The notes under the pieces are model-generated. The model saw only the letters and a program-made list of their open reading frames with translations, was not told the origin of the DNA and did no database searches. The translations under genes were made by a program, and so were the position numbers. This document shows, piece by piece, positions 1 to 64,000 of a stretch of DNA of 64,000 nucleotides. The stretch spans positions 62,001 through 126,000 of the forward strand of contig CALXSJ010000008.1 in the NCBI GenBank assembly GCA_944391115.1, written 5' to 3'. The stretch comes from an uncultured Victivallales bacterium. GTDB lineage: Bacteria > Verrucomicrobiota > Lentisphaeria > Victivallales > UBA1829. The number at the start of each line of letters is the position of its first letter. The first letter of the stretch is position 1.

Positions 1-1
1 T

Positions 2-1243
2 CTGGCGCCGCTCCTGATCGGGACCTGGGATTTCTGCATGTACTGGTCGAATGAGGAAGTGCGTTCGCTCGTGGAGGAGCTCGATCCGGAGCACACGCTG
101 ATTTTCGACTATACCTCCGACACGACCGACGAGATTCACAATTTCACCAACTGGGGAATCATGGGGAAATTCCCGTGGATTTTCGGCATTTTCCATGCCT
201 ATGAACCGGCGAATGAGATCCGCGGGAACTATGACATCATCGAACGGCGGCTGCCTCTCGCGGCGGCGGATCCGATGTGCCGCGGTCTGGTCTACTGGCC
301 GGAGTGTTCGCATACGGACACCCTCATGCTGGACTACATGTCCGCCAATGCGTGGAACCCCGCAAACGGAAAGCTGAAGGATTTTCTGCCGGGCTTCTGC
401 GAACGGCGCTACGGAAAGTTCGCTTCCGTCATGCTTCCCGTCTGGGAAAAAGCCATGACGCTTGCCAAGCTGATCGGATGGTTCGGACCGCAGGATCACA
501 CCGATCTGCCCTGTTCGTTCTCGGACATGCTGTTCCGCATCCGCCTGGCCGGGCCGTCGTTCAATCTGGATGCCGCGATGCTCGACAAGCTGCGCCGTCA
601 GCACAGGCTTCTGGACCCGGAAATCGGGGGCGCTCCGGAGATTTTCCGTCTCCTTGCCGCGCTGAAAGTTCCGGAGGGCAGTGTCTTCCTCCGCCGGGAC
701 CGCATCGATCTGGCGCGGACGATCGTTTCGCGCGTGCAGAGTTACGCGTTCGCAAAACTGGGACTCTCGATGGAGGCGTGGCGCGGGAAAAAATGCGCTT
801 CCGGGAAAGTGCTGAATCTGCTCCAGGCTCTTCTGACGACGGTCGAGCTGGAAAACGCGCTTCTTGACGCGCACGAGGATTACAGTCTCCATGATTCGCT
901 CAAACTTCTGGAGCAGAAGCACAGAACCAATCCGGATTTCGAGCGGACGCTCAAGGGAAATGCGGAAAACGGATACTGCCGTTCCTACATCAGCGAACTG
1001 TTCCGGGGCGTCTATCTGCCTGAAATGCGGGTCTTTTCGGAATGGATCGCGGGAAAAATCCGTTCCGGCGACCGTTCCGAATGGAGGTTCCCGGCGGATT
1101 TCGACGCACGGGAAAAAGCCATTCAGGACAAGTTCTATGCAACTCCGCTTTCGGAGCTTGCACCGGATCACGCGAAAGCCGCGCGCGCGCTTTCTTCCAC
1201 ATTGAAACAGCTCTCCGCCGCGGCGGAGCAAATTTTAGCCTGA
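2..1243 (+). CDS. Alpha-N-acetylglucosaminidase-like protein (GH89), 5' end cut by window edge
   Basis: The reading frame is open to the left edge, so the true start lies outside the window; the first in-window ATG is at 38. The visible part resembles the C-terminal half of GH89 alpha-N-acetylglucosaminidases (NAGLU): a PWIFGIFHAYE segment matches the family's PFIWCMLHNFGG region. A following WPECSHTD segment aligns with the family's PEGISQNE region, so its glutamate (codon at 302) is the likely catalytic residue. A helical C-terminal domain beginning near FCERRYGK follows. GH89 enzymes remove terminal alpha-linked GlcNAc, for example from mucin or heparan-type glycans. It is the first visible gene of a run including a SIS protein and a GH20 enzyme, which supports amino-sugar catabolism. 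Signal peptide unknown because the N-terminus is missing. Confidence 0.75.
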   Translation: MAPLLIGTWDFCMYWSNEEVRSLVEELDPEHTLIFDYTSDTTDEIHNFTNWGIMGKFPWIFGIFHAYEPANEIRGNYDIIERRLPLAAADPMCRGLVYWPECSHTDTLMLDYMSANAWNPANGKLKDFLPGFCERRYGKFASVMLPVWEKAMTLAKLIGWFGPQDHTDLPCSFSDMLFRIRLAGPSFNLDAAMLDKLRRQHRLLDPEIGGAPEIFRLLAALKVPEGSVFLRRDRIDLARTIVSRVQSYAFAKLGLSMEAWRGKKCASGKVLNLLQALLTTVELENALLDAHEDYSLHDSLKLLEQKHRTNPDFERTLKGNAENGYCRSYISELFRGVYLPEMRVFSEWIAGKIRSGDRSEWRFPADFDAREKAIQDKFYATPLSELAPDHAKAARALSSTLKQLSAAAEQILA

Positions 1244-1262
1244 ACAGGAAAGGAAATCCAAA

Positions 1263-2021
1263 ATGTCTGAAATCAATGACTTCGGTTACGTCGAAAAGGC
1301 GTTCGCCAACATCCGCGAGGTCGTCGAAAAACAGGGCGCCAACATCCACAAGGCGGCCTCACTGATGGCGGATGCGATCTGCGAAGACAAACTCATCAAC
1401 GTTTACGCCGGCGGCGGACATACCACGCTGGCAATGGGCGAGATGTTCTTCCGCGCGGGCGGACTCGCCAACATCAATCCGATCATGGAAACCGCGCTTT
1501 CCGTTTTCAATCAGGCGCTGAAGTATCTGGAACTGGAGCGGACCGTGAACTTCGGCGCGTCGATCGTGAAATACTATGATCTCCAAAAGGACGATCTCCT
1601 GATTATTTTCCACAACATCGGGATCAATCCCGCGACGATCGATGCGGCGATGGAGGCGAAAAGGCGCGGCGTGAAGATCATCGCCGTGGCAAGTTCCTGC
1701 TGGCAGAACGAAATGCCCGCGGATCACTTCATCCGTCATCCGTCCGGAAAAAATCTCTTCGACTTCGCGGACGTGTGCATCGACGACTACAATCCCGTCG
1801 GCGACGCGATCGTGAACGTTCCCGGACTGGATACGCCCATCGCGCCGGTTTCCAACCTGGTCGATTTCACGATCGCGCACCTGCTGGAAATCGAAACAGT
1901 CCGGATCTGCGTGGAACGCGGCGTCGTTCCGCCTGTCTGGAACAGCGCCAACACGCCCGGCGGGGACGAGAAGAACGCCGCCTATCTCAAAAAATACAAA
2001 CCGCTGGTCAAGAGTCTGTAA
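1263..2021 (+). CDS. SIS-domain sugar-phosphate binding protein (UPF0309-like)
   Basis: The 252-residue protein is a single SIS (sugar isomerase) domain of the UPF0309 type. The YAGGGHTTLAMGEMFFRAGG stretch near residues 49-68 is the phosphosugar-binding loop region. A second strand-loop, LLIIFHNIGINPATIDAA, follows, and there is no helix-turn-helix, so it is not an RpiR regulator. Proteins of this group are thought to isomerise or sense phosphorylated amino sugars, but the reaction is not established. It starts 19 bases after the GH89 gene with AGGAAA upstream of the ATG, so it is almost certainly cotranscribed. In this context the likely substrate is an N-acetylhexosamine phosphate or related intermediate. 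No signal peptide or membrane segment is seen. Confidence 0.8.
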   Translation: MSEINDFGYVEKAFANIREVVEKQGANIHKAASLMADAICEDKLINVYAGGGHTTLAMGEMFFRAGGLANINPIMETALSVFNQALKYLELERTVNFGASIVKYYDLQKDDLLIIFHNIGINPATIDAAMEAKRRGVKIIAVASSCWQNEMPADHFIRHPSGKNLFDFADVCIDDYNPVGDAIVNVPGLDTPIAPVSNLVDFTIAHLLEIETVRICVERGVVPPVWNSANTPGGDEKNAAYLKKYKPLVKSL

Positions 2022-2027
2022 CACTTC

Positions 2028-2885
2028 ATGGCGAATTTCATCCAAAGGTTTCCGCTTTCGCGTTTCGACGAACTTGTCCCGCTGCTCCTGCGCTGTTTTC
2101 CCGCTTTCTGGGAAGTGCGTCTGGCGCGCGGCATGCGCTCGTTTCCCTATGATCTCAGGCTCTTCTGCGCCGTGCTGGACGGCAGGAGGATCGGGACTGT
2201 CGGGATTCATGAATACCGCTTTCTGCTGGACGGGAACGTCACAGCCTGCGGGGGACTTTGCGATGTCGGAGTCGATCCCGCTTTCCGGGGACGCGGATAT
2301 GCGGGGAAACTTCAGGAGTTCGCGCTCGCCGACTGCCGGGAACATTACCCGTCCTGTCCGATGATGCCGCTTTACACGGACAAGCCCGGCGTCTATCTTT
2401 CCCGCGCATGGCGTCCTTGCGAACCGGACCGGACGCGGGAAATCCGCACGGAGGATTTTCCGAAACGGAACGCCTTCCGGCCGGATGCCGGAGAATCCGC
2501 GCTTGACGTCCTGCGGGGGAAACGTCCGGCGCGCAATGACATGGAAAAGACTCTGCGCCGGATTCAGAAGATCTATTCCCGGGGCGTCTCGTTCAACGGA
2601 AAATGCGTCCGTTCCCCGAAAACCTGGCTGGAACTTTTTGCCGATCCGGAGCATGAATGGGTTCTGGAGGACCGGACTTATTTTCTCTACCGGAAGGATC
2701 GTCTGCTGGAGGCCTATTCGGCGGATCCGGCGCATCCGGTGAATGCGTTCCTCCCCGTCCAGGGCGGACACGACGCCAATAAAATCATGGTGAATCTCCA
2801 GGCGGGCGGAACGGAAGTCATGAAACGGATCGGGGAACTTCTGGAGCGCAGACAGCTCTGTTTCCCGATTGCCGATACCTTTTAA
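2028..2885 (+). CDS. GNAT-family N-acetyltransferase
   Basis: The 285-residue protein has a GNAT fold signature. Around residues 78-95 the segment DVGVDPAFRGRGYAGKLQ contains the R/Q-x-x-G-x-G/A acetyl-CoA pyrophosphate loop (RGRGYAG). The rest, about 180 residues, is a C-terminal extension I do not recognise. The start lies 7 bases after the SIS gene stop, so the genes are cotranscribed. Acetylation of an amino sugar or a small amine would fit the neighbourhood, but the acceptor cannot be read from sequence. No export signal is visible. Confidence 0.75.
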   Translation: MANFIQRFPLSRFDELVPLLLRCFPAFWEVRLARGMRSFPYDLRLFCAVLDGRRIGTVGIHEYRFLLDGNVTACGGLCDVGVDPAFRGRGYAGKLQEFALADCREHYPSCPMMPLYTDKPGVYLSRAWRPCEPDRTREIRTEDFPKRNAFRPDAGESALDVLRGKRPARNDMEKTLRRIQKIYSRGVSFNGKCVRSPKTWLELFADPEHEWVLEDRTYFLYRKDRLLEAYSADPAHPVNAFLPVQGGHDANKIMVNLQAGGTEVMKRIGELLERRQLCFPIADTF

Positions 2886-2911
2886 GAGCACAAAACAACA
2901 AGGAGCTCAGA

Positions 2912-3652
2912 ATGAATCTTGTGGAAATGAACAAGGCCCTGCAATGGCTGCGCGACAAGTATGCCGTCAAGGCCGACGGAACGCTCGTCGCGTCCGCTCC
3001 GGACAGCATCGGCGCGGATGCCGCACTCAAACTGGAAAACGGAACGACTGCGACGCTTCTTCCATGGCGTCCGGAACGCCGTTTCGTCGAATTGAAAAAA
3101 CTCATTGACGGCAAAACCCTGGAAGATGTTTCGACTCTCCGCTTCGCATCGATGAGCGCGGAGCAGTCTCTGGAAAAACTGCTCTACCGTGAACTGGATC
3201 TGTGCGAATACCTCGGAGAATCCCCGATTGTTTCCGCGTTTGCCGTGACCGGCGGAAAAACCGCCAATGTCATCGTCAAGCTCGCCGACGGCAAGAGCTG
3301 CAGCGTGGAATGTTCCGCTGCGCTGCCTCCCGGGACGGCGGAGATGGACCGTCATGAAATCATCGCCCGGCGCGGCATCGCCTGTGACCGCGTGGTGGAC
3401 ACCCAGGTGCCGCAGTCGTCGATCTACCAGTTCACCGCGAACGGGGAAAAACGCTACACCGACATCGACACGGAGCTCTTCGGCTTCTCCAACGCGGAGA
3501 TTCTTCTGATCCGCGCGGCGTTTGAAGTGCTCCGGCAGCCGGAACTCGCCGATGCCTGGAACAAGGCCGGCGCAAGACTGGTCCGCCTGACGGAAGAGAC
3601 CCTTGCAAGTGAGAAAAACGGAACACCCGCACGTTTTGCGGAGGAGAAATGA
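2912..3652 (+). CDS. Uncharacterised 246-aa protein coupled to an oxidoreductase
   Basis: I do not recognise this protein. It is soluble-looking, with no signal peptide or membrane helix. The N-terminal part has alternating strands ending in a conserved-looking LLPWRPERRFVELKKLIDGK segment. The middle carries GGKTANVIVKLADGKSCSVECSAALPP-type beta strands, and the C-terminus is helical (NAEILLIRAAFEVLRQ). An RBS (AAGGAGC) precedes the ATG. The stop overlaps the start of the Gfo/Idh/MocA gene by 4 bases (ATGA), so the two are translationally coupled. A role as partner or accessory protein of the oxidoreductase is inference only. Its context is an amino-sugar operon. Confidence 0.7.
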   Translation: MNLVEMNKALQWLRDKYAVKADGTLVASAPDSIGADAALKLENGTTATLLPWRPERRFVELKKLIDGKTLEDVSTLRFASMSAEQSLEKLLYRELDLCEYLGESPIVSAFAVTGGKTANVIVKLADGKSCSVECSAALPPGTAEMDRHEIIARRGIACDRVVDTQVPQSSIYQFTANGEKRYTDIDTELFGFSNAEILLIRAAFEVLRQPELADAWNKAGARLVRLTEETLASEKNGTPARFAEEK

Positions 3653-4731
3653 AAATGAAGCCGGTCAAAATCGCAATGATGTCCCTTACCCACGGTCATA
3701 CGCGCAAATATTATCAGACGCTGCGCGAGAACTCCAAGCTCGACTGGGTCGCCTCCTGCGCCGAGGATCAGGCCGCCAAAGACGTGTACGACCTTTACGA
3801 CAACGGAGTTCCCTGCTATCTCAGTGCAGAGGAGATGTTCGAGAAGCATCCCGACATCGAAGCCGTCGTGCTCGCCTCCGCCAATGAAAAACATCTGGCG
3901 CAGGTCCTGGACTGCGCGAAACGCGGGGTTCACATCCTTTCCATGAAGATTCCGACCTTCGATCCGGCGGAGTATGACAAGATGATCGAGGCCGTCGACA
4001 AGGCGGGGATCGTCTGCCAGATCGAACTGGAGATGCACTACAATCCCGTCGTGAAGCGTCTGCAGAAGCTGATTGCCGACGGCGAGATCGGGAAAATCCT
4101 TTCCGTGCAGGCGACCAACATCACGCTCTCTCCCGTCTGGGCGTTCCCGTGGCAGGGGGTTCCGGAGGCGAGCTACGGAAAGCGCGTCCCGCTGAAAGAG
4201 GGCGATCCGCGCTTCCGCGGCGGCGCGCTCTGCGACCATCCGCACATCTTCGACCTGATCCGCTGGCTGACGGGTTCGGATTTCGATTTCGTCTATTCGG
4301 CGGTCGCGCCGAATCTCCGTCCCGACATCCCTGTCGAGGACATGCTGCTCGTCAACGGAAAAATGAAGGACGGCACGGCGTTTCTGTTCGATCCGTCCTG
4401 GTCGCGCATGGAGGAGCGCCTCAAAGTTCCCGCGCCCGGCTGGGAGGTCTTCCCGAAACGCATGGAGGTCAATGTCACCGTGACCGGCGAAAAGGGTTCG
4501 ATCGTCTGCGACTGCTTCGGTCCGAACGTCTACCACAACGGCGCGCCGAACGACCGCTACACGGTTCAGTACACCTATTTTGACGAGTGGGTGGGGCTGA
4601 TCGACGAGTTCGTCGACTGCATCCGCAATCACAAGGAGCCGAAGATCAATCTCCGTTGGCACCGCCGGACCATCGACTGCATGAACGCCTGTTACAGCAG
4701 CATCGCATCCGGCATGCCCGCGCGGGTCTGA
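3649..4731 (+). CDS. Gfo/Idh/MocA-family NAD(P)-dependent oxidoreductase
   Basis: The 360-residue protein has an N-terminal Rossmann domain in which the usual GxGxxG is replaced by an SLTHGHTRKYY loop, a known variant in sugar-oxidoreductase relatives. The HILSMKIPTFDPAEYDKMIE segment corresponds to the EKP region and keeps the lysine. The C-terminal alpha/beta domain contains GGALCDHPHIFDLIRWLTG, matching the family's DxxxHxxD motif. Members oxidise or epimerise sugars, sugar acids or inositols with NAD(P). The substrate cannot be told here. The ATG overlaps the stop of the preceding unknown gene by 4 bases. It lies between a GNAT/unknown pair and a GH20 enzyme, so a sugar released by these hydrolases is a reasonable guess. 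Confidence 0.85.
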   Translation: MKMKPVKIAMMSLTHGHTRKYYQTLRENSKLDWVASCAEDQAAKDVYDLYDNGVPCYLSAEEMFEKHPDIEAVVLASANEKHLAQVLDCAKRGVHILSMKIPTFDPAEYDKMIEAVDKAGIVCQIELEMHYNPVVKRLQKLIADGEIGKILSVQATNITLSPVWAFPWQGVPEASYGKRVPLKEGDPRFRGGALCDHPHIFDLIRWLTGSDFDFVYSAVAPNLRPDIPVEDMLLVNGKMKDGTAFLFDPSWSRMEERLKVPAPGWEVFPKRMEVNVTVTGEKGSIVCDCFGPNVYHNGAPNDRYTVQYTYFDEWVGLIDEFVDCIRNHKEPKINLRWHRRTIDCMNACYSSIASGMPARV

Positions 4732-4774
4732 GAAACGGATGCCGCGGAAAATCTGAAAACACAAGGAGCGATTT

Positions 4775-6265
4775 ATGGATGCCCGTGAAGTCAAAATTCT
4801 TACCGACCGCCTGATTCCCGTCCCGAAGGAGTGCAGATTCCGGGACGGAGCGGATTATCTGCTTCAGGATCATTGCGGAATCTCCCTTCAGGTCGCGGAC
4901 CCCGCCGGCGTGGTGGAAAAGGCGGAGGCTTTGTGCCGTTCCTACTGGAACGTCCGCCCCGCGATCGCATGGAAACGGAATGTCGCCGCCGGGAAATGGA
5001 AAAACGACGCTTACCGGATCCGGGTTTCGGAAAAACAGCTCGCGATCACGGCCGGGGGCCTTGCGGGCGTCATGAACGCGTTCAAGACGCTCCGTCAGCT
5101 CGCCGAGGTCCGGCGGGGGACGGAAAAAACGGAAGGTTATTTTCTGACGCCCTGTGAAATCAATGACGAGCCCGCGATGGAGTTCCGCGGGATCCATCTC
5201 TGCATTTTTCCGGAAACTCCGCTCTGGGACATTGAGAAGATGCTCCGGATCGCGGCGTATCACAAATACAATTATGCGGTGATTGAATCCTGGGGTGTTT
5301 TTCCGTTTGTCTCCCATCCGGAATTCTGCTGGGCGGATAGAAAGATCAGCAGGAACGAAATCAGACGTCTGGTGGAGCTCGGGAAGGAGCTCGGAATCAC
5401 GCTGATTCCGCAGTTCAATCTGCTCGGACACGCTTCCGGAGCGCGCGCGATGACGGGCAAGCACGCGATTCTGGACTGCAATCCGGCTCTTCAGGCGCTG
5501 TTTGAACCGGACGGCTGGACCTGGTGCCTCAGCAATCCGCACGTGCGGCGCATCCAGACCGATCTCGTTCTGGAGCTGTACGAACTTTTCGACTCTCCGC
5601 CGTTCTTCCACATCGGCTGCGACGAGGCGGACAACATTGCCACCTGCCGGGTGTGCCGGAAAGCCGTCCTCAAAGACCTTGTCCGCGATCACATCGTCTA
5701 TTACCGCGATCTGTTCCGGCAGCGCGGCGCGAAAGTCATCATGTGGCACGACATGCTCCTTGAGCGCGGCGATGAACGCTGGAAAGGATACATTGTCTGC
5801 GGACAGCCGGAACTGAAGCTCGGCGAACTCTACCGGGAGCTGCCGAAGGACATTGTCATTGCCGACTGGCAGTATGATTACAAAAAGAAGCCGGAAGATC
5901 CCGAACCGGACTGGCCCACGGCGAAATTCTTCAAAAAGGAGAAATTTGACGTCCTGGTCTGTCCGTGGTTCAATGAAGACGGCATGTGCAGTCTCGGCAG
6001 GATGGCGGAGAAGGAGGGACTTCGCGGAATGCTGGTGACGACCTGGCACATGTTCCATGATTTCCATTTCCTTGCGATCGGCGTCACCGGCGCCAATGCC
6101 GCATGGAATCCTGCAAAGGCCGGATGCGTGACGAGCTCCACGCGCCTTTCCTGCAGCATGCATGTCCGTCAGGTCGGCTGGGATATGGGGATTGTCGAAT
6201 ATGAAAGAACCGGGTGGAACCAGCTCCAGGTGGATGCCGGAACGCATCCGCATTATCTGTTCTGA
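4775..6265 (+). CDS. GH20-family beta-N-acetylhexosaminidase
   Basis: The 496-residue protein has the GH20 layout: an N-terminal small alpha/beta domain (about 1-130), then a TIM barrel opening with the FRGIHLCIFPETPLWDIEKM segment. The family's catalytic Asp-Glu pair is D283-E284 in HIGCDEADN, and the LIPQFNLLGHASG strand is typical. GH20 enzymes release terminal beta-linked GlcNAc or GalNAc by substrate-assisted catalysis. No signal peptide is seen, so it probably acts in the cytoplasm on imported oligosaccharides. It is the last gene of the amino-sugar run, 43 bases after the oxidoreductase, with AAGGAGCG upstream of its ATG. A hairpin follows it. Confidence 0.85.
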   Translation: MDAREVKILTDRLIPVPKECRFRDGADYLLQDHCGISLQVADPAGVVEKAEALCRSYWNVRPAIAWKRNVAAGKWKNDAYRIRVSEKQLAITAGGLAGVMNAFKTLRQLAEVRRGTEKTEGYFLTPCEINDEPAMEFRGIHLCIFPETPLWDIEKMLRIAAYHKYNYAVIESWGVFPFVSHPEFCWADRKISRNEIRRLVELGKELGITLIPQFNLLGHASGARAMTGKHAILDCNPALQALFEPDGWTWCLSNPHVRRIQTDLVLELYELFDSPPFFHIGCDEADNIATCRVCRKAVLKDLVRDHIVYYRDLFRQRGAKVIMWHDMLLERGDERWKGYIVCGQPELKLGELYRELPKDIVIADWQYDYKKKPEDPEPDWPTAKFFKKEKFDVLVCPWFNEDGMCSLGRMAEKEGLRGMLVTTWHMFHDFHFLAIGVTGANAAWNPAKAGCVTSSTRLSCSMHVRQVGWDMGIVEYERTGWNQLQVDAGTHPHYLF

Positions 6266-6281
6266 TGTCCGCCCCGGAATG

Positions 6282-6304
6282 CGCCGGTCTCCGGACCGGC
6301 GTTT
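6282..6304 (+). terminator. GC-rich hairpin after the GH20 gene
   Basis: An 8-bp perfect stem (CGCCGGTC / GACCGGCG, loop TCCG) lies 16 bases after the GH20 stop. Only three T follow, so it is a weak intrinsic terminator at best. Confidence 0.4.
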
Positions 6305-6316
6305 CCCGTCCGGCGG

Positions 6317-6344
6317 TTGCCTTTTCCCGAAACACTGCTATATT
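6317..6344 (+). promoter_or_regulatory. Sigma70-type promoter for the DMT transporter gene
   Basis: The -35 is TTGCCT (6317-6322), the spacer is 16 bases, and the -10 is TATATT (6339-6344). It sits about 30 bases upstream of the ATG at 6376. Confidence 0.55.
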
Positions 6345-6375
6345 GTCCGCTGAGAGAGCCGGAGAGGGCGGGACC

Positions 6376-7449
6376 ATGTTTTTCACAGAACGACAATTCA
6401 GAACGGGGAGGCATGCTCCCGTGCTGCTGGCGCTTCTTGCCGCGCTTCTGTTCGGCTTGAACGCCCCGCTGTCAAAACTGCTGCTTTCCGGGATTTCCCC
6501 GATGTTCATGGTTGCCTTTCTCTATCTCGGCGCGGGCCTGGGAATGCTTGTGCTTCACTGGCTGACCCGGGAGGGGACGACGGAGGCGCCGCTGTCGCGC
6601 AGGGAACTGCCCTGGACGCTTTCCATGATTCTTCTGGATGTGCTTGCGCCTTTTCTCCTGATGTGGGGACTCCGGCTGACAAGCGCGGCGAATGCGTCTC
6701 TGCTCTTCAATTTTGAAATGGCGGCGACTTCGCTGATTGCATGGCTGTGTTTCCATGAAGCCGTCGGAAGACGCATGTGGTGTTCCATCGGCATCATCAC
6801 TGCGGCGAGCATTCTGCTGAGTCTTGATGCCTCTTCCTCCGGCGCATGGCGTTTTTCAGGCGGTTCCCTGCTGGTTCTCGCCGCATGCGGATGCTGGGGA
6901 ATGGAGAACAACTGCACCCGGAACATGTCGGAAAAGTCGCCCGCGCAGATTGTCATCGTGAAGGGATTCGGTTCCGGGGGCACGGCGTTTCTGCTTGCCG
7001 TTCTGCTCGGAGATCCTTTCCCGGAATCGTTTGTTCCTGTTGTTCTGAGTCTTCTGCTGGGATTTGTCGCCTACGGATTGAGCATTTTCTGCTATGTCAA
7101 GGCGCAGCGGTATCTCGGTGCGTCAAGGACCAGCGCCTGTTATGCCGCCGCGCCGTTCATGGGGGTGCTGCTTTCCGTTGTCATTCTGCATGAGCTGCCG
7201 GGAGAGATTTTTCTGTTCAGTGCGGCGCTCATGGCGTGCGGCGTCTGGCTTGCCGTCATGGAGAAGCACCGCCATGTGCATCAGCATGAGTTTCTGAAGC
7301 ACAATCACGCGCATCTGCATGATGATCTGCATCATACCCATGTCCATGATCCTCCCGTCCGCGGCTGGCATGCCCATGAGCATGTGCATGAACCCTGCGT
7401 TCATGTTCACGGGCACACGCCGGACATCCACCATCGTCATTCGCACTGA
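6376..7449 (+). CDS. DMT/EamA-family transporter with histidine-rich C-terminal tail
   Basis: The protein (357 residues from the ATG at 6376) has about ten hydrophobic segments arranged as two EamA repeats, the hallmark of drug/metabolite transporters. The first begins at APVLLALLAALLFGLNAPLS and the second near GGSLLVLAACGCWGMENN. I chose 6376 because GGAGAGGGCGGGACC precedes it and a promoter lies at 6317-6344; the frame itself stays open to 6214. After the last helix come about 63 residues (from MEKHRHVHQHEF) with 23 histidines in alternating His-x-His patterns, plus one cysteine. Such tails are known on metal transporters and chaperones such as ZIP, CDF and HypB proteins, and suggest Zn or Ni binding. 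Ordinary EamA exporters lack this tail. Substrate unknown. Confidence 0.8.
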   Translation: MFFTERQFRTGRHAPVLLALLAALLFGLNAPLSKLLLSGISPMFMVAFLYLGAGLGMLVLHWLTREGTTEAPLSRRELPWTLSMILLDVLAPFLLMWGLRLTSAANASLLFNFEMAATSLIAWLCFHEAVGRRMWCSIGIITAASILLSLDASSSGAWRFSGGSLLVLAACGCWGMENNCTRNMSEKSPAQIVIVKGFGSGGTAFLLAVLLGDPFPESFVPVVLSLLLGFVAYGLSIFCYVKAQRYLGASRTSACYAAAPFMGVLLSVVILHELPGEIFLFSAALMACGVWLAVMEKHRHVHQHEFLKHNHAHLHDDLHHTHVHDPPVRGWHAHEHVHEPCVHVHGHTPDIHHRHSH

Positions 7450-7594
7450 CGCTGTGGAGAGCCAGGACCGCGCACGCTCGCGCCCCAGCCGGAAAAAGGG
7501 CATGGACTTGCCGCAGTCCCCGGCGGATACGCCTGTCCGGAGCGGAAAAACGCGGCATGCCGGAAATGCCGCATAAAACACAAAGGATTTTTTT

Positions 7595-9781
7595 ATGGAG
7601 AAGAACGCTTTGCGGGAATTCCTGCGCAGGGAGGCCGGATTCTGGTCCAGAATGGGATGGCATCACGATCCGCCGCTTCTGAATGCGCAGGGAAAAATCG
7701 CGGCCTGCGGAGAATATGCCGCCTGCCGCCGCTTTCATCAGGATTTCTACCGTTCCGGAGTCCGCGTCCATTCCAGCATTCTCTTCAGCGGCTGGGCGGA
7801 TGTCGGGAAGATCGACTACAGCGAAACGGACCGTGCGCTGGAAAACATCTTTGCGGACAAGGGGGATGATTTTTTCTACATTCCCCGCGTGAAATTGAAT
7901 GTTCCCGTCAACTGGGGGCGGGAGAATCCGGAGGAGATGACGGTCTATTATCCGGGATTTTCCGATCCCGCGGAGATCCGGAAGCGTGTCAATACGCCGG
8001 AACATGACTTCTGCGGCTGGGATGAACAGGAGAACTGGATGGGGAAGGCGCTCGGGTGCGTCCGGGCGAATGTCGGCGGCCTGATCGGGAATCAGAGCTT
8101 TTCCTCGGAAAAGTGGCTTCATGATGCGGGCGGGGTTCTTGCCGCGTTTGTCCGCCATCTGGAGACGTCGCCGTACGGCAGACGCATTCTCGGCTATCAT
8201 ATTGCATACGGGATGTGCGGCGAGACCTCTCTCTGGCGCTGCTGGTCGCCGAACGGAAGGTATGCGGACTACGGGATTGCCCACCGGAGGCGCTTTTTTG
8301 ATTGGGGCGTCAGAAAATACGGGTCCGCAGAGGCGCTGGGGAAAGCATGGTTGCAGCCCGGAGCGACTGCCGACACTCTGGTTCTTCCCTCTCCGGACGA
8401 ACGGGAATATGTCTGGACCTCCATTGACGATTTCTTCCGTGGATCGCCCCGCGCGCGGATCGTCATTGATCTGGAACTCTTCATGAACGATGTGAACTGC
8501 GACGCGATGGAGCATTTCTGCCGGATTGTGAAGGAGCAGTCCGGCGGAAAGGCCGCGGGGGTGTTCTTCGGGTATTACATGGATGTCCCCCGCGTCGGTT
8601 ACACCGGGCATGTTCCATACGACCGGATTCTGGAGTCCCCCTGGATTGACTTCATCGCCTCTCCGAAATCCTATGCCAGAACCATGCCGGGAGAGCCCGG
8701 GGGCGAACATGTCCCCGCCCAGTCGGTCAACCGGAAGAAACTCTATCTGAACGAGATCGATCACAGGACTCATCTGGTGCGGAGCGGCAATCCGGCGGCG
8801 GGAGAGAAAACGCGGGATATGAACGAGACCCGGACGCTGCTCTGGCGCGAAGCCATGAAGAACACCATGCGCAATTCCGGCTACTGGTGGATGGATCTCG
8901 GCGGCGGCTGGCTGGATTCTCCGGAAATCCTGTCCGAAATACGCAGGATTGAATCCTTCCGGCATCAGCTGATGGAACAGGAGGCCCGTCCGGTTGCGGA
9001 GGTTCTGATGGTGACCGACGACAGAAGTTTTCTGTATGCGCGTCCTCACGGGGATCTGCACTGTGCACTGTTCAAGAACACGCCAGCGGAAATTCTTCTC
9101 TGCGGTGCGCCCGTCGACCATTACCGTTTCCGCGATCTGTTCGAGCTTGATCTTTCCCGCTACAAATGCATTTTCTTTTTAAACGCCTTTCTCTTCTCCG
9201 CGGAGGAATGGGCAAGACTCTCCGCGCGGATCGCTCCGGATGCCTGTCTCGTCTGGCATTACGCTCCCGGGATTTTCTCTCCGGAATATGATCCGGATGC
9301 CGTGCATGAGAAATGCGGGTTCTTTCTGAAGCGGCCCGCGGAGTCTCTTGCGAGGACCTCCCTGATTCCGGATGGCGGATTCCGCGACTGTCCCGTGCTC
9401 CGGCGGGAGGATGCGGGAAACGCCTATCCGTATTTCATTCTCCGGGAGGATGCCTCCCTGCGGATTCTCGGCCGTCTGGACAACGGCGACGCGGTCATCG
9501 GGGAAACGCGGCACGGCGGACGCCGGAATCTTTATATTTCCCTGCCGCTCTGCACCTGGCCGTATTACCGCAGAATCATGGAGGAGAGCGGCGTTCTGTT
9601 TTACGCGCCGCCTGAAACGACGGTGTACGCCGACAGCCGCTTCATCGGACTGTTTCCGCGGAAGGACGTCCGCTTCCCGCCTCCCTTTCCTTACGGCAGG
9701 GAGATTGTCTTCGGCGGCGAATGCTCCGGAACGCTCCGGATCGAGGGAAAGGGGGTCCGGGTATTTCTCCCCGGCGCCTGA
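7595..9781 (+). CDS. GH42-like (clan GH-A) putative beta-galactosidase
   Basis: The 728-residue protein looks like a TIM-barrel glycosidase resembling GH42. A GYHIAYGMCGETSLW segment fits the strand carrying the acid/base glutamate. FFDWGVRKYGSAEALGKAW resembles the GH42 stretch that binds the bacterial beta-galactosidase core. KLYLNEIDHRTHL is the likely nucleophile strand (glutamate of NEID). The C-terminal third contains a Rossmann-like trimerisation-type domain (YKCIFFLNAFLFSAEEW) and a beta-sandwich end. No signal peptide is present, so the enzyme is probably cytoplasmic. AAAGGA lies 9 bases before the ATG. No strong promoter is seen in the 145-base gap. Specificity for beta-galactosides is inferred from family resemblance only. 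Confidence 0.6.
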   Translation: MEKNALREFLRREAGFWSRMGWHHDPPLLNAQGKIAACGEYAACRRFHQDFYRSGVRVHSSILFSGWADVGKIDYSETDRALENIFADKGDDFFYIPRVKLNVPVNWGRENPEEMTVYYPGFSDPAEIRKRVNTPEHDFCGWDEQENWMGKALGCVRANVGGLIGNQSFSSEKWLHDAGGVLAAFVRHLETSPYGRRILGYHIAYGMCGETSLWRCWSPNGRYADYGIAHRRRFFDWGVRKYGSAEALGKAWLQPGATADTLVLPSPDEREYVWTSIDDFFRGSPRARIVIDLELFMNDVNCDAMEHFCRIVKEQSGGKAAGVFFGYYMDVPRVGYTGHVPYDRILESPWIDFIASPKSYARTMPGEPGGEHVPAQSVNRKKLYLNEIDHRTHLVRSGNPAAGEKTRDMNETRTLLWREAMKNTMRNSGYWWMDLGGGWLDSPEILSEIRRIESFRHQLMEQEARPVAEVLMVTDDRSFLYARPHGDLHCALFKNTPAEILLCGAPVDHYRFRDLFELDLSRYKCIFFLNAFLFSAEEWARLSARIAPDACLVWHYAPGIFSPEYDPDAVHEKCGFFLKRPAESLARTSLIPDGGFRDCPVLRREDAGNAYPYFILREDASLRILGRLDNGDAVIGETRHGGRRNLYISLPLCTWPYYRRIMEESGVLFYAPPETTVYADSRFIGLFPRKDVRFPPPFPYGREIVFGGECSGTLRIEGKGVRVFLPGA

Positions 9782-9794
9782 GCATTTGCTCAGG
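9777..9794. terminator. Small palindrome between convergent stops
   Basis: An imperfect dyad (CCTGAGC, ATTT, GCTCAGG) spans the stop codon of the GH42-like gene and the stop of larE, which are only 8 bases apart. There is no clear T-run, so termination function is uncertain. Confidence 0.3.
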
Positions 9795-10641
9795 AGTCCG
9801 GTTCCGGATGGTCCGCCGCCCCCGCTGCATCCTGGGGCGGGACACGGTTCATCGCACCCCGCCGGTAGCCCCCGGGGTCGATTGTCACTGCATGAAACCC
9901 GAGGGTCAACAGGTGTTTCCGGATTTCCGGCTCCAGGCGGAGGATCCGCCGCAGCTGAATTCCCTTCACCTCGATGGAGGCGTTCCTTCCGGCAAGGCAC
10001 CGCACCCGGACGTCCGGCACATGGAAGCGTTCCGCAAGGAGGCGTTCCGCTTTCACGACCCGCTCGATTTCCTTTTCATTGAGCGGTGTGCCGCAGGGAA
10101 AGCGGGATGCCGCGCAGGCGGACGGCGGCATCATCCAGCCGGCGATTCCAAGACGGCGTGCGATCAGGCGGATCCGGCGTTTCCCGAGTCCGGCTTCCAG
10201 AAAGGGATGTCTGACTCCGAGTTCCGCCGCGGCTTTCATGCCGGGACGCCAGTCGGAATTGTCATCGGTGTTGGCTCCGTCGCAGAGAGTGGCGAAACCC
10301 GCCTCGCGCAAGGCGCGGAGCGATTCGGTCATCAGAAGCTTTTTGCAGTGATAGCAGCGCATGGAGTCATTTGCCCGGACAGACGGATCGGCCAGAACGT
10401 CGACATGCACGATTTTGAGCGGAATGGACCAGGCTTCCGCAATTTCCCGCACGAGCGCGCCTTCCCGACCGGGGACAAGCGGCGTGGATACATGGATCAG
10501 GAGCACTTCCCCGGGTTTGAGATGTTCTGCTGCGAAAACCGCGAGCGCCGTGCTGTCCGCTCCTCCTGAAAACGCGATTCCGAGCGGCGCACAGGAACGC
10601 AGAATCTCAGCAAGGCGGATCTCTTCGGGCAGAGGGGTCAT
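9790..10641 (-). CDS. larE: ATP-dependent sacrificial sulfur transferase LarE
   Basis: LarE supplies sulfur for the nickel-pincer cofactor of lactate racemase and related enzymes by sacrificing a cysteine after adenylating its substrate. The N-terminal PP-loop (SGGADSTALAVFA, near residues 25-40) is typical. So are the MRCYHCKKLL motif, the CDGANTDDNSDWRPG motif and the SACAASRFPCG motif, whose first cysteine matches the sacrificial residue. I placed the start at the ATG overlapping the glycosyltransferase stop by 4 bases (10641), with GGGGA upstream. A second ATG at 10650 would add three residues. It is the last gene of the comEC-glycosyltransferase-larE run. LarB and LarC are not in the window, so the target enzyme is unknown. 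Confidence 0.85.
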   Translation of the reverse strand: MTPLPEEIRLAEILRSCAPLGIAFSGGADSTALAVFAAEHLKPGEVLLIHVSTPLVPGREGALVREIAEAWSIPLKIVHVDVLADPSVRANDSMRCYHCKKLLMTESLRALREAGFATLCDGANTDDNSDWRPGMKAAAELGVRHPFLEAGLGKRRIRLIARRLGIAGWMMPPSACAASRFPCGTPLNEKEIERVVKAERLLAERFHVPDVRVRCLAGRNASIEVKGIQLRRILRLEPEIRKHLLTLGFHAVTIDPGGYRRGAMNRVPPQDAAGAADHPEPDS

Positions 10642-11801
10642 GCGGAACATTTCCCCGCCAGGAACGACTCATATTCCCGGATCAGAGTGTCGGACATGCT
10701 CCGCCACGGGAATTTCTCGCGGACAAGCTCCCGTCCCCGCGCACCCATTTCCGCAGCCTCCTCCGGAGATTTCAGAAGCCGGAGCAGCGCGTCCGCCGCC
10801 GCCCGCACGTCCCGAGGCGGGACCGTGAAGCCGGTCTTGCCGCTGATGACAACCTCCGGCGTGCCGTCCAGATGATACGCGACTACGGGTTTTCTTTCCG
10901 CAAGCGCCTGCACGGCAACGCGCGGAAGCCCTTCCTTGAGCGAGAAATGCGCTGCGACATCCATCTGCGCAATGTAGCGCGGAACCTCGTCCGGCGGCAC
11001 CAGCCCGGCGAATGTGACGCGGCTGCGGATGCCCAGCGATTCCGTCCATGCCTCATATTCGTAACGTTTCGGACCGTCGCCGAGGATCAGAAAATGTGTG
11101 TCCGGCAGTTCCCGTGCAATGTCTGCCGCAACCGGAAAGAAATCCTCATATCCTTTTCTCGGAAAGAGCCGGGCGATCACGCCGACGACCCTGCAGTGTT
11201 CCGGAATGCCGAGCGAACGGCGCAGCGCATCGTCCCTTTCCGCCTCCAGAAAGCGGTCGAGCTCCATTCCGCTGTAAACGACCTTGTACTGTTCCGGATG
11301 GCCGATTCCCCGGGCGAGGCACTGGTCGATCATCGCCTGCGCCACCGCATAGATCCGGTCGCATTTCCTTGCCGCGAAGCGTTCGGCATTGACGTAGATC
11401 AGATTCTTCAGAGGGCTTTCATATGGACCGAAGGCCAGTCCGTGGATGGTATGAACCACCATCGGGACGCCCGCCATGCGCCCGGCGACGCGTCCGAGAA
11501 TCCCCGCCTTGGAACTGTGCGTGTGGAGAACGTCAAACTTCCGCTCCCGCAGAAAATCCCGCAGATAAAACAATGCGCGCAGATCGGTGAGCGGCGAAAT
11601 CTCCCGTACGAAAAGCGGCGATTCCACAATTTCGATTCCGGGATTTTTCATCTTGCCGAGCAGCTGTCCTTCGCGCCCTTCCGAGGGGCCGGTCAGCAGA
11701 ACGCATTCATGGCCGGCTTCCACAAGTCCGCGCGCGGACAGAAATGTGTTTTCCTGAGCGCCTCCGACAATCAGCCGCGTGATGAAATGGCATACTTTCA
11801 T
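10638..11801 (-). CDS. GT4-family glycosyltransferase
   Basis: The 387-residue protein has the two-Rossmann (GT-B) layout of GT4 retaining glycosyltransferases. The N-terminal acceptor domain opens with CHFITRLIVGGAQENTF and contains the FDVLHTHSSKAGILGR loop. The C-terminal nucleotide-sugar domain has GVIARLFPRKGYEDF, LILGDGPKRYEYE and KEGLPRVAVQALAERKPVV. The last is the EX7E region, but its second glutamate is a glutamine, a variant also found in other EGLPRVxxQ proteins. It probably adds a sugar to a lipid-linked or surface polysaccharide. Both ends overlap their neighbours by 4 bases, so comEC, this gene and larE are translationally coupled. Confidence 0.85.
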   Translation of the reverse strand: MKVCHFITRLIVGGAQENTFLSARGLVEAGHECVLLTGPSEGREGQLLGKMKNPGIEIVESPLFVREISPLTDLRALFYLRDFLRERKFDVLHTHSSKAGILGRVAGRMAGVPMVVHTIHGLAFGPYESPLKNLIYVNAERFAARKCDRIYAVAQAMIDQCLARGIGHPEQYKVVYSGMELDRFLEAERDDALRRSLGIPEHCRVVGVIARLFPRKGYEDFFPVAADIARELPDTHFLILGDGPKRYEYEAWTESLGIRSRVTFAGLVPPDEVPRYIAQMDVAAHFSLKEGLPRVAVQALAERKPVVAYHLDGTPEVVISGKTGFTVPPRDVRAAADALLRLLKSPEEAAEMGARGRELVREKFPWRSMSDTLIREYESFLAGKCSA

Positions 11802-14071
11802 AATGAATTTTCTCTCTCCGTGTGAATCTCCAGAACGGAAAAACGCCGTTCCCGCGCAGGCCGCAGCATGAGCGTATCCGTCCGTTTCCCCGTTCCGTCA
11901 TAAACGGAAACCCGGAAACAATGGTTCTCCTGTTTGATTTCCACTGTTAGTTTAAAGGCAAAACGGGAAATTGCAATCCGGAGAACCTTGTTTTTCATCA
12001 ATGTTTTCACTTCCTGCGAATGGAAGCGGTATTCTCCTTTGCCCGGACGGTCCTGGAAGAAGGTCCTGACTCCGTTTTCACAGGCGGTCGCATATGCCTC
12101 TTTTGCCGCGCCCGCGTTGAATGCGGGTTTCATCATGACCAGGTTTTCCACTCGGAACACGGGGAAGAGATATTTCGCTCCGCGGGTTTCCGTTGCGCGG
12201 CCTGAAGAGAGAATGAGATAAGTGAGTGACGCGTGGCCCCTCCGTTTCAGATATGCGGCGGCTTCCCGGGCCGCTGAAAAGTCGGGCGCGTTTACCAGAA
12301 GTGAGAAATCATATTCCGGCAGACTGACCAGAAGAACCGGTTGTTCCATCCCGCCGCCGGATACGACGGCTGCCTCCGGTTCCGGGATGCGGAACAGGTC
12401 CGCGCACCAGAAAAAGAGAATGACGCCGAGCAGGACCAGCGCGGACAATGCCGTCCTGCGCGATCTGGAACCGAGGAGCAGTGCAAAAAAAAGGAGGAAC
12501 GCCGCTACCGTCCATGCTGCCGGTTCCGGCCGGATGAATTCTCCTAGTCCGGCAAAATAAGCGCAGACTCCGTTGATCGCTCCGGCAAGCAGATGCAGCA
12601 GCCATGTCCCCGGCAGCAGGAGCGGAGGGAAAAAAATCCCGAGGAGCGAACCGAGGCAGAAAACGAAAAAGCAGAGCCAGGAAAGCGGCAGCACCAGAAA
12701 ATTCGCCAGCACGGAAAAGGGGGTCGTGATCCCCTGATACAGAAGCGTGAGCCCGAAACTTGCCATCCAGGCGATTACGCATCCGGAAAGCGAGGCGAAG
12801 ATCGTTCGTTTGAGACGGATTTTCCAGAAGGCTGTGCGGGGGGTGTGATCCGCCGGAATCCAGCGTGTCTTTTCCAGAAATGCATCAGCCCATTCCCGCG
12901 TCACGGGCAGCGAGGCAACGAGGAAAAATACCGCCGTGAAGGAATACTGGAAGCCCGGGTCGGCGAGCTGAAACGGATTCCAGACAAGCAGAAACGCACA
13001 TGCCAGAAAGACGGCGTTCAAAGCGGATCCACGCAGCAGGAAGGCCCGCAGAAAACACCATGAGCAGAGCATGATGAGGGCCCGGAATGCCGGCATCTGC
13101 AATCCCGTGCTCCAGGCATACAGGGCGGTCAGAAGGGGCACCAGAATGCATCGCGCCCGGAACGGAAGAAAGGAAAAAAGCAGAAAGAGAACCCCCGCGA
13201 ACATGCCGATATGCAGTCCGCTTACCGTCAGAATGTGGATGGTGCCGCTGCGGATGAACTCCTGACGCGTCTCGTATTCAATTCCCTGCCGGCAGCCGAA
13301 CAGCATTGCGGCACAGAGCGTTTTGTCCGGCACGGAGCTGATCGGGGAGAGCAGGCGGTCGAGGAGTCCGTCGCGCACTTCCAGGAGAGCTCCTGTAAGA
13401 GTCCGTTTGTAACCGATGACTTCCGGAGGTTCCGTCAAACGGAAGATCCGGCGGACGCCGCGTGCCTTCAGATACTTTCCGTAGTCGAAACCTCCCGGGA
13501 AGACGGGCGGCTCCGGTTCTTCCAGCACGCCTTCGGCAAGAAGCTTGTCTCCATAGCGCAGTGCGGGATATTCCTTCGGGAGACGGACCATGACGTCGCC
13601 GCCGATGTTCTGCCATTTTCCCGCAATGCTGTAGCGGGCCCGCTCAATCCGGCAGAAGAGGCTTTTGGGAACGGGCATCCAGCGCAGGCGCGTTCCGCAG
13701 ACGGACGGATCGGATACCGTCAGTTCCGCAACGGCGCCGACCGCCGGACGGTTTTGCGCGAATGCCGCGACCGGATCCCGTTTCAGACATTCCGCATGCC
13801 AGGCTAGAGATCCCATCGCAAGCAGGGAGGGCAGGGCGAATTTGAAAAGAGTATTTTCCGCTCCGAGAAGCGGCAGAAGGGCCAGAGCTGCCAGCGGCGG
13901 AATCAGGATTGCGGCGATTTTCAGTTCGGGGAACAGATATTCCGGGAGCAGGGCGCAGAGAATTCCCGCGAGCACGACGCCGCATGGGAGTTTTCCCGCA
14001 ATTTCTCTGGAAAGAGCGGAAAGTCCGTTTTGAGGAGAAAGTGTTTTTCTGAGCAAGCCGGTGAATTTCAT
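11798..14071 (-). CDS. comEC: ComEC/Rec2-family DNA uptake channel with degenerate C-terminal domain
   Basis: The protein (757 residues from the ATG at 14071; a GTG 15 bases upstream is also possible) has the ComEC order. Two N-terminal helices precede a DUF4131/OB-like domain (about 90-230). The competence core follows, with the signature HILTVSGLHIGMF near residue 280 and eight or so membrane helices. A beta-lactamase-fold C-terminal domain (about 560-757) ends it. ComEC carries single-stranded DNA across the inner membrane. In the C-terminal domain the metal-binding HxDxDH motif after LIL is absent; the site reads LSSGRATETRG, so nuclease activity there looks lost. Its stop overlaps the glycosyltransferase start by 4 bases. 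No clear Shine-Dalgarno is seen. Confidence 0.85.
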   Translation of the reverse strand: MKFTGLLRKTLSPQNGLSALSREIAGKLPCGVVLAGILCALLPEYLFPELKIAAILIPPLAALALLPLLGAENTLFKFALPSLLAMGSLAWHAECLKRDPVAAFAQNRPAVGAVAELTVSDPSVCGTRLRWMPVPKSLFCRIERARYSIAGKWQNIGGDVMVRLPKEYPALRYGDKLLAEGVLEEPEPPVFPGGFDYGKYLKARGVRRIFRLTEPPEVIGYKRTLTGALLEVRDGLLDRLLSPISSVPDKTLCAAMLFGCRQGIEYETRQEFIRSGTIHILTVSGLHIGMFAGVLFLLFSFLPFRARCILVPLLTALYAWSTGLQMPAFRALIMLCSWCFLRAFLLRGSALNAVFLACAFLLVWNPFQLADPGFQYSFTAVFFLVASLPVTREWADAFLEKTRWIPADHTPRTAFWKIRLKRTIFASLSGCVIAWMASFGLTLLYQGITTPFSVLANFLVLPLSWLCFFVFCLGSLLGIFFPPLLLPGTWLLHLLAGAINGVCAYFAGLGEFIRPEPAAWTVAAFLLFFALLLGSRSRRTALSALVLLGVILFFWCADLFRIPEPEAAVVSGGGMEQPVLLVSLPEYDFSLLVNAPDFSAAREAAAYLKRRGHASLTYLILSSGRATETRGAKYLFPVFRVENLVMMKPAFNAGAAKEAYATACENGVRTFFQDRPGKGEYRFHSQEVKTLMKNKVLRIAISRFAFKLTVEIKQENHCFRVSVYDGTGKRTDTLMLRPARERRFSVLEIHTERENSL

Positions 14072-14414
14072 GGAGGGAAAATACACCGGAACGCACCCTT
14101 TTTCCAGTATCCGATGAAAAAAATGAAATCAATGCGATGATTGGAGGGACCGTGCGGAATGTGCAGATCCTTCCATATTCAGATTTGCGTCGACAGTGCG
14201 GAAGAGCGGAATGCTGTGATAAGTCCGCACATGGATTTTTGCACCGTCCGGCTTCCACTTTCGCTTTGAGCGGACCGTCCGGAGGAGAACGAATTCCGGA
14301 ACATTCCGATTCCGTGCATGGAACCGGGAGAAGAAATCTTGTTTTTTTTTAGGAATCAAGCTTGAAATTCAGAATAATGGGAGTAAAGTAATCCCCCATG
14401 ACTCAGTCGGAGTT
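14072..14414. other. Intergenic stretch upstream of comEC and the tRNAs
   Basis: These 343 bases hold the 5' region of comEC (minus strand) and the tRNA promoter at 14362-14389. A T8-9 run occurs at about 14342-14350. Short open frames here have no recognisable motif and I do not call them genes. Confidence 0.5.
14362..14389 (+). promoter_or_regulatory. Sigma70-type promoter for the tRNA-Gly/tRNA-Tyr pair
   Basis: The -35 is TTGAAA (14362-14367), the spacer is 16 bases, and the -10 is TAAAGT (14384-14389). It ends 25 bases before the mature tRNA-Gly 5' end. Confidence 0.5.
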
Positions 14415-14488
<74 letters not shown>

Positions 14489-14506
14489 TTTTGACATGAC
14501 GGTCGT

Positions 14507-14591
14507 GGTGGGGTTCCCGAGCGGCCAAAGGGGGCAGACTGTAAATCTGCTGTCGCTGACTTCGATGGTTCGAATCCATCCCCCACCACCA
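14507..14591 (+). tRNA. tRNA-Tyr (GTA)
   Basis: A class II tRNA with a long variable arm: acceptor GGTGGGG pairs with CCCCACC, the anticodon stem-loop is CAGACTGTAAATCTG with anticodon GTA, and the T-loop is GGTTCGAATCC. The CCA end is encoded. It lies 18 bases after tRNA-Gly and is probably cotranscribed. Confidence 0.95.
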
Positions 14592-14738
14592 TTTTCAAAT
14601 CAATGTTGATGCGTGTTCCTGGCTTTTCTTCCGCCTCTCTTTTCAATGACGGTGTCTGCCTCTCCAAATTTGTCATTAGGGACGCAATTCTAAGGGCATT
14701 CCGCGCCTGACAGGTTAGAATCTGCCGGACCGCATGCA

Positions 14739-15521
14739 TTAAAAAGATAATGGTGAAAAGCGTTCGCGGTATCTGCCGGGGGATTTCCCATAACGCTTTT
14801 TGAAATGGCGGTAAAAAGTCTCAATGCCGGGGAATCCGCAGGCGTTGCTGATTTCCTTTACGGATTTCATGGAAGCGCAAAGCATTTCCCGCGCCTTGTC
14901 AAGACGGTAATCCAGCAGGTATTGATGCGGACTCGAATGCAGATGTTGACGAAACAGCAGGAAGAGATACGGTTTGCTGATTCCTGAATTCGCGGCAATC
15001 TGTTCCACTGCAAGATCCTTTGCATAACGGTTGCCGATAAAGATCAATGCCTTGCGCAAAGGGGGCGGATAGTGGAGTTCATTGGCGAATTCCCTGCCGG
15101 CAAGAGATTTCCAGCGCAGTGTCGAACAGATATAACGGCCCAGTTCCTCCCGGTTGCAGTTCGGACGGTGAATCGCCTGGAAAATTTCCGCCACGAACAG
15201 GTCGAACGACTGAAGATCCGGCCATATATTCACTGTGGGCGTCACGGGCGCCGGATTGTTTTCCGTTGCAAAACGGATGACCAGCAAACGCATCGGATCT
15301 TCCTTCAGAAATTTGCCGGCAGTCTGTTCCCCGGGGCCGAACCAGAAAAAGGCTCCTTTCCGGAAAACCTGATCCTCTCCGTTATGACGGATGACTGCCC
15401 GGCCTCCGATGACCAGCTGCAGATGCTCGGCATTTTCCGCCACAATTCTCGGCTTGATTTTCGTCTGATTTGCCGCGTCATACAGGCCGATCGAAACGAG
15501 ACGGCGGACTCCGGAATTCAT
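14739..15521 (-). CDS. AraC-family transcriptional regulator of the divergent glycan operon
   Basis: The 260-residue protein has an N-terminal cupin-like sensor domain (LQLVIGGRAVIRHNGEDQVFRKGAFFW-type strands, residues 30-90). A C-terminal AraC double helix-turn-helix follows (about 160-255), with LAVEQIAANSGISKPYLFLLFRQ as the first HTH. VKEISNACGFPGIETFYRHFKKRYGKSP is the second HTH and signature. It is transcribed away from the prepilin-like gene and its five-gene operon, 127 bases apart. That arrangement suggests it senses a sugar and controls the operon. A direct repeat in the spacer (15535-15608) could be its binding site. Confidence 0.9.
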   Translation of the reverse strand: MNSGVRRLVSIGLYDAANQTKIKPRIVAENAEHLQLVIGGRAVIRHNGEDQVFRKGAFFWFGPGEQTAGKFLKEDPMRLLVIRFATENNPAPVTPTVNIWPDLQSFDLFVAEIFQAIHRPNCNREELGRYICSTLRWKSLAGREFANELHYPPPLRKALIFIGNRYAKDLAVEQIAANSGISKPYLFLLFRQHLHSSPHQYLLDYRLDKAREMLCASMKSVKEISNACGFPGIETFYRHFKKRYGKSPGRYRERFSPLSF

Positions 15522-15534
15522 AAAAAACTCCTTA

Positions 15535-15608
15535 TTATATTTTTTGCAAGAAGATTATACTTTTCTTCAATTGCGGGAACCATAATTCCAGATATATTAT
15601 TTTGCAAG
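15535..15608 (+). repeat. Direct repeat in the AraC/prepilin spacer, possible operator
   Basis: Two near-identical 16-mers ending in TTTTGCAAG, TTATATTTTTTGCAAG (15535-15550) and TATATTATTTTGCAAG (15593-15608), lie 58 bases apart. The second overlaps the -10 hexamer of the prepilin promoter. The paired-site arrangement suits an AraC-type regulator; binding is inferred. Confidence 0.45.
15571..15598 (+). promoter_or_regulatory. Sigma70-type promoter of the prepilin-led operon
   Basis: The -35 is TTGCGG (15571-15576), the spacer is 16 bases, and the -10 is TATATT (15593-15598), about 50 bases before the start codon. Confidence 0.55.
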
Positions 15609-15648
15609 GGGGAAAAAATTTAATGAAGAATTTTTTTGGAGGTCAATG

Positions 15649-16365
15649 ATGGGAAAGAGAGTCAGATTCACACTTATCGAGCTTCTGGTTGTAATCTCGA
15701 TCATCGCCATTCTGGCCGCATTGCTGCTTCCCGCACTCGGCAAGGCGCGGGAAAGCGCCAGACGGAGCCTGTGCATTTCCAACTGCAGGCAGCTTGGACT
15801 TTATACCTTTCTCTATACGCAGAATTACAATGACGTGCTGCCTCCCGCGACGCTGAATTCCTCCGGCAGTTCGAATCTGAACAGTTACATCATCGACAAG
15901 GATCCGTTTCTGGCGCTCGGATTGAAGGACAACATCAAAATTGCAACCTGTCCGGGCAACACCGATGAACAATACGGCAACGGAACGAGAGCATCCGCCG
16001 ATGCGAGACGGACCTCCTATATGTTTTACGAAGCGATGATGAGTCTTGGATCAAAAGCGGCGAAAATCTCCCGTTTGAAACCGTATGAAGCCTTGCTCGG
16101 AGATCTGATCCGGATGCCGGTCGTTCTGCGCAAGGCTCACGGGTTCAAAGGCCTGGTGACATGCCGGGTTGACGGCGGCGCGGGATTTGTGGCGACCGAC
16201 AGGTTCTGGTATGCGGCATTGAGCCTGGGAACCTCCGACCCCTATACGCCGTCTCCGGTCGGGATGGACAACTGGAAGAATGAACGAGTCCGCAAAAAAA
16301 TTACGTTATCCTTCAGCAACGCTGTCTCTCCCCTTAACAGCAATCCTTACAATCCTTACCCGTGA
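15649..16365 (+). CDS. Prepilin-type N-terminal cleavage/methylation domain protein (pseudopilin-like)
   Basis: The N-terminus ([18 protein letters not shown]) is the type IV pilin/type II pseudopilin signature. A short basic leader is followed by the F-T-L-I-E cut site with Glu at +5 and a long hydrophobic helix. The residue before the cut is arginine rather than glycine. The remaining 200 residues contain [18 protein letters not shown] and an [15 protein letters not shown] stretch. These resemble the DUF1559-type family (H-x9-DG) expanded in Lentisphaerota and Planctomycetota. I chose 15649 over the ATG at 15646 because GGAGG then sits 6 bases upstream. It heads the glycan operon. A role in surface display or sensing of substrate is guesswork. 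Confidence 0.85.
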
Positions 16366-16401
16366 AACCTCCGAAAGAATACATTTCAGAAAGGATGCCT
16401 C

Positions 16402-18798
16402 ATGAATAAAATCATTGTTTTGAGCTGCCTGCTGGCTTTCACGCTCCCCGCGGCGGAATGCCTGGCCGGAGAGATCGGAAGAGTCACTTTCAAATCCCCG
16501 TGGAGCCGGACTGCCGTCCGTCCTGACACACCCGGAACTCCGGCAGCGGAACTCGCCGCGCGCATTGCGGCAACTCCGTCATCGGCGGATGGGCGGAAGC
16601 TCTGGACGGATGCGTTGAAACTGCGGACTCTCCGCACCGGGAAGGGCAATCCCCCAGCTCTGCAATTCAGGCAGGAGGGAGGTTTTTTCATCGCTGACGA
16701 CCGGGAGAATGATACCGTCTATTACACCAACGGGAGGATCGGTCTGGGATTTTCCGGCGTGTCCTCGGGAAACTTGCGCCTGAGCAGTCTTTATGATTTC
16801 GCCTCCCGTCTGGAGTGGATTACAAAAACCGACGATTCCGCTTATTTCTGGGATATTACCTTCCGGAAGGACGGGAAGAATATCCGCCGGAATTCGCGGG
16901 ACAAAGCCGAACAATTTTCCTTCACGCACGGATTGGAAAACGGTTCGCTGATTCTTTCCGGACACTGGCGGATGCGGGGACCTTCCGGGAATGGCCGGTA
17001 TGCGGTTGACACCAGGATCGAGATCGCTCCGGACTCCCCGATTGCCGGTTGGCGGATTTCCGTTGACAACCAGCTTGACGATACGGGACTGTGGGAAGTG
17101 GTCTATCCTTTCATTCCCGGTCCGGGAAAATCCGGACAGATGGACTGTGTCGACCAGACGCGGTTTCATCACGCGGTGACGAAACAGGTCGGCAATCAGC
17201 TCTGGGCCGTTCAGGTGTTCCCCGTCATGTTCGGTGATTCCACCTTGTATGTGGCGGCGCATGACCCGAAGCATTATTACAAGCGTTATACCATGAAACC
17301 CGGAAACCATCTTGCATTGAAGGTGTATGTCCCGGACATGGGGGTCCCGAAGACCAGTTACCGGCAGAGCTATGATTTCCGGATCGGGCCCATCCGGGGC
17401 GACTGGTATGACGCCGCGCGGATTTACCGGGAATGGGCCCTGAAGCAGTCCTGGTGTTCCAGGGGAAAGGTGGAAAGCTGGAAGGCCGGCACGCCGGAAG
17501 GGCGCATGCGCGACACGCTTCTGTGGATCACGACCATGTATCCGCTGGGAAAATCAACGGTGAAAACGGGAGATGCGCTGCGGGAAATGAAACAGTTCTT
17601 CGGTGTTCCTGCCGGAGCGCATTATTATCACTGGTGGGGAGGCAACGGCGCGTTTGTTCCGAACACCTTGTGGGTGCCCGAGAAAGACCGCTACACGGAG
17701 GTCTCCGGAGCGCTGATGAAAGAGCACATTGAAATGATGCCCTACATCAATGTGCTGCATTATCAGATCGCGTTCCGGACCGGAAAAGCGCTGTGGCCGG
17801 ATGTCCGGATTGAAAAGAAAGCCTATGAGCTGGCTCCGGAACTGTGGTGCAGGTCCGTCCCCAATCCGCCGGAGATCGGCCGCCGGATCAATGACCACTA
17901 TCTGGTTTATGTCGGAAACAATGTTTTCACTCCCGCCTGCCGCTCCGTACAGAAATGGAGGGACATCCTGAATGAACTGGCTGTCAAAGTCGGCAATACC
18001 GGGGCGGACATGATCTATCTCGACCAGGGGTTTTCCTCGCAGCGCTGGTGCTGTTTCGACCGGACTCACGGACATCCGGCGGGAAGCGGATGCTTCTGGG
18101 CTGACGGCACCTATGAAATGGTCCGGCAGATCAAGAACGCCCGGGGGAAAGACCGTCCCTTCGCCCTGTCCGCGGAAGGAATTTACGAAGGATATCTTGA
18201 TCTGGTGGAACTGCATCTGCAGGAATATATGACCGGTCACGATGAAATGCGCGCTCCGCTGTTCCATTCCATCTACAGCGGATACACGCTGTATATGGCG
18301 GGCGGCAAGTATCCGGACGACCTGCGCACCTTCACCATGAAAATGGGGAGCTGGATGCTTTACGGCTGCGCATTCCGGATTGATGTCAATTTCTTCCGGA
18401 ATCCGGGGAAGCGCGCCCATGTCGAAATGCTGAAGAAACTGCTGGCGTTCATGAGCGATTACAAGGATTATCTGCGCTTCGGAACACTCCTGAAGCCGCC
18501 TGCCTGGGCGGAGGAGCCTCCTGTCATGGAAGTTGCATGGGAGCGTCAGCGTCATGCTCCCAGAAAACTGACCGCTCCTTCCATGGAACGCGGAAAGTTC
18601 CGCACGTCCGACGGAAGGGAGGCGCTTTTCATCGTCAATTTTGAAAATCATCCGCAGAATGCCGCACTCCGCCTCCCGAAGGCCCCGCTGGGAGTTCTGG
18701 ACTGCCGGAAGCGGAAAATCGCCTTTTCTTATGAAAACGGAATCCTGAACTGCATGGTTCCTTCTCAGGAAGCCATTGCCGTCCAATTAACAAAGTGA
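16402..18798 (+). CDS. Secreted glycoside-hydrolase-like protein (DUF6259-like)
   Basis: The 798-residue protein has a clear signal peptide (MNKIIVLSCLLAFTLPAAEC, cut likely after CLA). An N-terminal beta-sandwich (about 60-330) resembles the substrate-flanking domain of GH31/GH36-type enzymes. A TIM-barrel part (about 360-690) contains GADMIYLDQGFSSQRWC, whose aspartate sits where a catalytic nucleophile would. ALSAEGIYEGYLDLVEL lies on a later strand. A short C-terminal beta-sandwich ends it. The overall look is that of DUF6259 proteins, which are found in polysaccharide loci and assumed to be glycosidases. Substrate unknown. It lies 36 bases after the prepilin gene, with GAAAGGA upstream of the ATG. 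Confidence 0.65.
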   Translation: MNKIIVLSCLLAFTLPAAECLAGEIGRVTFKSPWSRTAVRPDTPGTPAAELAARIAATPSSADGRKLWTDALKLRTLRTGKGNPPALQFRQEGGFFIADDRENDTVYYTNGRIGLGFSGVSSGNLRLSSLYDFASRLEWITKTDDSAYFWDITFRKDGKNIRRNSRDKAEQFSFTHGLENGSLILSGHWRMRGPSGNGRYAVDTRIEIAPDSPIAGWRISVDNQLDDTGLWEVVYPFIPGPGKSGQMDCVDQTRFHHAVTKQVGNQLWAVQVFPVMFGDSTLYVAAHDPKHYYKRYTMKPGNHLALKVYVPDMGVPKTSYRQSYDFRIGPIRGDWYDAARIYREWALKQSWCSRGKVESWKAGTPEGRMRDTLLWITTMYPLGKSTVKTGDALREMKQFFGVPAGAHYYHWWGGNGAFVPNTLWVPEKDRYTEVSGALMKEHIEMMPYINVLHYQIAFRTGKALWPDVRIEKKAYELAPELWCRSVPNPPEIGRRINDHYLVYVGNNVFTPACRSVQKWRDILNELAVKVGNTGADMIYLDQGFSSQRWCCFDRTHGHPAGSGCFWADGTYEMVRQIKNARGKDRPFALSAEGIYEGYLDLVELHLQEYMTGHDEMRAPLFHSIYSGYTLYMAGGKYPDDLRTFTMKMGSWMLYGCAFRIDVNFFRNPGKRAHVEMLKKLLAFMSDYKDYLRFGTLLKPPAWAEEPPVMEVAWERQRHAPRKLTAPSMERGKFRTSDGREALFIVNFENHPQNAALRLPKAPLGVLDCRKRKIAFSYENGILNCMVPSQEAIAVQLTK

Positions 18799-18806
18799 GT
18801 GAAGAT

Positions 18807-20183
18807 ATGCAGCACCCGAAAGTTACAGTCATTGGCGCCGGAAGCTATTTTTTCGGCAAACAGGTCATCTGGAATATGGTGAAGAGCCCTCATCTGCGGA
18901 AGGGCACCCTTGCTCTGGTCGACACCGATCCCGAGCATCTGGAACTGATGCTTCTTCTGGCGGAGAAAGTCAAGGCGGCGACCGGGGCGCCCCTGAAAGT
19001 GGAAGGATCCGTCAACCGCCGGGATGTTCTCGGCGGTTCCGACTTCGTCGTGCTCTCCTTTTCCACGGACAACGCCTATTACCGCACGACGGATACACGG
19101 ATCAGCGCAAAATACGGGATTACAATGTGTTCCGGCGACACCATCGGTCCGGGCGGCATTTTCCGCGCCCTCCGCGAGCTGCCGGAAGTGATTGCCATCG
19201 GGCAGGACGCCGAACGGCTGTGTCCGCACGCCTGGCTCATCAATTTCATCAATCCGACGACCGTGATGGGCATCGGACTGATGCGTCATGTGCCGAAGAT
19301 GCGCAGTTTCGCCCTGTGTGACGGGAATCATATGCCGTACTTCAAATACCGCTACATGAAGCTTGCGGGAGTCATGGAGGAGAGCGCGGATGTCCCCGAT
19401 CCGGAAAGCGCGGAAAAATTCCGGTTCAAAATCGCCGGGGTCAATCATTTCACCTGGATGACGGAGTGTTCCTATGAGGGGAGGGACATGATGGACGCCA
19501 TCGGACGGACGCTGGCGCGGAAAGCCGGAGAGGAATTCCGCCGTCCGCCCGGAATCAAGTCGAAACCCCGTTTCAACTGGAATTATGCAAATGCCCTGTT
19601 CCGGATCTACCATGCCTATCCCACGGCTGTCAGCCATACCAAGGAGTATCTTCCCTTTTTCCAGGGCCATGGCGTCACGCCGTGCGAACCGGAAGGGATT
19701 CAGCTCTTCGACGGATACAAGCGCGGCGAGGAGATGGACCGTCACTGGCAGAGCATCCGCAATCTGGTGGACGGCGTCACGCCGATTTCGGAATTCCTGG
19801 AAATGAGTCACGGCGACCATGCCACGGACATCATCGAAAGCATGGTCGGCAATCTCGGAAAGCGTTTTTACATCAATACCGTGAACGGCGGCGCCGTGAG
19901 CAATATGCCGCAGGATGCGTTTCTGGAACTTGAATGCGAGGTCGATTTCGAAAACGGTCCGCGTCCGCTTCCGTTCGGGGAAATGCCGCGCGGTCTTCTG
20001 GGGAGGCAGATGCAGGTTCTTGACACACATGAGCTTACCGTGGAGGCGGCATTGACTTATGACCGGCGGACGCTCCTGAAGGCATTGTGCACCGATCCCA
20101 TGATTGTCAATATCGGCGATGCGGAGAATATCATGCGGGAACTGCTGGAAGCGGAAAAAGAGGCGCTTCCGGGATGGAACTGA
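18807..20183 (+). CDS. GH4-family NAD-dependent glycosidase (alpha-galactosidase/MelA-like)
   Basis: GH4 enzymes cleave glycosidic bonds by an NAD-dependent redox mechanism with a Mn ion. The N-terminal Rossmann motif is VTVIGAGSYFFGKQV, followed by LVDTDPEHLELM (NAD ribose binding) and NFINPTTVMGIGLMR. Metal-binding residues fit C171 (SFALCDGNH) and H214 (GVNHFTW). The length of 458 residues is usual for the family. I took the ATG at 18807; a GTG at 18795 overlaps the previous stop. No signal peptide is seen, so the enzyme is cytoplasmic. Alpha-galactosidase or glucuronidase specificity is possible. The GH36-like neighbour favours alpha-galactosides. Confidence 0.85.
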   Translation: MQHPKVTVIGAGSYFFGKQVIWNMVKSPHLRKGTLALVDTDPEHLELMLLLAEKVKAATGAPLKVEGSVNRRDVLGGSDFVVLSFSTDNAYYRTTDTRISAKYGITMCSGDTIGPGGIFRALRELPEVIAIGQDAERLCPHAWLINFINPTTVMGIGLMRHVPKMRSFALCDGNHMPYFKYRYMKLAGVMEESADVPDPESAEKFRFKIAGVNHFTWMTECSYEGRDMMDAIGRTLARKAGEEFRRPPGIKSKPRFNWNYANALFRIYHAYPTAVSHTKEYLPFFQGHGVTPCEPEGIQLFDGYKRGEEMDRHWQSIRNLVDGVTPISEFLEMSHGDHATDIIESMVGNLGKRFYINTVNGGAVSNMPQDAFLELECEVDFENGPRPLPFGEMPRGLLGRQMQVLDTHELTVEAALTYDRRTLLKALCTDPMIVNIGDAENIMRELLEAEKEALPGWN

Positions 20184-20196
20184 GGAGAAACGATCC

Positions 20197-21237
20197 ATGA
20201 ACATGCGGAAAATCATATCCGGAACGGCCGCCGCGCTGCTTTTCTGCGGATTCTCCCTGCCGGGCGCGCCTGCGAAGTGGCCGCCGGAACTCACGGAAAT
20301 CCAGGTGGTCAGCTCGTATGACCGGACTCTTCAGCCGTCCATGTTTTACGCTCCGCCGAAGCAGGGCAGGCCTGTGCCGCTTCTGGTGGGGCTCCATACC
20401 TGGAGTTCGAATCACAAGGCCGCCGTCATGCCTTATTATGAATTCTGCCGGAAAAACTCCTGGGCCTTTCTGTATCCCAATTTCCGCGGGGCAAACCGGA
20501 ATCCCGGGGCCTGCGGATCCGAGGGCGCGGTGCAGGATATTCTCGATGCCGTTGCGGCCGTGCGCGGGAAGATTGCCGTTGATCCGGACCGTATTTACCT
20601 GGCCGGGAATTCCGGCGGAGGACACATGGCGCTTCTCATGGCGGGGCGGCATCCTGAAATCTGGGCGGGAGTTTCCGCCTGCGTGCCGATCAGCGATCTG
20701 GCCGCATGGCACGGCGAGAGCCTGCGGAGAAAAAAGAGTTACTGGAAAATGCTGGAACGGGTCACCGGAGGCGCCCCGGGGCTCTCGAAGGAAGTGGATC
20801 TCCAGTACCGCCTCCGTTCGCCGATTACTTATCTGGCGGCCGTCAGGGGCAAAGTCAAGATCGATATCCTTGCGGGGATCAATGACGGGCACGGCAGAGG
20901 GTCCGTTCCCATCCGGCACTCTCTGCGCGCATTCAATCTGCTGGCTGCCGAGGCGGACCGCATTCCCGATCCGGCGATTGAAACCATGACGCGGGAACGG
21001 AAAGTCCCGTCTGAAATCGCCGGGGAATGGCCGGATGTTGAATTCCGGCGGCGCAGAATTCATTTCCGCCGCATTTCGGGAAACGTCCGCGTCACCATCT
21101 TCGAGGGTGGACATGAAACCATGCCGGTCCCGATGCTCAACTGGCTGTCACGCCAGCGGCGCGGGGCCGAAGCGGACTTTTCCGTGCCGGAAAAACTGAT
21201 GAAAAGCTCAAGCGAGGATTCTCATGTCTCCGGTTGA
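20197..21237 (+). CDS. Secreted alpha/beta-hydrolase (prolyl-oligopeptidase/esterase type)
   Basis: The 346-residue protein starts with a signal peptide (MNMRKIISGTAAALLFCGFS). The alpha/beta-hydrolase core shows VPLLVGLHTWSSNH (oxyanion strand). The nucleophile elbow is GNSGGGHMALLM with Ser139, and FEGGHETMP near the C-terminus supplies the histidine. An Asp in LAGINDGHGRG could complete the triad. The family includes S9 peptidases, acetyl esterases and feruloyl esterases. In a glycan operon an esterase removing acyl groups from the polysaccharide is the best guess. The start at 20197 follows GAGGAG; upstream in-frame codons lie inside the GH4 gene. Its end overlaps the next gene by 14 bases. 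Confidence 0.75.
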   Translation: MNMRKIISGTAAALLFCGFSLPGAPAKWPPELTEIQVVSSYDRTLQPSMFYAPPKQGRPVPLLVGLHTWSSNHKAAVMPYYEFCRKNSWAFLYPNFRGANRNPGACGSEGAVQDILDAVAAVRGKIAVDPDRIYLAGNSGGGHMALLMAGRHPEIWAGVSACVPISDLAAWHGESLRRKKSYWKMLERVTGGAPGLSKEVDLQYRLRSPITYLAAVRGKVKIDILAGINDGHGRGSVPIRHSLRAFNLLAAEADRIPDPAIETMTRERKVPSEIAGEWPDVEFRRRRIHFRRISGNVRVTIFEGGHETMPVPMLNWLSRQRRGAEADFSVPEKLMKSSSEDSHVSG

Positions 21238-23053
21238 GTCCATTCTTCTTCTCGCAGCGGACGGTTCCTCCATTCCCGTTCTTCCTGAGTGCCGTCCGGA
21301 GGGTTGCGCCTGCGTATGCAATGCCCGTTTCCGTGCCGCCTTTTCCGCCAGAGGCTTTGAAATCACCGTTGCAGTTCCGGACGCGCTGGGACCGGCGGAG
21401 GAACTGGAGATTTTTCATGTCCAGAACATCCGGTTTTTCCATCATCACGCCCCATGCGGAAGCGTGCATAGTTCCAGGCGTTTTCTGCAGCCTCTGGAAA
21501 AGATCCATTATTATGGAAATTCCGAAGATTCCCCGCTGCCTCTTCTTGCCCTTATCAACCGCAGCCGTCACTGCGCATTCGTCGCCGGCGCACTCAATCA
21601 GGCAGTGTTCTTTACGGAATTTCAAGTGGAAAGTCTTGACAGCGGACGGCGCGCCGGTCTGCGGATCTTCCCGCGCCTGCGTTCGATTCCCTCGATCCCT
21701 CCGGGAGAAATCAGGATGGAACCGCTTTATCTGGAATTTTTCAGCTCCTTCGCGCTGAATCATCTTTTCGACGGCTATGCCTGCGCTTTGCGGCGCCGTC
21801 TTCCTTCCGTTGCCGACTGCAGCGTTCTGCGGAACGAGCTCATCTGGGGCAGCTGGAACATGAAAATCGGCATGAACATCAATGAAGCGCTGATTCTCCG
21901 CAACGCCGCCTATGCGAAAAAGCATTTTCCCCGTGTCAAATGGATCCAGATCGACGAAGGCTATTCCATCAACCGCTGCCGCGGGGAAATGGCTCTCGCC
22001 GATGATCCGGATTCCCTGGTCGATCCGGAGAAATTTCCGCACGGCATGCGTTACATGGCCGACGCCATCCGCGATATGGGACTCAAGCCCGCCATCTGGT
22101 TTTCCCTGAACATGCGCGCCGATGCTCCTTTCGTGTCGGAACGGCCCGACTGCATTCTGAAGGATGACGAGGGCAGACTTTACATCCCCGGGAAAAACGA
22201 CTGGCGCTGGTTCGATCCGTCCCATCCGGAATTTCCCGGGTATCTGGAAAAGATCCTGGACCTGGTGTTCCGGCGCTGGGGCTATGAGGCTCTGAAGCTT
22301 GATTTCTACTCTTATCCCTTTTTTGCAACCCGGGCGGCTTATTGCAAGTCCGGACGCTCTCCGCTGGAACTGCTGGATTCCTTTTTCCGGACCATCCGGA
22401 GAGCCCTTCCGCCTTCCGGGTATTATCAGCTGGGATCGACCACGACGAATGTCAATCTGCTTTTCGCCCCGCATGTTGACAACGCCCGCTATTCCGCGGA
22501 TATTGATGTCGTGGAAAAGAGTCATGAAAATTTTCTGGGGATCATTGACAAAGGAGTGCTGGCGCTCTGGGTGAACCGCGCCGGAACCCTGCTCTTCAAC
22601 AGCGACGCCGCCGGCTGTTTTCCATATCCGGGGGAAACGGCGGAAAAAAGCTGGGCTCTCTGGTGCTATCTTACCGGAACCATGCTGGAGATCGGAGGAG
22701 ACATGCCCGCCGCCGATCAGAGACGGCTTCTGGATTTGAAAAAACTGTTCGATCACCCTGTCAACGGATCGGATTGTGAACTGGTTTCGCTGTCCTGGCT
22801 TGAGGGAAAAGAGGCTCCACTGCTGATTTTCAACCGCACCCACAGTCTTTTCGGCGCATTCAACTGGCATCCCTTCCTGTCCTGCCGCGGAAGCATCGCG
22901 CTCCGGGAACTGCAAGCCGGAGCCGTTGCGGCGGCAGATTTTTTCACCGGACGAGCGATTCCTGTTCATGACGGAATCTGTGAATTCTCCCTCGAACCGA
23001 TGCAGTCCGTCTGCTGGAATATCATCCATGACAACAAGGAGGAAACGATATGA
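21224..23053 (+). CDS. GH36/GH27-type alpha-galactosidase
   Basis: The 609-residue protein has an N-terminal beta-sandwich (about 1-190), a clan GH-D TIM barrel (about 200-520) and a C-terminal beta domain. Barrel motifs are NELIWGSWNMKIGMNINEAL, KWIQIDEGYSINR and ALKLDFYSYPF. The aspartate of the last (D360) fits the nucleophile of melibiases. DNARYSADIDV carries the likely acid/base aspartate (D419 or D426). There is no signal peptide, so it should act on imported alpha-galactosides. It overlaps the hydrolase gene by 14 bases and the beta-helix gene by 4. Together with the GH4 gene this gives two alpha-galactosidase-like enzymes in one operon. Confidence 0.75.
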   Translation: MSPVESILLLAADGSSIPVLPECRPEGCACVCNARFRAAFSARGFEITVAVPDALGPAEELEIFHVQNIRFFHHHAPCGSVHSSRRFLQPLEKIHYYGNSEDSPLPLLALINRSRHCAFVAGALNQAVFFTEFQVESLDSGRRAGLRIFPRLRSIPSIPPGEIRMEPLYLEFFSSFALNHLFDGYACALRRRLPSVADCSVLRNELIWGSWNMKIGMNINEALILRNAAYAKKHFPRVKWIQIDEGYSINRCRGEMALADDPDSLVDPEKFPHGMRYMADAIRDMGLKPAIWFSLNMRADAPFVSERPDCILKDDEGRLYIPGKNDWRWFDPSHPEFPGYLEKILDLVFRRWGYEALKLDFYSYPFFATRAAYCKSGRSPLELLDSFFRTIRRALPPSGYYQLGSTTTNVNLLFAPHVDNARYSADIDVVEKSHENFLGIIDKGVLALWVNRAGTLLFNSDAAGCFPYPGETAEKSWALWCYLTGTMLEIGGDMPAADQRRLLDLKKLFDHPVNGSDCELVSLSWLEGKEAPLLIFNRTHSLFGAFNWHPFLSCRGSIALRELQAGAVAAADFFTGRAIPVHDGICEFSLEPMQSVCWNIIHDNKEETI

Positions 23054-24102
23054 TCCGTCCATCATCCGCATCTTTGCTTGCCGTCGCGCTGCTGACCGGA
23101 CTTGTCTGCGCGGGCGCGGAATACCACGTTGACAATCTGCGGGGCAGCGACCGCAATCCCGGCACGGCGGAAAAACCCTTCCGGACCATCCGGCGCGGTG
23201 TCTCCCGTTTGAAGGCGGGCGACAAGCTTGTTTTGAAAGCCAATCCCGGCATGGCTTATCGGGAAAATCTGGTTCTCCGCAATGTCGCGGGGACGGCGGA
23301 GTCTCCCATTGTCATAGAAGGCGGAAATGCGGTCCTCTGCGGTTCCGTGCCCGCCGATCCGGGGAATTACGAGGATGTCGGGGAGGGGATTTTCCGCCGC
23401 CGGCTCAAGCTTGCCCCCAACCGCAGGATGCGTTACAATCTGATTCTTGAGAACAGGTATCAGCGGATGGGGCGTGCGATGAAATCCGGACGCAAGGTGC
23501 CCTTCAAGCCCGTCAGGGACCTGAAGGAGGGGGAATGGACTTACCGCGAGGAGGAGGAAATGATCTATCTCCGTCTCGGCAAGGGGAAAAAGCCGGGACC
23601 GGACACTGTGCGGGAACCGGATCTGCGGCTGGCTTCCGGCGTGATGGTAAGCGGAACAAGCCGCCATATCATCATCCGCGGCATCACGGTTGAGAATTTC
23701 TGGAATGACGGATTCAACATCCACGGAGATGCGCGGGACATCCTGTTTGCCGACATCAAGGCGTTTTACAACGGCGACGACGGAATCAGCGCCCATGAAA
23801 GCGCCGAAATCCGGGTGGACGGCTATGAGGCGAGCGGCAATTCCACCGGCATCTGCCATGTCAACAATTCCGTGGCCGTTCACCGCAACGTCAAGCTGAG
23901 CGGCAATGCGGGGATCGAACTGGATCTCTCAAACCGGCACAATGAATTTGAGAATCTGGAGATTCTTTCCAGCGCTCCGCGCGGAATCAATCTGAACAGC
24001 AAAACCCTGCGCATCCGTGGCGGCCGCCTGGTTTACAGGCTGCCCGCCCGGACTTCCATACGGACACCGGCTCCGGACATTTCCGGCTTTCTCATGCCGT
24101 GA
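23050..24102 (+). CDS. Secreted right-handed beta-helix protein (DUF1565-like)
   Basis: The 350-residue protein has a signal peptide (MIRPSSASLLAVALLTGLVC, cut near AGA). EYHVDNLRGSDRNPGTAEKPFRTI follows, the start typical of DUF1565/parallel beta-helix proteins. Repeating short strands with aligned asparagines (SRHIIIRGITVENFWNDGF, DILFADIKAFYNGDDG) run to the end, as in polysaccharide lyases and pectate-lyase-like proteins. No catalytic residues can be assigned, and it is short for a lyase. Its start overlaps the GH36-like stop by 4 bases (ATGA). It is the last gene of the operon. A role in binding or cutting extracellular polysaccharide is inferred. Confidence 0.7.
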   Translation: MIRPSSASLLAVALLTGLVCAGAEYHVDNLRGSDRNPGTAEKPFRTIRRGVSRLKAGDKLVLKANPGMAYRENLVLRNVAGTAESPIVIEGGNAVLCGSVPADPGNYEDVGEGIFRRRLKLAPNRRMRYNLILENRYQRMGRAMKSGRKVPFKPVRDLKEGEWTYREEEEMIYLRLGKGKKPGPDTVREPDLRLASGVMVSGTSRHIIIRGITVENFWNDGFNIHGDARDILFADIKAFYNGDDGISAHESAEIRVDGYEASGNSTGICHVNNSVAVHRNVKLSGNAGIELDLSNRHNEFENLEILSSAPRGINLNSKTLRIRGGRLVYRLPARTSIRTPAPDISGFLMP

Positions 24103-24277
24103 ATAAGGACCTGGAGGTCCGGCCAGGCATCCGGAACTGCTCCTGCCCCTGCTTTGTCCCCGGACATGCAGGTCTCACGGGGACGCCCCGTCCGTGTATT
24201 TCTGTTTTGTTGAGCATGAGACGGAAATGATTCCGGAAAACATTTGCAAAAAGATTTTGTCCGATTATATTAATGAA
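24103..24277. other. Gap between the glycan operon and the hydG leader
   Basis: A hairpin with stem ACGGGG/CCCCGT at 24177-24191 is followed by a U-rich but not uniform stretch. It could be a weak terminator of the glycan operon. The gap ends with the promoter at 24244-24271. Confidence 0.35.
24244..24271 (+). promoter_or_regulatory. Sigma70-type promoter of the TM1266-hydG leader
   Basis: The -35 is TTGCAA (24244-24249), the spacer is 16 bases, and the -10 is TATATT (24266-24271). Transcription would start near 24278, leaving a leader of about 175 bases. Confidence 0.55.
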
Positions 24278-24452
24278 ATGTTCTGAAACCAAGGGACTGT
24301 TTCCCGCGGCGGAAGACACGAAAAAAAGATATCGTTCTGAACATTCAGGGTGCGTCCCGGGTGCAAGGCGGTGATCGAAGCAAAGGATTCGCCATCCCCG
24401 TGCGCCGTTGTCCGGAACACGGGGATTTTTTTATGCCGCGGAAGGAGCAGCA
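24278..24452 (+). promoter_or_regulatory. Structured 5' leader with attenuator, unknown class
   Basis: The leader holds a long-range pairing ATGTTC (24278-24283) with GAACAT (24339-24344), extendable upstream with one bulge, and an internal GGGA/TCCC hairpin. A GGCG...CGCC stem lies at 24367-24393, and the intrinsic terminator at 24394-24432 follows. GCAAGGCG (24363-24370) can instead pair with CGCCGTTG (24403-24410) inside the terminator loop, which would enclose the terminator's 5' half and could act as an antiterminator. I could not match it to SAM, cobalamin, TPP, glycine, Moco or T-box consensus sequences by eye. Confidence 0.4.
24394..24432 (+). terminator. Intrinsic terminator inside the hydG leader
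   Basis: A perfect 9-bp stem (ATCCCCGTG / CACGGGGAT) with a 15-base loop is followed at once by seven T (24426-24432). It ends 20 bases before the ATG of the TM1266-type gene, with GGAAGGAG in between. It lies in the direction of, and before, the gene. Confidence 0.75.
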
Positions 24453-24704
24453 ATGGAAACGGAAACCAGAATCGCACTGATCGGGATCATCGTGGAGAAT
24501 CAGCGGATCACCGAGGAACTCAACCGGATTCTCCATGAATACGGGGAATATGTCGTGGGACGCATGGGGGTGCCCTACAAGAAGCAGAATGTCTGCATCA
24601 TCAGTGTGATTGTGGACGCGCCGAACAATGTCATCAGCTCTCTTTCCGGAAAGCTCGGCATGCTTGACGGCATCAGCGTGAAAACAGTATATTCCAAAAA
24701 ATAA
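24453..24704 (+). CDS. TM1266-family iron-only hydrogenase system regulator (ACT-like)
   Basis: The 83-residue protein matches the small TM1266 family of ACT-domain-like proteins. They sit beside [FeFe]-hydrogenase maturation genes and are presumed regulators. Visible features are the IALIGIIVENQRITEELNRIL start, VVGRMGVPYKKQNVCIISVIVDAP in the middle and a C-terminal LGMLDGISVKTVYSKK strand. It probably forms dimers binding a small ligand; which one is unknown. It is 19 bases upstream of hydG and shares its leader and terminator. RBS GGAAGGAG precedes the ATG. Confidence 0.85.
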   Translation: METETRIALIGIIVENQRITEELNRILHEYGEYVVGRMGVPYKKQNVCIISVIVDAPNNVISSLSGKLGMLDGISVKTVYSKK

Positions 24705-24723
24705 AGGGAAGGACGGTGGAAAT

Positions 24724-26148
24724 ATGATGAAATACGATCCGAAATCATCCAGAGCCGAGGAATTCATCAACGATCAGGAGATTCTGGAAACCCTGGCCTA
24801 TGCCGAAGCGCATAAGAACGACCGCGTGCTCGTCGAACAGATTCTGGAAAAGGCGAAGGAATGCAAAGGTCTGACGCACCGGGAGGCTCTGGTCCTGCTG
24901 GACTGCGAGCTGGAGGAGGAGAAGGGGAAAATCTTCGCCCTTGCGCGTGAGATCAAGCAGAAATTCTACGGAAACCGCATTGTGATGTTTGCCCCGCTGT
25001 ATCTCTCCAACTACTGTGTCAACGGCTGCACCTACTGCCCTTACCACCTGAAAAACAAGCACATCCGGCGCAAGAAGCTGACGCAGGAGGAGATCGCGAA
25101 AGAGGTGATCGCGCTGCAGGACATGGGGCACAAGCGTCTTGCGCTTGAAACCGGCGAGGATCCGGTTCACAATCCGATCGAATACGTTCTGGAGAGCATT
25201 AAGACGATCTACGGGATCAAGCACAGAAACGGGGCGATCCGCCGGGTCAATGTCAACATCGCCGCGACGACGGTCGAGAACTACCGCAAACTCAAGGAGG
25301 CCGGGATCGGCACCTACATTCTCTTTCAGGAGACCTACAACAAGAAGGCCTATGAGGAGCTGCATCCGACCGGTCCGAAACACGATTACGCCTATCACAC
25401 CGAGGCGATGGACCGGGCGATGGACGGCGGAATCGATGATGTCGGCTGCGGCGTTCTGTTCGGGCTGAATCTCTACCGCTACGATTTCGTCGGGCTCCTG
25501 ATGCACGCGGAGCATCTTGAGGCGGCCAAAGGCGTCGGACCGCATACGATCAGCGTGCCGAGAATCCGCGCTGCGGACGACATCGACCCCGGGACGTTCT
25601 CCAACGCGATTTCCGATGAGATCTTTGAAAAGATCGTTGCCGTTCTGCGGATTGCGGTTCCCTATACGGGAATCATTATTTCCACGCGTGAATCGCAGAA
25701 GGCGCGCGAACGCGTGCTCCGCCTCGGCGTGTCGCAGATCAGCGGCGGCTCCCGCACGAGTGTCGGCGGCTATGTGGAAAAGGAGAGCGAGGAGGAGAAT
25801 TCCGCTCAGTTCGACGTCAGCGACACGCGCTCGCTCGACGAAGTCGTGAACTGGCTGCTCGGGCTCGGCTACATCCCGAGCTTCTGCACCGCCTGTTACC
25901 GGGAGGGGCGCACCGGGGACCGTTTCATGAAACTGGTGAAGTCCGGACAGATCGCAAACTGCTGTCAGCCGAATGCCCTGATGACGCTGAAGGAATATCT
26001 GGAGGATTATGCTTCGGAGGACACCCGGAAAAAAGGCGAAAAGGTGATTCAGGATGAGATTCCGCGCATTCCCAATGAAAAAGTGCGCGCGATCGCCATG
26101 GACCATCTGCGCGAGCTTCATGACGGGAAACGGGATTTCCGTTTCTGA
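24724..26148 (+). CDS. hydG: [FeFe] hydrogenase H-cluster radical SAM maturase HydG
   Basis: HydG cleaves tyrosine to make the CO and cyanide ligands of the [FeFe]-hydrogenase H-cluster. The radical SAM cluster motif CVNGCTYC (near residues 98-105) and the LALETGEDPVHNP segment are typical. The C-terminal CTACYREGRTGDRF...NCC stretch provides the CX2CX22C motif for the second cluster. At 474 residues the length is usual. Two adjacent ATGs (24724, 24727) are possible starts. HydE, HydF and a hydrogenase subunit are not in the window, so they must lie elsewhere if the system is complete. It is transcribed with the TM1266-type gene. The organism is therefore probably an H2-metabolising anaerobe. 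Confidence 0.95.
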   Translation: MMKYDPKSSRAEEFINDQEILETLAYAEAHKNDRVLVEQILEKAKECKGLTHREALVLLDCELEEEKGKIFALAREIKQKFYGNRIVMFAPLYLSNYCVNGCTYCPYHLKNKHIRRKKLTQEEIAKEVIALQDMGHKRLALETGEDPVHNPIEYVLESIKTIYGIKHRNGAIRRVNVNIAATTVENYRKLKEAGIGTYILFQETYNKKAYEELHPTGPKHDYAYHTEAMDRAMDGGIDDVGCGVLFGLNLYRYDFVGLLMHAEHLEAAKGVGPHTISVPRIRAADDIDPGTFSNAISDEIFEKIVAVLRIAVPYTGIIISTRESQKARERVLRLGVSQISGGSRTSVGGYVEKESEEENSAQFDVSDTRSLDEVVNWLLGLGYIPSFCTACYREGRTGDRFMKLVKSGQIANCCQPNALMTLKEYLEDYASEDTRKKGEKVIQDEIPRIPNEKVRAIAMDHLRELHDGKRDFRF

Positions 26149-26165
26149 AGCATCCGCTTCCCATT

Positions 26166-26200
26166 TCCCCGGCATATCGTCCTGTACGGATCGCCGGGGA
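26166..26200 (+). terminator. Strong hairpin after hydG without T-run
   Basis: An 8-bp stem (TCCCCGGC / GCCGGGGA) with an inner CGT/ACG stem lies 18 bases after the hydG stop. No T-run follows. It may protect the 3' end or slow polymerase before gcvPA. Confidence 0.35.
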
Positions 26201-26341
26201 GGGGCAGGGCCGTCCATGCGCGGGTGTGACATGCTTCCGCCGGAAAGAAAAAGCTTTGATTTTCGGGAAATCTCTTGAAAAACCTCAATCCCGTGACATT
26301 TTAAACTGCTGATTGAATTTTTTAACAAGGGAGAAGATACC

Positions 26342-27679
26342 GTGCCGTATATTGCGAATACAGAAAGCGACCGCGCGGAAATGCTCAAGGCCGCCGGCTT
26401 TTCCAGTCTGGAGGACATGTGGGAGAAGGCGGGCGTCCGCTTCCCGTATCCCGCGCTTTCGGGGATTCCCGAGGGGCGGTCCGAATACGAGGTCGTGAAG
26501 CATCTCGAACATCTGGCGGACATGAACGCAACCCATCTGATCAACTTTGTCGGCGGGGGTTACTACGATCATGTCATTCCCTCCGTCGTCGACAGCATTG
26601 TCTCCCGGGGGGAATTCTACACAGCCTACACGCCATATCAGCCCGAAGCCTCCCAGGGGACGCTTCAGGCGATCTACGAGTATCAGACCGCGATGTGCCG
26701 CCTGACCGGAATGGAGGTCTCCAATGCGAGCCTTTACGACGGCGGAACCGCGCTTTTCGAAGCGATGATGATGTCCGTCAAGATCACCGGCCGTCGGAAG
26801 GTCGTGATTTCCGGCGCGGTTTCTCCGATTTTCCGCCGCATGATCGAATGCTACTGCATCAATCTGGATGTGGAGCGGCGCGAGGTGCCGGCCGGAAGCG
26901 GGACGGACTCCAATCTGGAAAATCTCAAGCGCGCGGTGGATGAAAACACGGCATGCGTGATCGTCCAGTATCCGAACTTTTTCGGCGAGATCGAGGATCT
27001 CAGCAGCGTGGTCGCCGCCGCCCATGCCAACGGGGCGCTGGCCGTCTGTTCCACCTATCCCGTCGCGCTGAGCGTCCTGAAGACGCCCGGCGAAATGGGA
27101 TTCGACATCGTGACGGGGGAGGGGCAGAGCCTCGGGATTCCGCTGAGTTTCGGCGGTCCCTATCTCGGATTCATGACCGTCCGCGGCAAATACATGCGCA
27201 AGATGCCCGGACGCATCGTCGGGCGCACGAAGGACCTCGACGGCAGGGACGGCTTCGTCCTGACAATCCAGACGCGCGAGCAGCATATCCGCCGGGAGCA
27301 CGCAACCAGCAACATCTGTTCGAACGAGAGCCTCTGCGCGCTGTCCGCCCTGGTTTATCTGACCGCGGTCGGCAAACAGGGATTTGTCGACATCGGCAAT
27401 CTCTGCATGTCCAAGGCGGTCTTCGCCAGAAACGAACTCCTTGCCATCAAGGGCGTGGAGCCGGTCGGAAACGGCATTTTCTTCAATGAGTTCGTCATCA
27501 AGGTGCCCTGCGACGCTTCGGAACTGGCCGGAAAGCTGATCGACAAGGGATTCGCCGCCGGGTTCCCGCTCGGCAGATACTACGCGGACCGGCGCGATCA
27601 GCTGCTGATCGCCGTCACGGAGAAACGCACGAAGGAAGAGATCAAAGCGCTTGCAAACGCAATGGAGGCATTACTGTGA
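26342..27679 (+). CDS. gcvPA: Glycine dehydrogenase (decarboxylating) subunit 1
   Basis: This is the N-terminal half of split P-protein of the glycine cleavage system, which decarboxylates glycine and passes aminomethyl to GcvH. It starts with GTG (PYIANTESDRAEML, the usual family opening), preceded by AAGGGAGAAG. The fold is PLP-enzyme type, with VVISGAVSPIFRRM, SFGGPYLGFMTVRGKY and TIQTREQHIRREHATSNICSN as conserved stretches. The PLP lysine lies in subunit 2. It is 445 residues and overlaps gcvPB by 4 bases. No glycine-riboswitch signature is seen in the 193-base upstream gap. gcvT and gcvH are not in the window. Confidence 0.95.
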   Translation: MPYIANTESDRAEMLKAAGFSSLEDMWEKAGVRFPYPALSGIPEGRSEYEVVKHLEHLADMNATHLINFVGGGYYDHVIPSVVDSIVSRGEFYTAYTPYQPEASQGTLQAIYEYQTAMCRLTGMEVSNASLYDGGTALFEAMMMSVKITGRRKVVISGAVSPIFRRMIECYCINLDVERREVPAGSGTDSNLENLKRAVDENTACVIVQYPNFFGEIEDLSSVVAAAHANGALAVCSTYPVALSVLKTPGEMGFDIVTGEGQSLGIPLSFGGPYLGFMTVRGKYMRKMPGRIVGRTKDLDGRDGFVLTIQTREQHIRREHATSNICSNESLCALSALVYLTAVGKQGFVDIGNLCMSKAVFARNELLAIKGVEPVGNGIFFNEFVIKVPCDASELAGKLIDKGFAAGFPLGRYYADRRDQLLIAVTEKRTKEEIKALANAMEALL

Positions 27680-29127
27680 AACTGATATTCGAATCCGGCC
27701 GTCCCGGGCGCACAGGCGCCGTCCTTCCCGTTCTTGACGTGCCGCAGGGATGTGCCGTTCCGCCGTCCCTCCGGCGTTCGGAAACCGCCGGGCTGCCCGA
27801 GGTTTCCGAACTGGAGACCGTGCGCCATTTCACGAATCTCAGCAGAATGAACATGAGCGTGGATACAAATTTCTATCCGCTCGGTTCCTGCACGATGAAA
27901 TACAATCCGAAGTCCCATGAGAAAATCGTCCGGATGCCGGGATTCGCCGAACTGCATCCGCTTCTTCCGCAGCTCCGGCACGGCGGCGTTCTGACGCAGG
28001 GCGCGCTGACGGTGATCTATGAAACCGAACGGATGCTGAGCGAGATTCTCGGATTCTCCCAGACCACGATGCAGCCGATGGCGGGCGCGCACGGGGAACT
28101 GACCGGCGTGATGCTGATCGCCGCCTACCACAAGTCGCGGCGGGACTATGCGCGGAAGATCATGCTGATTCCCGACGCCGCCCACGGAACGAATCCCGCA
28201 AGCGCGTCGGTGGCGGGATTCACGACAAAGGTGGTGCCGAGCGACGAAAATGGAAATGTCGATCTCGATGCGTTGAAGGGCATGCTCTCTCCGGAGGTGG
28301 CCGGCATCATGCTGACCTGTCCGAACACACTCGGACTCTTCGATCCGAACGTCAGGGAAATCTGCTCTCTGATCCACGAGGCCGGCGGTCTCTGCTACTG
28401 TGACGGCGCAAACTTCAATGCGATCATCGGGCGTCTGCGTCCCGGTGACATCGGCTTTGACGTGATGCATGTCAACATCCACAAAACCTTTTCCACGCCG
28501 CACGGCGGCGGCGGCCCGGGCGCGGGTCCGGTCGGCGTGGCGGAAAAACTCGTTCCGTTCCTGCCGGTCTCCCGCGTGGTGCGGCGTTCCGACGGCATGT
28601 GCGTGCTGGAATATGAACATCCCGAGTCGATCGGTTACATCGCACCGTTCTACGGCAACTTCGGCGTGATCCTGCGGGCTTATGCCTATCTTCTGACTCT
28701 CGGACGCAAAGGGCTGGTCCGCGTCAGCGAGAACGCCGTGCTCAACGCCAACTACATCATGGCTGCTCTGAAGCCTTATTATGAGCGCAAATATGACCGC
28801 GTCTGCATGCACGAGTGCGTCTTTTCCGCATCGAAACAGGTGCGGGAGGGCGGCGTTCATGCGCTGGACGTGGCGAAGGCGCTGATTGACCGGGGCATTC
28901 ATCCGCCGACCATTTACTTCCCGCTGATCGTGCCGGAGGCGCTGATGATCGAGCCGACCGAGACCGAGTCGCGGGAGGACATGGATGACTTCATCCGGGC
29001 GATGATCGAAATTGCGAAACTGGCGCAGGAGTCGCCCGAATCGCTGAAAGCGTGTCCGCTGACGATGCCCGTGAAGCGTCTGGATGAGACGACTGCCGCG
29101 CGCAAGCCCGATCTTGCCTGCCCCTGA
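27676..29127 (+). CDS. gcvPB: Glycine dehydrogenase (decarboxylating) subunit 2
   Basis: This 483-residue C-terminal half of P-protein carries the PLP-binding lysine in VNIHKTFSTPHGGGGPGAGP. Other conserved parts are MNMSVDTNFYPLGSCTMKYNPK, the glycine-rich MQPMAGAHGELTGV loop and DAAHGTNPASASVAGF. It forms a heterodimer with GcvPA. The ATG overlaps the gcvPA stop by 4 bases, ensuring matched synthesis. A promoter for the next unit lies 29 bases after the stop. Confidence 0.95.
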   Translation: MKLIFESGRPGRTGAVLPVLDVPQGCAVPPSLRRSETAGLPEVSELETVRHFTNLSRMNMSVDTNFYPLGSCTMKYNPKSHEKIVRMPGFAELHPLLPQLRHGGVLTQGALTVIYETERMLSEILGFSQTTMQPMAGAHGELTGVMLIAAYHKSRRDYARKIMLIPDAAHGTNPASASVAGFTTKVVPSDENGNVDLDALKGMLSPEVAGIMLTCPNTLGLFDPNVREICSLIHEAGGLCYCDGANFNAIIGRLRPGDIGFDVMHVNIHKTFSTPHGGGGPGAGPVGVAEKLVPFLPVSRVVRRSDGMCVLEYEHPESIGYIAPFYGNFGVILRAYAYLLTLGRKGLVRVSENAVLNANYIMAALKPYYERKYDRVCMHECVFSASKQVREGGVHALDVAKALIDRGIHPPTIYFPLIVPEALMIEPTETESREDMDDFIRAMIEIAKLAQESPESLKACPLTMPVKRLDETTAARKPDLACP

Positions 29128-29155
29128 CTTTTTCCCGCGGAAAAATTTCTCCGAT

Positions 29156-29183
29156 TTGCATTTTCCCCGGGAGAGGGTACATT
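29156..29183 (+). promoter_or_regulatory. Sigma70-type promoter for the STAS/ATPase pair
   Basis: The -35 is TTGCAT (29156-29161), the spacer is 16 bases, and the -10 is TACATT (29178-29183), 55 bases before the STAS start. Confidence 0.5.
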
Positions 29184-29238
29184 AATCGGGATCATATGCT
29201 GGATTCCCGCAATCCAAGACTTTTTTTGGAGAAAAAAT

Positions 29239-29583
29239 ATGGAACTGAAGGTAATTAAGGCGGACGGCGATTATACGCATGTGGCTCTCTCCGGACGGCT
29301 CGATATCGACGGGGTCACTTCCGTGGAGGAAAAATTCACGAATGTCGTCAGCGCCAAGGGCAAACCGGCGATTGTGGATATGACGGAGGTCGGTTTTATC
29401 GCTTCTCTGGGCATGCGCATGCTGCTGACCGCGGCGAAAGCGCTGCGCGCGAATGGAGCGAAGCTGGTCGTTTATAATCCGCAGCCCGTCGTCCTGGAGG
29501 CGCTTCAGACTGCCGGATTTGCCGCGGTGATGCCCATAGAAAACGACTTTTCGAAAGCGCTGGCTCTTCTGCAGAATGTCTGA
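29239..29583 (+). CDS. STAS-domain anti-sigma factor antagonist
   Basis: The 114-residue protein is one STAS domain (HVALSGRLDIDGVTSVEEKF, then PAIVDMTEVGFIASLGMRML). In RsbV/SpoIIAA relatives the phosphorylated serine is in the DSSG position; here the equivalent is the serine of IASLGMRML. It probably binds the ATPase encoded next, which it overlaps by 8 bases, in a partner-switching module. TTTGGAGAA precedes the ATG. No phosphatase or sigma gene is adjacent. Confidence 0.85.
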   Translation: MELKVIKADGDYTHVALSGRLDIDGVTSVEEKFTNVVSAKGKPAIVDMTEVGFIASLGMRMLLTAAKALRANGAKLVVYNPQPVVLEALQTAGFAAVMPIENDFSKALALLQNV

Positions 29584-30031
29584 TGACAATGCGCTTTCCC
29601 CGATTGAGATGAGGAAAAACGGCATGTCCGGCAGACTTGAGTTTCAGCTGCGCAACACTGTCGGGGATGTTTCCGTTTCCCTGCCTTTGATCCGGCGTTT
29701 TGCGGCGGAATCCGGACTCGCGGGGCGTCAGGAATATGTTTTGATCTTGTCATATGAGGAACTTGCGACCAATATTGTAAAGTACGGATTTGATGATGCA
29801 GCCATACACCGGATCCGAGTTCTGCTGGAGAATCATTCCAGAGGCGTCAGCCTTACGCTGATGGATGACGGTCATGAATTCGATCCATGCCGCGCGCCTG
29901 TTCCGGAATTTTCTCCGGATCCTGCGTCGGGGGCGCCTGGCGGCGCGGGGCTTCGTCTTGTAAGGAAGATGGCGCGTTCCATGCAGTATTCCCGCGAAAA
30001 CGGATGGAATGTTGTCAAAGTTCTGATTTAG
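29576..30031 (+). CDS. Anti-sigma-factor type ATP-binding protein (HATPase, RsbW-like)
   Basis: The 151-residue GHKL-fold protein has an N-box in SYEELATNIVKYGFDD, a G1 box in LMDDGHEFDP and a G2 loop in GGAGLRLVRKMA. This is the layout of RsbW/SpoIIAB serine kinases that phosphorylate a STAS partner. Its first codons overlap the STAS gene by 8 bases; internal ATGs at 29609 and 29624 are alternative starts that would still include the fold. The controlled target (sigma factor or response protein) is not in the window. Confidence 0.8.
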   Translation: MSDDNALSPIEMRKNGMSGRLEFQLRNTVGDVSVSLPLIRRFAAESGLAGRQEYVLILSYEELATNIVKYGFDDAAIHRIRVLLENHSRGVSLTLMDDGHEFDPCRAPVPEFSPDPASGAPGGAGLRLVRKMARSMQYSRENGWNVVKVLI

Positions 30032-30037
30032 CCTGTT

Positions 30038-30121
30038 GCACGAGTGGCGGAACGGCAGACGCGCCGGATTTAGGTTCCGGTTTCGCAAGAAGTGCAGGTT
30101 CAAGTCCTGTCTCGTGCACCA
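30038..30121 (+). tRNA. tRNA-Leu (TAG)
   Basis: A class II tRNA: acceptor GCACGAG pairs with CTCGTGC, the anticodon stem is CCGGA/TCCGG with anticodon TAG, a long variable arm is present, and the T-arm is GCAGGTTCAAGTCCTGT. CCA is encoded. It begins 6 bases after the ATPase stop. Confidence 0.95.
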
Positions 30122-30148
30122 TTTTCCGCATTGCAATTGTTTTCCTGC

Positions 30149-31078
30149 TCAGTGCTCCCTGACCGATTCCAGCGGGATATGCACGGACGGCGTGAAGGGG
30201 CTGGAGGAATCCAGATGAGGATGACGCTGGTCGTCGAAGAAAATATGCGGGCGGAGAATGGAAAGGATGCGCCCCTTGTCCATGCCTCCGAGGAAGAAGG
30301 TCTGGTCCACGGGGATGTCCCACTTGCGCAGCGTGGTGACCACCCGTTCATGAGCGGGCGCGGAGCGGGCCGTCACAATCGCCATTTTCATATAGCGTTG
30401 ATATTTCGGATCGCTTTTGAGCCGTTCATCCTCCAGCTTGTGGAGTTTCGCCAGTTTGGAGAAGAGATCGGCCAGGGGACCGGGAGCATGCGGGATCATG
30501 GCTTTTTCCGTTTCCGCGGAATAAAATTTTTCGATGCCTTCCTTCTGATAGACCTCTTCGGCGCTGGAATCGGCAATCACGCCGTCGAAGTCGAATGCGA
30601 TGCAGAGTCCGGGATTGCCGGGATCGTCCTCGGCCGCGCTGGCGAGAACCTGCCCCGCGGGATAGCCTTCCTTCATCGCCTGGCGGACATCGCTGGAATT
30701 GGCGGAGAGGAAGAGCGAAACGTTGTAGGCCGGAATGTATTTGAACGGGGAGTCGCCGGTGGTGAATGCCGCCCGGATGATGTTGAGACCGTAGTGCTGA
30801 ATGGAATAGAAGACGCGCAGTCCGGTGTCCGGATCATTATGGCTGAGAAGGACAACCTCGATCGGCTGAGTGTCGGGGAAAAACTGGTTCATCGCCAGCA
30901 GACGCTTTACAAAGGGAAACGCCACGCCGGTGTTGAGAATGTCATGCTGATGCTCATACTGATAGTCCCGGTATGCGTTCAGCCCCTGCTTGCGGAAAAC
31001 GCTGTCTGCCTCGTCCAGCTGGAAAAGGGCGCTGGACGCCACTCCGATCACCAGTTTCTCTTCAATTTTATACGCCAT
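30149..31078 (-). CDS. 5'-nucleotidase, cN-I type
   Basis: The 309-residue protein resembles the cytosolic 5'-nucleotidase I family: MAYKIEEKLVIGVASSALF, LNTGVAFPFVKRLL, VVLLSHNDPDTGLRVF, LFLSANSSDVRQAM. AFDFDGVIADSSAEE (residues 161-175) carries the HAD nucleophile aspartates. It hydrolyses nucleoside monophosphates, in this family typically AMP or dTMP/UMP. It is the last gene of the rhamnose/mannose sugar-nucleotide operon, 20 bases after the guanylyltransferase. Its job there is unclear; removal of by-product nucleotides is a guess. Confidence 0.85.
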   Translation of the reverse strand: MAYKIEEKLVIGVASSALFQLDEADSVFRKQGLNAYRDYQYEHQHDILNTGVAFPFVKRLLAMNQFFPDTQPIEVVLLSHNDPDTGLRVFYSIQHYGLNIIRAAFTTGDSPFKYIPAYNVSLFLSANSSDVRQAMKEGYPAGQVLASAAEDDPGNPGLCIAFDFDGVIADSSAEEVYQKEGIEKFYSAETEKAMIPHAPGPLADLFSKLAKLHKLEDERLKSDPKYQRYMKMAIVTARSAPAHERVVTTLRKWDIPVDQTFFLGGMDKGRILSILRPHIFFDDQRHPHLDSSSPFTPSVHIPLESVREH

Positions 31079-31098
31079 GGGAATTCATCCTTCTTCGC

Positions 31099-32196
31099 TC
31101 ATATGTATTTTTGTTTTTCTTTTTCGGCTGCGAGTTTCCGCAGCAGCAGCTTGATTTTTTCCGTGCTGGACGAGGGCGCGACCAGCGTCACGTCCGGAGT
31201 CTGAATCACGACCATTTCCCGGAGATCAATTCCTGCGATCAGGCGATTTTCATCTTCGGAAAATACGATGCAGTCCCGGCAGTCCAGCAATTCCGCCGAA
31301 GCGTGTATGACATTGTTGTCGGCATCGGCGGAGAAGTGATTGCGCAGGGAGGTCCAGTTCCCGATATCGTCCCATCCGAATTCCGCTTCCAGCATCAGAG
31401 TTCCGGACGCGTGTTCCATAATCGCGTAATCGAAGGAGATCTTCGGGAGTTCTGCAAATGCCTGCCTGCATTCCGGAGAGAATGTTTCCGCTGTCCAGAC
31501 GCGCGCCGTATTTTCCGCAAAGCGGCAGAGTTCCGGAGTTTGAAGATGCATCTCCTCCAGAATGGTTTTCACGGAAAAGACAAACATTCCGCTGTTCCAT
31601 TTGCAATTGCCTTGCGCAAGCATCTGCTGCGCCTTTTCCTTGGAAGGTTTTTCCGTGAAACATTTTACTTCAGAAAATTTTCTGCCGGATCGGTGCAGCG
31701 GCTTTCCGCATACAATATACCCGTAATTGGGACTTGGTTCGGAAGGGGTGATTCCAAGTGTCACGACGGCATGCCGTCCTGCTGCCGTGTCGGCACAGGC
31801 TTGCAAGTCAGCGATCATCGCCTGCTGATTGACGATCAGATGATCCGCCGGCAGAAGAATCATCAGCGCGTCTTCAGATGCCGCGTATGCCTTGACGATT
31901 CCCGCCGCGAGCGCAACGCACGGCGCGGTATCCCTGGCGCACGGTTCTCCGATGACATGCTCTTCCGGAAGCTGGGGGAGGAGCGCCCGGATATGGGCGG
32001 TATACTCTTCATTCGTGACAATGAGAATATTTTCCGGCGGAACCAGTCCCTGAAGGCGGAGAACGGTCTGTTCAATCAGCGGGGCGTTGCCGAACAGCTT
32101 TTTCAGCTGTTTCGGGTGCGCGGCGCGGCATTCCGGCCAGAACCGTTCTCCGCGGCCGCCCGCCATGATGACAGCATAAATGTTTTTCCCCATCAT
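31099..32196 (-). CDS. Mannose-1-phosphate guanylyltransferase
   Basis: The enzyme makes GDP-mannose from mannose-1-phosphate and GTP. The nucleotide-binding AVIMAGGRGERFWP signature (residues 8-21), the KQLKKLFG lysine motif, LLPADHLIV and PNYGYIVCG are all of the ManC/GMP type. It is monofunctional (365 residues, no C-terminal isomerase domain). Its ATG overlaps the rfbD stop by 4 bases; a second ATG is the next codon. Together with rfbBACD it supplies both GDP-mannose and dTDP-rhamnose to a surface polysaccharide. Confidence 0.9.
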   Translation of the reverse strand: MMGKNIYAVIMAGGRGERFWPECRAAHPKQLKKLFGNAPLIEQTVLRLQGLVPPENILIVTNEEYTAHIRALLPQLPEEHVIGEPCARDTAPCVALAAGIVKAYAASEDALMILLPADHLIVNQQAMIADLQACADTAAGRHAVVTLGITPSEPSPNYGYIVCGKPLHRSGRKFSEVKCFTEKPSKEKAQQMLAQGNCKWNSGMFVFSVKTILEEMHLQTPELCRFAENTARVWTAETFSPECRQAFAELPKISFDYAIMEHASGTLMLEAEFGWDDIGNWTSLRNHFSADADNNVIHASAELLDCRDCIVFSEDENRLIAGIDLREMVVIQTPDVTLVAPSSSTEKIKLLLRKLAAEKEKQKYI

Positions 32197-33053
32197 AATC
32201 CTTTTTCCGGAAATTCCTTTGCGAGAAATTCCGCCAGCGCCTGTCTCCAGTCCGGCATGGGAGCAAGACCGCTCAGGCGCAGCATCATTTTTTCCAGACG
32301 CGAGTTGGCCGGCCGCGGCGCAGGCCGCGGGAATTCCGCTGTGGAACAGGGAAGGACCTTCTGAGAGACTCCCGTCAGGAGGAAGATTTCCAGTGCGAAG
32401 TCATACCAGGAGGCTTCGCCTTCGCAGGTCATGTGAAATGTGCCGGTCAATTCCGGGCGGAGCAGAATTTCCCGGAGTTTCCGTGCAACGGCAAGCGTGC
32501 TGGTCGGATTGCCGATCTGGTCGCTGACGACTTTCAGCTCCGGACGCGTTCCGTCGGCAAGTTTCAGCATCGTGTGCACAAAACTTGGTCCTCCTGCGCC
32601 ATACAGCCATGAAATTCGGGCAATCACGTGATTCGGACAGTGATGCCGGATCATCTCCTCGCCTGCGAACTTGCTCTGACCATATACCGTGTGTCCGCCG
32701 CCGGCATGGTCGAATTCCGTGTAGGGGCGGTCGGAAGCTCCGTCGAATACGTAGTCTGTGGAAATCGCGATCAGGCGGATCCCGTTCCTGGCGCACGCGG
32801 AGGCGACGTTTGCCGAACCGAGGGCGTTCAGCCTGTATGCAAGATCGCATTCCGTTTCGCATTTGTCCACGGCTGTCATTGCCGCGCAGTGAATCACGGC
32901 GTCCGGCGCGCAGTCCCGGATGACTTCATTGATCCCGTGCTCATCGGTGATATCCGCCTCCGGCAGGTCGGTGGGGATCATCTGGAATTCGGAGAGCTCT
33001 GCGCAGAGTGTGCGTCCGAGCATTCCTCTGCCGCCGGTAAGGAGAATTTTCAC
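32193..33053 (-). CDS. rfbD: dTDP-4-dehydrorhamnose reductase
   Basis: This is the last step of dTDP-L-rhamnose synthesis, reducing the 4-keto sugar with NAD(P)H. ILLTGGRGMLGRTLC is the Rossmann motif, HCAAMTAVDKCETE follows, and AISTDYVFDGA and the YGQSKFAGEE catalytic YxxxK are present. The 286-residue length is normal. It overlaps rfbC by 4 bases and the next gene by 4, so translation is coupled along the operon. Confidence 0.95.
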   Translation of the reverse strand: MKILLTGGRGMLGRTLCAELSEFQMIPTDLPEADITDEHGINEVIRDCAPDAVIHCAAMTAVDKCETECDLAYRLNALGSANVASACARNGIRLIAISTDYVFDGASDRPYTEFDHAGGGHTVYGQSKFAGEEMIRHHCPNHVIARISWLYGAGGPSFVHTMLKLADGTRPELKVVSDQIGNPTSTLAVARKLREILLRPELTGTFHMTCEGEASWYDFALEIFLLTGVSQKVLPCSTAEFPRPAPRPANSRLEKMMLRLSGLAPMPDWRQALAEFLAKEFPEKGL

Positions 33054-33622
33054 AGCAGATACTCCTTGTCATAATAGTCAAAGACCTCCGCATCGGCGAG
33101 GAACGGATTTTTCGTATCCTTTTCGGACAGGATGAAGGACTCCGCATTGACACGCCAGTTTATGCCGAGAGCGGGATCGTTCCAGGCGATTCCCCGCTCG
33201 TGCGACGGCATGTAGCGGTTGTCGCACTTGTAGGCGAAAAGCGCCTCTTCGGTCAGGACGACGAATCCGTGCGCAAATCCGCGCGGCACAAAAAGCTGGC
33301 GCTTGTTTTCCCCGGAGAGTTCAACGGCGACATGCTTTCCGAAGGTCGGGGAGCCTCTGCGAATGTCGACTGCGATATCAAGGACTCCGCCCTGTATCAC
33401 GCGAACCAGTTTCGCCTGCGTGTAAGGCGGCGCCTGAAAATGCAGGCCGCGCAGCACGCCGAAACGGGATTTCGATTCATTATCCTGCACAAAATCTGCA
33501 GGAATTCCATTTTTTGCGTAAGCTTCCCTGTTCCAGGATTCAAAAAAATAACCGCGCGCATCCCCGAAGACTTTCGGTTCAAGAATGAGAACTCCTTCAA
33601 TTCCCGTTTGAATCACATTCAT
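33050..33622 (-). CDS. rfbC: dTDP-4-dehydrorhamnose 3,5-epimerase
   Basis: The 190-residue RmlC cupin carries the GVLRGLHFQAPPYTQAKL catalytic histidine motif. RVIQGGVLDIAVDIRRGSPTFG follows, then VPRGFAHGFVVL. It epimerises C3 and C5 of the 4-keto intermediate. The start is the ATG 6 bases after the rfbA stop. The order B-A-C-D here places it third. Confidence 0.95.
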   Translation of the reverse strand: MNVIQTGIEGVLILEPKVFGDARGYFFESWNREAYAKNGIPADFVQDNESKSRFGVLRGLHFQAPPYTQAKLVRVIQGGVLDIAVDIRRGSPTFGKHVAVELSGENKRQLFVPRGFAHGFVVLTEEALFAYKCDNRYMPSHERGIAWNDPALGINWRVNAESFILSEKDTKNPFLADAEVFDYYDKEYLL

Positions 33623-33628
33623 GGAACT

Positions 33629-34498
33629 TCATGTCTCCTGGATCAGGCGCATCACATATGCGCCGTATTCGGTTTTCAGCATGTCTTTGACGCTTGCGCG
33701 GAGCTCTTCCCGCGTCATCCAGCCGTTTGCATAGGCGATTTCCTGAAGACAGGCGATCTGAAGCCCCTGCCTCGTTTCAATGGTCCGGATAAAATTTGCC
33801 GCGTCAAGAAGACTTTCATGCGTTCCGGTATCCAGCCACGCATAACCGCGCTTGAGTTTTTCCACATGCAGCTCGCCGCGGTGCAGATATTCATTGTTCA
33901 CACTGGTGATTTCCAGTTCGCCCCGGGCGGAAGGTTTGATGTTTTTTGCGATTTCCACCACGTCGTTGTCATAGAAATAGAGTCCGGTGACGGCAAAATT
34001 CGATTTCGGCTTTTCCGGTTTTTCCTCAATGGAGATTGCTTTCCCCTCCTTATCAAATTCCACGACCCCGAAACGCTCCGGATCGCTCACATAGTAGCCG
34101 AATACCGTTGCCCCCTTTTTTCTCGCGGCGGCTTCGCGCAGAAGCATGCTGAGGTTCGCACCGTAGAAAATATTGTCCCCGAGCACCAGTGCGACGGAGT
34201 CTGTTCCGATGAACGATTCCCCGATCAGAAACGCCTGCGCCAGACCGTCCGGCGAAGGCTGGACCTCATAGGAAAGGCGGATCCCGAATTTCGAACCGTC
34301 TCCGAGAAGCCGGACGAAGCCGCTCTGATCCTTCGGCGTTGTGATGACAAGAATTTCCCGGATGCCCGCCAGCATCAGGACGGAGAGCGGATAATAGATC
34401 ATCGGCTTGTCATAGACCGCCAGAAGCTGCTTGGAGACTCCCTGCGTAATCGGATGCAGGCGCGTTCCCGCGCCGCCCGCCAGTACAATTCCTTTCAC
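33629..34498 (-). CDS. rfbA: Glucose-1-phosphate thymidylyltransferase
   Basis: It makes dTDP-glucose from dTTP and glucose-1-phosphate. The start motif [21 protein letters not shown] and [15 protein letters not shown] are diagnostic, as is GDNIFYG. I place the start at GTG 34498, which overlaps the rfbB stop as GTGA. The frame stays open upstream to 34585, but those residues match no family member. Length is 289 residues, as usual. Confidence 0.95.
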
Positions 34499-35565
34499 TG
34501 CACACCTCCAGTGCCGAGCCGTTCGCGGTGATAAGTGCCTTCCTGCACATGTTTGCACCAGGTGAAGCGGTGGTCGAGATACCACTGCACGGTTTTCCGG
34601 ATGCCGCTTTCAAAGGTTTCGAGCGGCTTCCAGCCCAGTTCGCGCCCGATTTTCGCTGCGTCGATCGCATAACGCAGATCATGGCCGGGGCGGTCGGTCA
34701 CAAAGGTGATCTGTTTCGAATAGGATTTGCCGTCCGCGCGCGGCTGAAGTTCGTCGAGGATTTCACAGATCTTGCGGACGACCTCAATGTTTTTCTTCTC
34801 ATTGTGCCCTCCGATATTGTAGGTCTCGCCGGGAACGCCCCGTGTCGCCACCAGATACAGGGCGCGCGCATGGTCTTCCACATAGAGCCAGTCGCGGATC
34901 TGCGCCCCCGTGCCGTAGACGGGGAGCGCCTTGCCGTCCAGCGCGTTGAGGATGACCAGGGGAATCAGCTTCTCCGGGAAGTGGTAAGGGCCGTAGTTGT
35001 TGGAGCAGTTCGTGACGAGGGTCGGAAGCTGGAACGTGCGTTTCCAGGCCCGGACCAGATGATCGCTTGCCGCTTTGCTCGCGGAATACGGCGAAGACGG
35101 CGCGTAGGGGGTTGTCTCCCGGAAAAAATCACCGGGGCCTTTCAGGTCGCCGTAGACCTCGTCCGTGGAGATATGATGGAAGCGGAAACGTTTTTTCGCC
35201 CCTTCATCGAGTGTGCGGTGATATTTGCGCGCGGCTTCGAGCAGCGTATAGGTTCCGACGATATTGGTCTGAATGAATTCTCCGGGACCGTCGATGGAAC
35301 GGTCCACATGGGATTCCGCTGCCAGATGCATGACGATGTCCGGACGGAAATCCGCAAAGATGCGGTCCATCGCGGATTTGTCGCAGATGTCCGCTTTTTC
35401 GAAGCGGAAGCGCGGATCGGCGGAAACGCTTTCCAGAGATTCCAGATTGCCCGCATAGGTCAGCTTGTCAACGACACAGACACGGTCCTCCGTATTCCCG
35501 ATGATATGGCGCACGACGGCCGAACCGATGAATCCGGCGCCGCCTGTAACTATAATTCTGTTCAC
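34495..35565 (-). CDS. rfbB: dTDP-glucose 4,6-dehydratase
   Basis: The first gene of the operon, 356 residues. [20 protein letters not shown] is the NAD-binding Rossmann motif. [15 protein letters not shown] is typical, and [17 protein letters not shown] holds the catalytic YxxxK. The start is GTG (35565), preceded by GGGAGGAA. A good promoter (35603-35630) lies about 40 bases upstream. It converts dTDP-glucose to the 4-keto-6-deoxy sugar. Confidence 0.95.
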
Positions 35566-35881
35566 CGGAATATTCCTCCCAGATTGTTTTTACTTCTCAG
35601 TTAATATAAAGCCCATCGAAAGGATGTCAACTTTTCCTCCCGAAAAAGGAATGGTTTTTCCCGTGACGGCTTTGCCGCGATGCATCCGGGATGAGGGAGT
35701 TTCCCAGATGAAAAAGGCGGGGCATTTTTGCGCCCCCTCCGGAGGAGTTTTCCGTCATCGGCTGACGCTTGATCTTATTTTCAAGACTTTTTCATTTTCA
35801 TGCTTGAAAAACGTTGAATTCAGATTCAAATTATAAGAATCGGATTCCTTCATGAAAAGCTGAACGGGACGGGTTCTGAGA
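35566..35881. other. Divergent spacer between rfbB and the AsmA-like gene
   Basis: These 316 bases hold the rfb promoter on the minus side. A GGGGC/GCCCC hairpin with a T-rich loop lies at about 35725-35742, and AT-rich DNA near 35760-35840 precedes the AsmA-like gene. I see no convincing plus-strand -35/-10 pair and no gene. Confidence 0.45.
35603..35630 (-). promoter_or_regulatory. Sigma70-type promoter of the rfb operon
   Basis: On the minus strand: consensus -35 TTGACA (35630-35625), 16-base spacer, -10 TATATT (35608-35603). It is one of the strongest promoters in the window. Confidence 0.65.
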
Positions 35882-38677
35882 ATGTCGAAAAGGAAAAAAA
35901 TTCTGACGATTGCCGTTTGCGCGGTGTTCGGATTGCTTTTGCTGACTGCGGCGGCCTGCCGGATTGCTCTCAGTTCGACTGTCATCTGTTCCAGATGGCT
36001 TCCGATGGCGGGCCGGATGACGAATTCTTCCATCTCGGCATCCGAAGTCAATCTGAGTCTTCTCCGCAATTCTCTGGAGATCAAGGATTTTTTTTACGCG
36101 GATTCCAGCGGGTTTGAGCTCCGGATCGATTCATTGAACACGAGGATTGCTTTTTTCAGGCTGTTGTCAAAGGATTTCCGGATCGACGCCCCCGCGCTGC
36201 AGGGAGTGCGCATCAAATTCCGGCAGGCTGCGGGGAAGGCGGCCATTCCGGCCCCTGCACGGAAACCTGCGGGGATTCCGCCTCCGTCCGTGACAAAAGA
36301 ACCGTTGCCGCATCCGGGGGATGGGCGCATCCCGCTGATGAACAATATCCGGATTCCGGAATCGATCCTCGGCTGGAAAGTGCTGCCTTTCAAAGTTGCG
36401 CTGCGGGATCTTGTGATCCGCGATCTTGCCGTGGATTATGCCGGGGCGGATGGAACGGAACTGAATTATGCGCTTGAATCTCTGACTTTGAACCGGATCG
36501 GGCCCGGCATGTTTTCGGAACTGCGGCTGGATTCCATTCTGACCGCTTCCCGGAAGAAGACCGGGGTGGAAATCCGGTCGCTTCCTCTGTCCCTTGTCTG
36601 TAAAATGCTTCTGGATTCCAGTCTTTTCCCGGAAAGTCTGGAGCTGTCCGTCGATTCCCGAGCGGAATCTCCGGCCGCTCTTCTTGTTCCCGCGGCAAGT
36701 CTGAAGGTCCCCCTTGCACTGGAGCGGATGCGTTTTCTTGTGCGGGGTAAATGCAGTGCGGGAAAATGGACTCTGGAACAGGGACTTTTTTCCATGGGAA
36801 AATCCTCGCTGAAGGCATCCGGCGAACTGGAGCCCCGTCTCAATCACGCTTCACTTGACTGGACGCTGAAGCTGTATCCCGGGCAGTTTCCGGAGCCGCT
36901 GCCCGGCGTCATCCGGAAATCCGGCATGGATATCGCATACCTGGAGGAAAGCGGAAAACTTTTGTTTCGCAACGGCAGGCTTGACATTTCCGGCAGCCTG
37001 GCGGGGACCGGATTCAAACTGGATGGAAAAGGTGTCGCGGCCGATGATCTGCGCGTTGCGATGAATTATATCTTTGGCGCGGATATTCCGGGCGGAACAT
37101 TTGTGCTCTCGAATGCAATGCTGGATGTTTCCGCAGGGAAAAACAGCCTGATCTCCCTGCAGAGTAAAACGCCGCTGAAGTTTTACCGGACAAGAGAGGG
37201 GGTTTTTCCCGATCCGGCAACTGTGCCGAACCTGCAGTTCCGTCTTCGTGAGATGGCCCTGTCGAATCTGAACATATTCCTGAACGGGAAAAAATTCCGG
37301 AAAGGCGCGGCGGAACTTTCCGCCGCATTGACCGCGGATGAGGCGCGCAATATCCTGCTGACTGCGCATATGCTTGTCCGGGAGAAGCATAAGGGCGGAA
37401 CGGCGGCGGAAATCACCATGGATGCCCGCATCAATCTTGCGGACAACAGCCGGCCGGATTCCATCCGCTTTGCGTCCCGGAAGATCGATATCCCTCTTCT
37501 GCGTGATATTTTCTCATTGGAGGAGCCTGTGGCCGCATCCGATCCGGAAGCGGTTGTTTCCGCGCCATCCGCTTCCTCCCGCCGGGAACCTTCTGCTGCC
37601 GTGCGTGCCGATCCGCAACTGCCGCCGTCTCCGCCTTCGCGCGCCGCCTCCGTTCCATCCGCTTCAGCGCAGGAATCTCCGGCTTTGGCCGGCAGGCTGC
37701 CGGCCTTTCTGCGCAGCAGGGATATTGAAGTGTTTTTCGACTTGAAGAACATGTGTTGCGCGTCTGATGTCAGTCTTGCGCTTGCAGGGAAGACGGCCTT
37801 CCGGAAATGTCTTCTTTCCGCAGACCGGATGCTTCTTCGGATCAACGGCACAGACTTTCCGCTGAATTTCGAGGCGAATCTGGCGGACGGCCGCTGCAGA
37901 GCGGAGGGAATGACAAAGGGCTTGAACGCGGGACCGCTGGTCAATCTCTTCCTGACTCGGAAGACAGCCGCCCTGAAGGTGGATTCCCTGAAATTCGAAC
38001 TGAGTGCATCCGGTTTCACCCCGGATCGGATCCGGCAGACTCTGACCGGCACTTTTGTCGCCGGCGTCTCCGGCATTTCCTTGCCGCTGGAGCTGGATCA
38101 GTCCAGCGATCTTTTCCAGCTTGTCATGCTTCCTCTGGAAAATATTCCGTCCCTGCTCGGGATGATCGGAGGCGGCGAACTGAAAAATCTTGCGCTTGAG
38201 AAGACCCGCGGGCTGGCATCCATACTGAGCGGTGATTCGGCCCTGTGCTTCTCTTCCGGCAATCTGGACGTATCATTCCGCGCCGGCGTGATGACGCTGA
38301 AGGACCTGACTCTGACAGGCGATCCGGTTCTTACGGAAACGCTGCTTGGAACCGTCAATCTTGCAACCGGGGGGATTGACCTGAAAACACGGACCGGACT
38401 GGATGTCATCACGATTCCGCTGAATTTCAAGGGGTCAATCACATCTCCAGTGCCGGATTTCACGAGCGGAATCTCCGATTTCCTGAAACTCAACGCCGCG
38501 GCTCCGCTTCAGAAAACGGTGGATCGTCTTCTGAACAGCGCACTGAATGTTTCGGAAACGGAGGCCGAAGCGCTGGAAAATGATGAGAATGTGTTGGACA
38601 AGGCCATTGACAAGGGCATCCGGAACGGACTCCGCAGTCTCGATAAATGGCTGAATCGCCGGAACGGCAGACAATGA
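35882..38677 (+). CDS. AsmA-like envelope protein
   Basis: The 931-residue protein has one N-terminal membrane helix (ILTIAVCAVFGLLLLTAAAC, residues 8-27) and then a long, mostly beta-strand periplasmic part. A proline-rich linker lies near residues 120-150 and a longer Ser/Pro/Ala-rich linker at about 550-605. The C-terminal section (about 720-900) contains the AsmA-type strand pattern VSGISLPLELDQSSDLFQ ... GNLDVSFRAGVMTLKDLTL. Such proteins are thought to form grooves that carry phospholipid between membranes or to assist outer-membrane assembly. The exact subfamily is unclear. It is 30 bases upstream of galK. Confidence 0.7.
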   Translation: MSKRKKILTIAVCAVFGLLLLTAAACRIALSSTVICSRWLPMAGRMTNSSISASEVNLSLLRNSLEIKDFFYADSSGFELRIDSLNTRIAFFRLLSKDFRIDAPALQGVRIKFRQAAGKAAIPAPARKPAGIPPPSVTKEPLPHPGDGRIPLMNNIRIPESILGWKVLPFKVALRDLVIRDLAVDYAGADGTELNYALESLTLNRIGPGMFSELRLDSILTASRKKTGVEIRSLPLSLVCKMLLDSSLFPESLELSVDSRAESPAALLVPAASLKVPLALERMRFLVRGKCSAGKWTLEQGLFSMGKSSLKASGELEPRLNHASLDWTLKLYPGQFPEPLPGVIRKSGMDIAYLEESGKLLFRNGRLDISGSLAGTGFKLDGKGVAADDLRVAMNYIFGADIPGGTFVLSNAMLDVSAGKNSLISLQSKTPLKFYRTREGVFPDPATVPNLQFRLREMALSNLNIFLNGKKFRKGAAELSAALTADEARNILLTAHMLVREKHKGGTAAEITMDARINLADNSRPDSIRFASRKIDIPLLRDIFSLEEPVAASDPEAVVSAPSASSRREPSAAVRADPQLPPSPPSRAASVPSASAQESPALAGRLPAFLRSRDIEVFFDLKNMCCASDVSLALAGKTAFRKCLLSADRMLLRINGTDFPLNFEANLADGRCRAEGMTKGLNAGPLVNLFLTRKTAALKVDSLKFELSASGFTPDRIRQTLTGTFVAGVSGISLPLELDQSSDLFQLVMLPLENIPSLLGMIGGGELKNLALEKTRGLASILSGDSALCFSSGNLDVSFRAGVMTLKDLTLTGDPVLTETLLGTVNLATGGIDLKTRTGLDVITIPLNFKGSITSPVPDFTSGISDFLKLNAAAPLQKTVDRLLNSALNVSETEAEALENDENVLDKAIDKGIRNGLRSLDKWLNRRNGRQ

Positions 38678-38707
38678 ATCACAATAAAATGGGAAAGGAA
38701 TGAAACC

Positions 38708-39862
38708 ATGGAAGCTCTGGAAAACATTTTTGAATCACATTTCGGACGGAAAGCCGCCGTACTTTCCCGTGCGCCCGGCCGTCTGGAAATTCTCGGAAAC
38801 CATACCGACTATAACGAAGGATATGTTCTGAGCGCCGCCGTCACGCAGTCCACTTCCTTTGCGATGGCTCCGAAGGACGGTTCCCGCTGCCGTCTGATCG
38901 ACTGCGCCCTGCCTGGCGAATTTTCGATTGACCTGGACAATATGGACACCCCCCGGAAGGGAGACTGGACCAATTATCTCAAGGGCGCTCTGGTGGAACT
39001 CCGCCGCCGCGGCGTCAAATTCGGCGCTTTCGACGCGGTGCTCCGCAGCACGGTGCCTCTTTCCGCCGGGATGAGCAGTTCCGCAGCCCTTGAAATGGCA
39101 TTCTGTTTCGCGCTCAAGACCATCTACGGCATTGATCTGCCGAAAGCCGACTGGGCGCGTGTCGGACAGGCGGTGGAAAACAAATACATGGGACTGCAGT
39201 CCGGCCTGCTCGACCAGTTCAGTTCGATTTTCGGGAAAAAGGATGCTCTGATTCTCTGCGATTTCCGTTCGGTCGAAGTGCTGAAGAATGTTCCGATGCC
39301 GCCGGGATATTCCATTGTCGTGGCGAATACGATGGTGAAACACAATCTTGTCGAGTCCGATTACAATCTGCGGCGCGAGAGCTGTGAACGCGCACGCGAT
39401 GCGATCCGCCGCGTCTATCCGGAGGTCCGGATGCTCCGCGATGTCGACAGAAAAATGCTGGACGCATGCCGGGACGCGATGGATGCGGTGGATTACCGCC
39501 GCGCGCTGCATGTTGTCGGGGAGAATGAACGTGTGATGCAGGGGGTCGCCTTCCTGGAAAAGGGGGATATCCGTTCTTTCGGCGAACTGCTGTTTCTCAG
39601 TCACGAGAGTTCCCGCCGCAATTTCGAGAACAGCTGTCCGGAACTGGACGCCCTGGTGGAGATCGCCCGTTCGATTCCCGACTGTCTCGGCGCGCGTCTA
39701 AGCGGCGGCGGATTCGGCGGCATTACGATTCATCTGGTCCGGCACGAGGCGGCGGAACGCTACTGCGACCGTCTCAAGACCGCCTACAAGGCTATGACGG
39801 GAAAAGAGACGCAGACGATTCTCTGCGATATCGGAGACGGCGCTTCCGCGCAGGCGCTTTGA
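38708..39862 (+). CDS. galK: Galactokinase
   Basis: The 384-residue GHMP kinase phosphorylates galactose to galactose-1-phosphate, the first Leloir step. Motif 1 RLEILGNHTDYNEGYVLSAA is the galactokinase signature with the substrate-binding residues. Motif 2 PLSAGMSSSAALEMAFCFAL is the ATP-binding loop. LGARLSGGGFGGITIHLV near the C-terminus is GHMP motif 3. AAAGGAATG precedes the ATG. It fits the alpha- and beta-galactosidase-like enzymes in this window. galT and galE are not present here. Confidence 0.95.
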   Translation: MEALENIFESHFGRKAAVLSRAPGRLEILGNHTDYNEGYVLSAAVTQSTSFAMAPKDGSRCRLIDCALPGEFSIDLDNMDTPRKGDWTNYLKGALVELRRRGVKFGAFDAVLRSTVPLSAGMSSSAALEMAFCFALKTIYGIDLPKADWARVGQAVENKYMGLQSGLLDQFSSIFGKKDALILCDFRSVEVLKNVPMPPGYSIVVANTMVKHNLVESDYNLRRESCERARDAIRRVYPEVRMLRDVDRKMLDACRDAMDAVDYRRALHVVGENERVMQGVAFLEKGDIRSFGELLFLSHESSRRNFENSCPELDALVEIARSIPDCLGARLSGGGFGGITIHLVRHEAAERYCDRLKTAYKAMTGKETQTILCDIGDGASAQAL

Positions 39863-40010
39863 GTCGGCGCTGTTTCCCGCGTGTCTGTCCCGTACCGGGG
39901 GCGGAATGTCTTTTGGATTTCCGTTTCCCGATGCGGCGCGGATTCCGGTTCAGACTGCATCCCGTCGCGCTGTCAAGGTCCCGGCATGCGGTGGCATGCG
40001 CCGGGTCCGC

Positions 40011-40859
40011 TTATCTCCGGCAGAATTCCCGGGGCGAGAGTCCGGTGTGTTTCCGGAAATCGTTGGAGAAATAGAGCTGGTTCTGATACCCGCAGAGTGT
40101 TGCGATTTCCTTGATTGGCATGGATTTGTTCTGCAGCAGGTTTTTCGCGTAATTGATCCGCTGAGAGATCAGAAACTGAATCGGGGTCATGTTCAGGTGT
40201 TTTTTGAAGAGACGCGTCAATGTCGCCTTGCTGCATTTCGCCTCCTGGCTGATATCCTCCAGGGTCAGTTTCTGAAAGATGTTCTGCTCGATGAAATGGC
40301 GGCTGGCGATCAGCGCCGGCGGCATTGCGGTTGTTCTCCGCGATGTTGCGATCTGCATCAGAAACGCATAGGCGAGAATGGAAAGTTCGGAAACGGAATC
40401 CGGATTTTTTTCATTCAGCAGGCGGCAGATCCGTTCATGCAGCTCAATGATTTTCAGAGACAGAAAGTCAGGGATGACAAAAAAAGAATCCAGTTCCAGC
40501 GTCTTGACCAGAATTTTCAGTGCCATGCCGCTGAATCCGATGCATTTCTTGACGCAGTATCCTGCCGGACCCGTTTCCAGCTTATGGGAACCGAAGGGAA
40601 TGACCGCCAGTTCTCCGGGATTCAGGAGAGCGGTCGTGCCGTCGTGATAAATTTTGAGATTGCCTTCCTGGATGAGCTGGATGTCGAGATTTTCAAAATG
40701 ATTGTGGTTGACCCAGTAACCCTCCGCGTATTTGCTGTCTCCGGCGAAAACCGGCCACAGGGTCATGGCCTGGAAGGTCGGCGGCACCCAGGAGTTCATG
40801 TTCTCCCTGATGAAGGGCATTACTTTCTGATTGTAAGTGGTTCCCCGTTTGATTTTCAT
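40011..40859 (-). CDS. AraC-family transcriptional regulator
   Basis: The protein is 282 residues if started at the ATG at 40859, which has GAAGGA 8 bases upstream; the frame stays open to 41012. The N-terminal sensor domain is cupin-like (NPGELAVIPFGSHKLETG). The C-terminal AraC domain shows LTLEDISQEAKCSKATLTRLFKKHLNMTP as first HTH and IKEIATLCGYQNQLYFSNDFRKHTGLSP as second. Its partner on the other side is a second AraC gene, so the pair is divergent from each other rather than from a hydrolase. Confidence 0.9.
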   Translation of the reverse strand: MKIKRGTTYNQKVMPFIRENMNSWVPPTFQAMTLWPVFAGDSKYAEGYWVNHNHFENLDIQLIQEGNLKIYHDGTTALLNPGELAVIPFGSHKLETGPAGYCVKKCIGFSGMALKILVKTLELDSFFVIPDFLSLKIIELHERICRLLNEKNPDSVSELSILAYAFLMQIATSRRTTAMPPALIASRHFIEQNIFQKLTLEDISQEAKCSKATLTRLFKKHLNMTPIQFLISQRINYAKNLLQNKSMPIKEIATLCGYQNQLYFSNDFRKHTGLSPREFCRR

Positions 40860-40978
40860 TCCGGATGTCCTTCGTTTGCGGTGCAGGCCGAATGCGACTG
40901 CGCCGTGAAATGCCGTTCCGGTGTCCTGCTTTCCCGGAACACCGGCGCAGAGCGGTTCCTTTTCCCCGGTCTGTGGAA

Positions 40979-41006
40979 AATGTAGCATGCCTCCGGAAAA
41001 TTGAAA
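40979..41006 (-). promoter_or_regulatory. Candidate promoter for the minus-strand AraC gene
   Basis: On the minus strand: -35 TTTCAA (41006-41001), 16-base spacer, -10 TACATT (40984-40979). The -35 is imperfect. It would leave a 110-base leader. Confidence 0.35.
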
Positions 41007-41016
41007 TGGCAAAATG

Positions 41017-41045
41017 GCTGAAAACTTGTCAATTCAGCTGAAAAC
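41017..41045 (+). repeat. Tandem GCTGAAAAC direct repeat, possible AraC operator
   Basis: GCTGAAAAC occurs at 41017-41025 and 41037-41045, exactly 20 bases (about two helical turns) apart, same orientation. It lies between the promoters of the two divergent AraC genes. AraC-family half-sites are usually arranged this way. Confidence 0.5.
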
Positions 41046-41068
41046 GTCTTTCGGAGCAGTCTCTGCAA

Positions 41069-41096
41069 TTGAAAAGAGCCGTTTCGATATTACAGT
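41069..41096 (+). promoter_or_regulatory. Sigma70-type promoter for the plus-strand AraC gene
   Basis: The -35 is TTGAAA (41069-41074), the spacer is 16 bases, and the -10 is TACAGT (41091-41096), 26 bases before the ATG at 41122. Confidence 0.5.
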
Positions 41097-41121
41097 ATTC
41101 CGGGAAAGGAGATGCTGCACC

Positions 41122-41865
41122 ATGCACATGCCGGAACTTCTGTATTTCGGGCGGGGGAGAAATCCTTCCGCGCAGCTGCATAAACATGCCTTTTATCAGA
41201 TTGAATTCTGTCTTTCCGGGCAGTTGTTCTGCAGGACGGAGAAAAGCCGTTTCGTTCTCTCCGCCGGGGAGTTCTGGCTGATCCCGCCGGAACTGCCGCA
41301 TCAGTTTCTTGACAACCGGAATCCGTATGAATATCTTTCGTTGAAATTCAGCTGCAATTCCGCGCTTTCCGAATATCACGGGCATGATCCGCTCTCCTGT
41401 TACTGGCTGAATTCGATTCTGCGTCTCATCGGGAACGGAAAGGATTTTTCGGCGTATTCTCCGGAAGGGAAGGCGGTCATAGAAAACTGCCTGTCCGGAA
41501 TTCTGCACCATCTTGCGAATGGTTCCGCAGATGCGCACCGGGATTCCCCGTTCATCATGGCGATCCGCGAGGAGGTATGCAAGCACGGTTACAAGATCAA
41601 TGTCGCGGAGCTTGCGAACTTTTTCCGCTGCACCCGCTCCCAGCTTCAGTACCGTTTTTCCAAGGAGTGCAGCGGCAGCACCAACGTCAAGCATTTCATT
41701 GAGAGCATTCTGATCTCTCTGGCGGAGCGGCATTTGAAGTATTCGTCCATGAACCTTTCCGAAATCGCAAAGGAAATGAATTTTCCGTCCATTTACGTTT
41801 TTTCCCGTTTCTACAAGCGGAAAACCGGCTGCTCGCCCCGCCGGCGCCGGAGGGAGCAGTTGTAA
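41122..41865 (+). CDS. AraC-family transcriptional regulator
   Basis: The protein is 247 residues from the ATG at 41122, chosen because AAAGGAGA lies 10 bases upstream and a promoter overlaps the earlier in-frame codons. The N-terminal cupin-like domain is HAFYQIEFCLSGQLFCRTEKS. The AraC C-terminus (about 150-240) has INVAELANFFRCTRSQLQYRFSKEC and LSEIAKEMNFPSIYVFSRFYKRKTG. The neighbouring divergent AraC gene shares the spacer with a tandem repeat. The target genes are not obvious; the next gene on the right is a cation-chloride cotransporter on the other strand. Confidence 0.9.
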   Translation: MHMPELLYFGRGRNPSAQLHKHAFYQIEFCLSGQLFCRTEKSRFVLSAGEFWLIPPELPHQFLDNRNPYEYLSLKFSCNSALSEYHGHDPLSCYWLNSILRLIGNGKDFSAYSPEGKAVIENCLSGILHHLANGSADAHRDSPFIMAIREEVCKHGYKINVAELANFFRCTRSQLQYRFSKECSGSTNVKHFIESILISLAERHLKYSSMNLSEIAKEMNFPSIYVFSRFYKRKTGCSPRRRRREQL

Positions 41866-41898
41866 GCATACGGCCGGAAGCGGCGGAACCGATGTCCT

Positions 41899-44175
41899 TC
41901 ACGCCCGGAGATCCGCTCCGCCGGAGGAGGTGACGACAAACGCCGGCGGCATTCCCTCCAGCATGATGTTGAAATGAAGGAAGATCTTATGGAACGCCTC
42001 GTCGGACTCCGGCGGAGAAAGTCCGATGAAAATGGCGGAAGCGTCCGTGGATTCCCGGCGCAGTACAAGGTAGTAGGGGTCTTCCGTTACCAGCACGCGG
42101 GTTTCCGCCTTGATTCTCGCGGATTCCACAAGATGTTCGAGTTCTCCGCGCTGTTCGTCCGCCTCCCGTTCCGTTTTCACCGCCCGCAGGATCCGCAGCG
42201 TCGTTCCCTGCCAGAGCGGATCGTTCACCAGAAGATTGGCAAGAATCAGCATCAGGGAGATGTTGTTGGTGCCGCGCCACCAGATGTCCACGCGTCCGCG
42301 CACGACGCGGCGCAGAAGACGGCGGTAGGGTTCGAAGTTGTGCATCATGACGCAGCTCATGTGCAGCGTCTGGATGATCCGGATGTTCCGGATGTTCCGG
42401 TCGATCCGGTCCTCGTTGTCCGGAAAGCCCATCATCACGATATTCGGCTTCAGCGGGCCGACCAGATGCGACTGCAGAAAGACGTAGAGCGCCTTGTCGA
42501 AATCCTTGCAGACCACAACCTCGGGGAAGACGCTGTAAATTTCGTGCCGTTCCAGAATTTCGGAAAGCCGCTTTTTATACTGGTCGCGCATGGCGAAGGC
42601 GTCCCGGTCCATTTGGCACTCGACGAACTGCACCATGGAAATGATGCCGCGGGCGGATTCCATCATGGTTGCGAAGCAGGGCATGTAAAACTGCTGTTCG
42701 GGGCGGCTGGAAAGAACCACCATTGTCGGACGCCAGTTTTTCGGATCCGGCGGCGTCTGCGCCAGTCTGTGCAGGTTCATGCGGATCCGCGAATAAAGAA
42801 ATCCTCTCCGCGCATCTCCGAAAGCGACCTTGTAACGTCTTCGTTTGATGTGGATGAACAGACCCCAGGCGATGATCAGTGCAACGGATGCTGCAAAAAC
42901 GTCAATGTAGAACGCCACCAGAATACAGGCGATGAATCCGTACATTGCAACCGACCAGTGAAAGAAACGGAACCGGGGCCGGAAGGAGGGATTGGCCCCG
43001 TAGGATTCCACAAATGCGGCAAGGTTCACCATCGCATACGTGAGCAGGAAACACATGGAGGCGATTTCCGCGACCATGTTCATGCCCGTGCTGATCCCGG
43101 TCGGACTCAGCCCTTCCAGGCCGCCCCAGAGCAGGACGGCGATTACAATTGCCAGAAGCACCAGTGTCGCCCTGCGCGGCTCGTTGTGCGCGCCGTGGCC
43201 TTTGGCCAGAGCGGAGAGCTGGGGAAAAATGCTGTCCTTGGCCAGCGCCTGCAGCACGCGCGGCGCACAGACGAACAGGCCCAGCGCGGTCGAGATCGTT
43301 GCGGCGATCACGCCGAGCGTAATCAGAAATCCGGTTCCGGACGGAGCATTCTCCACAATGACTTTGTAGGGATTCTGCATGAGTTCATCCCGGTGGAAGG
43401 CCGCGCCGTAGAGGAGAAATTCCAGCAGATAAAGCGTCCCGCCGAGCAGGATTGTGATGATGATGCCGCGCGGAATGGACTTGGAGGGGTCCTTCAGATC
43501 GCCGGACATGTTAACGCCGGCCATGATTCCGGTCACGGCGGGGAAAAACACGGCGAACAGTCTGCCGAACACGGCGCCTTTCACCGGTTCGAAGTTCGCC
43601 TGGAAAGTCGCCGGATCCAGATGCGGAACGGCTCCGGCATACATGGTCAGAATCCCGATCGCAAGCGCAAGGAAGATCAGAACCTGAAACTTCATGGCGA
43701 GGTCGGCTCCGGTGAAGGTGATCATGCCGAGAAGCACGCCGGTACCGAGCGCGATGAACAGATATCCCGGAGCCAGCGCCGGAAAATCGCTGCATACGGC
43801 TTCCGCAAAACCGAGAATGTTGAAGGGAATGGAGATCCCCTGTGCGAGAAACAGTGTCACGCCGATGGAGCCGCCGAATCCGGGACCCAGGGTCCGGGAA
43901 ATCAGAAAATAGACGCCGCCGCCTTTGACCGGAGTGTTGGAGGAAATGGCGGAAATGGAAAGCGCCGTCGCCATGACGATGCTGAGAGAGATTGCCAGAA
44001 TAATCAGCGAATACAGGATGCCGGCGCGTCCCGTGATGTAGTTGACGCGCAGGAACATGATCGCGCCGAGCATCGTCAGGATCGAGGGCAGGACAACTCC
44101 GTAAAACGTGCCGAAATTGTGCCCCGTGTCCACGGACGCGTTTTTTCTTTCCTGATTGTCCTGAATGGAACGCAT
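41899..44175 (-). CDS. Cation-chloride cotransporter-like permease (APC superfamily)
   Basis: The 758-residue protein has twelve or so membrane helices in residues 20-470. It begins with FGTFYGVVLPSILTMLGAIMFLRVNYITG, which is diagnostic of SLC12-type cation-chloride cotransporters. NTPVKGGGVYFLISRTLGPGFGGSIG and NMSGDLKDPSKSIPRG follow. A soluble C-terminal domain (about 480-758) is predicted, as in SLC12 proteins. The ion pair is unknown; a bacterial member may move K or Na with Cl, or amino acids. AGGAGAAC precedes the ATG. It is a single gene with its own promoter. Confidence 0.85.
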   Translation of the reverse strand: MRSIQDNQERKNASVDTGHNFGTFYGVVLPSILTMLGAIMFLRVNYITGRAGILYSLIILAISLSIVMATALSISAISSNTPVKGGGVYFLISRTLGPGFGGSIGVTLFLAQGISIPFNILGFAEAVCSDFPALAPGYLFIALGTGVLLGMITFTGADLAMKFQVLIFLALAIGILTMYAGAVPHLDPATFQANFEPVKGAVFGRLFAVFFPAVTGIMAGVNMSGDLKDPSKSIPRGIIITILLGGTLYLLEFLLYGAAFHRDELMQNPYKVIVENAPSGTGFLITLGVIAATISTALGLFVCAPRVLQALAKDSIFPQLSALAKGHGAHNEPRRATLVLLAIVIAVLLWGGLEGLSPTGISTGMNMVAEIASMCFLLTYAMVNLAAFVESYGANPSFRPRFRFFHWSVAMYGFIACILVAFYIDVFAASVALIIAWGLFIHIKRRRYKVAFGDARRGFLYSRIRMNLHRLAQTPPDPKNWRPTMVVLSSRPEQQFYMPCFATMMESARGIISMVQFVECQMDRDAFAMRDQYKKRLSEILERHEIYSVFPEVVVCKDFDKALYVFLQSHLVGPLKPNIVMMGFPDNEDRIDRNIRNIRIIQTLHMSCVMMHNFEPYRRLLRRVVRGRVDIWWRGTNNISLMLILANLLVNDPLWQGTTLRILRAVKTEREADEQRGELEHLVESARIKAETRVLVTEDPYYLVLRRESTDASAIFIGLSPPESDEAFHKIFLHFNIMLEGMPPAFVVTSSGGADLRA

Positions 44176-44218
44176 GCTGCTGTTCTCCTGCGGAAACGTG
44201 CCGCTGATTTGCCTTATT

Positions 44219-44246
44219 AATATAGCAGAAGATGCTCTTTTGTCAA
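44219..44246 (-). promoter_or_regulatory. Sigma70-type promoter of the cotransporter gene
   Basis: On the minus strand: -35 TTGACA (44246-44241), 16-base spacer, -10 TATATT (44224-44219). It is nearly identical in form to the rfb promoter. Confidence 0.65.
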
Positions 44247-44365
44247 GTCGCCCGCGGGAATTTTAATTACCGGAAACGAAGCATTGCGGATCTTCGGAGG
44301 TGTCTGAAGGGAGATGAGGAAGGGACGGGAAAAGGAGTTTTTATAATAAAAATTCCTGTTTTTTT
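44240..44365 (+). ncRNA. Candidate small RNA with its own promoter and terminator
   Basis: A possible promoter (-35 TTGTCA 44240-44245, 16 bases, -10 TTTAAT 44262-44267) overlaps the minus-strand promoter. It is followed by a purine-rich stretch of about 60 bases and the terminator at 44333-44365. No protein-coding gene ends here on this strand. The product would be about 90 bases. No similarity to a known RNA was seen. Confidence 0.35.
44333..44365 (+). terminator. Intrinsic terminator with no upstream gene on its strand
   Basis: A 10-bp stem (AGGAGTTTTT / AAAAATTCCT, one G-T pair, loop ATAAT) is followed by a seven-T run (44359-44365). Confidence 0.6.
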
Positions 44366-44485
44366 AAAAAGAGCGGGCAACTTTTATGATTCCCAACGGT
44401 CTGAAACAAAAAAAAGGGAAGGAAAAACGCGTGATGTTTATCTGAACAATCCAAAAAAAACAATGACTATTTTTAAGATTTATCT

Positions 44486-44514
44486 TTGAAAAGATGTTGC
44501 CGTTGTGCTATCTT
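44486..44514 (+). promoter_or_regulatory. Sigma70-type promoter of the S24-like gene
   Basis: The -35 is TTGAAA (44486-44491), the spacer is 17 bases, and the -10 is TATCTT (44509-44514). The leader is about 95 bases and contains a T10 run. Confidence 0.6.
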
Positions 44515-44616
44515 ACGAATACGGAAAAACATTTTTATCCTGGATTGAAACAAACGGGAAGTCAGAATTTTTTTTTTCTGAAAAATAGTCTGCGTGACAA
44601 ATGAAAGGGACATCAA

Positions 44617-45327
44617 ATGAAAGTCACTCCTGAAATCCTGGCGGCAATTGACGGCGCGATTGAGCATTACGGCAATATCACGCAGTTCGCCAAGCATCTG
44701 GGGATTGCCCACAGCACCATTCTTTTCTGGAAAAACGGCAAAACGGGCAATATCAGCGGACAGCTCTGGATCAACAAGCTCCGGCATGAACTCAAGCCGT
44801 TCATGCATGCAGCCTGCGCTCCGGACCGCTTCTCCGTCCGGGAGGATTCCATGCCTTATGCCTCCGAGCATTCGAAAGCCGGCAAAGCTCCTCTTGCGAC
44901 TTTCTCCCAGATTGCCGATTTCGATCCGACCATAGAATCCCCTGCCACTTTCGCCTCGAATCTGGGTGGGAAAAGCGTGATGTTCGCCCGCGAAGTGAAA
45001 CCCGGTTATTTTGCCCTCGAACTGGATGAAACCGCGAAGTGCGGCGATTTTCCGATCGGTTCGCTTCTGCTTGTCGCCAGCGGCGAGTATGCCAGAAACG
45101 GAGACACCGTTGTCGCCAAGCTCCGGGATTCCGGAGAGATTGTCATCCGGCATTATATCCGCGAGGAAAACCAGGTGAAACTCGCCGCCGTCAACGGAGA
45201 CGGAAAGACGTATGAATGGAACGCCAGGGAGAATTCCTCCTGCATCGTCTGGATGTATCCGGTCGTCGAAATCAATCTTGATCTTGCCGGGTTCCGCTGG
45301 GTCAAAGACCGGCTCATTGCGAAATAA
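44617..45327 (+). CDS. HTH/S24 (LexA-like) regulator without the peptidase residues
   Basis: The 236-residue protein has an N-terminal helix-turn-helix (residues 20-55, ITQFAKHLGIAHSTILFWKN) and a C-terminal S24/LexA-fold domain (about 118-225, GSLLLVASGEYARNGDTVVAKLRDSGEIVIR). In LexA and phage CI the catalytic Ser lies in GDSM and the Lys in TVKR. Here those positions read LDETAK (T139) and IVIRHY, so neither residue is present. It cannot self-cleave as LexA does and probably works as a stable repressor or signal-binding regulator. AAAGGGACATCAA precedes the ATG. A terminator follows the gene. Confidence 0.75.
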   Translation: MKVTPEILAAIDGAIEHYGNITQFAKHLGIAHSTILFWKNGKTGNISGQLWINKLRHELKPFMHAACAPDRFSVREDSMPYASEHSKAGKAPLATFSQIADFDPTIESPATFASNLGGKSVMFAREVKPGYFALELDETAKCGDFPIGSLLLVASGEYARNGDTVVAKLRDSGEIVIRHYIREENQVKLAAVNGDGKTYEWNARENSSCIVWMYPVVEINLDLAGFRWVKDRLIAK

Positions 45328-45348
45328 CGCGGTCAGCGTTTGCGGGAA

Positions 45349-45386
45349 AACCCTTCCGGCTGAAAAATTTGCCGGAAGGGTTTTTT
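45349..45386 (+). terminator. Intrinsic terminator of the S24-like gene
   Basis: A perfect 12-bp stem (AACCCTTCCGGC / GCCGGAAGGGTT) with a 10-base loop is followed by TTTTTT. It lies 21 bases after the stop. Confidence 0.85.
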
Positions 45387-45451
45387 CCTGTCCGGATGCT
45401 TTGGAGAAACAGATGCGCTGCCCGGGGAAATGATCCTCGTTTTTTCCGTTT

Positions 45452-46336
45452 TCAGCGGATCAGGGAAATCGTCTGGGTGAGCGTATGCGCCGCGCCGGGT
45501 TTCAGATTGACGATATCGTCGGCGCAGTTGGCCGCTTCGACGCAGACCATGACGTGATATTCATCGTCGCGGAACTCGCTGATGAGTTTGGATTTTTCGA
45601 TCCATGGATTCCAGACGACCGTTGCATGCGAACCTGATTTCTCCACCAGAATCCTTCTTTTGAGGACCGGGTCGATGATGGTGACCGCCGCGTCCGACGC
45701 ATAGATGTTGTCCGTTTCCGCCGTGAATCCGAAGTCGCCTTTGCAGAGACAGCCGGGAATATTGCCGCCGCCCGCCCGGTCGCAGTAGGTCGAGCCGCCG
45801 AGACCGGCGATGGTGACCTTTTCAATTTCCCCGACGGAAAAGTATGTGTGAAGCGCGCCGCCGAGCGCGAAGGGAGCGTCTCCGCGGTTGACCGTCGTAA
45901 GGCGCATGGAGAGTTTTGCGCCGAAATTGACTTCAAATTTCGCATCGAGGCGGTGCGGTTCCGTGACGGAAAGTTCAAACACGAGGGTATCCGAACCGTC
46001 GTCTTCCTTTTTTGCGGCGGTCATTTCCCAATACTGGATCCGCGCCACGCCGTGCATGGGCTTTCCCGCCGGGCCGAACCAGGGCCAGCAGACCGGAACG
46101 CCTCCGCGGATCGCCTTCGGCGGTTCATAGGCGCTGAGTTCCGAAACCATAATCAAATCCTTTTCCCCTTCGGGAACATAGGAGAGCACATGCGCACCGT
46201 AGGGAGATACCGCTCCTTTGCAGTAACGGTTCGAGACGAAGGCCGCCGGGAGCTGCGAGTCGCGCCACGTGCCGAATGTGATGCTTTCCGAGTTGAAGTT
46301 CCGTTTGAGTTCCGCGATCCGTTCCGCCGTATTCAT
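45452..46336 (-). CDS. D-hexose-6-phosphate mutarotase
   Basis: This 294-residue aldose-1-epimerase-fold protein resembles the YeaD/glucose-6-phosphate 1-epimerase group. Characteristic segments are IRGGVPVCWPWFGP, GALHTYFSVGEIEKVTIAGL and VWNPWIEKS. VMVCVEAANCADDIVNLKPG near the C-terminus supplies the catalytic Glu-containing strand. It interconverts anomers of hexose-6-phosphates. It is monocistronic, divergent from metH, and fits the sugar-centred metabolism seen here. AAAGGCGGAA lies upstream of the ATG. Confidence 0.85.
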   Translation of the reverse strand: MNTAERIAELKRNFNSESITFGTWRDSQLPAAFVSNRYCKGAVSPYGAHVLSYVPEGEKDLIMVSELSAYEPPKAIRGGVPVCWPWFGPAGKPMHGVARIQYWEMTAAKKEDDGSDTLVFELSVTEPHRLDAKFEVNFGAKLSMRLTTVNRGDAPFALGGALHTYFSVGEIEKVTIAGLGGSTYCDRAGGGNIPGCLCKGDFGFTAETDNIYASDAAVTIIDPVLKRRILVEKSGSHATVVWNPWIEKSKLISEFRDDEYHVMVCVEAANCADDIVNLKPGAAHTLTQTISLIR

Positions 46337-46476
46337 GTCTGTTTCCGCCTTTCTGTTGTGTGGTGTCTTCCGGAACTATGCCATAAATTGCGCCGAATTC
46401 AAGTCTTTTCCGCATTTCCGTCTGGAAAAACGCGCATGTGGCAATATAGTATCCGCCGAACCAGGGAAACAAAGAG

Positions 46477-49400
46477 ATGCAGCAGCGGGATTCAGCCATG
46501 AGAAAACATCAGAATATGGACCACCTTCACGCCGCGCTCCGCGAACGGATCCTGATCCTTGACGGAGCGATGGGGACAATGCTTCAGAAACAGGGCCTGA
46601 CCGAGAGCGATTTCCGGGGCACGCGCTTTCAATCCCTGGAAAAGGAGCTCAGGGGCAATAACGACGTGCTCTGCCTGACCTGCCCGGAAGCGGTTCTGAA
46701 GGTTCACAACGCCTATCTGGAGGCCGGTGCGGACATCATCGAAACAAACACCTTCAACTCCAACGCTGTCTCGCAGGCGGACTACGGGCTTCAGGATCTC
46801 GTCTATGAACTGAACAAGGCGGGGGCGCAGACCGCCAGACGGGCCGCCGACGCATGGACGGGGCAAACGCCGGAAAAACCGCGTTTCGTCGCGGGATCGA
46901 TCGGGCCGACGGGCCGGACCGCCTCGCTCTCCCCCGACGTGGCGAATCCCGCACTGCGCAACGTCACCTTCGACGAGCTCGCCGCGACATACCGGATCGC
47001 GGCCGCGGGCCTGATCGACGGCGGCGCGGACATCCTTCTCATTGAAACCGTTTTCGACACGCTGAACTGCAAGGCGGCGATTTACGGGATTGAATCGACA
47101 CTCCGGGAACGCGGCTTGCGCATGCCTGTCATGATCTCCGGAACGGTCAGCGACGCCAGCGGAAGAATGCTTGCCGGACAGAATGTCGAAGCCTTCCTGA
47201 TTTCCGTTTCGCACACGCCTGATCTTCTTTCCATCGGGTTCAACTGCGCGCTCGGCGCCTCCGAAATGCGCCCGCACATCGCGGAACTTGCCGCAAAGGC
47301 TCCCTTTTTTGTCAGCGCACACCCGAACGCGGGACTGCCCGATGAACTCGGACACTATTCGCAGACTCCTGAAATCATGGGCTCCATTCTCCGGGAGTTC
47401 GCCGAATCGCACCTTCTGAACATCGTCGGCGGCTGCTGCGGAACGACTCCCGCGCACATCAAGGCGATTGCCGAAGCCGTCCGGGGCATCCCCCCGCGCC
47501 GGATTCCGGAGGTGAAAAAGTATTTCCGTTTGAGCGGACTCGATCCGCTGGTCGTCACGGAGAACACCAACTTCGTGAACATCGGGGAGCGCACCAACGT
47601 CGCGGGTTCGAAAAAGTTCCTGAATCTCATCCGAAACGGCGATTACGAGGCGGCCGTGCATATCGCCCGCAGCCAGATCGAAAACGGCGCGCAGATCATC
47701 GACGTCAACATGGACGATGCGATGCTCGATTCTCCGGAGGCGATGAGGCAGTTTCTTCTTTCCATCAGCGCGGAACCCGACATCGCCCGCGTTCCGGTCA
47801 TGATCGACTCCTCGCGCTGGGAGGTGATCGAAGCGGGTCTGAAATGCGTGCAGGGCAAGTGCGCGGTCAATTCGATCAGCCTGAAGGAAGGCGAGGAGGC
47901 GTTTCTCGAAAAGGCGCGCGGCATCCGCCGCTACGGCGGCGCGGTGCTGGTCATGGCGTTCGACGAGAACGGACAGGCGGATACCCTCGCGCGCCGGATC
48001 GCGGTCTGCGAACGCTCGTTCCGTCTTCTCACGGAGAAGGCGAACTTTCCGCCGGAGGACATCATCTTCGACCCGAACGTCTTTGCCGTCGCGACCGGAA
48101 TGAAGGAGCACGACAACTACGCAAGGAATTTCATCGACGCGGTCGGAGCGATCCGCAAGGCCATGCCGCTGTGCAGGATCAGCGGCGGCGTCAGCAATGT
48201 TTCGTTCGCTTTCCGCGGCAACAACACCGTGCGCGAGGCGCTCCACAGCGTTTTTCTTTACCACGCGATCCGGAACGGCATGGACATGGGAATCGTCAAT
48301 CCCGGACAGCTCGCGATCTATGAGGAACTTCCCGCCGATCTGCGGGAAGCAGCCGAAGATGTCATTCTCAACCGCCGCCCCGACGCCGCCGAGAGACTGA
48401 TTGAAATCGCCGCACACTGTTCCGCGGACGCATCCGCACAGGCGAAAAGCGCATCTCCCGACTGGCGGAACGAACCCCTTCCCGCCAGGATCGCCCATGC
48501 GATGCTCAAGGGTGACGACGCCTTCATCGAAGCGGACATGGACGAGGCTCTCGGGGCGTTCGCCGATCCCGTGGACATCATTGAAGGCCCTCTGATGGCG
48601 GCGATGAAGCAGGTCGGAACGCTGTTCGGGGAGGGGAAGATGTTCCTTCCGCAGGTCGTGAAGAGCGCGCGCGTGATGAAGAAGGCCGTCGGAAAGCTCC
48701 TGCCCGTGATCGAGGCGCGCAAAGGCGCTTCCGGCGCGGCGTCCTCCAGCGGCACGATCGTCATTGCCACCGTGAAGGGCGACGTGCACGACATCGGGAA
48801 AAACATTGCAGGCGTGGTGCTTCAGTGCAACAACTACCGGATCGTCGATCTCGGCGTCATGGTGCCGATGCAGACCATTCTGGACGCGGCGGAAAAGGAG
48901 AAGGCCGATCTCATCGGGTTGAGCGGACTCATCACGCCTTCGCTTGACGAGATGGTCGCGATCGCAAAGGAAATGGAGCGCCGCGGCATGAAAATCCCGC
49001 TTCTCCTCGGCGGCGCGACAACATCCAGGGCGCATACGGCGCTCAAGGTCCAGCCCTGTTACAGCGGTCCCGTGGTTCATGCGTCCGACGCGTCGCAGGG
49101 AGTGCTTCTCGTCAATGCGCTGCTCAATCCGGAGACGCGCGGAGCCTTCCTTGAAAATCTGGAAGAGGAATATGCTGCGGTCCGCGCCGAAGCCGAGGAG
49201 AAACACGCCCCCCTGATGCCGCTCGCGGAGGCGCGCGCCAATGCCCTGCGCTCCGACTGGGAGACGATTCCGGATGAAGTTCCCGTTCATCCGGGAATCA
49301 CGGATTTCCCCGATGAAAAACCTGATGCGCTTCTGCCATACGTCGACTGGAAGATGTTCCTGAACACCTGGGAGCTCGAGCATGCGGATGCAGCCTCGCG

Positions 49401-50130
49401 CGAGGCGCTCCTGCGCGACGCCCGCGCCATGCTGGACGCCATGTGCAGCGGATCTCACCTGCGCTGCTCCGGTTCCGCCGGGCTCTATCCTGCCGCATCG
49501 GACGGGGATGATATTGAGATTTATTCCGATCCGTCATGCGGAGAATGTCTTGCGAAGCTTCCGATGCTCCGCCAGCAGTGGAAAAAGAGCGCGGGAAGCA
49601 ATCTCTCCCTCGCCGACTATCTGCCGCAGAAACGTTCCGGACGGCACGGATGGACCGGTGTTTTTGCCGTGACATGCGACGGCGCCGAAGCGCTGGCAGA
49701 GCAGTATGCCGGACAAAATGACGACTATTCCGCTCTGCTGGTCAAAACGCTTGCCGACCGTCTGGCGGAAGCGTTTGCCGAACGGTTGTTCGAGCGTGTG
49801 CGGCGTGAACTCTGGGGATATGAACGAATCGCGTCTCCGGATGGAAGGATTCGCGGCATCCGGCCTGCGCCGGGGTATCCCGCCGCGCCGGACCACCGTC
49901 TCAAGGCGGAGATTTTCCGTCTGCTCGGAGTGGAAAGGAAATTCGGAATGAAACTGACCGGGGCGTATATGATGCGTCCCGCCGCGTCGGTCTGCGGCAT
50001 GTATTTTTCTCATCCGGAAGCAAGATATTTTTCCATCGGAAGAATCGGAGATGACCAGCTTGCGGATTATGCGGCGCGCTCCGGCATGACACCCGGGGAA
50101 ACCACGCGGTTTCTCTCTTTTGTCAGATGA
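46477..50130 (+). CDS. metH: Methionine synthase, cobalamin-dependent
   Basis: This full-length MetH (1217 residues) moves methyl from methyltetrahydrofolate to homocysteine through cobalamin. It has all four modules. The homocysteine domain carries the zinc ligands GGCCGTTP near residue 318. The pterin-binding domain contains NIGERTNVAGSKKF and ends with SGGVSNVSFAFRGNN. The B12 domain has DVHDIGKNIAGVV near residue 770 for the histidine that ligates cobalt. The C-terminal AdoMet reactivation domain (about 930-1217) includes RPAPGYPAAPDH. The start at 46477 follows AGGGAAAC; an in-frame ATG at 46498 is possible. No cobalamin riboswitch is seen in the 140-base upstream spacer. Confidence 0.95.
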   Translation: MQQRDSAMRKHQNMDHLHAALRERILILDGAMGTMLQKQGLTESDFRGTRFQSLEKELRGNNDVLCLTCPEAVLKVHNAYLEAGADIIETNTFNSNAVSQADYGLQDLVYELNKAGAQTARRAADAWTGQTPEKPRFVAGSIGPTGRTASLSPDVANPALRNVTFDELAATYRIAAAGLIDGGADILLIETVFDTLNCKAAIYGIESTLRERGLRMPVMISGTVSDASGRMLAGQNVEAFLISVSHTPDLLSIGFNCALGASEMRPHIAELAAKAPFFVSAHPNAGLPDELGHYSQTPEIMGSILREFAESHLLNIVGGCCGTTPAHIKAIAEAVRGIPPRRIPEVKKYFRLSGLDPLVVTENTNFVNIGERTNVAGSKKFLNLIRNGDYEAAVHIARSQIENGAQIIDVNMDDAMLDSPEAMRQFLLSISAEPDIARVPVMIDSSRWEVIEAGLKCVQGKCAVNSISLKEGEEAFLEKARGIRRYGGAVLVMAFDENGQADTLARRIAVCERSFRLLTEKANFPPEDIIFDPNVFAVATGMKEHDNYARNFIDAVGAIRKAMPLCRISGGVSNVSFAFRGNNTVREALHSVFLYHAIRNGMDMGIVNPGQLAIYEELPADLREAAEDVILNRRPDAAERLIEIAAHCSADASAQAKSASPDWRNEPLPARIAHAMLKGDDAFIEADMDEALGAFADPVDIIEGPLMAAMKQVGTLFGEGKMFLPQVVKSARVMKKAVGKLLPVIEARKGASGAASSSGTIVIATVKGDVHDIGKNIAGVVLQCNNYRIVDLGVMVPMQTILDAAEKEKADLIGLSGLITPSLDEMVAIAKEMERRGMKIPLLLGGATTSRAHTALKVQPCYSGPVVHASDASQGVLLVNALLNPETRGAFLENLEEEYAAVRAEAEEKHAPLMPLAEARANALRSDWETIPDEVPVHPGITDFPDEKPDALLPYVDWKMFLNTWELEHADAASREALLRDARAMLDAMCSGSHLRCSGSAGLYPAASDGDDIEIYSDPSCGECLAKLPMLRQQWKKSAGSNLSLADYLPQKRSGRHGWTGVFAVTCDGAEALAEQYAGQNDDYSALLVKTLADRLAEAFAERLFERVRRELWGYERIASPDGRIRGIRPAPGYPAAPDHRLKAEIFRLLGVERKFGMKLTGAYMMRPAASVCGMYFSHPEARYFSIGRIGDDQLADYAARSGMTPGETTRFLSFVR

Positions 50131-50160
50131 AGCCTTCCGGGAGATCCCCGAAGTCCGGAT

Positions 50161-51084
50161 TCAGAAGTCGAATTCGAGCTGGGTGGTCCGGGGAGGGGAG
50201 GGCGGCGGGGAAGGCGGCGCACTTTTCTCCAGTTCGCGCAGAATGCTCCGGAGCTCCATTTCCGAGGCGAGTTCCTGAATTTTCGCATAATCCGGCGCCG
50301 TTCTGCGGAAGGTTTCCTCCGTGAGAGCCAGTCCCTCCGGGATGGTCTTATCCAGGAGAATCAGCTTCCGGTTCAGAAGCATGACGTCTGTGGAGGAGCG
50401 GATTTTCTCCCGGAGCGATTCACGCTTGATTTCGTCCGCGTGCGCGATCAGACCGTCGATCGAACCGAACTGGTTCAGAAGCGCGGCGGCGGTCTTGGGA
50501 CCGACTCCCTCGACGCCGGGGATATTGTCGGAACTGTCTCCGATCAGCGCGAGATAGTCAACGATTCCTTCCGGTTTTACGCCGAATTTCGCAACTGTTT
50601 CCGCAATGCCCCGCTTATGGAACCCTTTGGAATCGTGGTCGGGAACAAGCATCTCGACGCGGTCGTCGATCACCTGGGAGATGTCCTTGTCCGAGGAGAC
50701 GATCAGGACTTTGCGGTCGCGGAAGCGTTCCGCCGCCGCCGCGATCAGATCATCCGCTTCGGAGCCCTCCCATTCGACGATGTTCCAGCCGAAGGCCCGG
50801 ATCATTTCCCGGATGGCGTCAAGCTGACAGCGCAGATCATCCGGCATCGGCGGGCGGTTCGCCTTGTAGGCGGGCGCGAGCAGCATTCTCTGCGCCGGAC
50901 GGCCCTTGTCGAATACGAAGGCGCCGTCATAGCCTTCATACTCGTCCCGGAATTTCAGCAGGAGTTTCGTCATGGCGAACACCGCGTTTGTGGGCGTCCC
51001 CTGCGCGGTGGAGAGCCCGCGGATCGCGTAATACCCGCGGTAGATCTGGGAATACGAGTCGATCAGAAGCAGCGGTGCGGCCAT
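50161..51084 (-). CDS. Stand-alone 5'-3' exonuclease (FEN/ExoIX type)
   Basis: The 307-residue protein matches the N-terminal nuclease domain of DNA polymerase I. LLLIDSYSQIYRGYYAIRGL opens the metal site, and VFDKGRPAQR and EGSEADDLIAAAAE hold acidic ligands. ALIGDSSDNIPGVEGVGPKTAAALL is the helix-hairpin-helix DNA clamp. There is no polymerase part. A proline-rich tail ends in QLEFDF, which resembles a sliding-clamp binding motif. It would remove RNA primers or flaps. It is the last gene of a minus-strand run, 19 bases after gpmI. Confidence 0.9.
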   Translation of the reverse strand: MAAPLLLIDSYSQIYRGYYAIRGLSTAQGTPTNAVFAMTKLLLKFRDEYEGYDGAFVFDKGRPAQRMLLAPAYKANRPPMPDDLRCQLDAIREMIRAFGWNIVEWEGSEADDLIAAAAERFRDRKVLIVSSDKDISQVIDDRVEMLVPDHDSKGFHKRGIAETVAKFGVKPEGIVDYLALIGDSSDNIPGVEGVGPKTAAALLNQFGSIDGLIAHADEIKRESLREKIRSSTDVMLLNRKLILLDKTIPEGLALTEETFRRTAPDYAKIQELASEMELRSILRELEKSAPPSPPPSPPRTTQLEFDF

Positions 51085-51103
51085 GACGGAGTTTCCTTCC
51101 CTG

Positions 51104-52744
51104 TTATTTCGCCATGTTGACGATGGACTTGTCGTAATCGGCCGGCGGCACGAATCCGAGCAGTTCCATGCAGGTCGTGGCGATGGAGCTGATGCCGAGT
51201 CCCGTGTTCAGGACGGGGGAGTATTCGCCTTTGCTTTCCGGATCGAAGATGAAGCAGGGAACCGGATTGAGCGAGTGACTGGTCTTGCGTTTCGGCGCGC
51301 CGTCCTTCGTGCGCTTGACCTCGCCCTTCTTGTCGTGTTCATACATGTCGTCGGCATTGCCGTGATCGGCCGTGACGACGAGAATGCCTCCGGCCTTTTT
51401 CACCGCGTTGTAGACGCGCTCCAGACAGATGTCCAGCGCGCCCATCGAGACCTGGACCGCCTGATAGACGCCGGTGTGGCCGACCATGTCGCCGTTGGGG
51501 TAGTTGAGGCGGATGAAATCGTATGCGCCGCCTTCAATGGCCTTGACGACGGCGTCGGTGATTTCGGCGCATTTCATCCACGGACGCTGTTCGAACGGAA
51601 CGACGTCGGAGGGAATTTCGAGGTATTCCTCGTTCTCGAAGCGGCCGGAACGGTTGCCGTTGAAGAAATAGGTCACATGCCCGTATTTCTGGGTTTCGCT
51701 GATCGCAAACTGCCGGATGCCCGAGACGCTGAGATATTCCGCAAGCGTGCGGTCGATTTCCGGCGGATTCACAAGATAGTTGTTTGGAATGTGCAGGTCG
51801 CCGTCATACTCCATCATGCCGGTGTAGAAGACGTCGGGTTTTGCGCCGCGGTCGAAATGCTTGAACTCCGGGCCCTGGTCGAACGCCTGGCTGATCTCCA
51901 GCGCGCGGTCGCCGCGGAAGTTGAAGTAGACGACCGCGTCGCCGTCGCGGATCGGGCCGACGGGCGTCGTGCCGTCTTCGGAGATGACGAAGGGGGGAAG
52001 ATCCTGGTCGATCGCCTTTGTTTCCGCGCGGAGGGTTTCGACGGCTTCATGGGCGTTCGGGAACATTCTCCCCTTGCCCTGCACGTGCGTCTCCCATCCT
52101 TTGCGGACCATGTCCCAGTTCGCGCCGTAGCGGTCCATCGTGATGACCATGCGTCCGCCGCCGGAGGCGATCTTGAAGTCAGGTCCGAGCTCCTTGAGAT
52201 AGGTCTCAAAGGGATCGATATAGTCGAGCGCGGAGGTTTCGGGCACGTCGCGTCCGTCGAGCAGGATGTGGAGCCGGACCTTCGAGACGCCCTCTTTTTT
52301 CGCCTGTTCCAGCATGCCCTTGAGATGGGAGATGTTGCTGTGGACGTTGCCGTCGGAGAAGAGCCCGATGAAATGGACGGTTCCGCCGTTCTTCGCCTTT
52401 TCGATGACCTTCTTCCATGTTTCGCCCTCGAACATCTTGCCGGTGGCGATCGCTTCTGAGACGAGTTTCGCTCCCTGTGCGAAGACGCGTCCGCAGCCCA
52501 TCGCATTGTGCCCGACCTCGCTGTTGCCCATGTCGTCGTCGCTGGGGAGTCCGACGGCGGTGCCGTGCGCCTTGAGCGTGGTGAAGGGCAGTTCCTTCAT
52601 CAGACGGTGCAGAAACGGCGTCGGGGAGTCCGCCACCGCGTCGCCTTCTTTGTATTTGCCGATGCCGACGCCGTCCATAATCATCAGGACGACGGGGCCG
52701 CGTCTTTTCTGGAATTCCGGATTGGTCTGAAGTTTTTCAAGCAT
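51104..52744 (-). CDS. gpmI: 2,3-bisphosphoglycerate-independent phosphoglycerate mutase
   Basis: The 546-residue enzyme interconverts 3- and 2-phosphoglycerate in glycolysis. VVLMIMDGVGIGKYKEGDAV is the first metal-site motif. MGNSEVGHNAMG holds the phospho-serine, and VTADHGNADDMYEHD is the second metal motif. The ATG at 52744 has AAGGAAAC upstream; the frame extends further but without homology. It lies between argB and the exonuclease gene, 66 bases after argB. Glycolysis of the sugars released in this window would use it. Confidence 0.95.
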   Translation of the reverse strand: MLEKLQTNPEFQKRRGPVVLMIMDGVGIGKYKEGDAVADSPTPFLHRLMKELPFTTLKAHGTAVGLPSDDDMGNSEVGHNAMGCGRVFAQGAKLVSEAIATGKMFEGETWKKVIEKAKNGGTVHFIGLFSDGNVHSNISHLKGMLEQAKKEGVSKVRLHILLDGRDVPETSALDYIDPFETYLKELGPDFKIASGGGRMVITMDRYGANWDMVRKGWETHVQGKGRMFPNAHEAVETLRAETKAIDQDLPPFVISEDGTTPVGPIRDGDAVVYFNFRGDRALEISQAFDQGPEFKHFDRGAKPDVFYTGMMEYDGDLHIPNNYLVNPPEIDRTLAEYLSVSGIRQFAISETQKYGHVTYFFNGNRSGRFENEEYLEIPSDVVPFEQRPWMKCAEITDAVVKAIEGGAYDFIRLNYPNGDMVGHTGVYQAVQVSMGALDICLERVYNAVKKAGGILVVTADHGNADDMYEHDKKGEVKRTKDGAPKRKTSHSLNPVPCFIFDPESKGEYSPVLNTGLGISSIATTCMELLGFVPPADYDKSIVNMAK

Positions 52745-52810
52745 GCTCTGTTTCCTTTCTGTTCTTAGGACCCGCCATACTCCGGGGGAGGGCGGCGGGA
52801 TCTCTCTCAT

Positions 52811-53686
52811 TTACCCTTCAATGATTTCCGTGCCGACGCCGCTGTTCGTGAAGATTTCCAGAAGCAGCGAGTGCGGAATGCGCCCGTCGACCATATGGAC
52901 TTCCCGGGTTCCCGCCTTGATGGCGGAAACCGAACTCTGAATTTTCGGAAGCATGCCGCCGGTCAGCACCTTTTCCGCAATCAGGGTGTCCACTTCGGAG
53001 GTCTTGATGACCGAGATCAGCGATTTTTCATCCTTCGGATCGCGGAGTACGCCGGGAACGTCGCTGAGGAATACCAGTTTGCGCGCCTTGAGGGCCTTGG
53101 CGATTTCGCATGCCGCCGTGTCCGCGTTGATGTTGTAGGGCTGGTGGAAGAAATCCATGGCAAGCGGCGTCACCACCGGAATGAACTTGTAGCGCAGCGC
53201 GTCGAGAATCGGGTTCACATCGACCGAAATCACCTTGCCGACGAAACCGATGTCGATTTTCCCGCCGGTGGCGGGATCGGTGGAGTAGAGCTTTTCCGCG
53301 CGCATGATTCCCTTGCCGGAGATCGTGACTCCCTTGCCGCCGGAGATCGTGATGCCGTCCACGAGACTTTTGTTCGTGCTGTTGTGCAGAACGTCGTCGA
53401 CGACCTTGATGGTGTCGGCGTCGGTCACGCGCAGTCCGTTGATGAACTGCGTCTGGATCCCGAGCTCCTTGAGGCGCGCGCTGATGGCTTTCCCGCCGCC
53501 GTGCACCACGACCATCTTCATCCCGATGGCTTCCAGGAGCACGATGTCGCGCATGGTTTTTCTCGTCAGCTCCGGATTTTCCATCGCGCTTCCGCCGAAT
53601 TTGACCACGGCGATGGAGTTTTTGAATTCCTGAATGAACGGAAGCGCCTCGTTGAGCACATCCGCTTTTCTGATCAGTTCCTGCAT
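52811..53686 (-). CDS. argB: Acetylglutamate kinase
   Basis: The second enzyme of arginine synthesis phosphorylates N-acetylglutamate. IAVVKFGGSAMENPELTRK and VVVHGGGKAISARLKELGI are the ATP and substrate loops. LVFLSDVPGVLRDPKDEKSLI and TGGMLPKIQSSVSAI are conserved later. I place the start at the ATG 53686, with GGAGAAGGG upstream, giving 291 residues; an earlier in-frame ATG (53731) would overlap argJ. It lies 25 bases after argJ. Confidence 0.95.
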   Translation of the reverse strand: MQELIRKADVLNEALPFIQEFKNSIAVVKFGGSAMENPELTRKTMRDIVLLEAIGMKMVVVHGGGKAISARLKELGIQTQFINGLRVTDADTIKVVDDVLHNSTNKSLVDGITISGGKGVTISGKGIMRAEKLYSTDPATGGKIDIGFVGKVISVDVNPILDALRYKFIPVVTPLAMDFFHQPYNINADTAACEIAKALKARKLVFLSDVPGVLRDPKDEKSLISVIKTSEVDTLIAEKVLTGGMLPKIQSSVSAIKAGTREVHMVDGRIPHSLLLEIFTNSGVGTEIIEG

Positions 53687-53711
53687 TTTTCCCTTCTCCG
53701 GTAATACGTTC

Positions 53712-54950
53712 TCAGGTGTGATAATCCGCATTGATTTTCACATATTCGTAGGTGAAGTCGCTCGTCCAGATCGTGGCGGAGGCTTCGCCTTCGCCGAGAT
53801 CGATTTTTACGGTGAATTCACGGCGTTTCATGAGTTCGGCCAGTTCGCTTTCCGGCGTTCCCGCATCCAGTCCGCCGCGCACGACGGGAAGCTCGTCAAA
53901 GTCGAGCGAGACGTTTTCCTGCGAGAAGAGCGCGCCGGAATATCCGGCGGCGGCGAGAATGCGTCCCCAGTTCGGATCGCAGCCGAACCAGGCGGTTTTG
54001 CAGAGCGGCGAGTTCGCAATGGCGCGCGCGGCAAGTTCCGCGTCCCGTATGCTGGCCGCACCGGTTACTTCGACCGTCACAAACTTTGTCACACCCTCGC
54101 CGTCGAATACGATGGAGCGCGCCAGATGTTCCGTGACCATGCCGAGCGCCTCTGCGAAGTGCTCCGCCGCTTCGGAGCCCTTTTCGATCTTCGCGCCGGA
54201 TGCGCCGTTCGCCATGAGAATCACGGTGTCGTTCGTGCTCATGTCGTTGTCCACGGTGATGTGGTTGAAGGAGGCTTCAACGGCGTTTCCGAGAAGTTCG
54301 GAAAGAAGCGCATTGTCAATGTCCGCGTCGGTCGTGAGGAAGCAGAGCATGGTCGCGTGCGGGGCGACCGCCATTTTCGGCGCGATCATTCCGGCTCCCT
54401 TGCACATGCCGCCGATGGTGACGATGCGGTCTCCGACGGGGAAGGAAACCGCGAGTTCCTTCGGACGGGTGTCGGTTGTCATGATCGCGTGCGCCGCGGA
54501 GGAGCCTCCGTTGTGCGTCAGGGATTTTGCCGCCTCCCGGATGCCGTTTTCAATGAGATCCATCGGAAGCTGGACGCCGATTCTTCCCGTGGAGGCGATC
54601 ATGACCTGTCCGACGGGGACGGAGAGCGCGCCCGCGGTCAGTTCCGCCATCCGTTTCGCATTGTTGTATCCGTCGAGTCCGGTGCAGGCGTTCGCCACGC
54701 CGCTGTTTGCGACGACGGCACGGATTTTCGGGGAGTTCGCGCAGATTTCCCTGTCATACTGCACGGGCGCCGCAGGGAAAAGATTCGAGGTGAATGTTGC
54801 GGCGAAACTGCATTCCGTTTCGGATTCGATCATGGCGAGATCGGGCGCCTTGTTTTTTTTCAGGCCCGCGATGACGCCGCAGGCGAGAAATCCGAGCGGT
54901 GACGTGACGGAGCCGTTTTCCACGAAATCAAATTGCGTGTCTGTACCCAT
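53712..54950 (-). CDS. argJ: Glutamate N-acetyltransferase/ornithine acetyltransferase
   Basis: ArgJ recycles the acetyl group between ornithine and glutamate. It self-cleaves at an Ala-Thr bond. AVVANSGVANACTGLDGYNN and MIASTGRIGVQLPMD are typical. The cleavage region reads GAGMIAPKMAVAPHATMLCF, so the A-T pair is kept. The spacing between MA and ATML is longer than the commonest GMIxPNMATML form. The length of 412 residues is normal. It is followed by argB, in a unit that may begin with queF. Confidence 0.95.
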   Translation of the reverse strand: MGTDTQFDFVENGSVTSPLGFLACGVIAGLKKNKAPDLAMIESETECSFAATFTSNLFPAAPVQYDREICANSPKIRAVVANSGVANACTGLDGYNNAKRMAELTAGALSVPVGQVMIASTGRIGVQLPMDLIENGIREAAKSLTHNGGSSAAHAIMTTDTRPKELAVSFPVGDRIVTIGGMCKGAGMIAPKMAVAPHATMLCFLTTDADIDNALLSELLGNAVEASFNHITVDNDMSTNDTVILMANGASGAKIEKGSEAAEHFAEALGMVTEHLARSIVFDGEGVTKFVTVEVTGAASIRDAELAARAIANSPLCKTAWFGCDPNWGRILAAAGYSGALFSQENVSLDFDELPVVRGGLDAGTPESELAELMKRREFTVKIDLGEGEASATIWTSDFTYEYVKINADYHT

Positions 54951-54992
54951 TTTTCATTCCGTTTTTTCTATTGTAATTGTATGACTATGAGA

Positions 54993-55475
54993 TTATTTTA
55001 CAATTTGCGGCAGATTCCGGTTTGCCAGACTGGCGTCTCCTTCCTCCGCACGCACATGAATGGAGATTCCCCCGCGCGGCATGAAGTCGCCGACGACCTC
55101 CATCCAGCGCGGTCTGCATGCGCGTGCAAGATCGGTCAGGATGCGGTTGACGGCCTCCTCGTGAAACGTGTTGAAATTCCGGAAGGAGAAGAGATAAAGC
55201 TTCAGCGCCTTGCTTTCGATGCATTTTCGGTCCGCGATGTAGCGGATGGTGATATGCCCGTAATCCGGCTGGTTTGTCACGGGGCAGAGACTGGAATATT
55301 CGGGGCAGTCGAAAGTGATGACATAATTGCGCTGCGGATAGGCGTTTTCGAAGGTCTCGATTCTCGCCTTTTCGGGAGAATCCGGATATTCGGTATGGTT
55401 CCTGTTCAGCAGAGTCAGGGACGCGTGAGGCTGTCTTTTTTTCTCCGCGGCGGTCCGCGCTGTTTCCTTTTTCAT
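54993..55475 (-). CDS. queF: NADPH-dependent 7-cyano-7-deazaguanine reductase
   Basis: QueF reduces preQ0 to preQ1 for queuosine in tRNA. Cys64 in PEYSSLCPVTNQPDYG is the nucleophile, and ESKALKLYLFSFRNFNTFHEE is the family QueF motif. The length of 160 residues marks the short (unimodular, type I) form. It is followed by argJ after 42 bases. A weak promoter (55521-55549) lies upstream. tRNA-Tyr, a queuosine target, occurs in this window (14507-14591). Confidence 0.92.
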   Translation of the reverse strand: MKKETARTAAEKKRQPHASLTLLNRNHTEYPDSPEKARIETFENAYPQRNYVITFDCPEYSSLCPVTNQPDYGHITIRYIADRKCIESKALKLYLFSFRNFNTFHEEAVNRILTDLARACRPRWMEVVGDFMPRGGISIHVRAEEGDASLANRNLPQIVK

Positions 55476-55520
55476 AAAATTCTCCCGATGTTTTGGAAAA
55501 ATCCGACCTCTTTTCCTTAT

Positions 55521-55549
55521 AATATATCATTATCTCCGAAATTTGCGAA
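55521..55549 (-). promoter_or_regulatory. Candidate promoter for queF
   Basis: On the minus strand: -35 TTCGCA (55549-55544), 17-base spacer, -10 TATATT (55526-55521). The -35 is weak. Confidence 0.4.
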
Positions 55550-55567
55550 ACTAAAACGGAAAAATGC

Positions 55568-55596
55568 TTGACCAAATGAAAAATCCGGAATATATT
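55568..55596 (+). promoter_or_regulatory. Sigma70-type promoter of the TIGR04073-type gene
   Basis: The -35 is TTGACC (55568-55573), the spacer is 17 bases, and the -10 is TATATT (55591-55596), 61 bases before the ATG. Confidence 0.65.
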
Positions 55597-55657
55597 AGCG
55601 GATATTCTGAGGAAACAGAACAAGAAACTGTGAGATGCAACAGGGAGCAGGAATAAG

Positions 55658-56092
55658 ATGAACCTTATGAAAAAACTCTTTCTCGCCGCCGCTTTTTTCA
55701 TGGCGGTCGGAACGGCAACGCAGGCATTCGCCCAGGAACAGGAGGAGTATCCGGTCTGGGATTCCATCATCCGCAAGCTCGGACGCGGAGTCAGCAATGT
55801 GGCCTTCGGCGTTGTCGAGTTTCCGGTGCAGTGGTATGAGGTCAATTTCGAGGAAGGCGGATTCGCCGCCTGCACATACGGGATTTTCAAGGGAATCAGC
55901 TATACCGTGATCCGTGAAGTGGTCGGCGTTGTGGAGGTTGCGACATTTTTTGCGCCGCTGCCCGGATGCAGCACGGAGTATCCCGACACTTCCGCCTGGG
56001 GATACGGACCGATTCTTCAGCCGGAATGGATTATCACTCCTTCCCAGAACAATTATAATTTCGTCTATCCGGAAACACGGACGATGCCCTGA
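55658..56092 (+). CDS. Exosortase-system-associated secreted protein (TIGR04073-like)
   Basis: The 144-residue protein has a signal peptide (MNLMKKLFLAAAFFMAVGTA, cut near AFA). The core IIRKLGRGVSNVAFGVVEFP and TYGIFKGISYTVIREVVGVV, ending in ILQPEWI, matches the TIGR04073 family. That family is found in genomes with an exosortase/PEP-CTERM-like surface sorting system. Its function is not known. It has its own promoter and terminator, and no exosortase gene is in the window. The pattern GRG...EFP with the short second amphipathic segment is what I used for the call. Confidence 0.75.
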   Translation: MNLMKKLFLAAAFFMAVGTATQAFAQEQEEYPVWDSIIRKLGRGVSNVAFGVVEFPVQWYEVNFEEGGFAACTYGIFKGISYTVIREVVGVVEVATFFAPLPGCSTEYPDTSAWGYGPILQPEWIITPSQNNYNFVYPETRTMP

Positions 56093-56122
56093 TTGCATCT
56101 GTTCTCTTTTGAAATTCCGAAG

Positions 56123-56149
56123 GCCGTTCCGCGATGGAACGGCTTTTTT
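56123..56149 (+). terminator. Intrinsic terminator of the TIGR04073-type gene
   Basis: An 8-bp stem (GCCGTTCC / GGAACGGC, loop GCGAT) is followed by TTTTTT (56144-56149). It lies 31 bases after the stop. Confidence 0.85.
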
Positions 56150-56182
56150 GTGTCCTCTTTCCGCGGCCCGGCGGGATTCCGT

Positions 56183-56980
56183 TCAGATTCCGGTTGTGTG
56201 CTGCCGGCGGTAGAGGGCGGGAGGCGCTCCGTAGAGCTTTTTGAACCTGCGGGAGAAATGAAAGCGGTCCTTGACGCCGACCAGTTCGCAGATCTCGTCA
56301 ATGGAGAAAGCCTGCGATTCCAGCAGCTGGGACGCGTAGCTGTAGCGCAGCTGAAGCAGATACTGGTACGGCGTGCTTCCCGTGATGCCGCGAAACTGGC
56401 GAAGGAAGGCATTGGGAGCCATCCGGGCTCTGGCCGCCAGTTCCTCGATCCCGATGTCATTGCGCATATTTTCCCGGAGATAGTCGCAGATTGCGGCGAT
56501 CCTCTTGTCGGAGTTGAGTTCGGTCAACGCCTCCTGGGGAAGAATCGCCATGGCGCCGGCGGCAAGGGCGATGGCAAGAAGTTTCACTCTTGCCCGGTTG
56601 TTGTCATCCTTGTGCTCCAGCATGGGTGTCAGACGCGAGAGCAGCGCCCGCATGTCCGTGCTGACGGGAAGCGCATTGCAGAGATGATCCGGATTGCCTG
56701 CAATCTGCGTCATTTCAAAATGCAGATAAAGCTGAACCGGTTCTCCCGTGCACCAGGTTTCCAGATCGCAGTTCGGAGGCAGGAGATAAATGCGGTCCGG
56801 CCTGAGTTCTATTTTTTTCCGTTCGAGATAGATGCCGGCGCCGTAATCGTCATGGTAGTAGAGACGCCAGTAGTGTCCGCCGAGACGGACGGAATTCCAG
56901 AATTTTCCCAGGCGCACGTATCCTACGGAATTCATCCGCAGTTGAGGGTATTCCAGGATTGCGGCATTGATTTTATTCAT
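56183..56980 (-). CDS. AraC-family transcriptional regulator of the GH29 gene
   Basis: The 265-residue protein has an N-terminal sensor domain (RIYLLPPNCDLETWCTGEPV, about 1-130). The AraC domain (about 160-260) has IGIEELAARARMAPNAFLRQFRGITGSTP as first HTH and IDEICELVGVKDRFHFSRRFKKLYGAPP as second. It is divergent from the GH29 fucosidase gene, 114 bases apart, so it most likely controls it in response to fucosides. Confidence 0.92.
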   Translation of the reverse strand: MNKINAAILEYPQLRMNSVGYVRLGKFWNSVRLGGHYWRLYYHDDYGAGIYLERKKIELRPDRIYLLPPNCDLETWCTGEPVQLYLHFEMTQIAGNPDHLCNALPVSTDMRALLSRLTPMLEHKDDNNRARVKLLAIALAAGAMAILPQEALTELNSDKRIAAICDYLRENMRNDIGIEELAARARMAPNAFLRQFRGITGSTPYQYLLQLRYSYASQLLESQAFSIDEICELVGVKDRFHFSRRFKKLYGAPPALYRRQHTTGI

Positions 56981-57011
56981 AAATTATCGTGCTTTATTCA
57001 TATTGTTCCAG

Positions 57012-57040
57012 TTGAATTCCTTCATAAAATAACCTATACT
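57012..57040 (+). promoter_or_regulatory. Sigma70-type promoter of the GH29 gene
   Basis: The -35 is TTGAAT (57012-57017), the spacer is 17 bases, and the -10 is TATACT (57035-57040), 54 bases before the ATG. Confidence 0.6.
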
Positions 57041-57094
57041 TTCCTCAGTTGCAACCTTTCAAATGTCGGAAACTCTAAAAAAAGGAAGAGAAAA

Positions 57095-58384
57095 ATGAGC
57101 GACTTCGGAAAAGGCGACACCTCCTGGTTTGTCCGCGACAGATTTGGAATGTTCATTCACTGGGGACTCTATTCCATGCCGGGGAGGCATGAATGGATCC
57201 GTCATTACGAGGAAATCCCGAACGAGGCTTACGAGAAGTATTTCGAACGTTTCAACCCGGATCTGTTTGATCCGAAGGAATGGGCGAAGGCGGCGCGGGA
57301 GGCCGGCATGAAGTATTTTGTCGTCACGACGAAACATCATGAGGGGTTCTGCATGTGGGATTCCAAATACACCGACTACAAGGTCACGAACACGCCGTGC
57401 GGACGCGATCTGCTGCGGGAAATCGTGGACGCCTTCCGTGCGGAAGGGCTCCGGGTCGGGTTCTATCACTCCCTGATCGACTGGCACCATCCCGATTTCA
57501 CGATTGACGATGTCCATCCGCTCCGGAAGAGTCCCGACCGGGAAGCGCTCAATGCCGGACGGGACATGGCGCGCTACCGCGAATATCTGCGCAATCAGGT
57601 GCGCGAGCTTCTGACCGACTTCGGAAAGATTGATATCATCTGGTTTGATTTCTCCTACCCGCAGAGGGGAAAAGACGGAAAAGGCCACCTGGACTGGGGA
57701 TCCGAGAGCCTCGTAAAGATGATCCGGGAGCTGCAGCCCGGCATCATCATCAACAACCGCCTGGATCTGCCCGGGTCGGGCGACATCACCACGCCGGAGC
57801 AGAATACGCCGGACGACCCCGTGACGGACGAGAATGGAAATCCGCTTGTGTGGGAGGGGTGTCAGACCTTCTCCGGCGCCTGGGGGTATCACCGCGATGA
57901 ACTGACCTGGAAATCCATGAAGCAGTGCATCGACCTGCTGATCAATCATGTCTGCCGCAACGGCAATCTTCTGATGAATGTCGGGCCGACCAGCCGCGGT
58001 TACATCGACGCCCGCGCGATGGAGCGACTGAAGGGATATGCCGAGTGGATGAAATATCATTCCCGCGCCATTTACGGCTGCGGTATGGCGGAAGGCCTGA
58101 CAGAGCCGCGCGACTGCCGCTACACCTTCAACCGGGAGACGAACCGCCTTTATCTGCATATCATGAACTGGCCTTTCAAACATGTCAGTTTGAAGGGACT
58201 TTCCGGAAAGGTTGCCTATGCCCAGTTCCTGCATGACGGAAGCGAAGTGAAAATGCGCGACAGTTCGGACAGCGCCGTTCATTCCGGGCTGCTCCACAAA
58301 ACGCCGCAGGGCGCGATTACGCTGGATCTTCCGGTGGTGAAGCCGCCGGTCGAGGTCCCGGTGATTGAATTGTTCCTGAAATAA
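57095..58384 (+). CDS. Alpha-L-fucosidase (GH29)
   Basis: The 429-residue enzyme begins with DRFGMFIHWGLYSMPGRHEW, the GH29 N-terminal signature, and contains KYFVVTTKHHEGFCMWDSKY. IDIIWFDFSYP holds the nucleophile aspartate (D185). A C-terminal beta-sandwich follows about residue 330. It releases alpha-linked L-fucose, for instance from host mucin or plant glycans. No signal peptide is visible. AAAGGAAG precedes the ATG. The frame is open far upstream but only through antisense of the AraC gene. A strong terminator ends the transcript. Confidence 0.92.
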   Translation: MSDFGKGDTSWFVRDRFGMFIHWGLYSMPGRHEWIRHYEEIPNEAYEKYFERFNPDLFDPKEWAKAAREAGMKYFVVTTKHHEGFCMWDSKYTDYKVTNTPCGRDLLREIVDAFRAEGLRVGFYHSLIDWHHPDFTIDDVHPLRKSPDREALNAGRDMARYREYLRNQVRELLTDFGKIDIIWFDFSYPQRGKDGKGHLDWGSESLVKMIRELQPGIIINNRLDLPGSGDITTPEQNTPDDPVTDENGNPLVWEGCQTFSGAWGYHRDELTWKSMKQCIDLLINHVCRNGNLLMNVGPTSRGYIDARAMERLKGYAEWMKYHSRAIYGCGMAEGLTEPRDCRYTFNRETNRLYLHIMNWPFKHVSLKGLSGKVAYAQFLHDGSEVKMRDSSDSAVHSGLLHKTPQGAITLDLPVVKPPVEVPVIELFLK

Positions 58385-58414
58385 CATACAGCTCCGGAGC
58401 TTCACCGGAAAGAA

Positions 58415-58462
58415 AAGTCCCGCCGGACCGCAATGCAGATCCGGCGGGACTTGCCGTTTTTT
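58415..58462 (+). terminator. Intrinsic terminator between GH29 and the convergent AraC gene
   Basis: A 13-bp stem (AAGTCCCGCCGGA / TCCGGCGGGACTT) with a 12-base loop is followed by GCCG and six T. The opposite strand also has T-rich sequence after the stem, so it may serve both convergent genes. Confidence 0.8.
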
Positions 58463-58469
58463 GCGGACT

Positions 58470-59303
58470 TCACTTACATTTTTTCCGGTATTGATGCGGA
58501 GTGATGCCGAAACGCTTCCGGAAGAGTCTGACCAGATAGGCCGGGTCGCGGATATTCAGGTCCTCCGCGATCCGGAAGACGCTCCGGTCCGTGTCGCAGA
58601 GCAGACGTTTCGCCTCGTTGAGCTTCAGCGCGAGGACCCATTGCAGCGGCGTCTCCTTGAAATAAAGATTCCAGTAGCGGAAGAACGTGCGCTTGGACAA
58701 TCCGTGTTTCCGGACCACGGTTTCGAGCCGGAACGGTTCCCGGTAGTGCAGCTGAATCCAGGATGCGGCGGAGCGTATTTTTTTTTCATAGAAATTTTCC
58801 TCCGCGTTCCGTTTGTTCCGGAACCGGATGATCTGTTCGAGCAGAGCGAAACAGAGCAGGTCGATCTGTTCCGCGGCCTCGGGGTCCTGGGAGTGAGGGA
58901 ACAGCGCTCTGAGTTCCGTAATCAGATTGCGGATCGGCGAAGTCAGGGTGATGCTCCACAGAAACGGTTCCGGCGCGATTCCGGACTTTTCGAGAAGCGG
59001 AATGACGCTGCCCCGGTAGATGAAATAGAATGCGTCCCGCGGTTTTCTGATTTCATAGGAGTGCTCCACATCAGGCGCTTTGATGACCGCGTGGGGGAAG
59101 GGGAGTCCCTGTTCCACTCCGTCAAAAGCATCCTGCGAGGTTTCCTCGTCCGAACGGAGGCGGATGCAGAATTCCAGCTTGTCCCGGTAGCGGTTTCTTG
59201 CCTTCTGCAGAACGCTGTCCTGAATGTATCCAAGGGAATGAACCGGAAAAGGGAAACGGATTCTTCTTGGCATATTTGTCATAATAATATTTTGATAAGT
59301 CAT
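58470..59303 (-). CDS. AraC-family transcriptional regulator of the adjacent 994-aa gene
   Basis: The protein has 277 residues from the ATG at 59303; the frame stays open to 59378 but without a start context. The N-terminal sensor domain spans about 1-150. The C-terminal AraC part shows FRLETVVRKHGLSKRTFFRYWNLYFKETP and VFRIAEDLNIRDPAYLVRLFRKRFGITP. It is divergent from the large enzyme-like gene, with a 165-base spacer holding an inverted repeat and a strong promoter, so it is the likely controller. Confidence 0.9.
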   Translation of the reverse strand: MTYQNIIMTNMPRRIRFPFPVHSLGYIQDSVLQKARNRYRDKLEFCIRLRSDEETSQDAFDGVEQGLPFPHAVIKAPDVEHSYEIRKPRDAFYFIYRGSVIPLLEKSGIAPEPFLWSITLTSPIRNLITELRALFPHSQDPEAAEQIDLLCFALLEQIIRFRNKRNAEENFYEKKIRSAASWIQLHYREPFRLETVVRKHGLSKRTFFRYWNLYFKETPLQWVLALKLNEAKRLLCDTDRSVFRIAEDLNIRDPAYLVRLFRKRFGITPHQYRKKCK

Positions 59304-59334
59304 GCTTTTTTCTCTCTTTTTCTTATGGAAATAT

Positions 59335-59386
59335 AGGATGAAAACAGGGAAAGACAATTCCTCTTCTGGCTTTTTCATCCTGTTTT
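59335..59386. repeat. Inverted repeat between AraC and the 994-aa gene, possible operator
   Basis: AGGATGAAAA (59335-59344) and TTTTCATCCT (59372-59381) form a perfect 10-base inverted repeat. The shifted pair AAAACAGG (59341-59348) and CCTGTTTT (59379-59386) overlaps it. The element ends 17 bases upstream of the -35 of the plus-strand promoter. Confidence 0.5.
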
Positions 59387-59402
59387 TTGGCAGGAATGTA
59401 TC

Positions 59403-59431
59403 TTGAGGATAAGAAAAATCAAGGGTATAAT
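59403..59431 (+). promoter_or_regulatory. Sigma70-type promoter of the 994-aa gene
   Basis: The -35 is TTGAGG (59403-59408), the spacer is 17 bases, and the -10 is the consensus TATAAT (59426-59431), 37 bases before the ATG. This is the only perfect -10 in the window. Confidence 0.7.
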
Positions 59432-59468
59432 AGAATCATATTTCAGAAAAGCGGAAACGGAGGCGGAT

Positions 59469-62453
59469 ATGGGAAGCGACTGGAATTACTATTACGATTT
59501 CGGGCAGGAACGGAAACTGGATTTCCGGAAGACCGTCGAAGAAAAGGAAACGCATTGCATGCTGGAATGTTCCTTTTCCTGCGGGGCGGGCGATTACGTG
59601 ATTCTCCTGCCGGTGCATGGACCCGAGGAGCTGTTCGGCACTCCGCCGTATCCGGAGTCCGCAGGCATTGAAATCAACGGGCGTTTTCATTCCCTGAAAG
59701 ATTCGCAGAGCGCCTACATCGGTCCTCATGGCTGCCGGGCGGGGTTTCCCGTGCATTTTTCCGGGGGGAGCAATCGAATCCGCCTGAAGATTGCCGCCTC
59801 CCGGAAGAAGTCCGCCGAAGCGCTCTGTCTTCATCTGATTCCCGGTCTTCCTCCTGCGGAGGTGACGGAGTATGAGGGAACGCTGCATGTGGAAAGAGAG
59901 GTTTTCCGGGAAGAAAAAAGCGTTTTTTCCACAGAGGGCTGCACGCCGGGATGCGGATGCCGGAAATCTCCGGGACGTTTCGGGTTTTCCAAGGGAGACG
60001 GCATGCTCGACTGCGCCATGCCCTGCCTCGGCGTGGTGGACAAGATGTATCTCTGCGGTCATCCGCAGTACCGGAAGCCGTTCCGCTGGACCTATTCGAC
60101 GCTTCCGGAAGGCGCGGCTCTGCACGGTTCCTTCCCCCCGGCCGCGCAGGGCATTGAACGCGACCGGATTGACGTGAACCATCTTTCCGTAAACTGGGAA
60201 ACCGAATTCGGCGGCAGACGCTTTGCCTGCACCTGTTCGCTTGCGACGCCCGGAATCATGACCGAGAGCGATGCCGGCCGCCTGCGTCTTTCCTCGCTGG
60301 AATTCGCGGGCAATTACCGTTATGCCCTGATTCCCGGCGAGGGGGACGACGTGAAAGTCCTTTCACTTGACCGGGCCGCGGAACAGGGGATTGACATGGC
60401 GGAAAACTGGCTTCTGCTCTTCGGATGCACGGAGTTTCCGGACCTGCCTCTTCTCATCGTGCCGGATTGCCCGCCGGAACGCCTGGAGGTCCGGCGGAAT
60501 CCGGGAAACGGACGCCTCTCCGAACTCCTTCTCCATGGATGCCGCAGAATGATTACCGCCACGCCGTTCGGACTGGAAAGTCTCCAGCCCGTTTCTCCGG
60601 AGAACCGGGAGTTTCTGGCTGACGCCGTCCGCCGGTGCCGCTTCTGGAGCCGCGCGTTTCTGGCTTATCCCGTCAAATGCGAGGAGTATTTCAAGCTGGA
60701 CGCCGATTCGGAAACAGTCGAAATCGTCCAGCGTTTTTCCTATCGGAGACTGCACGACGCGTGGAATACGGAACCGCTTGAGCTTGCTCCGCTTCCTCCG
60801 GTGCTTACGCTTTGCGGGACCGCCGTTCCGGATGAGAGAACTCGCGATTTTCGTTTCCCGACGAAATTCGGATACCTTCAGGGCGTCATCGGAAACTCTT
60901 CCCGTTATACGATTCCCCGTATGCCGACGGCGCGGAGATTCCCGCTCCGGGAGGCGTCCGGAGCGCCTGCCGGCATCCTGAAGGAAGGTCTCCGGGAATT
61001 CTTCGATTTCGCCGCCTGCTTTCCGGAAACGACGCAGCCCTATCCGTATGCCGGTTCCCTGATGGAATCCTATGCGCCGGCGACCACGATGATGAATTTC
61101 ATGGATGCGGAAAACAGGGAAAAGATCCGTGCGCTTGCCGCAGCGCGTCTCAGGGGCGCATGCGAACGAAACCGCACGTATGACTACCCCGTCATCGACT
61201 GGGGAGAGATGATGCGGCGGATGCCGGATGACGAGGAGGTCCTCCGGATCTACAGGGATCCCGCAATGCCTCGCCGGAGACTCTGGAACTGGTATGAACG
61301 GACGGAACCTTTTACCGGAACCCGCTTCCATATCTGCTATCTGAATGTCGGATTCCTCTCCTCCAATGTCATTCGGGAGGGCACGCCCGCGGAGATCGCC
61401 GCGCTGAAGATTCCGCTGATTGAAAACGACTGGGGGGTCGGACTCACGTTTTACTATATGTATCTCTGCGCGCTGGCCTCGGGAGACTTCTCCCCGGTCC
61501 GGGAGAACTGGGACCTGATCCGGAGCATCCATCTCTTTTTCGAACGCATGCATGACTGGGCCTGCATGGGAACCGGTTACAGCGACAATGCGATTCTCTG
61601 GGTCGAGGGGGCGAATTACGGCGCCTTTACCGCCTTCGTCAATCTGGCGGAAGCCGTCGGGGACAGGGAGGCCGAGGCGTTCGGCATCTACCTTGCCGCC
61701 AAGCAGATGGCGCTCCGCATGGCGGTTCTCCGTTCCTCGCAGCACTATTTCCACCGTTTCTACGGAGTGGAACCATGGTATATTACCAAGTTTTTCCATG
61801 AGGAGTCCAGTCCGTCCTATCAGTTCCAGAATGTCCCGGCGGATCTTTCCAGGTTCAGATACCGCCCGCAGGGCATTTACAACCTGACGACGGAGGGGCT
61901 GTATCCGGAACTTTTCGAAGCGATGCGGAGATTCTGTCCGGAGGATCTCCGGAACACGATGACCAGCTTCCGGGAAACCGCCGCCGAAGGAGAGGGAATT
62001 TCCGGATGGACCGGAATCCAGCAGGTTGCCTCTTTCCTGATCTGCGAGGCGCTGGATGATTCCGTTCCGGAAGAACAGGTTTCCGCGGATATTGCCGCCG
62101 CGGAAAGCAGGGACCTTCTGATGAAGAAATGGCGCGGCATCCACATCTTCAGCCGCCGCCTGCCGGAGAATTATTTCAAGGCGCAGCTTCTCGCCTGGAA
62201 TGCCATGAAGCATCATGACATCTGGCTGGAACACTGGGAGAATGCCGCCATCCGGAGCGCCGAATGGGAGGGAAATCGCGCACGGATTGTTTTTGAAAAG
62301 CTTCCGGGCGCAACGAAGATCCGCTTCGGCTGCAGAAAGAGGCCTGTCAGGGTTCTGTTGAACGGCGGTGAGACGGAGTTCCGGTATGGAAAAGGCGGAA
62401 AGCTTCAGACCGCCCCCGGAGTGTCCGGAACGCTGGAAATCCTCTTCGCGTGA
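59469..62453 (+). CDS. Uncharacterised large protein, probable six-hairpin glycosidase-like enzyme
   Basis: The 994-residue protein starts at the ATG 59469, with ACGGAGG five bases upstream. A TTG frame start at 59403 coincides with the -35, so I rejected it. No signal peptide is seen. The N-terminal half (about 1-450) is beta-strand rich, like a glycosidase supersandwich. The C-terminal half (about 530-900) is helical with aromatic-rich turns (LIENDWGVGLTFYYMYLCAL, LWVEGANYGAFTAFVNLAEA), as in (alpha/alpha)6-barrel enzymes such as GH78, GH95 or lyases. A short beta domain ends it. I could not match a known family. The divergent AraC gene supports a sugar-degrading role. Confidence 0.55.
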   Translation: MGSDWNYYYDFGQERKLDFRKTVEEKETHCMLECSFSCGAGDYVILLPVHGPEELFGTPPYPESAGIEINGRFHSLKDSQSAYIGPHGCRAGFPVHFSGGSNRIRLKIAASRKKSAEALCLHLIPGLPPAEVTEYEGTLHVEREVFREEKSVFSTEGCTPGCGCRKSPGRFGFSKGDGMLDCAMPCLGVVDKMYLCGHPQYRKPFRWTYSTLPEGAALHGSFPPAAQGIERDRIDVNHLSVNWETEFGGRRFACTCSLATPGIMTESDAGRLRLSSLEFAGNYRYALIPGEGDDVKVLSLDRAAEQGIDMAENWLLLFGCTEFPDLPLLIVPDCPPERLEVRRNPGNGRLSELLLHGCRRMITATPFGLESLQPVSPENREFLADAVRRCRFWSRAFLAYPVKCEEYFKLDADSETVEIVQRFSYRRLHDAWNTEPLELAPLPPVLTLCGTAVPDERTRDFRFPTKFGYLQGVIGNSSRYTIPRMPTARRFPLREASGAPAGILKEGLREFFDFAACFPETTQPYPYAGSLMESYAPATTMMNFMDAENREKIRALAAARLRGACERNRTYDYPVIDWGEMMRRMPDDEEVLRIYRDPAMPRRRLWNWYERTEPFTGTRFHICYLNVGFLSSNVIREGTPAEIAALKIPLIENDWGVGLTFYYMYLCALASGDFSPVRENWDLIRSIHLFFERMHDWACMGTGYSDNAILWVEGANYGAFTAFVNLAEAVGDREAEAFGIYLAAKQMALRMAVLRSSQHYFHRFYGVEPWYITKFFHEESSPSYQFQNVPADLSRFRYRPQGIYNLTTEGLYPELFEAMRRFCPEDLRNTMTSFRETAAEGEGISGWTGIQQVASFLICEALDDSVPEEQVSADIAAAESRDLLMKKWRGIHIFSRRLPENYFKAQLLAWNAMKHHDIWLEHWENAAIRSAEWEGNRARIVFEKLPGATKIRFGCRKRPVRVLLNGGETEFRYGKGGKLQTAPGVSGTLEILFA

Positions 62454-62480
62454 GACCGCGCATTGCGCCGCCGCCCGTAT

Positions 62481-63371
62481 TCAGCAGATGTTTCCGAGAT
62501 AGACGTTCGGGAAGTTCCGGTCGGCGAGCGCATGGTTCTGAATTTTGTAAAGCAGTTCCAGCGGTGTGCGCGGACTTTCTGAATACTGATAGTCCGGGTG
62601 GTAGGCCGTGAAATGCAGCGGCGTTTCGATTCCCAGGCGTGACTCGACCCAGTCCAGATAATCGTCGATCATTTTGTCCGAATCGTTTTTTCCGGGAATG
62701 ACGAGATAGGTCAGTTCGACATGGCCGCCGACTGTGTTCCTGTAGAACTCCACGGCGTCCGTGACCGGTTTCAATGTGCCGCCGCACATTTCCCTGTAAT
62801 ACGCTTCGGAGAACCCTTTGACATCGATGTTTGCCGCGTCCATGAGGGGATAGATTTCCTTTGCCGCCTCCAGGTTGATGTAGGCGTTGGAGACGAGAAC
62901 CGTCTTGAGGCCGAGTTCATGTGCGGCGTTTGCCGCGTCGATGACGTATTCGCCGAAGACTGTCGGCTCATTGTAGGTGAAGGAGAGCGAGGCGCAGCCG
63001 TGGCGTTTCGCAAGCTGCGCGATTTCAGCAGGTTCGAAATAACGGTAGGTGAGGCGTTTCTGATAGGCTCCCCGGGAAAGATGATGATTCTGGCAGAAGA
63101 CGCATTTCAGATTGCATCCCAGCGTGCCGATGGAAAAGGTGGCGCTCCGCGGCAGAAAATGGCGCAGCGGCTTTTTCTCAATCGGGTCGATCTGGAGCGC
63201 GACCGGATAGCCGTAGGACTGGGAGACCAGCTCCCCCCCCCGATTGAGGCGCACGGCGCAGACTCCGCATCCTCCGTCCGGAATCAGGCATTTTCGCGGG
63301 CAGAGCAGACATCTGACCCTGGACATTTCCTCTTTTTCCCACCAGCGGGCGGGATGCACTTTCAATTCCAT
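62481..63371 (-). CDS. AmrS-like radical SAM enzyme (AmmeMemoRadiSam system)
   Basis: The 296-residue protein has the radical SAM motif CNLKCVFC in TLGCNLKCVFCQNHHLSRG. An N-terminal CLLCPRKCLIPDGGCGVC cysteine set is typical of AmrS/PflA-like activases, as is SLSFTYNEPTVFGEYV. It lacks the usual C-terminal CPxC segment, ending at VYLGNIC. AmrS proteins normally sit with AmmeMemoRadiSam partners A and B, which are absent here. It may activate a glycyl-radical enzyme or act in an undefined modification. Confidence 0.85.
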   Translation of the reverse strand: MELKVHPARWWEKEEMSRVRCLLCPRKCLIPDGGCGVCAVRLNRGGELVSQSYGYPVALQIDPIEKKPLRHFLPRSATFSIGTLGCNLKCVFCQNHHLSRGAYQKRLTYRYFEPAEIAQLAKRHGCASLSFTYNEPTVFGEYVIDAANAAHELGLKTVLVSNAYINLEAAKEIYPLMDAANIDVKGFSEAYYREMCGGTLKPVTDAVEFYRNTVGGHVELTYLVIPGKNDSDKMIDDYLDWVESRLGIETPLHFTAYHPDYQYSESPRTPLELLYKIQNHALADRNFPNVYLGNIC

Positions 63372-63499
63372 GACTCAAATCCCCATGTCAGTTTTTCCGT
63401 GTAATATACTCTGACATGGCGGGCAATGCAAACAGAAAATCAGGGCGGAACCCGGACGGAGGGGAGGAAGACGGAGCTCCGCGCGGCAACGGCGGCTGG

Positions 63500-64000
63500 T
63501 TATTTCCGTTCCGCTCCCGCGGGCGTAAAGTGTTCCGCCTCGTAGCGTCTGCGCATTGCCTCGCGCTTTCTGTCCGCGTCGAAATCCTCGTCGCTCATGT
63601 TCAGCAGCGCGAAGATTGCCGGCTGTTTCCCCGTGACGATGGCAAGCTCGACGCCGGAACCGTACTTCAGAACATACCCTTCCGGATCCAGCTCGACCTC
63701 GACGGGATACTGGGTGATCGCGGAGGCGGGAGCGTCCGTCAGTGGTATGTCGCCGATCCACTTGACCACGCCGCTGAAGTTCCCATACTGCAGTTTGTTG
63801 TAAACATCGCTGGTTACACGGACGCGCTGTCCGGGTTTGACCTTGCGCACAACGCGGGCGTCCACTCTGGCGATGGCCCGGCTCCGGTTGCCGGAGGCGA
63901 TTTTCGCCGCGACCTTGCCCCGCGCCACATACCAGGTGTTCTTGCAGTCCAGCTCGACGAGGCGCCCTGTGGCGGGGGCCACGAGCTTGCATTCGTCAAT
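63500..64000 (-). CDS. HlyD/RND-adaptor-like periplasmic protein, N-terminal part missing
   Basis: The frame is open to the right edge, so the N-terminus is missing. The first visible residues, DECKLVAPATGRLVELDCKNTWYV, resemble the membrane-fusion protein pattern following the lipoyl hairpin. ARVDARVVRKVKPGQRVRVTSDVYNK is the beta-barrel strand typical of the family. Such adaptors link an inner-membrane pump to an outer-membrane channel. The partner pump must lie to the right. A charged C-terminal helix (DEDFDADRKREAMRRRYEAE) is unusual but not informative. Confidence 0.6.
   Translation of the reverse strand: MDECKLVAPATGRLVELDCKNTWYVARGKVAAKIASGNRSRAIARVDARVVRKVKPGQRVRVTSDVYNKLQYGNFSGVVKWIGDIPLTDAPASAITQYPVEVELDPEGYVLKYGSGVELAIVTGKQPAIFALLNMSDEDFDADRKREAMRRRYEAEHFTPAGAERK

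Follow-up and report, generated by a model that had tools for sequence, protein, structure and literature searches.

A tandem-hairpin leader RNA precedes TM1266-hydG operons in Victivallales and Clostridia and is a candidate transcription attenuator

We wondered how the expression of a TM1266-hydG operon might be controlled from its own leader in an uncultured Victivallales bacterium, from which one stretch of DNA of 64 kb (here called the window) was analyzed. The operon starts with a TM1266-family gene (TIGR03959; 24453-24704, plus strand), which according to a family match and a structure model encodes a NikR-like sensor domain without a DNA-binding domain. It is followed by hydG (TIGR03955 by family match; 24724-26148, plus strand), the radical SAM maturase of the [FeFe]-hydrogenase H-cluster. 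A promoter had been claimed at 24244-24271 (plus strand) in a preliminary description of the locus. It is indeed present, can be read directly as -35 TTGCAA, a 16-nt spacer and -10 TATATT, and places the predicted transcription start at about 24278. Equivalents exist in relatives, as all 22 of 22 Victivallales leaders carry a comparable -10/-35 pair 8-19 nt 5' of the first hairpin unit (unit A). The promoter-proximal leader (24279-24432) consists of two hairpin units and an intrinsic terminator; a gap of 20 nt, the TM1266 ATG at 24453 and then hydG follow. Further downstream, 193 nt 3' of hydG, lie gcvPA and gcvPB (26342-29127), encoding the subunits of the glycine cleavage P-protein. H-cluster assembly reportedly draws on the glycine cleavage system, and the proximity of these genes to hydG may matter; Rfam found no glycine riboswitch near them. 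An anti-sigma factor antagonist and an anti-sigma-like kinase gene (29239-30031) are located just 3' of gcvPB.

The leader had been described as structured on the grounds of a terminator and a possible antiterminator. Both stand, but its main feature had been missed: the leader carries two copies of one hairpin motif of about 42 nt, unit A (24279-24318) and unit B (24331-24372), both on the plus strand. The motif comprises an outer stem P1, a CU/AG step adjoining a 1-nt U bulge, GA opposite GA and a short P2, and more distally a small internal loop, a GC-rich P3 and a variable, often tetraloop-like loop. Unit A is built from P1 UGU/ACA (24279-24281/24316-24318), the CU/AG step (24283-24284/24314-24315) with GA opposite GA beside it, a short P2 CC/GG (24289-24290/24308-24309) and P3 GGG/CCC (24293-24295/24303-24305). 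The corresponding elements of unit B are P1 AUCGU/GCGGU (24331-24335/24368-24372), the CU/AG step (24337-24338/24366-24367), P2 CAUU/GGUG (24342-24345/24360-24363) and P3 GGG/CCC (24348-24350/24356-24358), with CA in place of GA in the GA/GA position. R1, a covariance model of one hairpin unit built from a hand-structured seed, scored unit B at 31.5 bits and unit A at 29.0 bits and the next best site of the 64 kb at 10.6 bits, both units having been part of its training set. Unit A probably serves as a further sensor like unit B, giving cooperativity or two-step control.

Searching with a 521-bp region showed that the similarity of relatives extends into the leader, and reading 85 TM1266 upstream regions of the order by hand revealed the same tandem motif in many genera. 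Scanning 137 genomes of the order and 198 of the class with R1 returned essentially the TM1266 leader position only; one match (G130:C37) was inside a coding region and was discarded as a false positive. No second locus was found up to E 3 in 13 genomes for which more candidates were scored. In Victivallales the leader accompanies TM1266 genes with a true hydG (78-100% identity) directly behind them, whereas TM1266 genes followed by a distant radical SAM gene (21-28% identity) do not have it; a minority of the Victivallales TM1266-hydG loci are without a recognizable copy of the motif. Several genomes of one Victivallales genus (L074-L100) possess two TM1266 genes. The copies that were read have no leader motif, and behind one of them lies a radical SAM gene whose identity to HydG is only about 25%. 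In a metagenome-assembled genome labelled Thermoguttaceae, TM1266 and hydG are 71% and 83% identical to those of the window, suggesting horizontal transfer or misbinning.

The RNA is not confined to this order. A TM1266 protein search led to loci in Clostridia, and R1 recognized the same hairpin 5' of their TM1266 genes, for instance in Clostridium sulfidigenes (AUCGUUCUGAAUUACAUGAGGGUUAGCCCAAAUGAUAAGGCGGU). In a scan of 391 Clostridia-class genomes with the model R2, 31 matched at E<=0.01. In 30 of them the match lay 5' of a TM1266 gene that had hydG, or a HydE-like gene plus hydG, behind it. The remaining match, in genome G612, was inside an unrelated gene and is a false positive; further R2 matches (L153, L155-L158), which read as lying inside or beside coding genes, were treated likewise. 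TM1266 itself is present in 235 of the 391 genomes. When 24 TM1266 loci were chosen without regard to the motif, nine matched at the right place and on the right strand, compared to about 0.25 expected. Unit A was detectable about 50 nt 5' of unit B in six Clostridia loci, and some leaders contain unit B alone, directly behind the promoter. Anaerocolumna carries a second copy of the RNA with its own terminator before a HydE-like gene: in Anaerocolumna sp. G454 (locus L154, 1501-1544, minus strand of the locus) RNA and terminator are positioned 5' of a radical SAM gene of the HydE-like kind, with no TM1266 there. The hairpin motif is thus conserved across phyla, in Victivallales and in Clostridia, and it sits almost exclusively before TM1266, the gene of the putative regulator itself.

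Covariation in orthologous leaders had been set beforehand as the test on which the idea of a structured leader could fail, and covarying pairs were found. Among 31 Victivallales units, 12 of the 14 pairs displayed double changes (score 0.448 versus 0.182 in shuffles), and 83.7% of the cells could pair; shuffles reached 67.6%, and slid controls no more than 52%. With 55 units from the two phyla, double changes occurred in 11 of 14 pairs, the score was 0.393 versus 0.186 (reached in 0 of 500 shuffles), and 88.4% of the cells could pair versus 76.6% in shuffles. These pair counts are inflated by the fitting of the alignments to a hand-written structure. RNAalifold recovered P2, P3 and the core of P1 from the two-phylum alignment, and single units folded alone formed P3 in 46, P2 in 45 and P1 in 38 of 55 cases. 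From MAFFT alignments based on sequence alone, RNAalifold derived hardly any structure, since the lengths of P2 and of the loop differ between units, a variation that was handled by the hand-structured seed and subsequent realignment to the model. The internal-loop nucleotides UCUGA, AAGG and AGGG/CCCGAG are conserved across both phyla. By its folding energy the window leader does not stand out (z -0.8), and it is the comparison between genomes that argues for more than chance. The comparison thus yielded a conserved, structured putative sensor domain with covarying pairs, as is looked for in riboswitches.

We found the intrinsic terminator (24394-24432, plus strand) as previously claimed, at the distance from the ATG given above: a 9-bp stem AUCCCCGUG/CACGGGGAU (24394-24402/24418-24426) and T7 (24426-24432). 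It can be read directly and, because its loop measures 15 nt, was absent from a scan for short-loop terminators. As in attenuators in general, it lies between promoter and first gene, and most orthologous leaders likewise hold a terminator 5' of the start codon. The upstream segment that had been proposed to pair with the terminator loop also exists. The strand CAAGGCG (24364-24370, plus strand), which also contributes to unit B on its 3' side, can pair with the loop segment CGCCGUUG (24403-24410, plus strand) with one bulge, and more generally the 3' strand of unit B shows complementarity to the terminator's 5' arm and loop. Across 26 non-redundant loci, the helix formed with the own partner scored 365.5, compared to 319.2 (sd 10.7) when partners were swapped between loci (p 8e-5) and to 290.6 (sd 11.7) with shuffled arms. 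The p 8e-5 refers to the core strand against 5' arm plus loop, a form of the test that was chosen after examples had been seen by eye and to which Clostridia were added; an earlier, broader test (whole 3' strand against the terminator) gave p 0.09. Linked changes are exemplified by GGAAAGACG/CGUCUUUCC (L031), GAAGGCG/CGCCUUC (L039), GAAAAGGCG/CGCCUUUUU (the Anaerocolumna copy, L154) and a further pair, GAAGGG/CCCUUC. Such linked change of antiterminator and terminator strands supports the antiterminator that had been called plausible, and suggests that a mutually exclusive pairing has been conserved. The window is among the weaker cases, its antiterminator being bulged (4+3 bp), and much of the complementarity concerns the terminator loop, not the stem. 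Equilibrium folding of the window leader placed terminator states at -45 to -52 and antiterminator states at -35 to -39 kcal/mol. Equilibrium therefore favours the terminator in the window, and antitermination would need to be kinetic or assisted.

At the level of sequence comparison, these data establish the two units with their base pairs and the terminator, as well as linked change in the alternative pairing and an association with TM1266 that is nearly exclusive. We consider it probable that the leader is an attenuator of transcription of the anti-antiterminator type which controls the TM1266-hydG operon. RNA polymerase would start at about 24278 and produce unit A, then unit B and then the terminator region. 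Without anything to keep unit B folded, its 3' strand (CAAGGCG and neighbouring nucleotides) could pair with the terminator, at its loop and on its 5' side, and allow read-through. If a trigger stabilizes unit B, the strand would be locked in P1/P2, the terminator would form and the operon would be off. Since folded unit B frees the terminator and unfolded unit B feeds the antiterminator, we infer from the arrangement of the strands that binding of the trigger switches the operon off.

This layout resembles known systems without belonging to one of them. Scans with Rfam 15 (4227 families, including all curated riboswitches) detected only tRNAs in the window at the gathering score, and relaxed scans returned only chance matches, with nothing plausible in the leader at E<=10 or in the orthologous loci. 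The covariance models thereby confirmed the earlier impression that no known riboswitch class is involved; resemblances to K-turn, twister, hammerhead and guanidine-III RNAs were considered and dropped for lack of fit. A close analogy is offered by the PyrR attenuators of pyr operons (Rfam PyrR), whose layout is well established: the anti-antiterminator is a conserved hairpin with a 3' strand that competes with an antiterminator, and between it and the first gene lies a terminator. This gene often encodes an RNA-binding regulator, a role that is putative for TM1266. In contrast to PyrR attenuators, the leader matches neither their sequence nor the PyrR hairpin model, often contains two sensor hairpins, and is followed by TM1266, hydG or hydE instead of pyr genes. 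Tandem glycine, NAD+-I and guanidine-II riboswitches also use two similar domains for one expression platform (PMC9481103) but have different conserved nucleotides, and no Rfam match was found in the window leader at E<=10. Tandem Wco riboswitches have been reported before some hydrogenase genes (PMC9481103); the Moco/Wco RNA differs from the leader in architecture, and cmscan detected it neither in the leader (E<=10) nor in the Clostridia loci (E<=5). Our search of the open-access literature, which did not extend to the 2017 survey by Weinberg and colleagues, found no published leader or riboswitch at hydG, hydE or TM1266, and hydrogenase genes are absent from the main text of three genome-wide RNA discovery papers. 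We conclude that this is a real, structured, cross-phylum leader RNA and a new RNA family of a known kind, a candidate attenuator or riboswitch.

What, then, might trigger the switch? We lean slightly towards the TM1266 protein and regard a small molecule as equally credible, each of the two falling somewhat short of an even chance. TM1266 might bind the hairpins and, reading the status of hydrogenase assembly, attenuate its own operon in the way PyrR acts on its own leader. The near-exclusive linkage of the RNA to the TM1266 gene argues for this, as do the position of TM1266 as the first gene after the RNA and its NikR-like sensor domain without a DNA-binding domain. Among PDB structures, the AlphaFold model of the protein (mean pLDDT 95) best matches 2nzc and the regulatory domain of NikR. 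Proteins of the NikR type form oligomers, a property that would fit a pair of hairpins, and a second RNA copy before a HydE-like gene, as in Anaerocolumna, is what one expects of a trans-acting regulator. On the other hand, many TM1266 genes without the RNA keep the invariant residues: R6, N24, H28, R37, G39, P41 and D55 are equally conserved in Victivallales proteins that have no leader. Our full proposal is more tentative still: TM1266 may be an RNA-binding autoregulator which senses the state of hydrogenase assembly, stops transcription by folding the tandem hairpins in its leader, and also the copy before a HydE-like gene in Anaerocolumna.

Alternatively, the two units may be aptamers of a new riboswitch class sensing a compound of H-cluster assembly, a HydG or HydE substrate, product or iron-carbonyl intermediate being candidate ligands, and TM1266 may simply be the first gene under control. 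The preliminary description had named SAM, tyrosine, iron or redox state as speculative candidates. Conserved TM1266 residues that do not track the presence of the RNA are in keeping with this alternative. Internal-loop nucleotides conserved across two phyla are consistent with such an aptamer, as is the copy before a HydE-like gene without TM1266, and several riboswitch classes have similar domains in tandem (PMC9481103). However, riboswitch classes usually control varied genes including transporters, whereas this motif is almost confined to TM1266 operons, and no pseudoknot or junction is evident in the unit, which is a simple hairpin. It appears improbable that the units merely serve as stabilizing hairpins at the 5' end, with a terminator that attenuates constitutively or ends a transcript from upstream. 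In every state tested, folding thermodynamics are on the side of the terminator, and the -10 box lies just 5' of unit A, so that a short abortive RNA is expected anyway, but the cross-phylum loop conservation, the covariation and the linked change of the antiterminator would not be expected of passive hairpins. That terminator and repeat look structured only to the eye, as the z-score of the window fold would allow, is hardly conceivable given covariation, linked change, the siting of 30 of 31 matches before TM1266 and the nine matches among 24 unselected loci, and judged by sequence this reading is already refuted by the recurrence across phyla.

The leader thus represents a structured RNA family absent from Rfam 15 that is found in at least two phyla and is almost confined to the operon for assembly of the [FeFe]-hydrogenase active site. 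It suggests, in a concrete form that can be tested, how TM1266 could act as a putative hydrogenase regulator without a DNA-binding domain, and it could lead to a new riboswitch ligand connected with H-cluster chemistry or else to an RNA-binding regulator with the NikR fold. If autoregulation by TM1266 holds true, control of [FeFe]-hydrogenase maturation at the RNA level would be common to at least two phyla, and the leader would be the missing target of a regulator family that is annotated only as putative.
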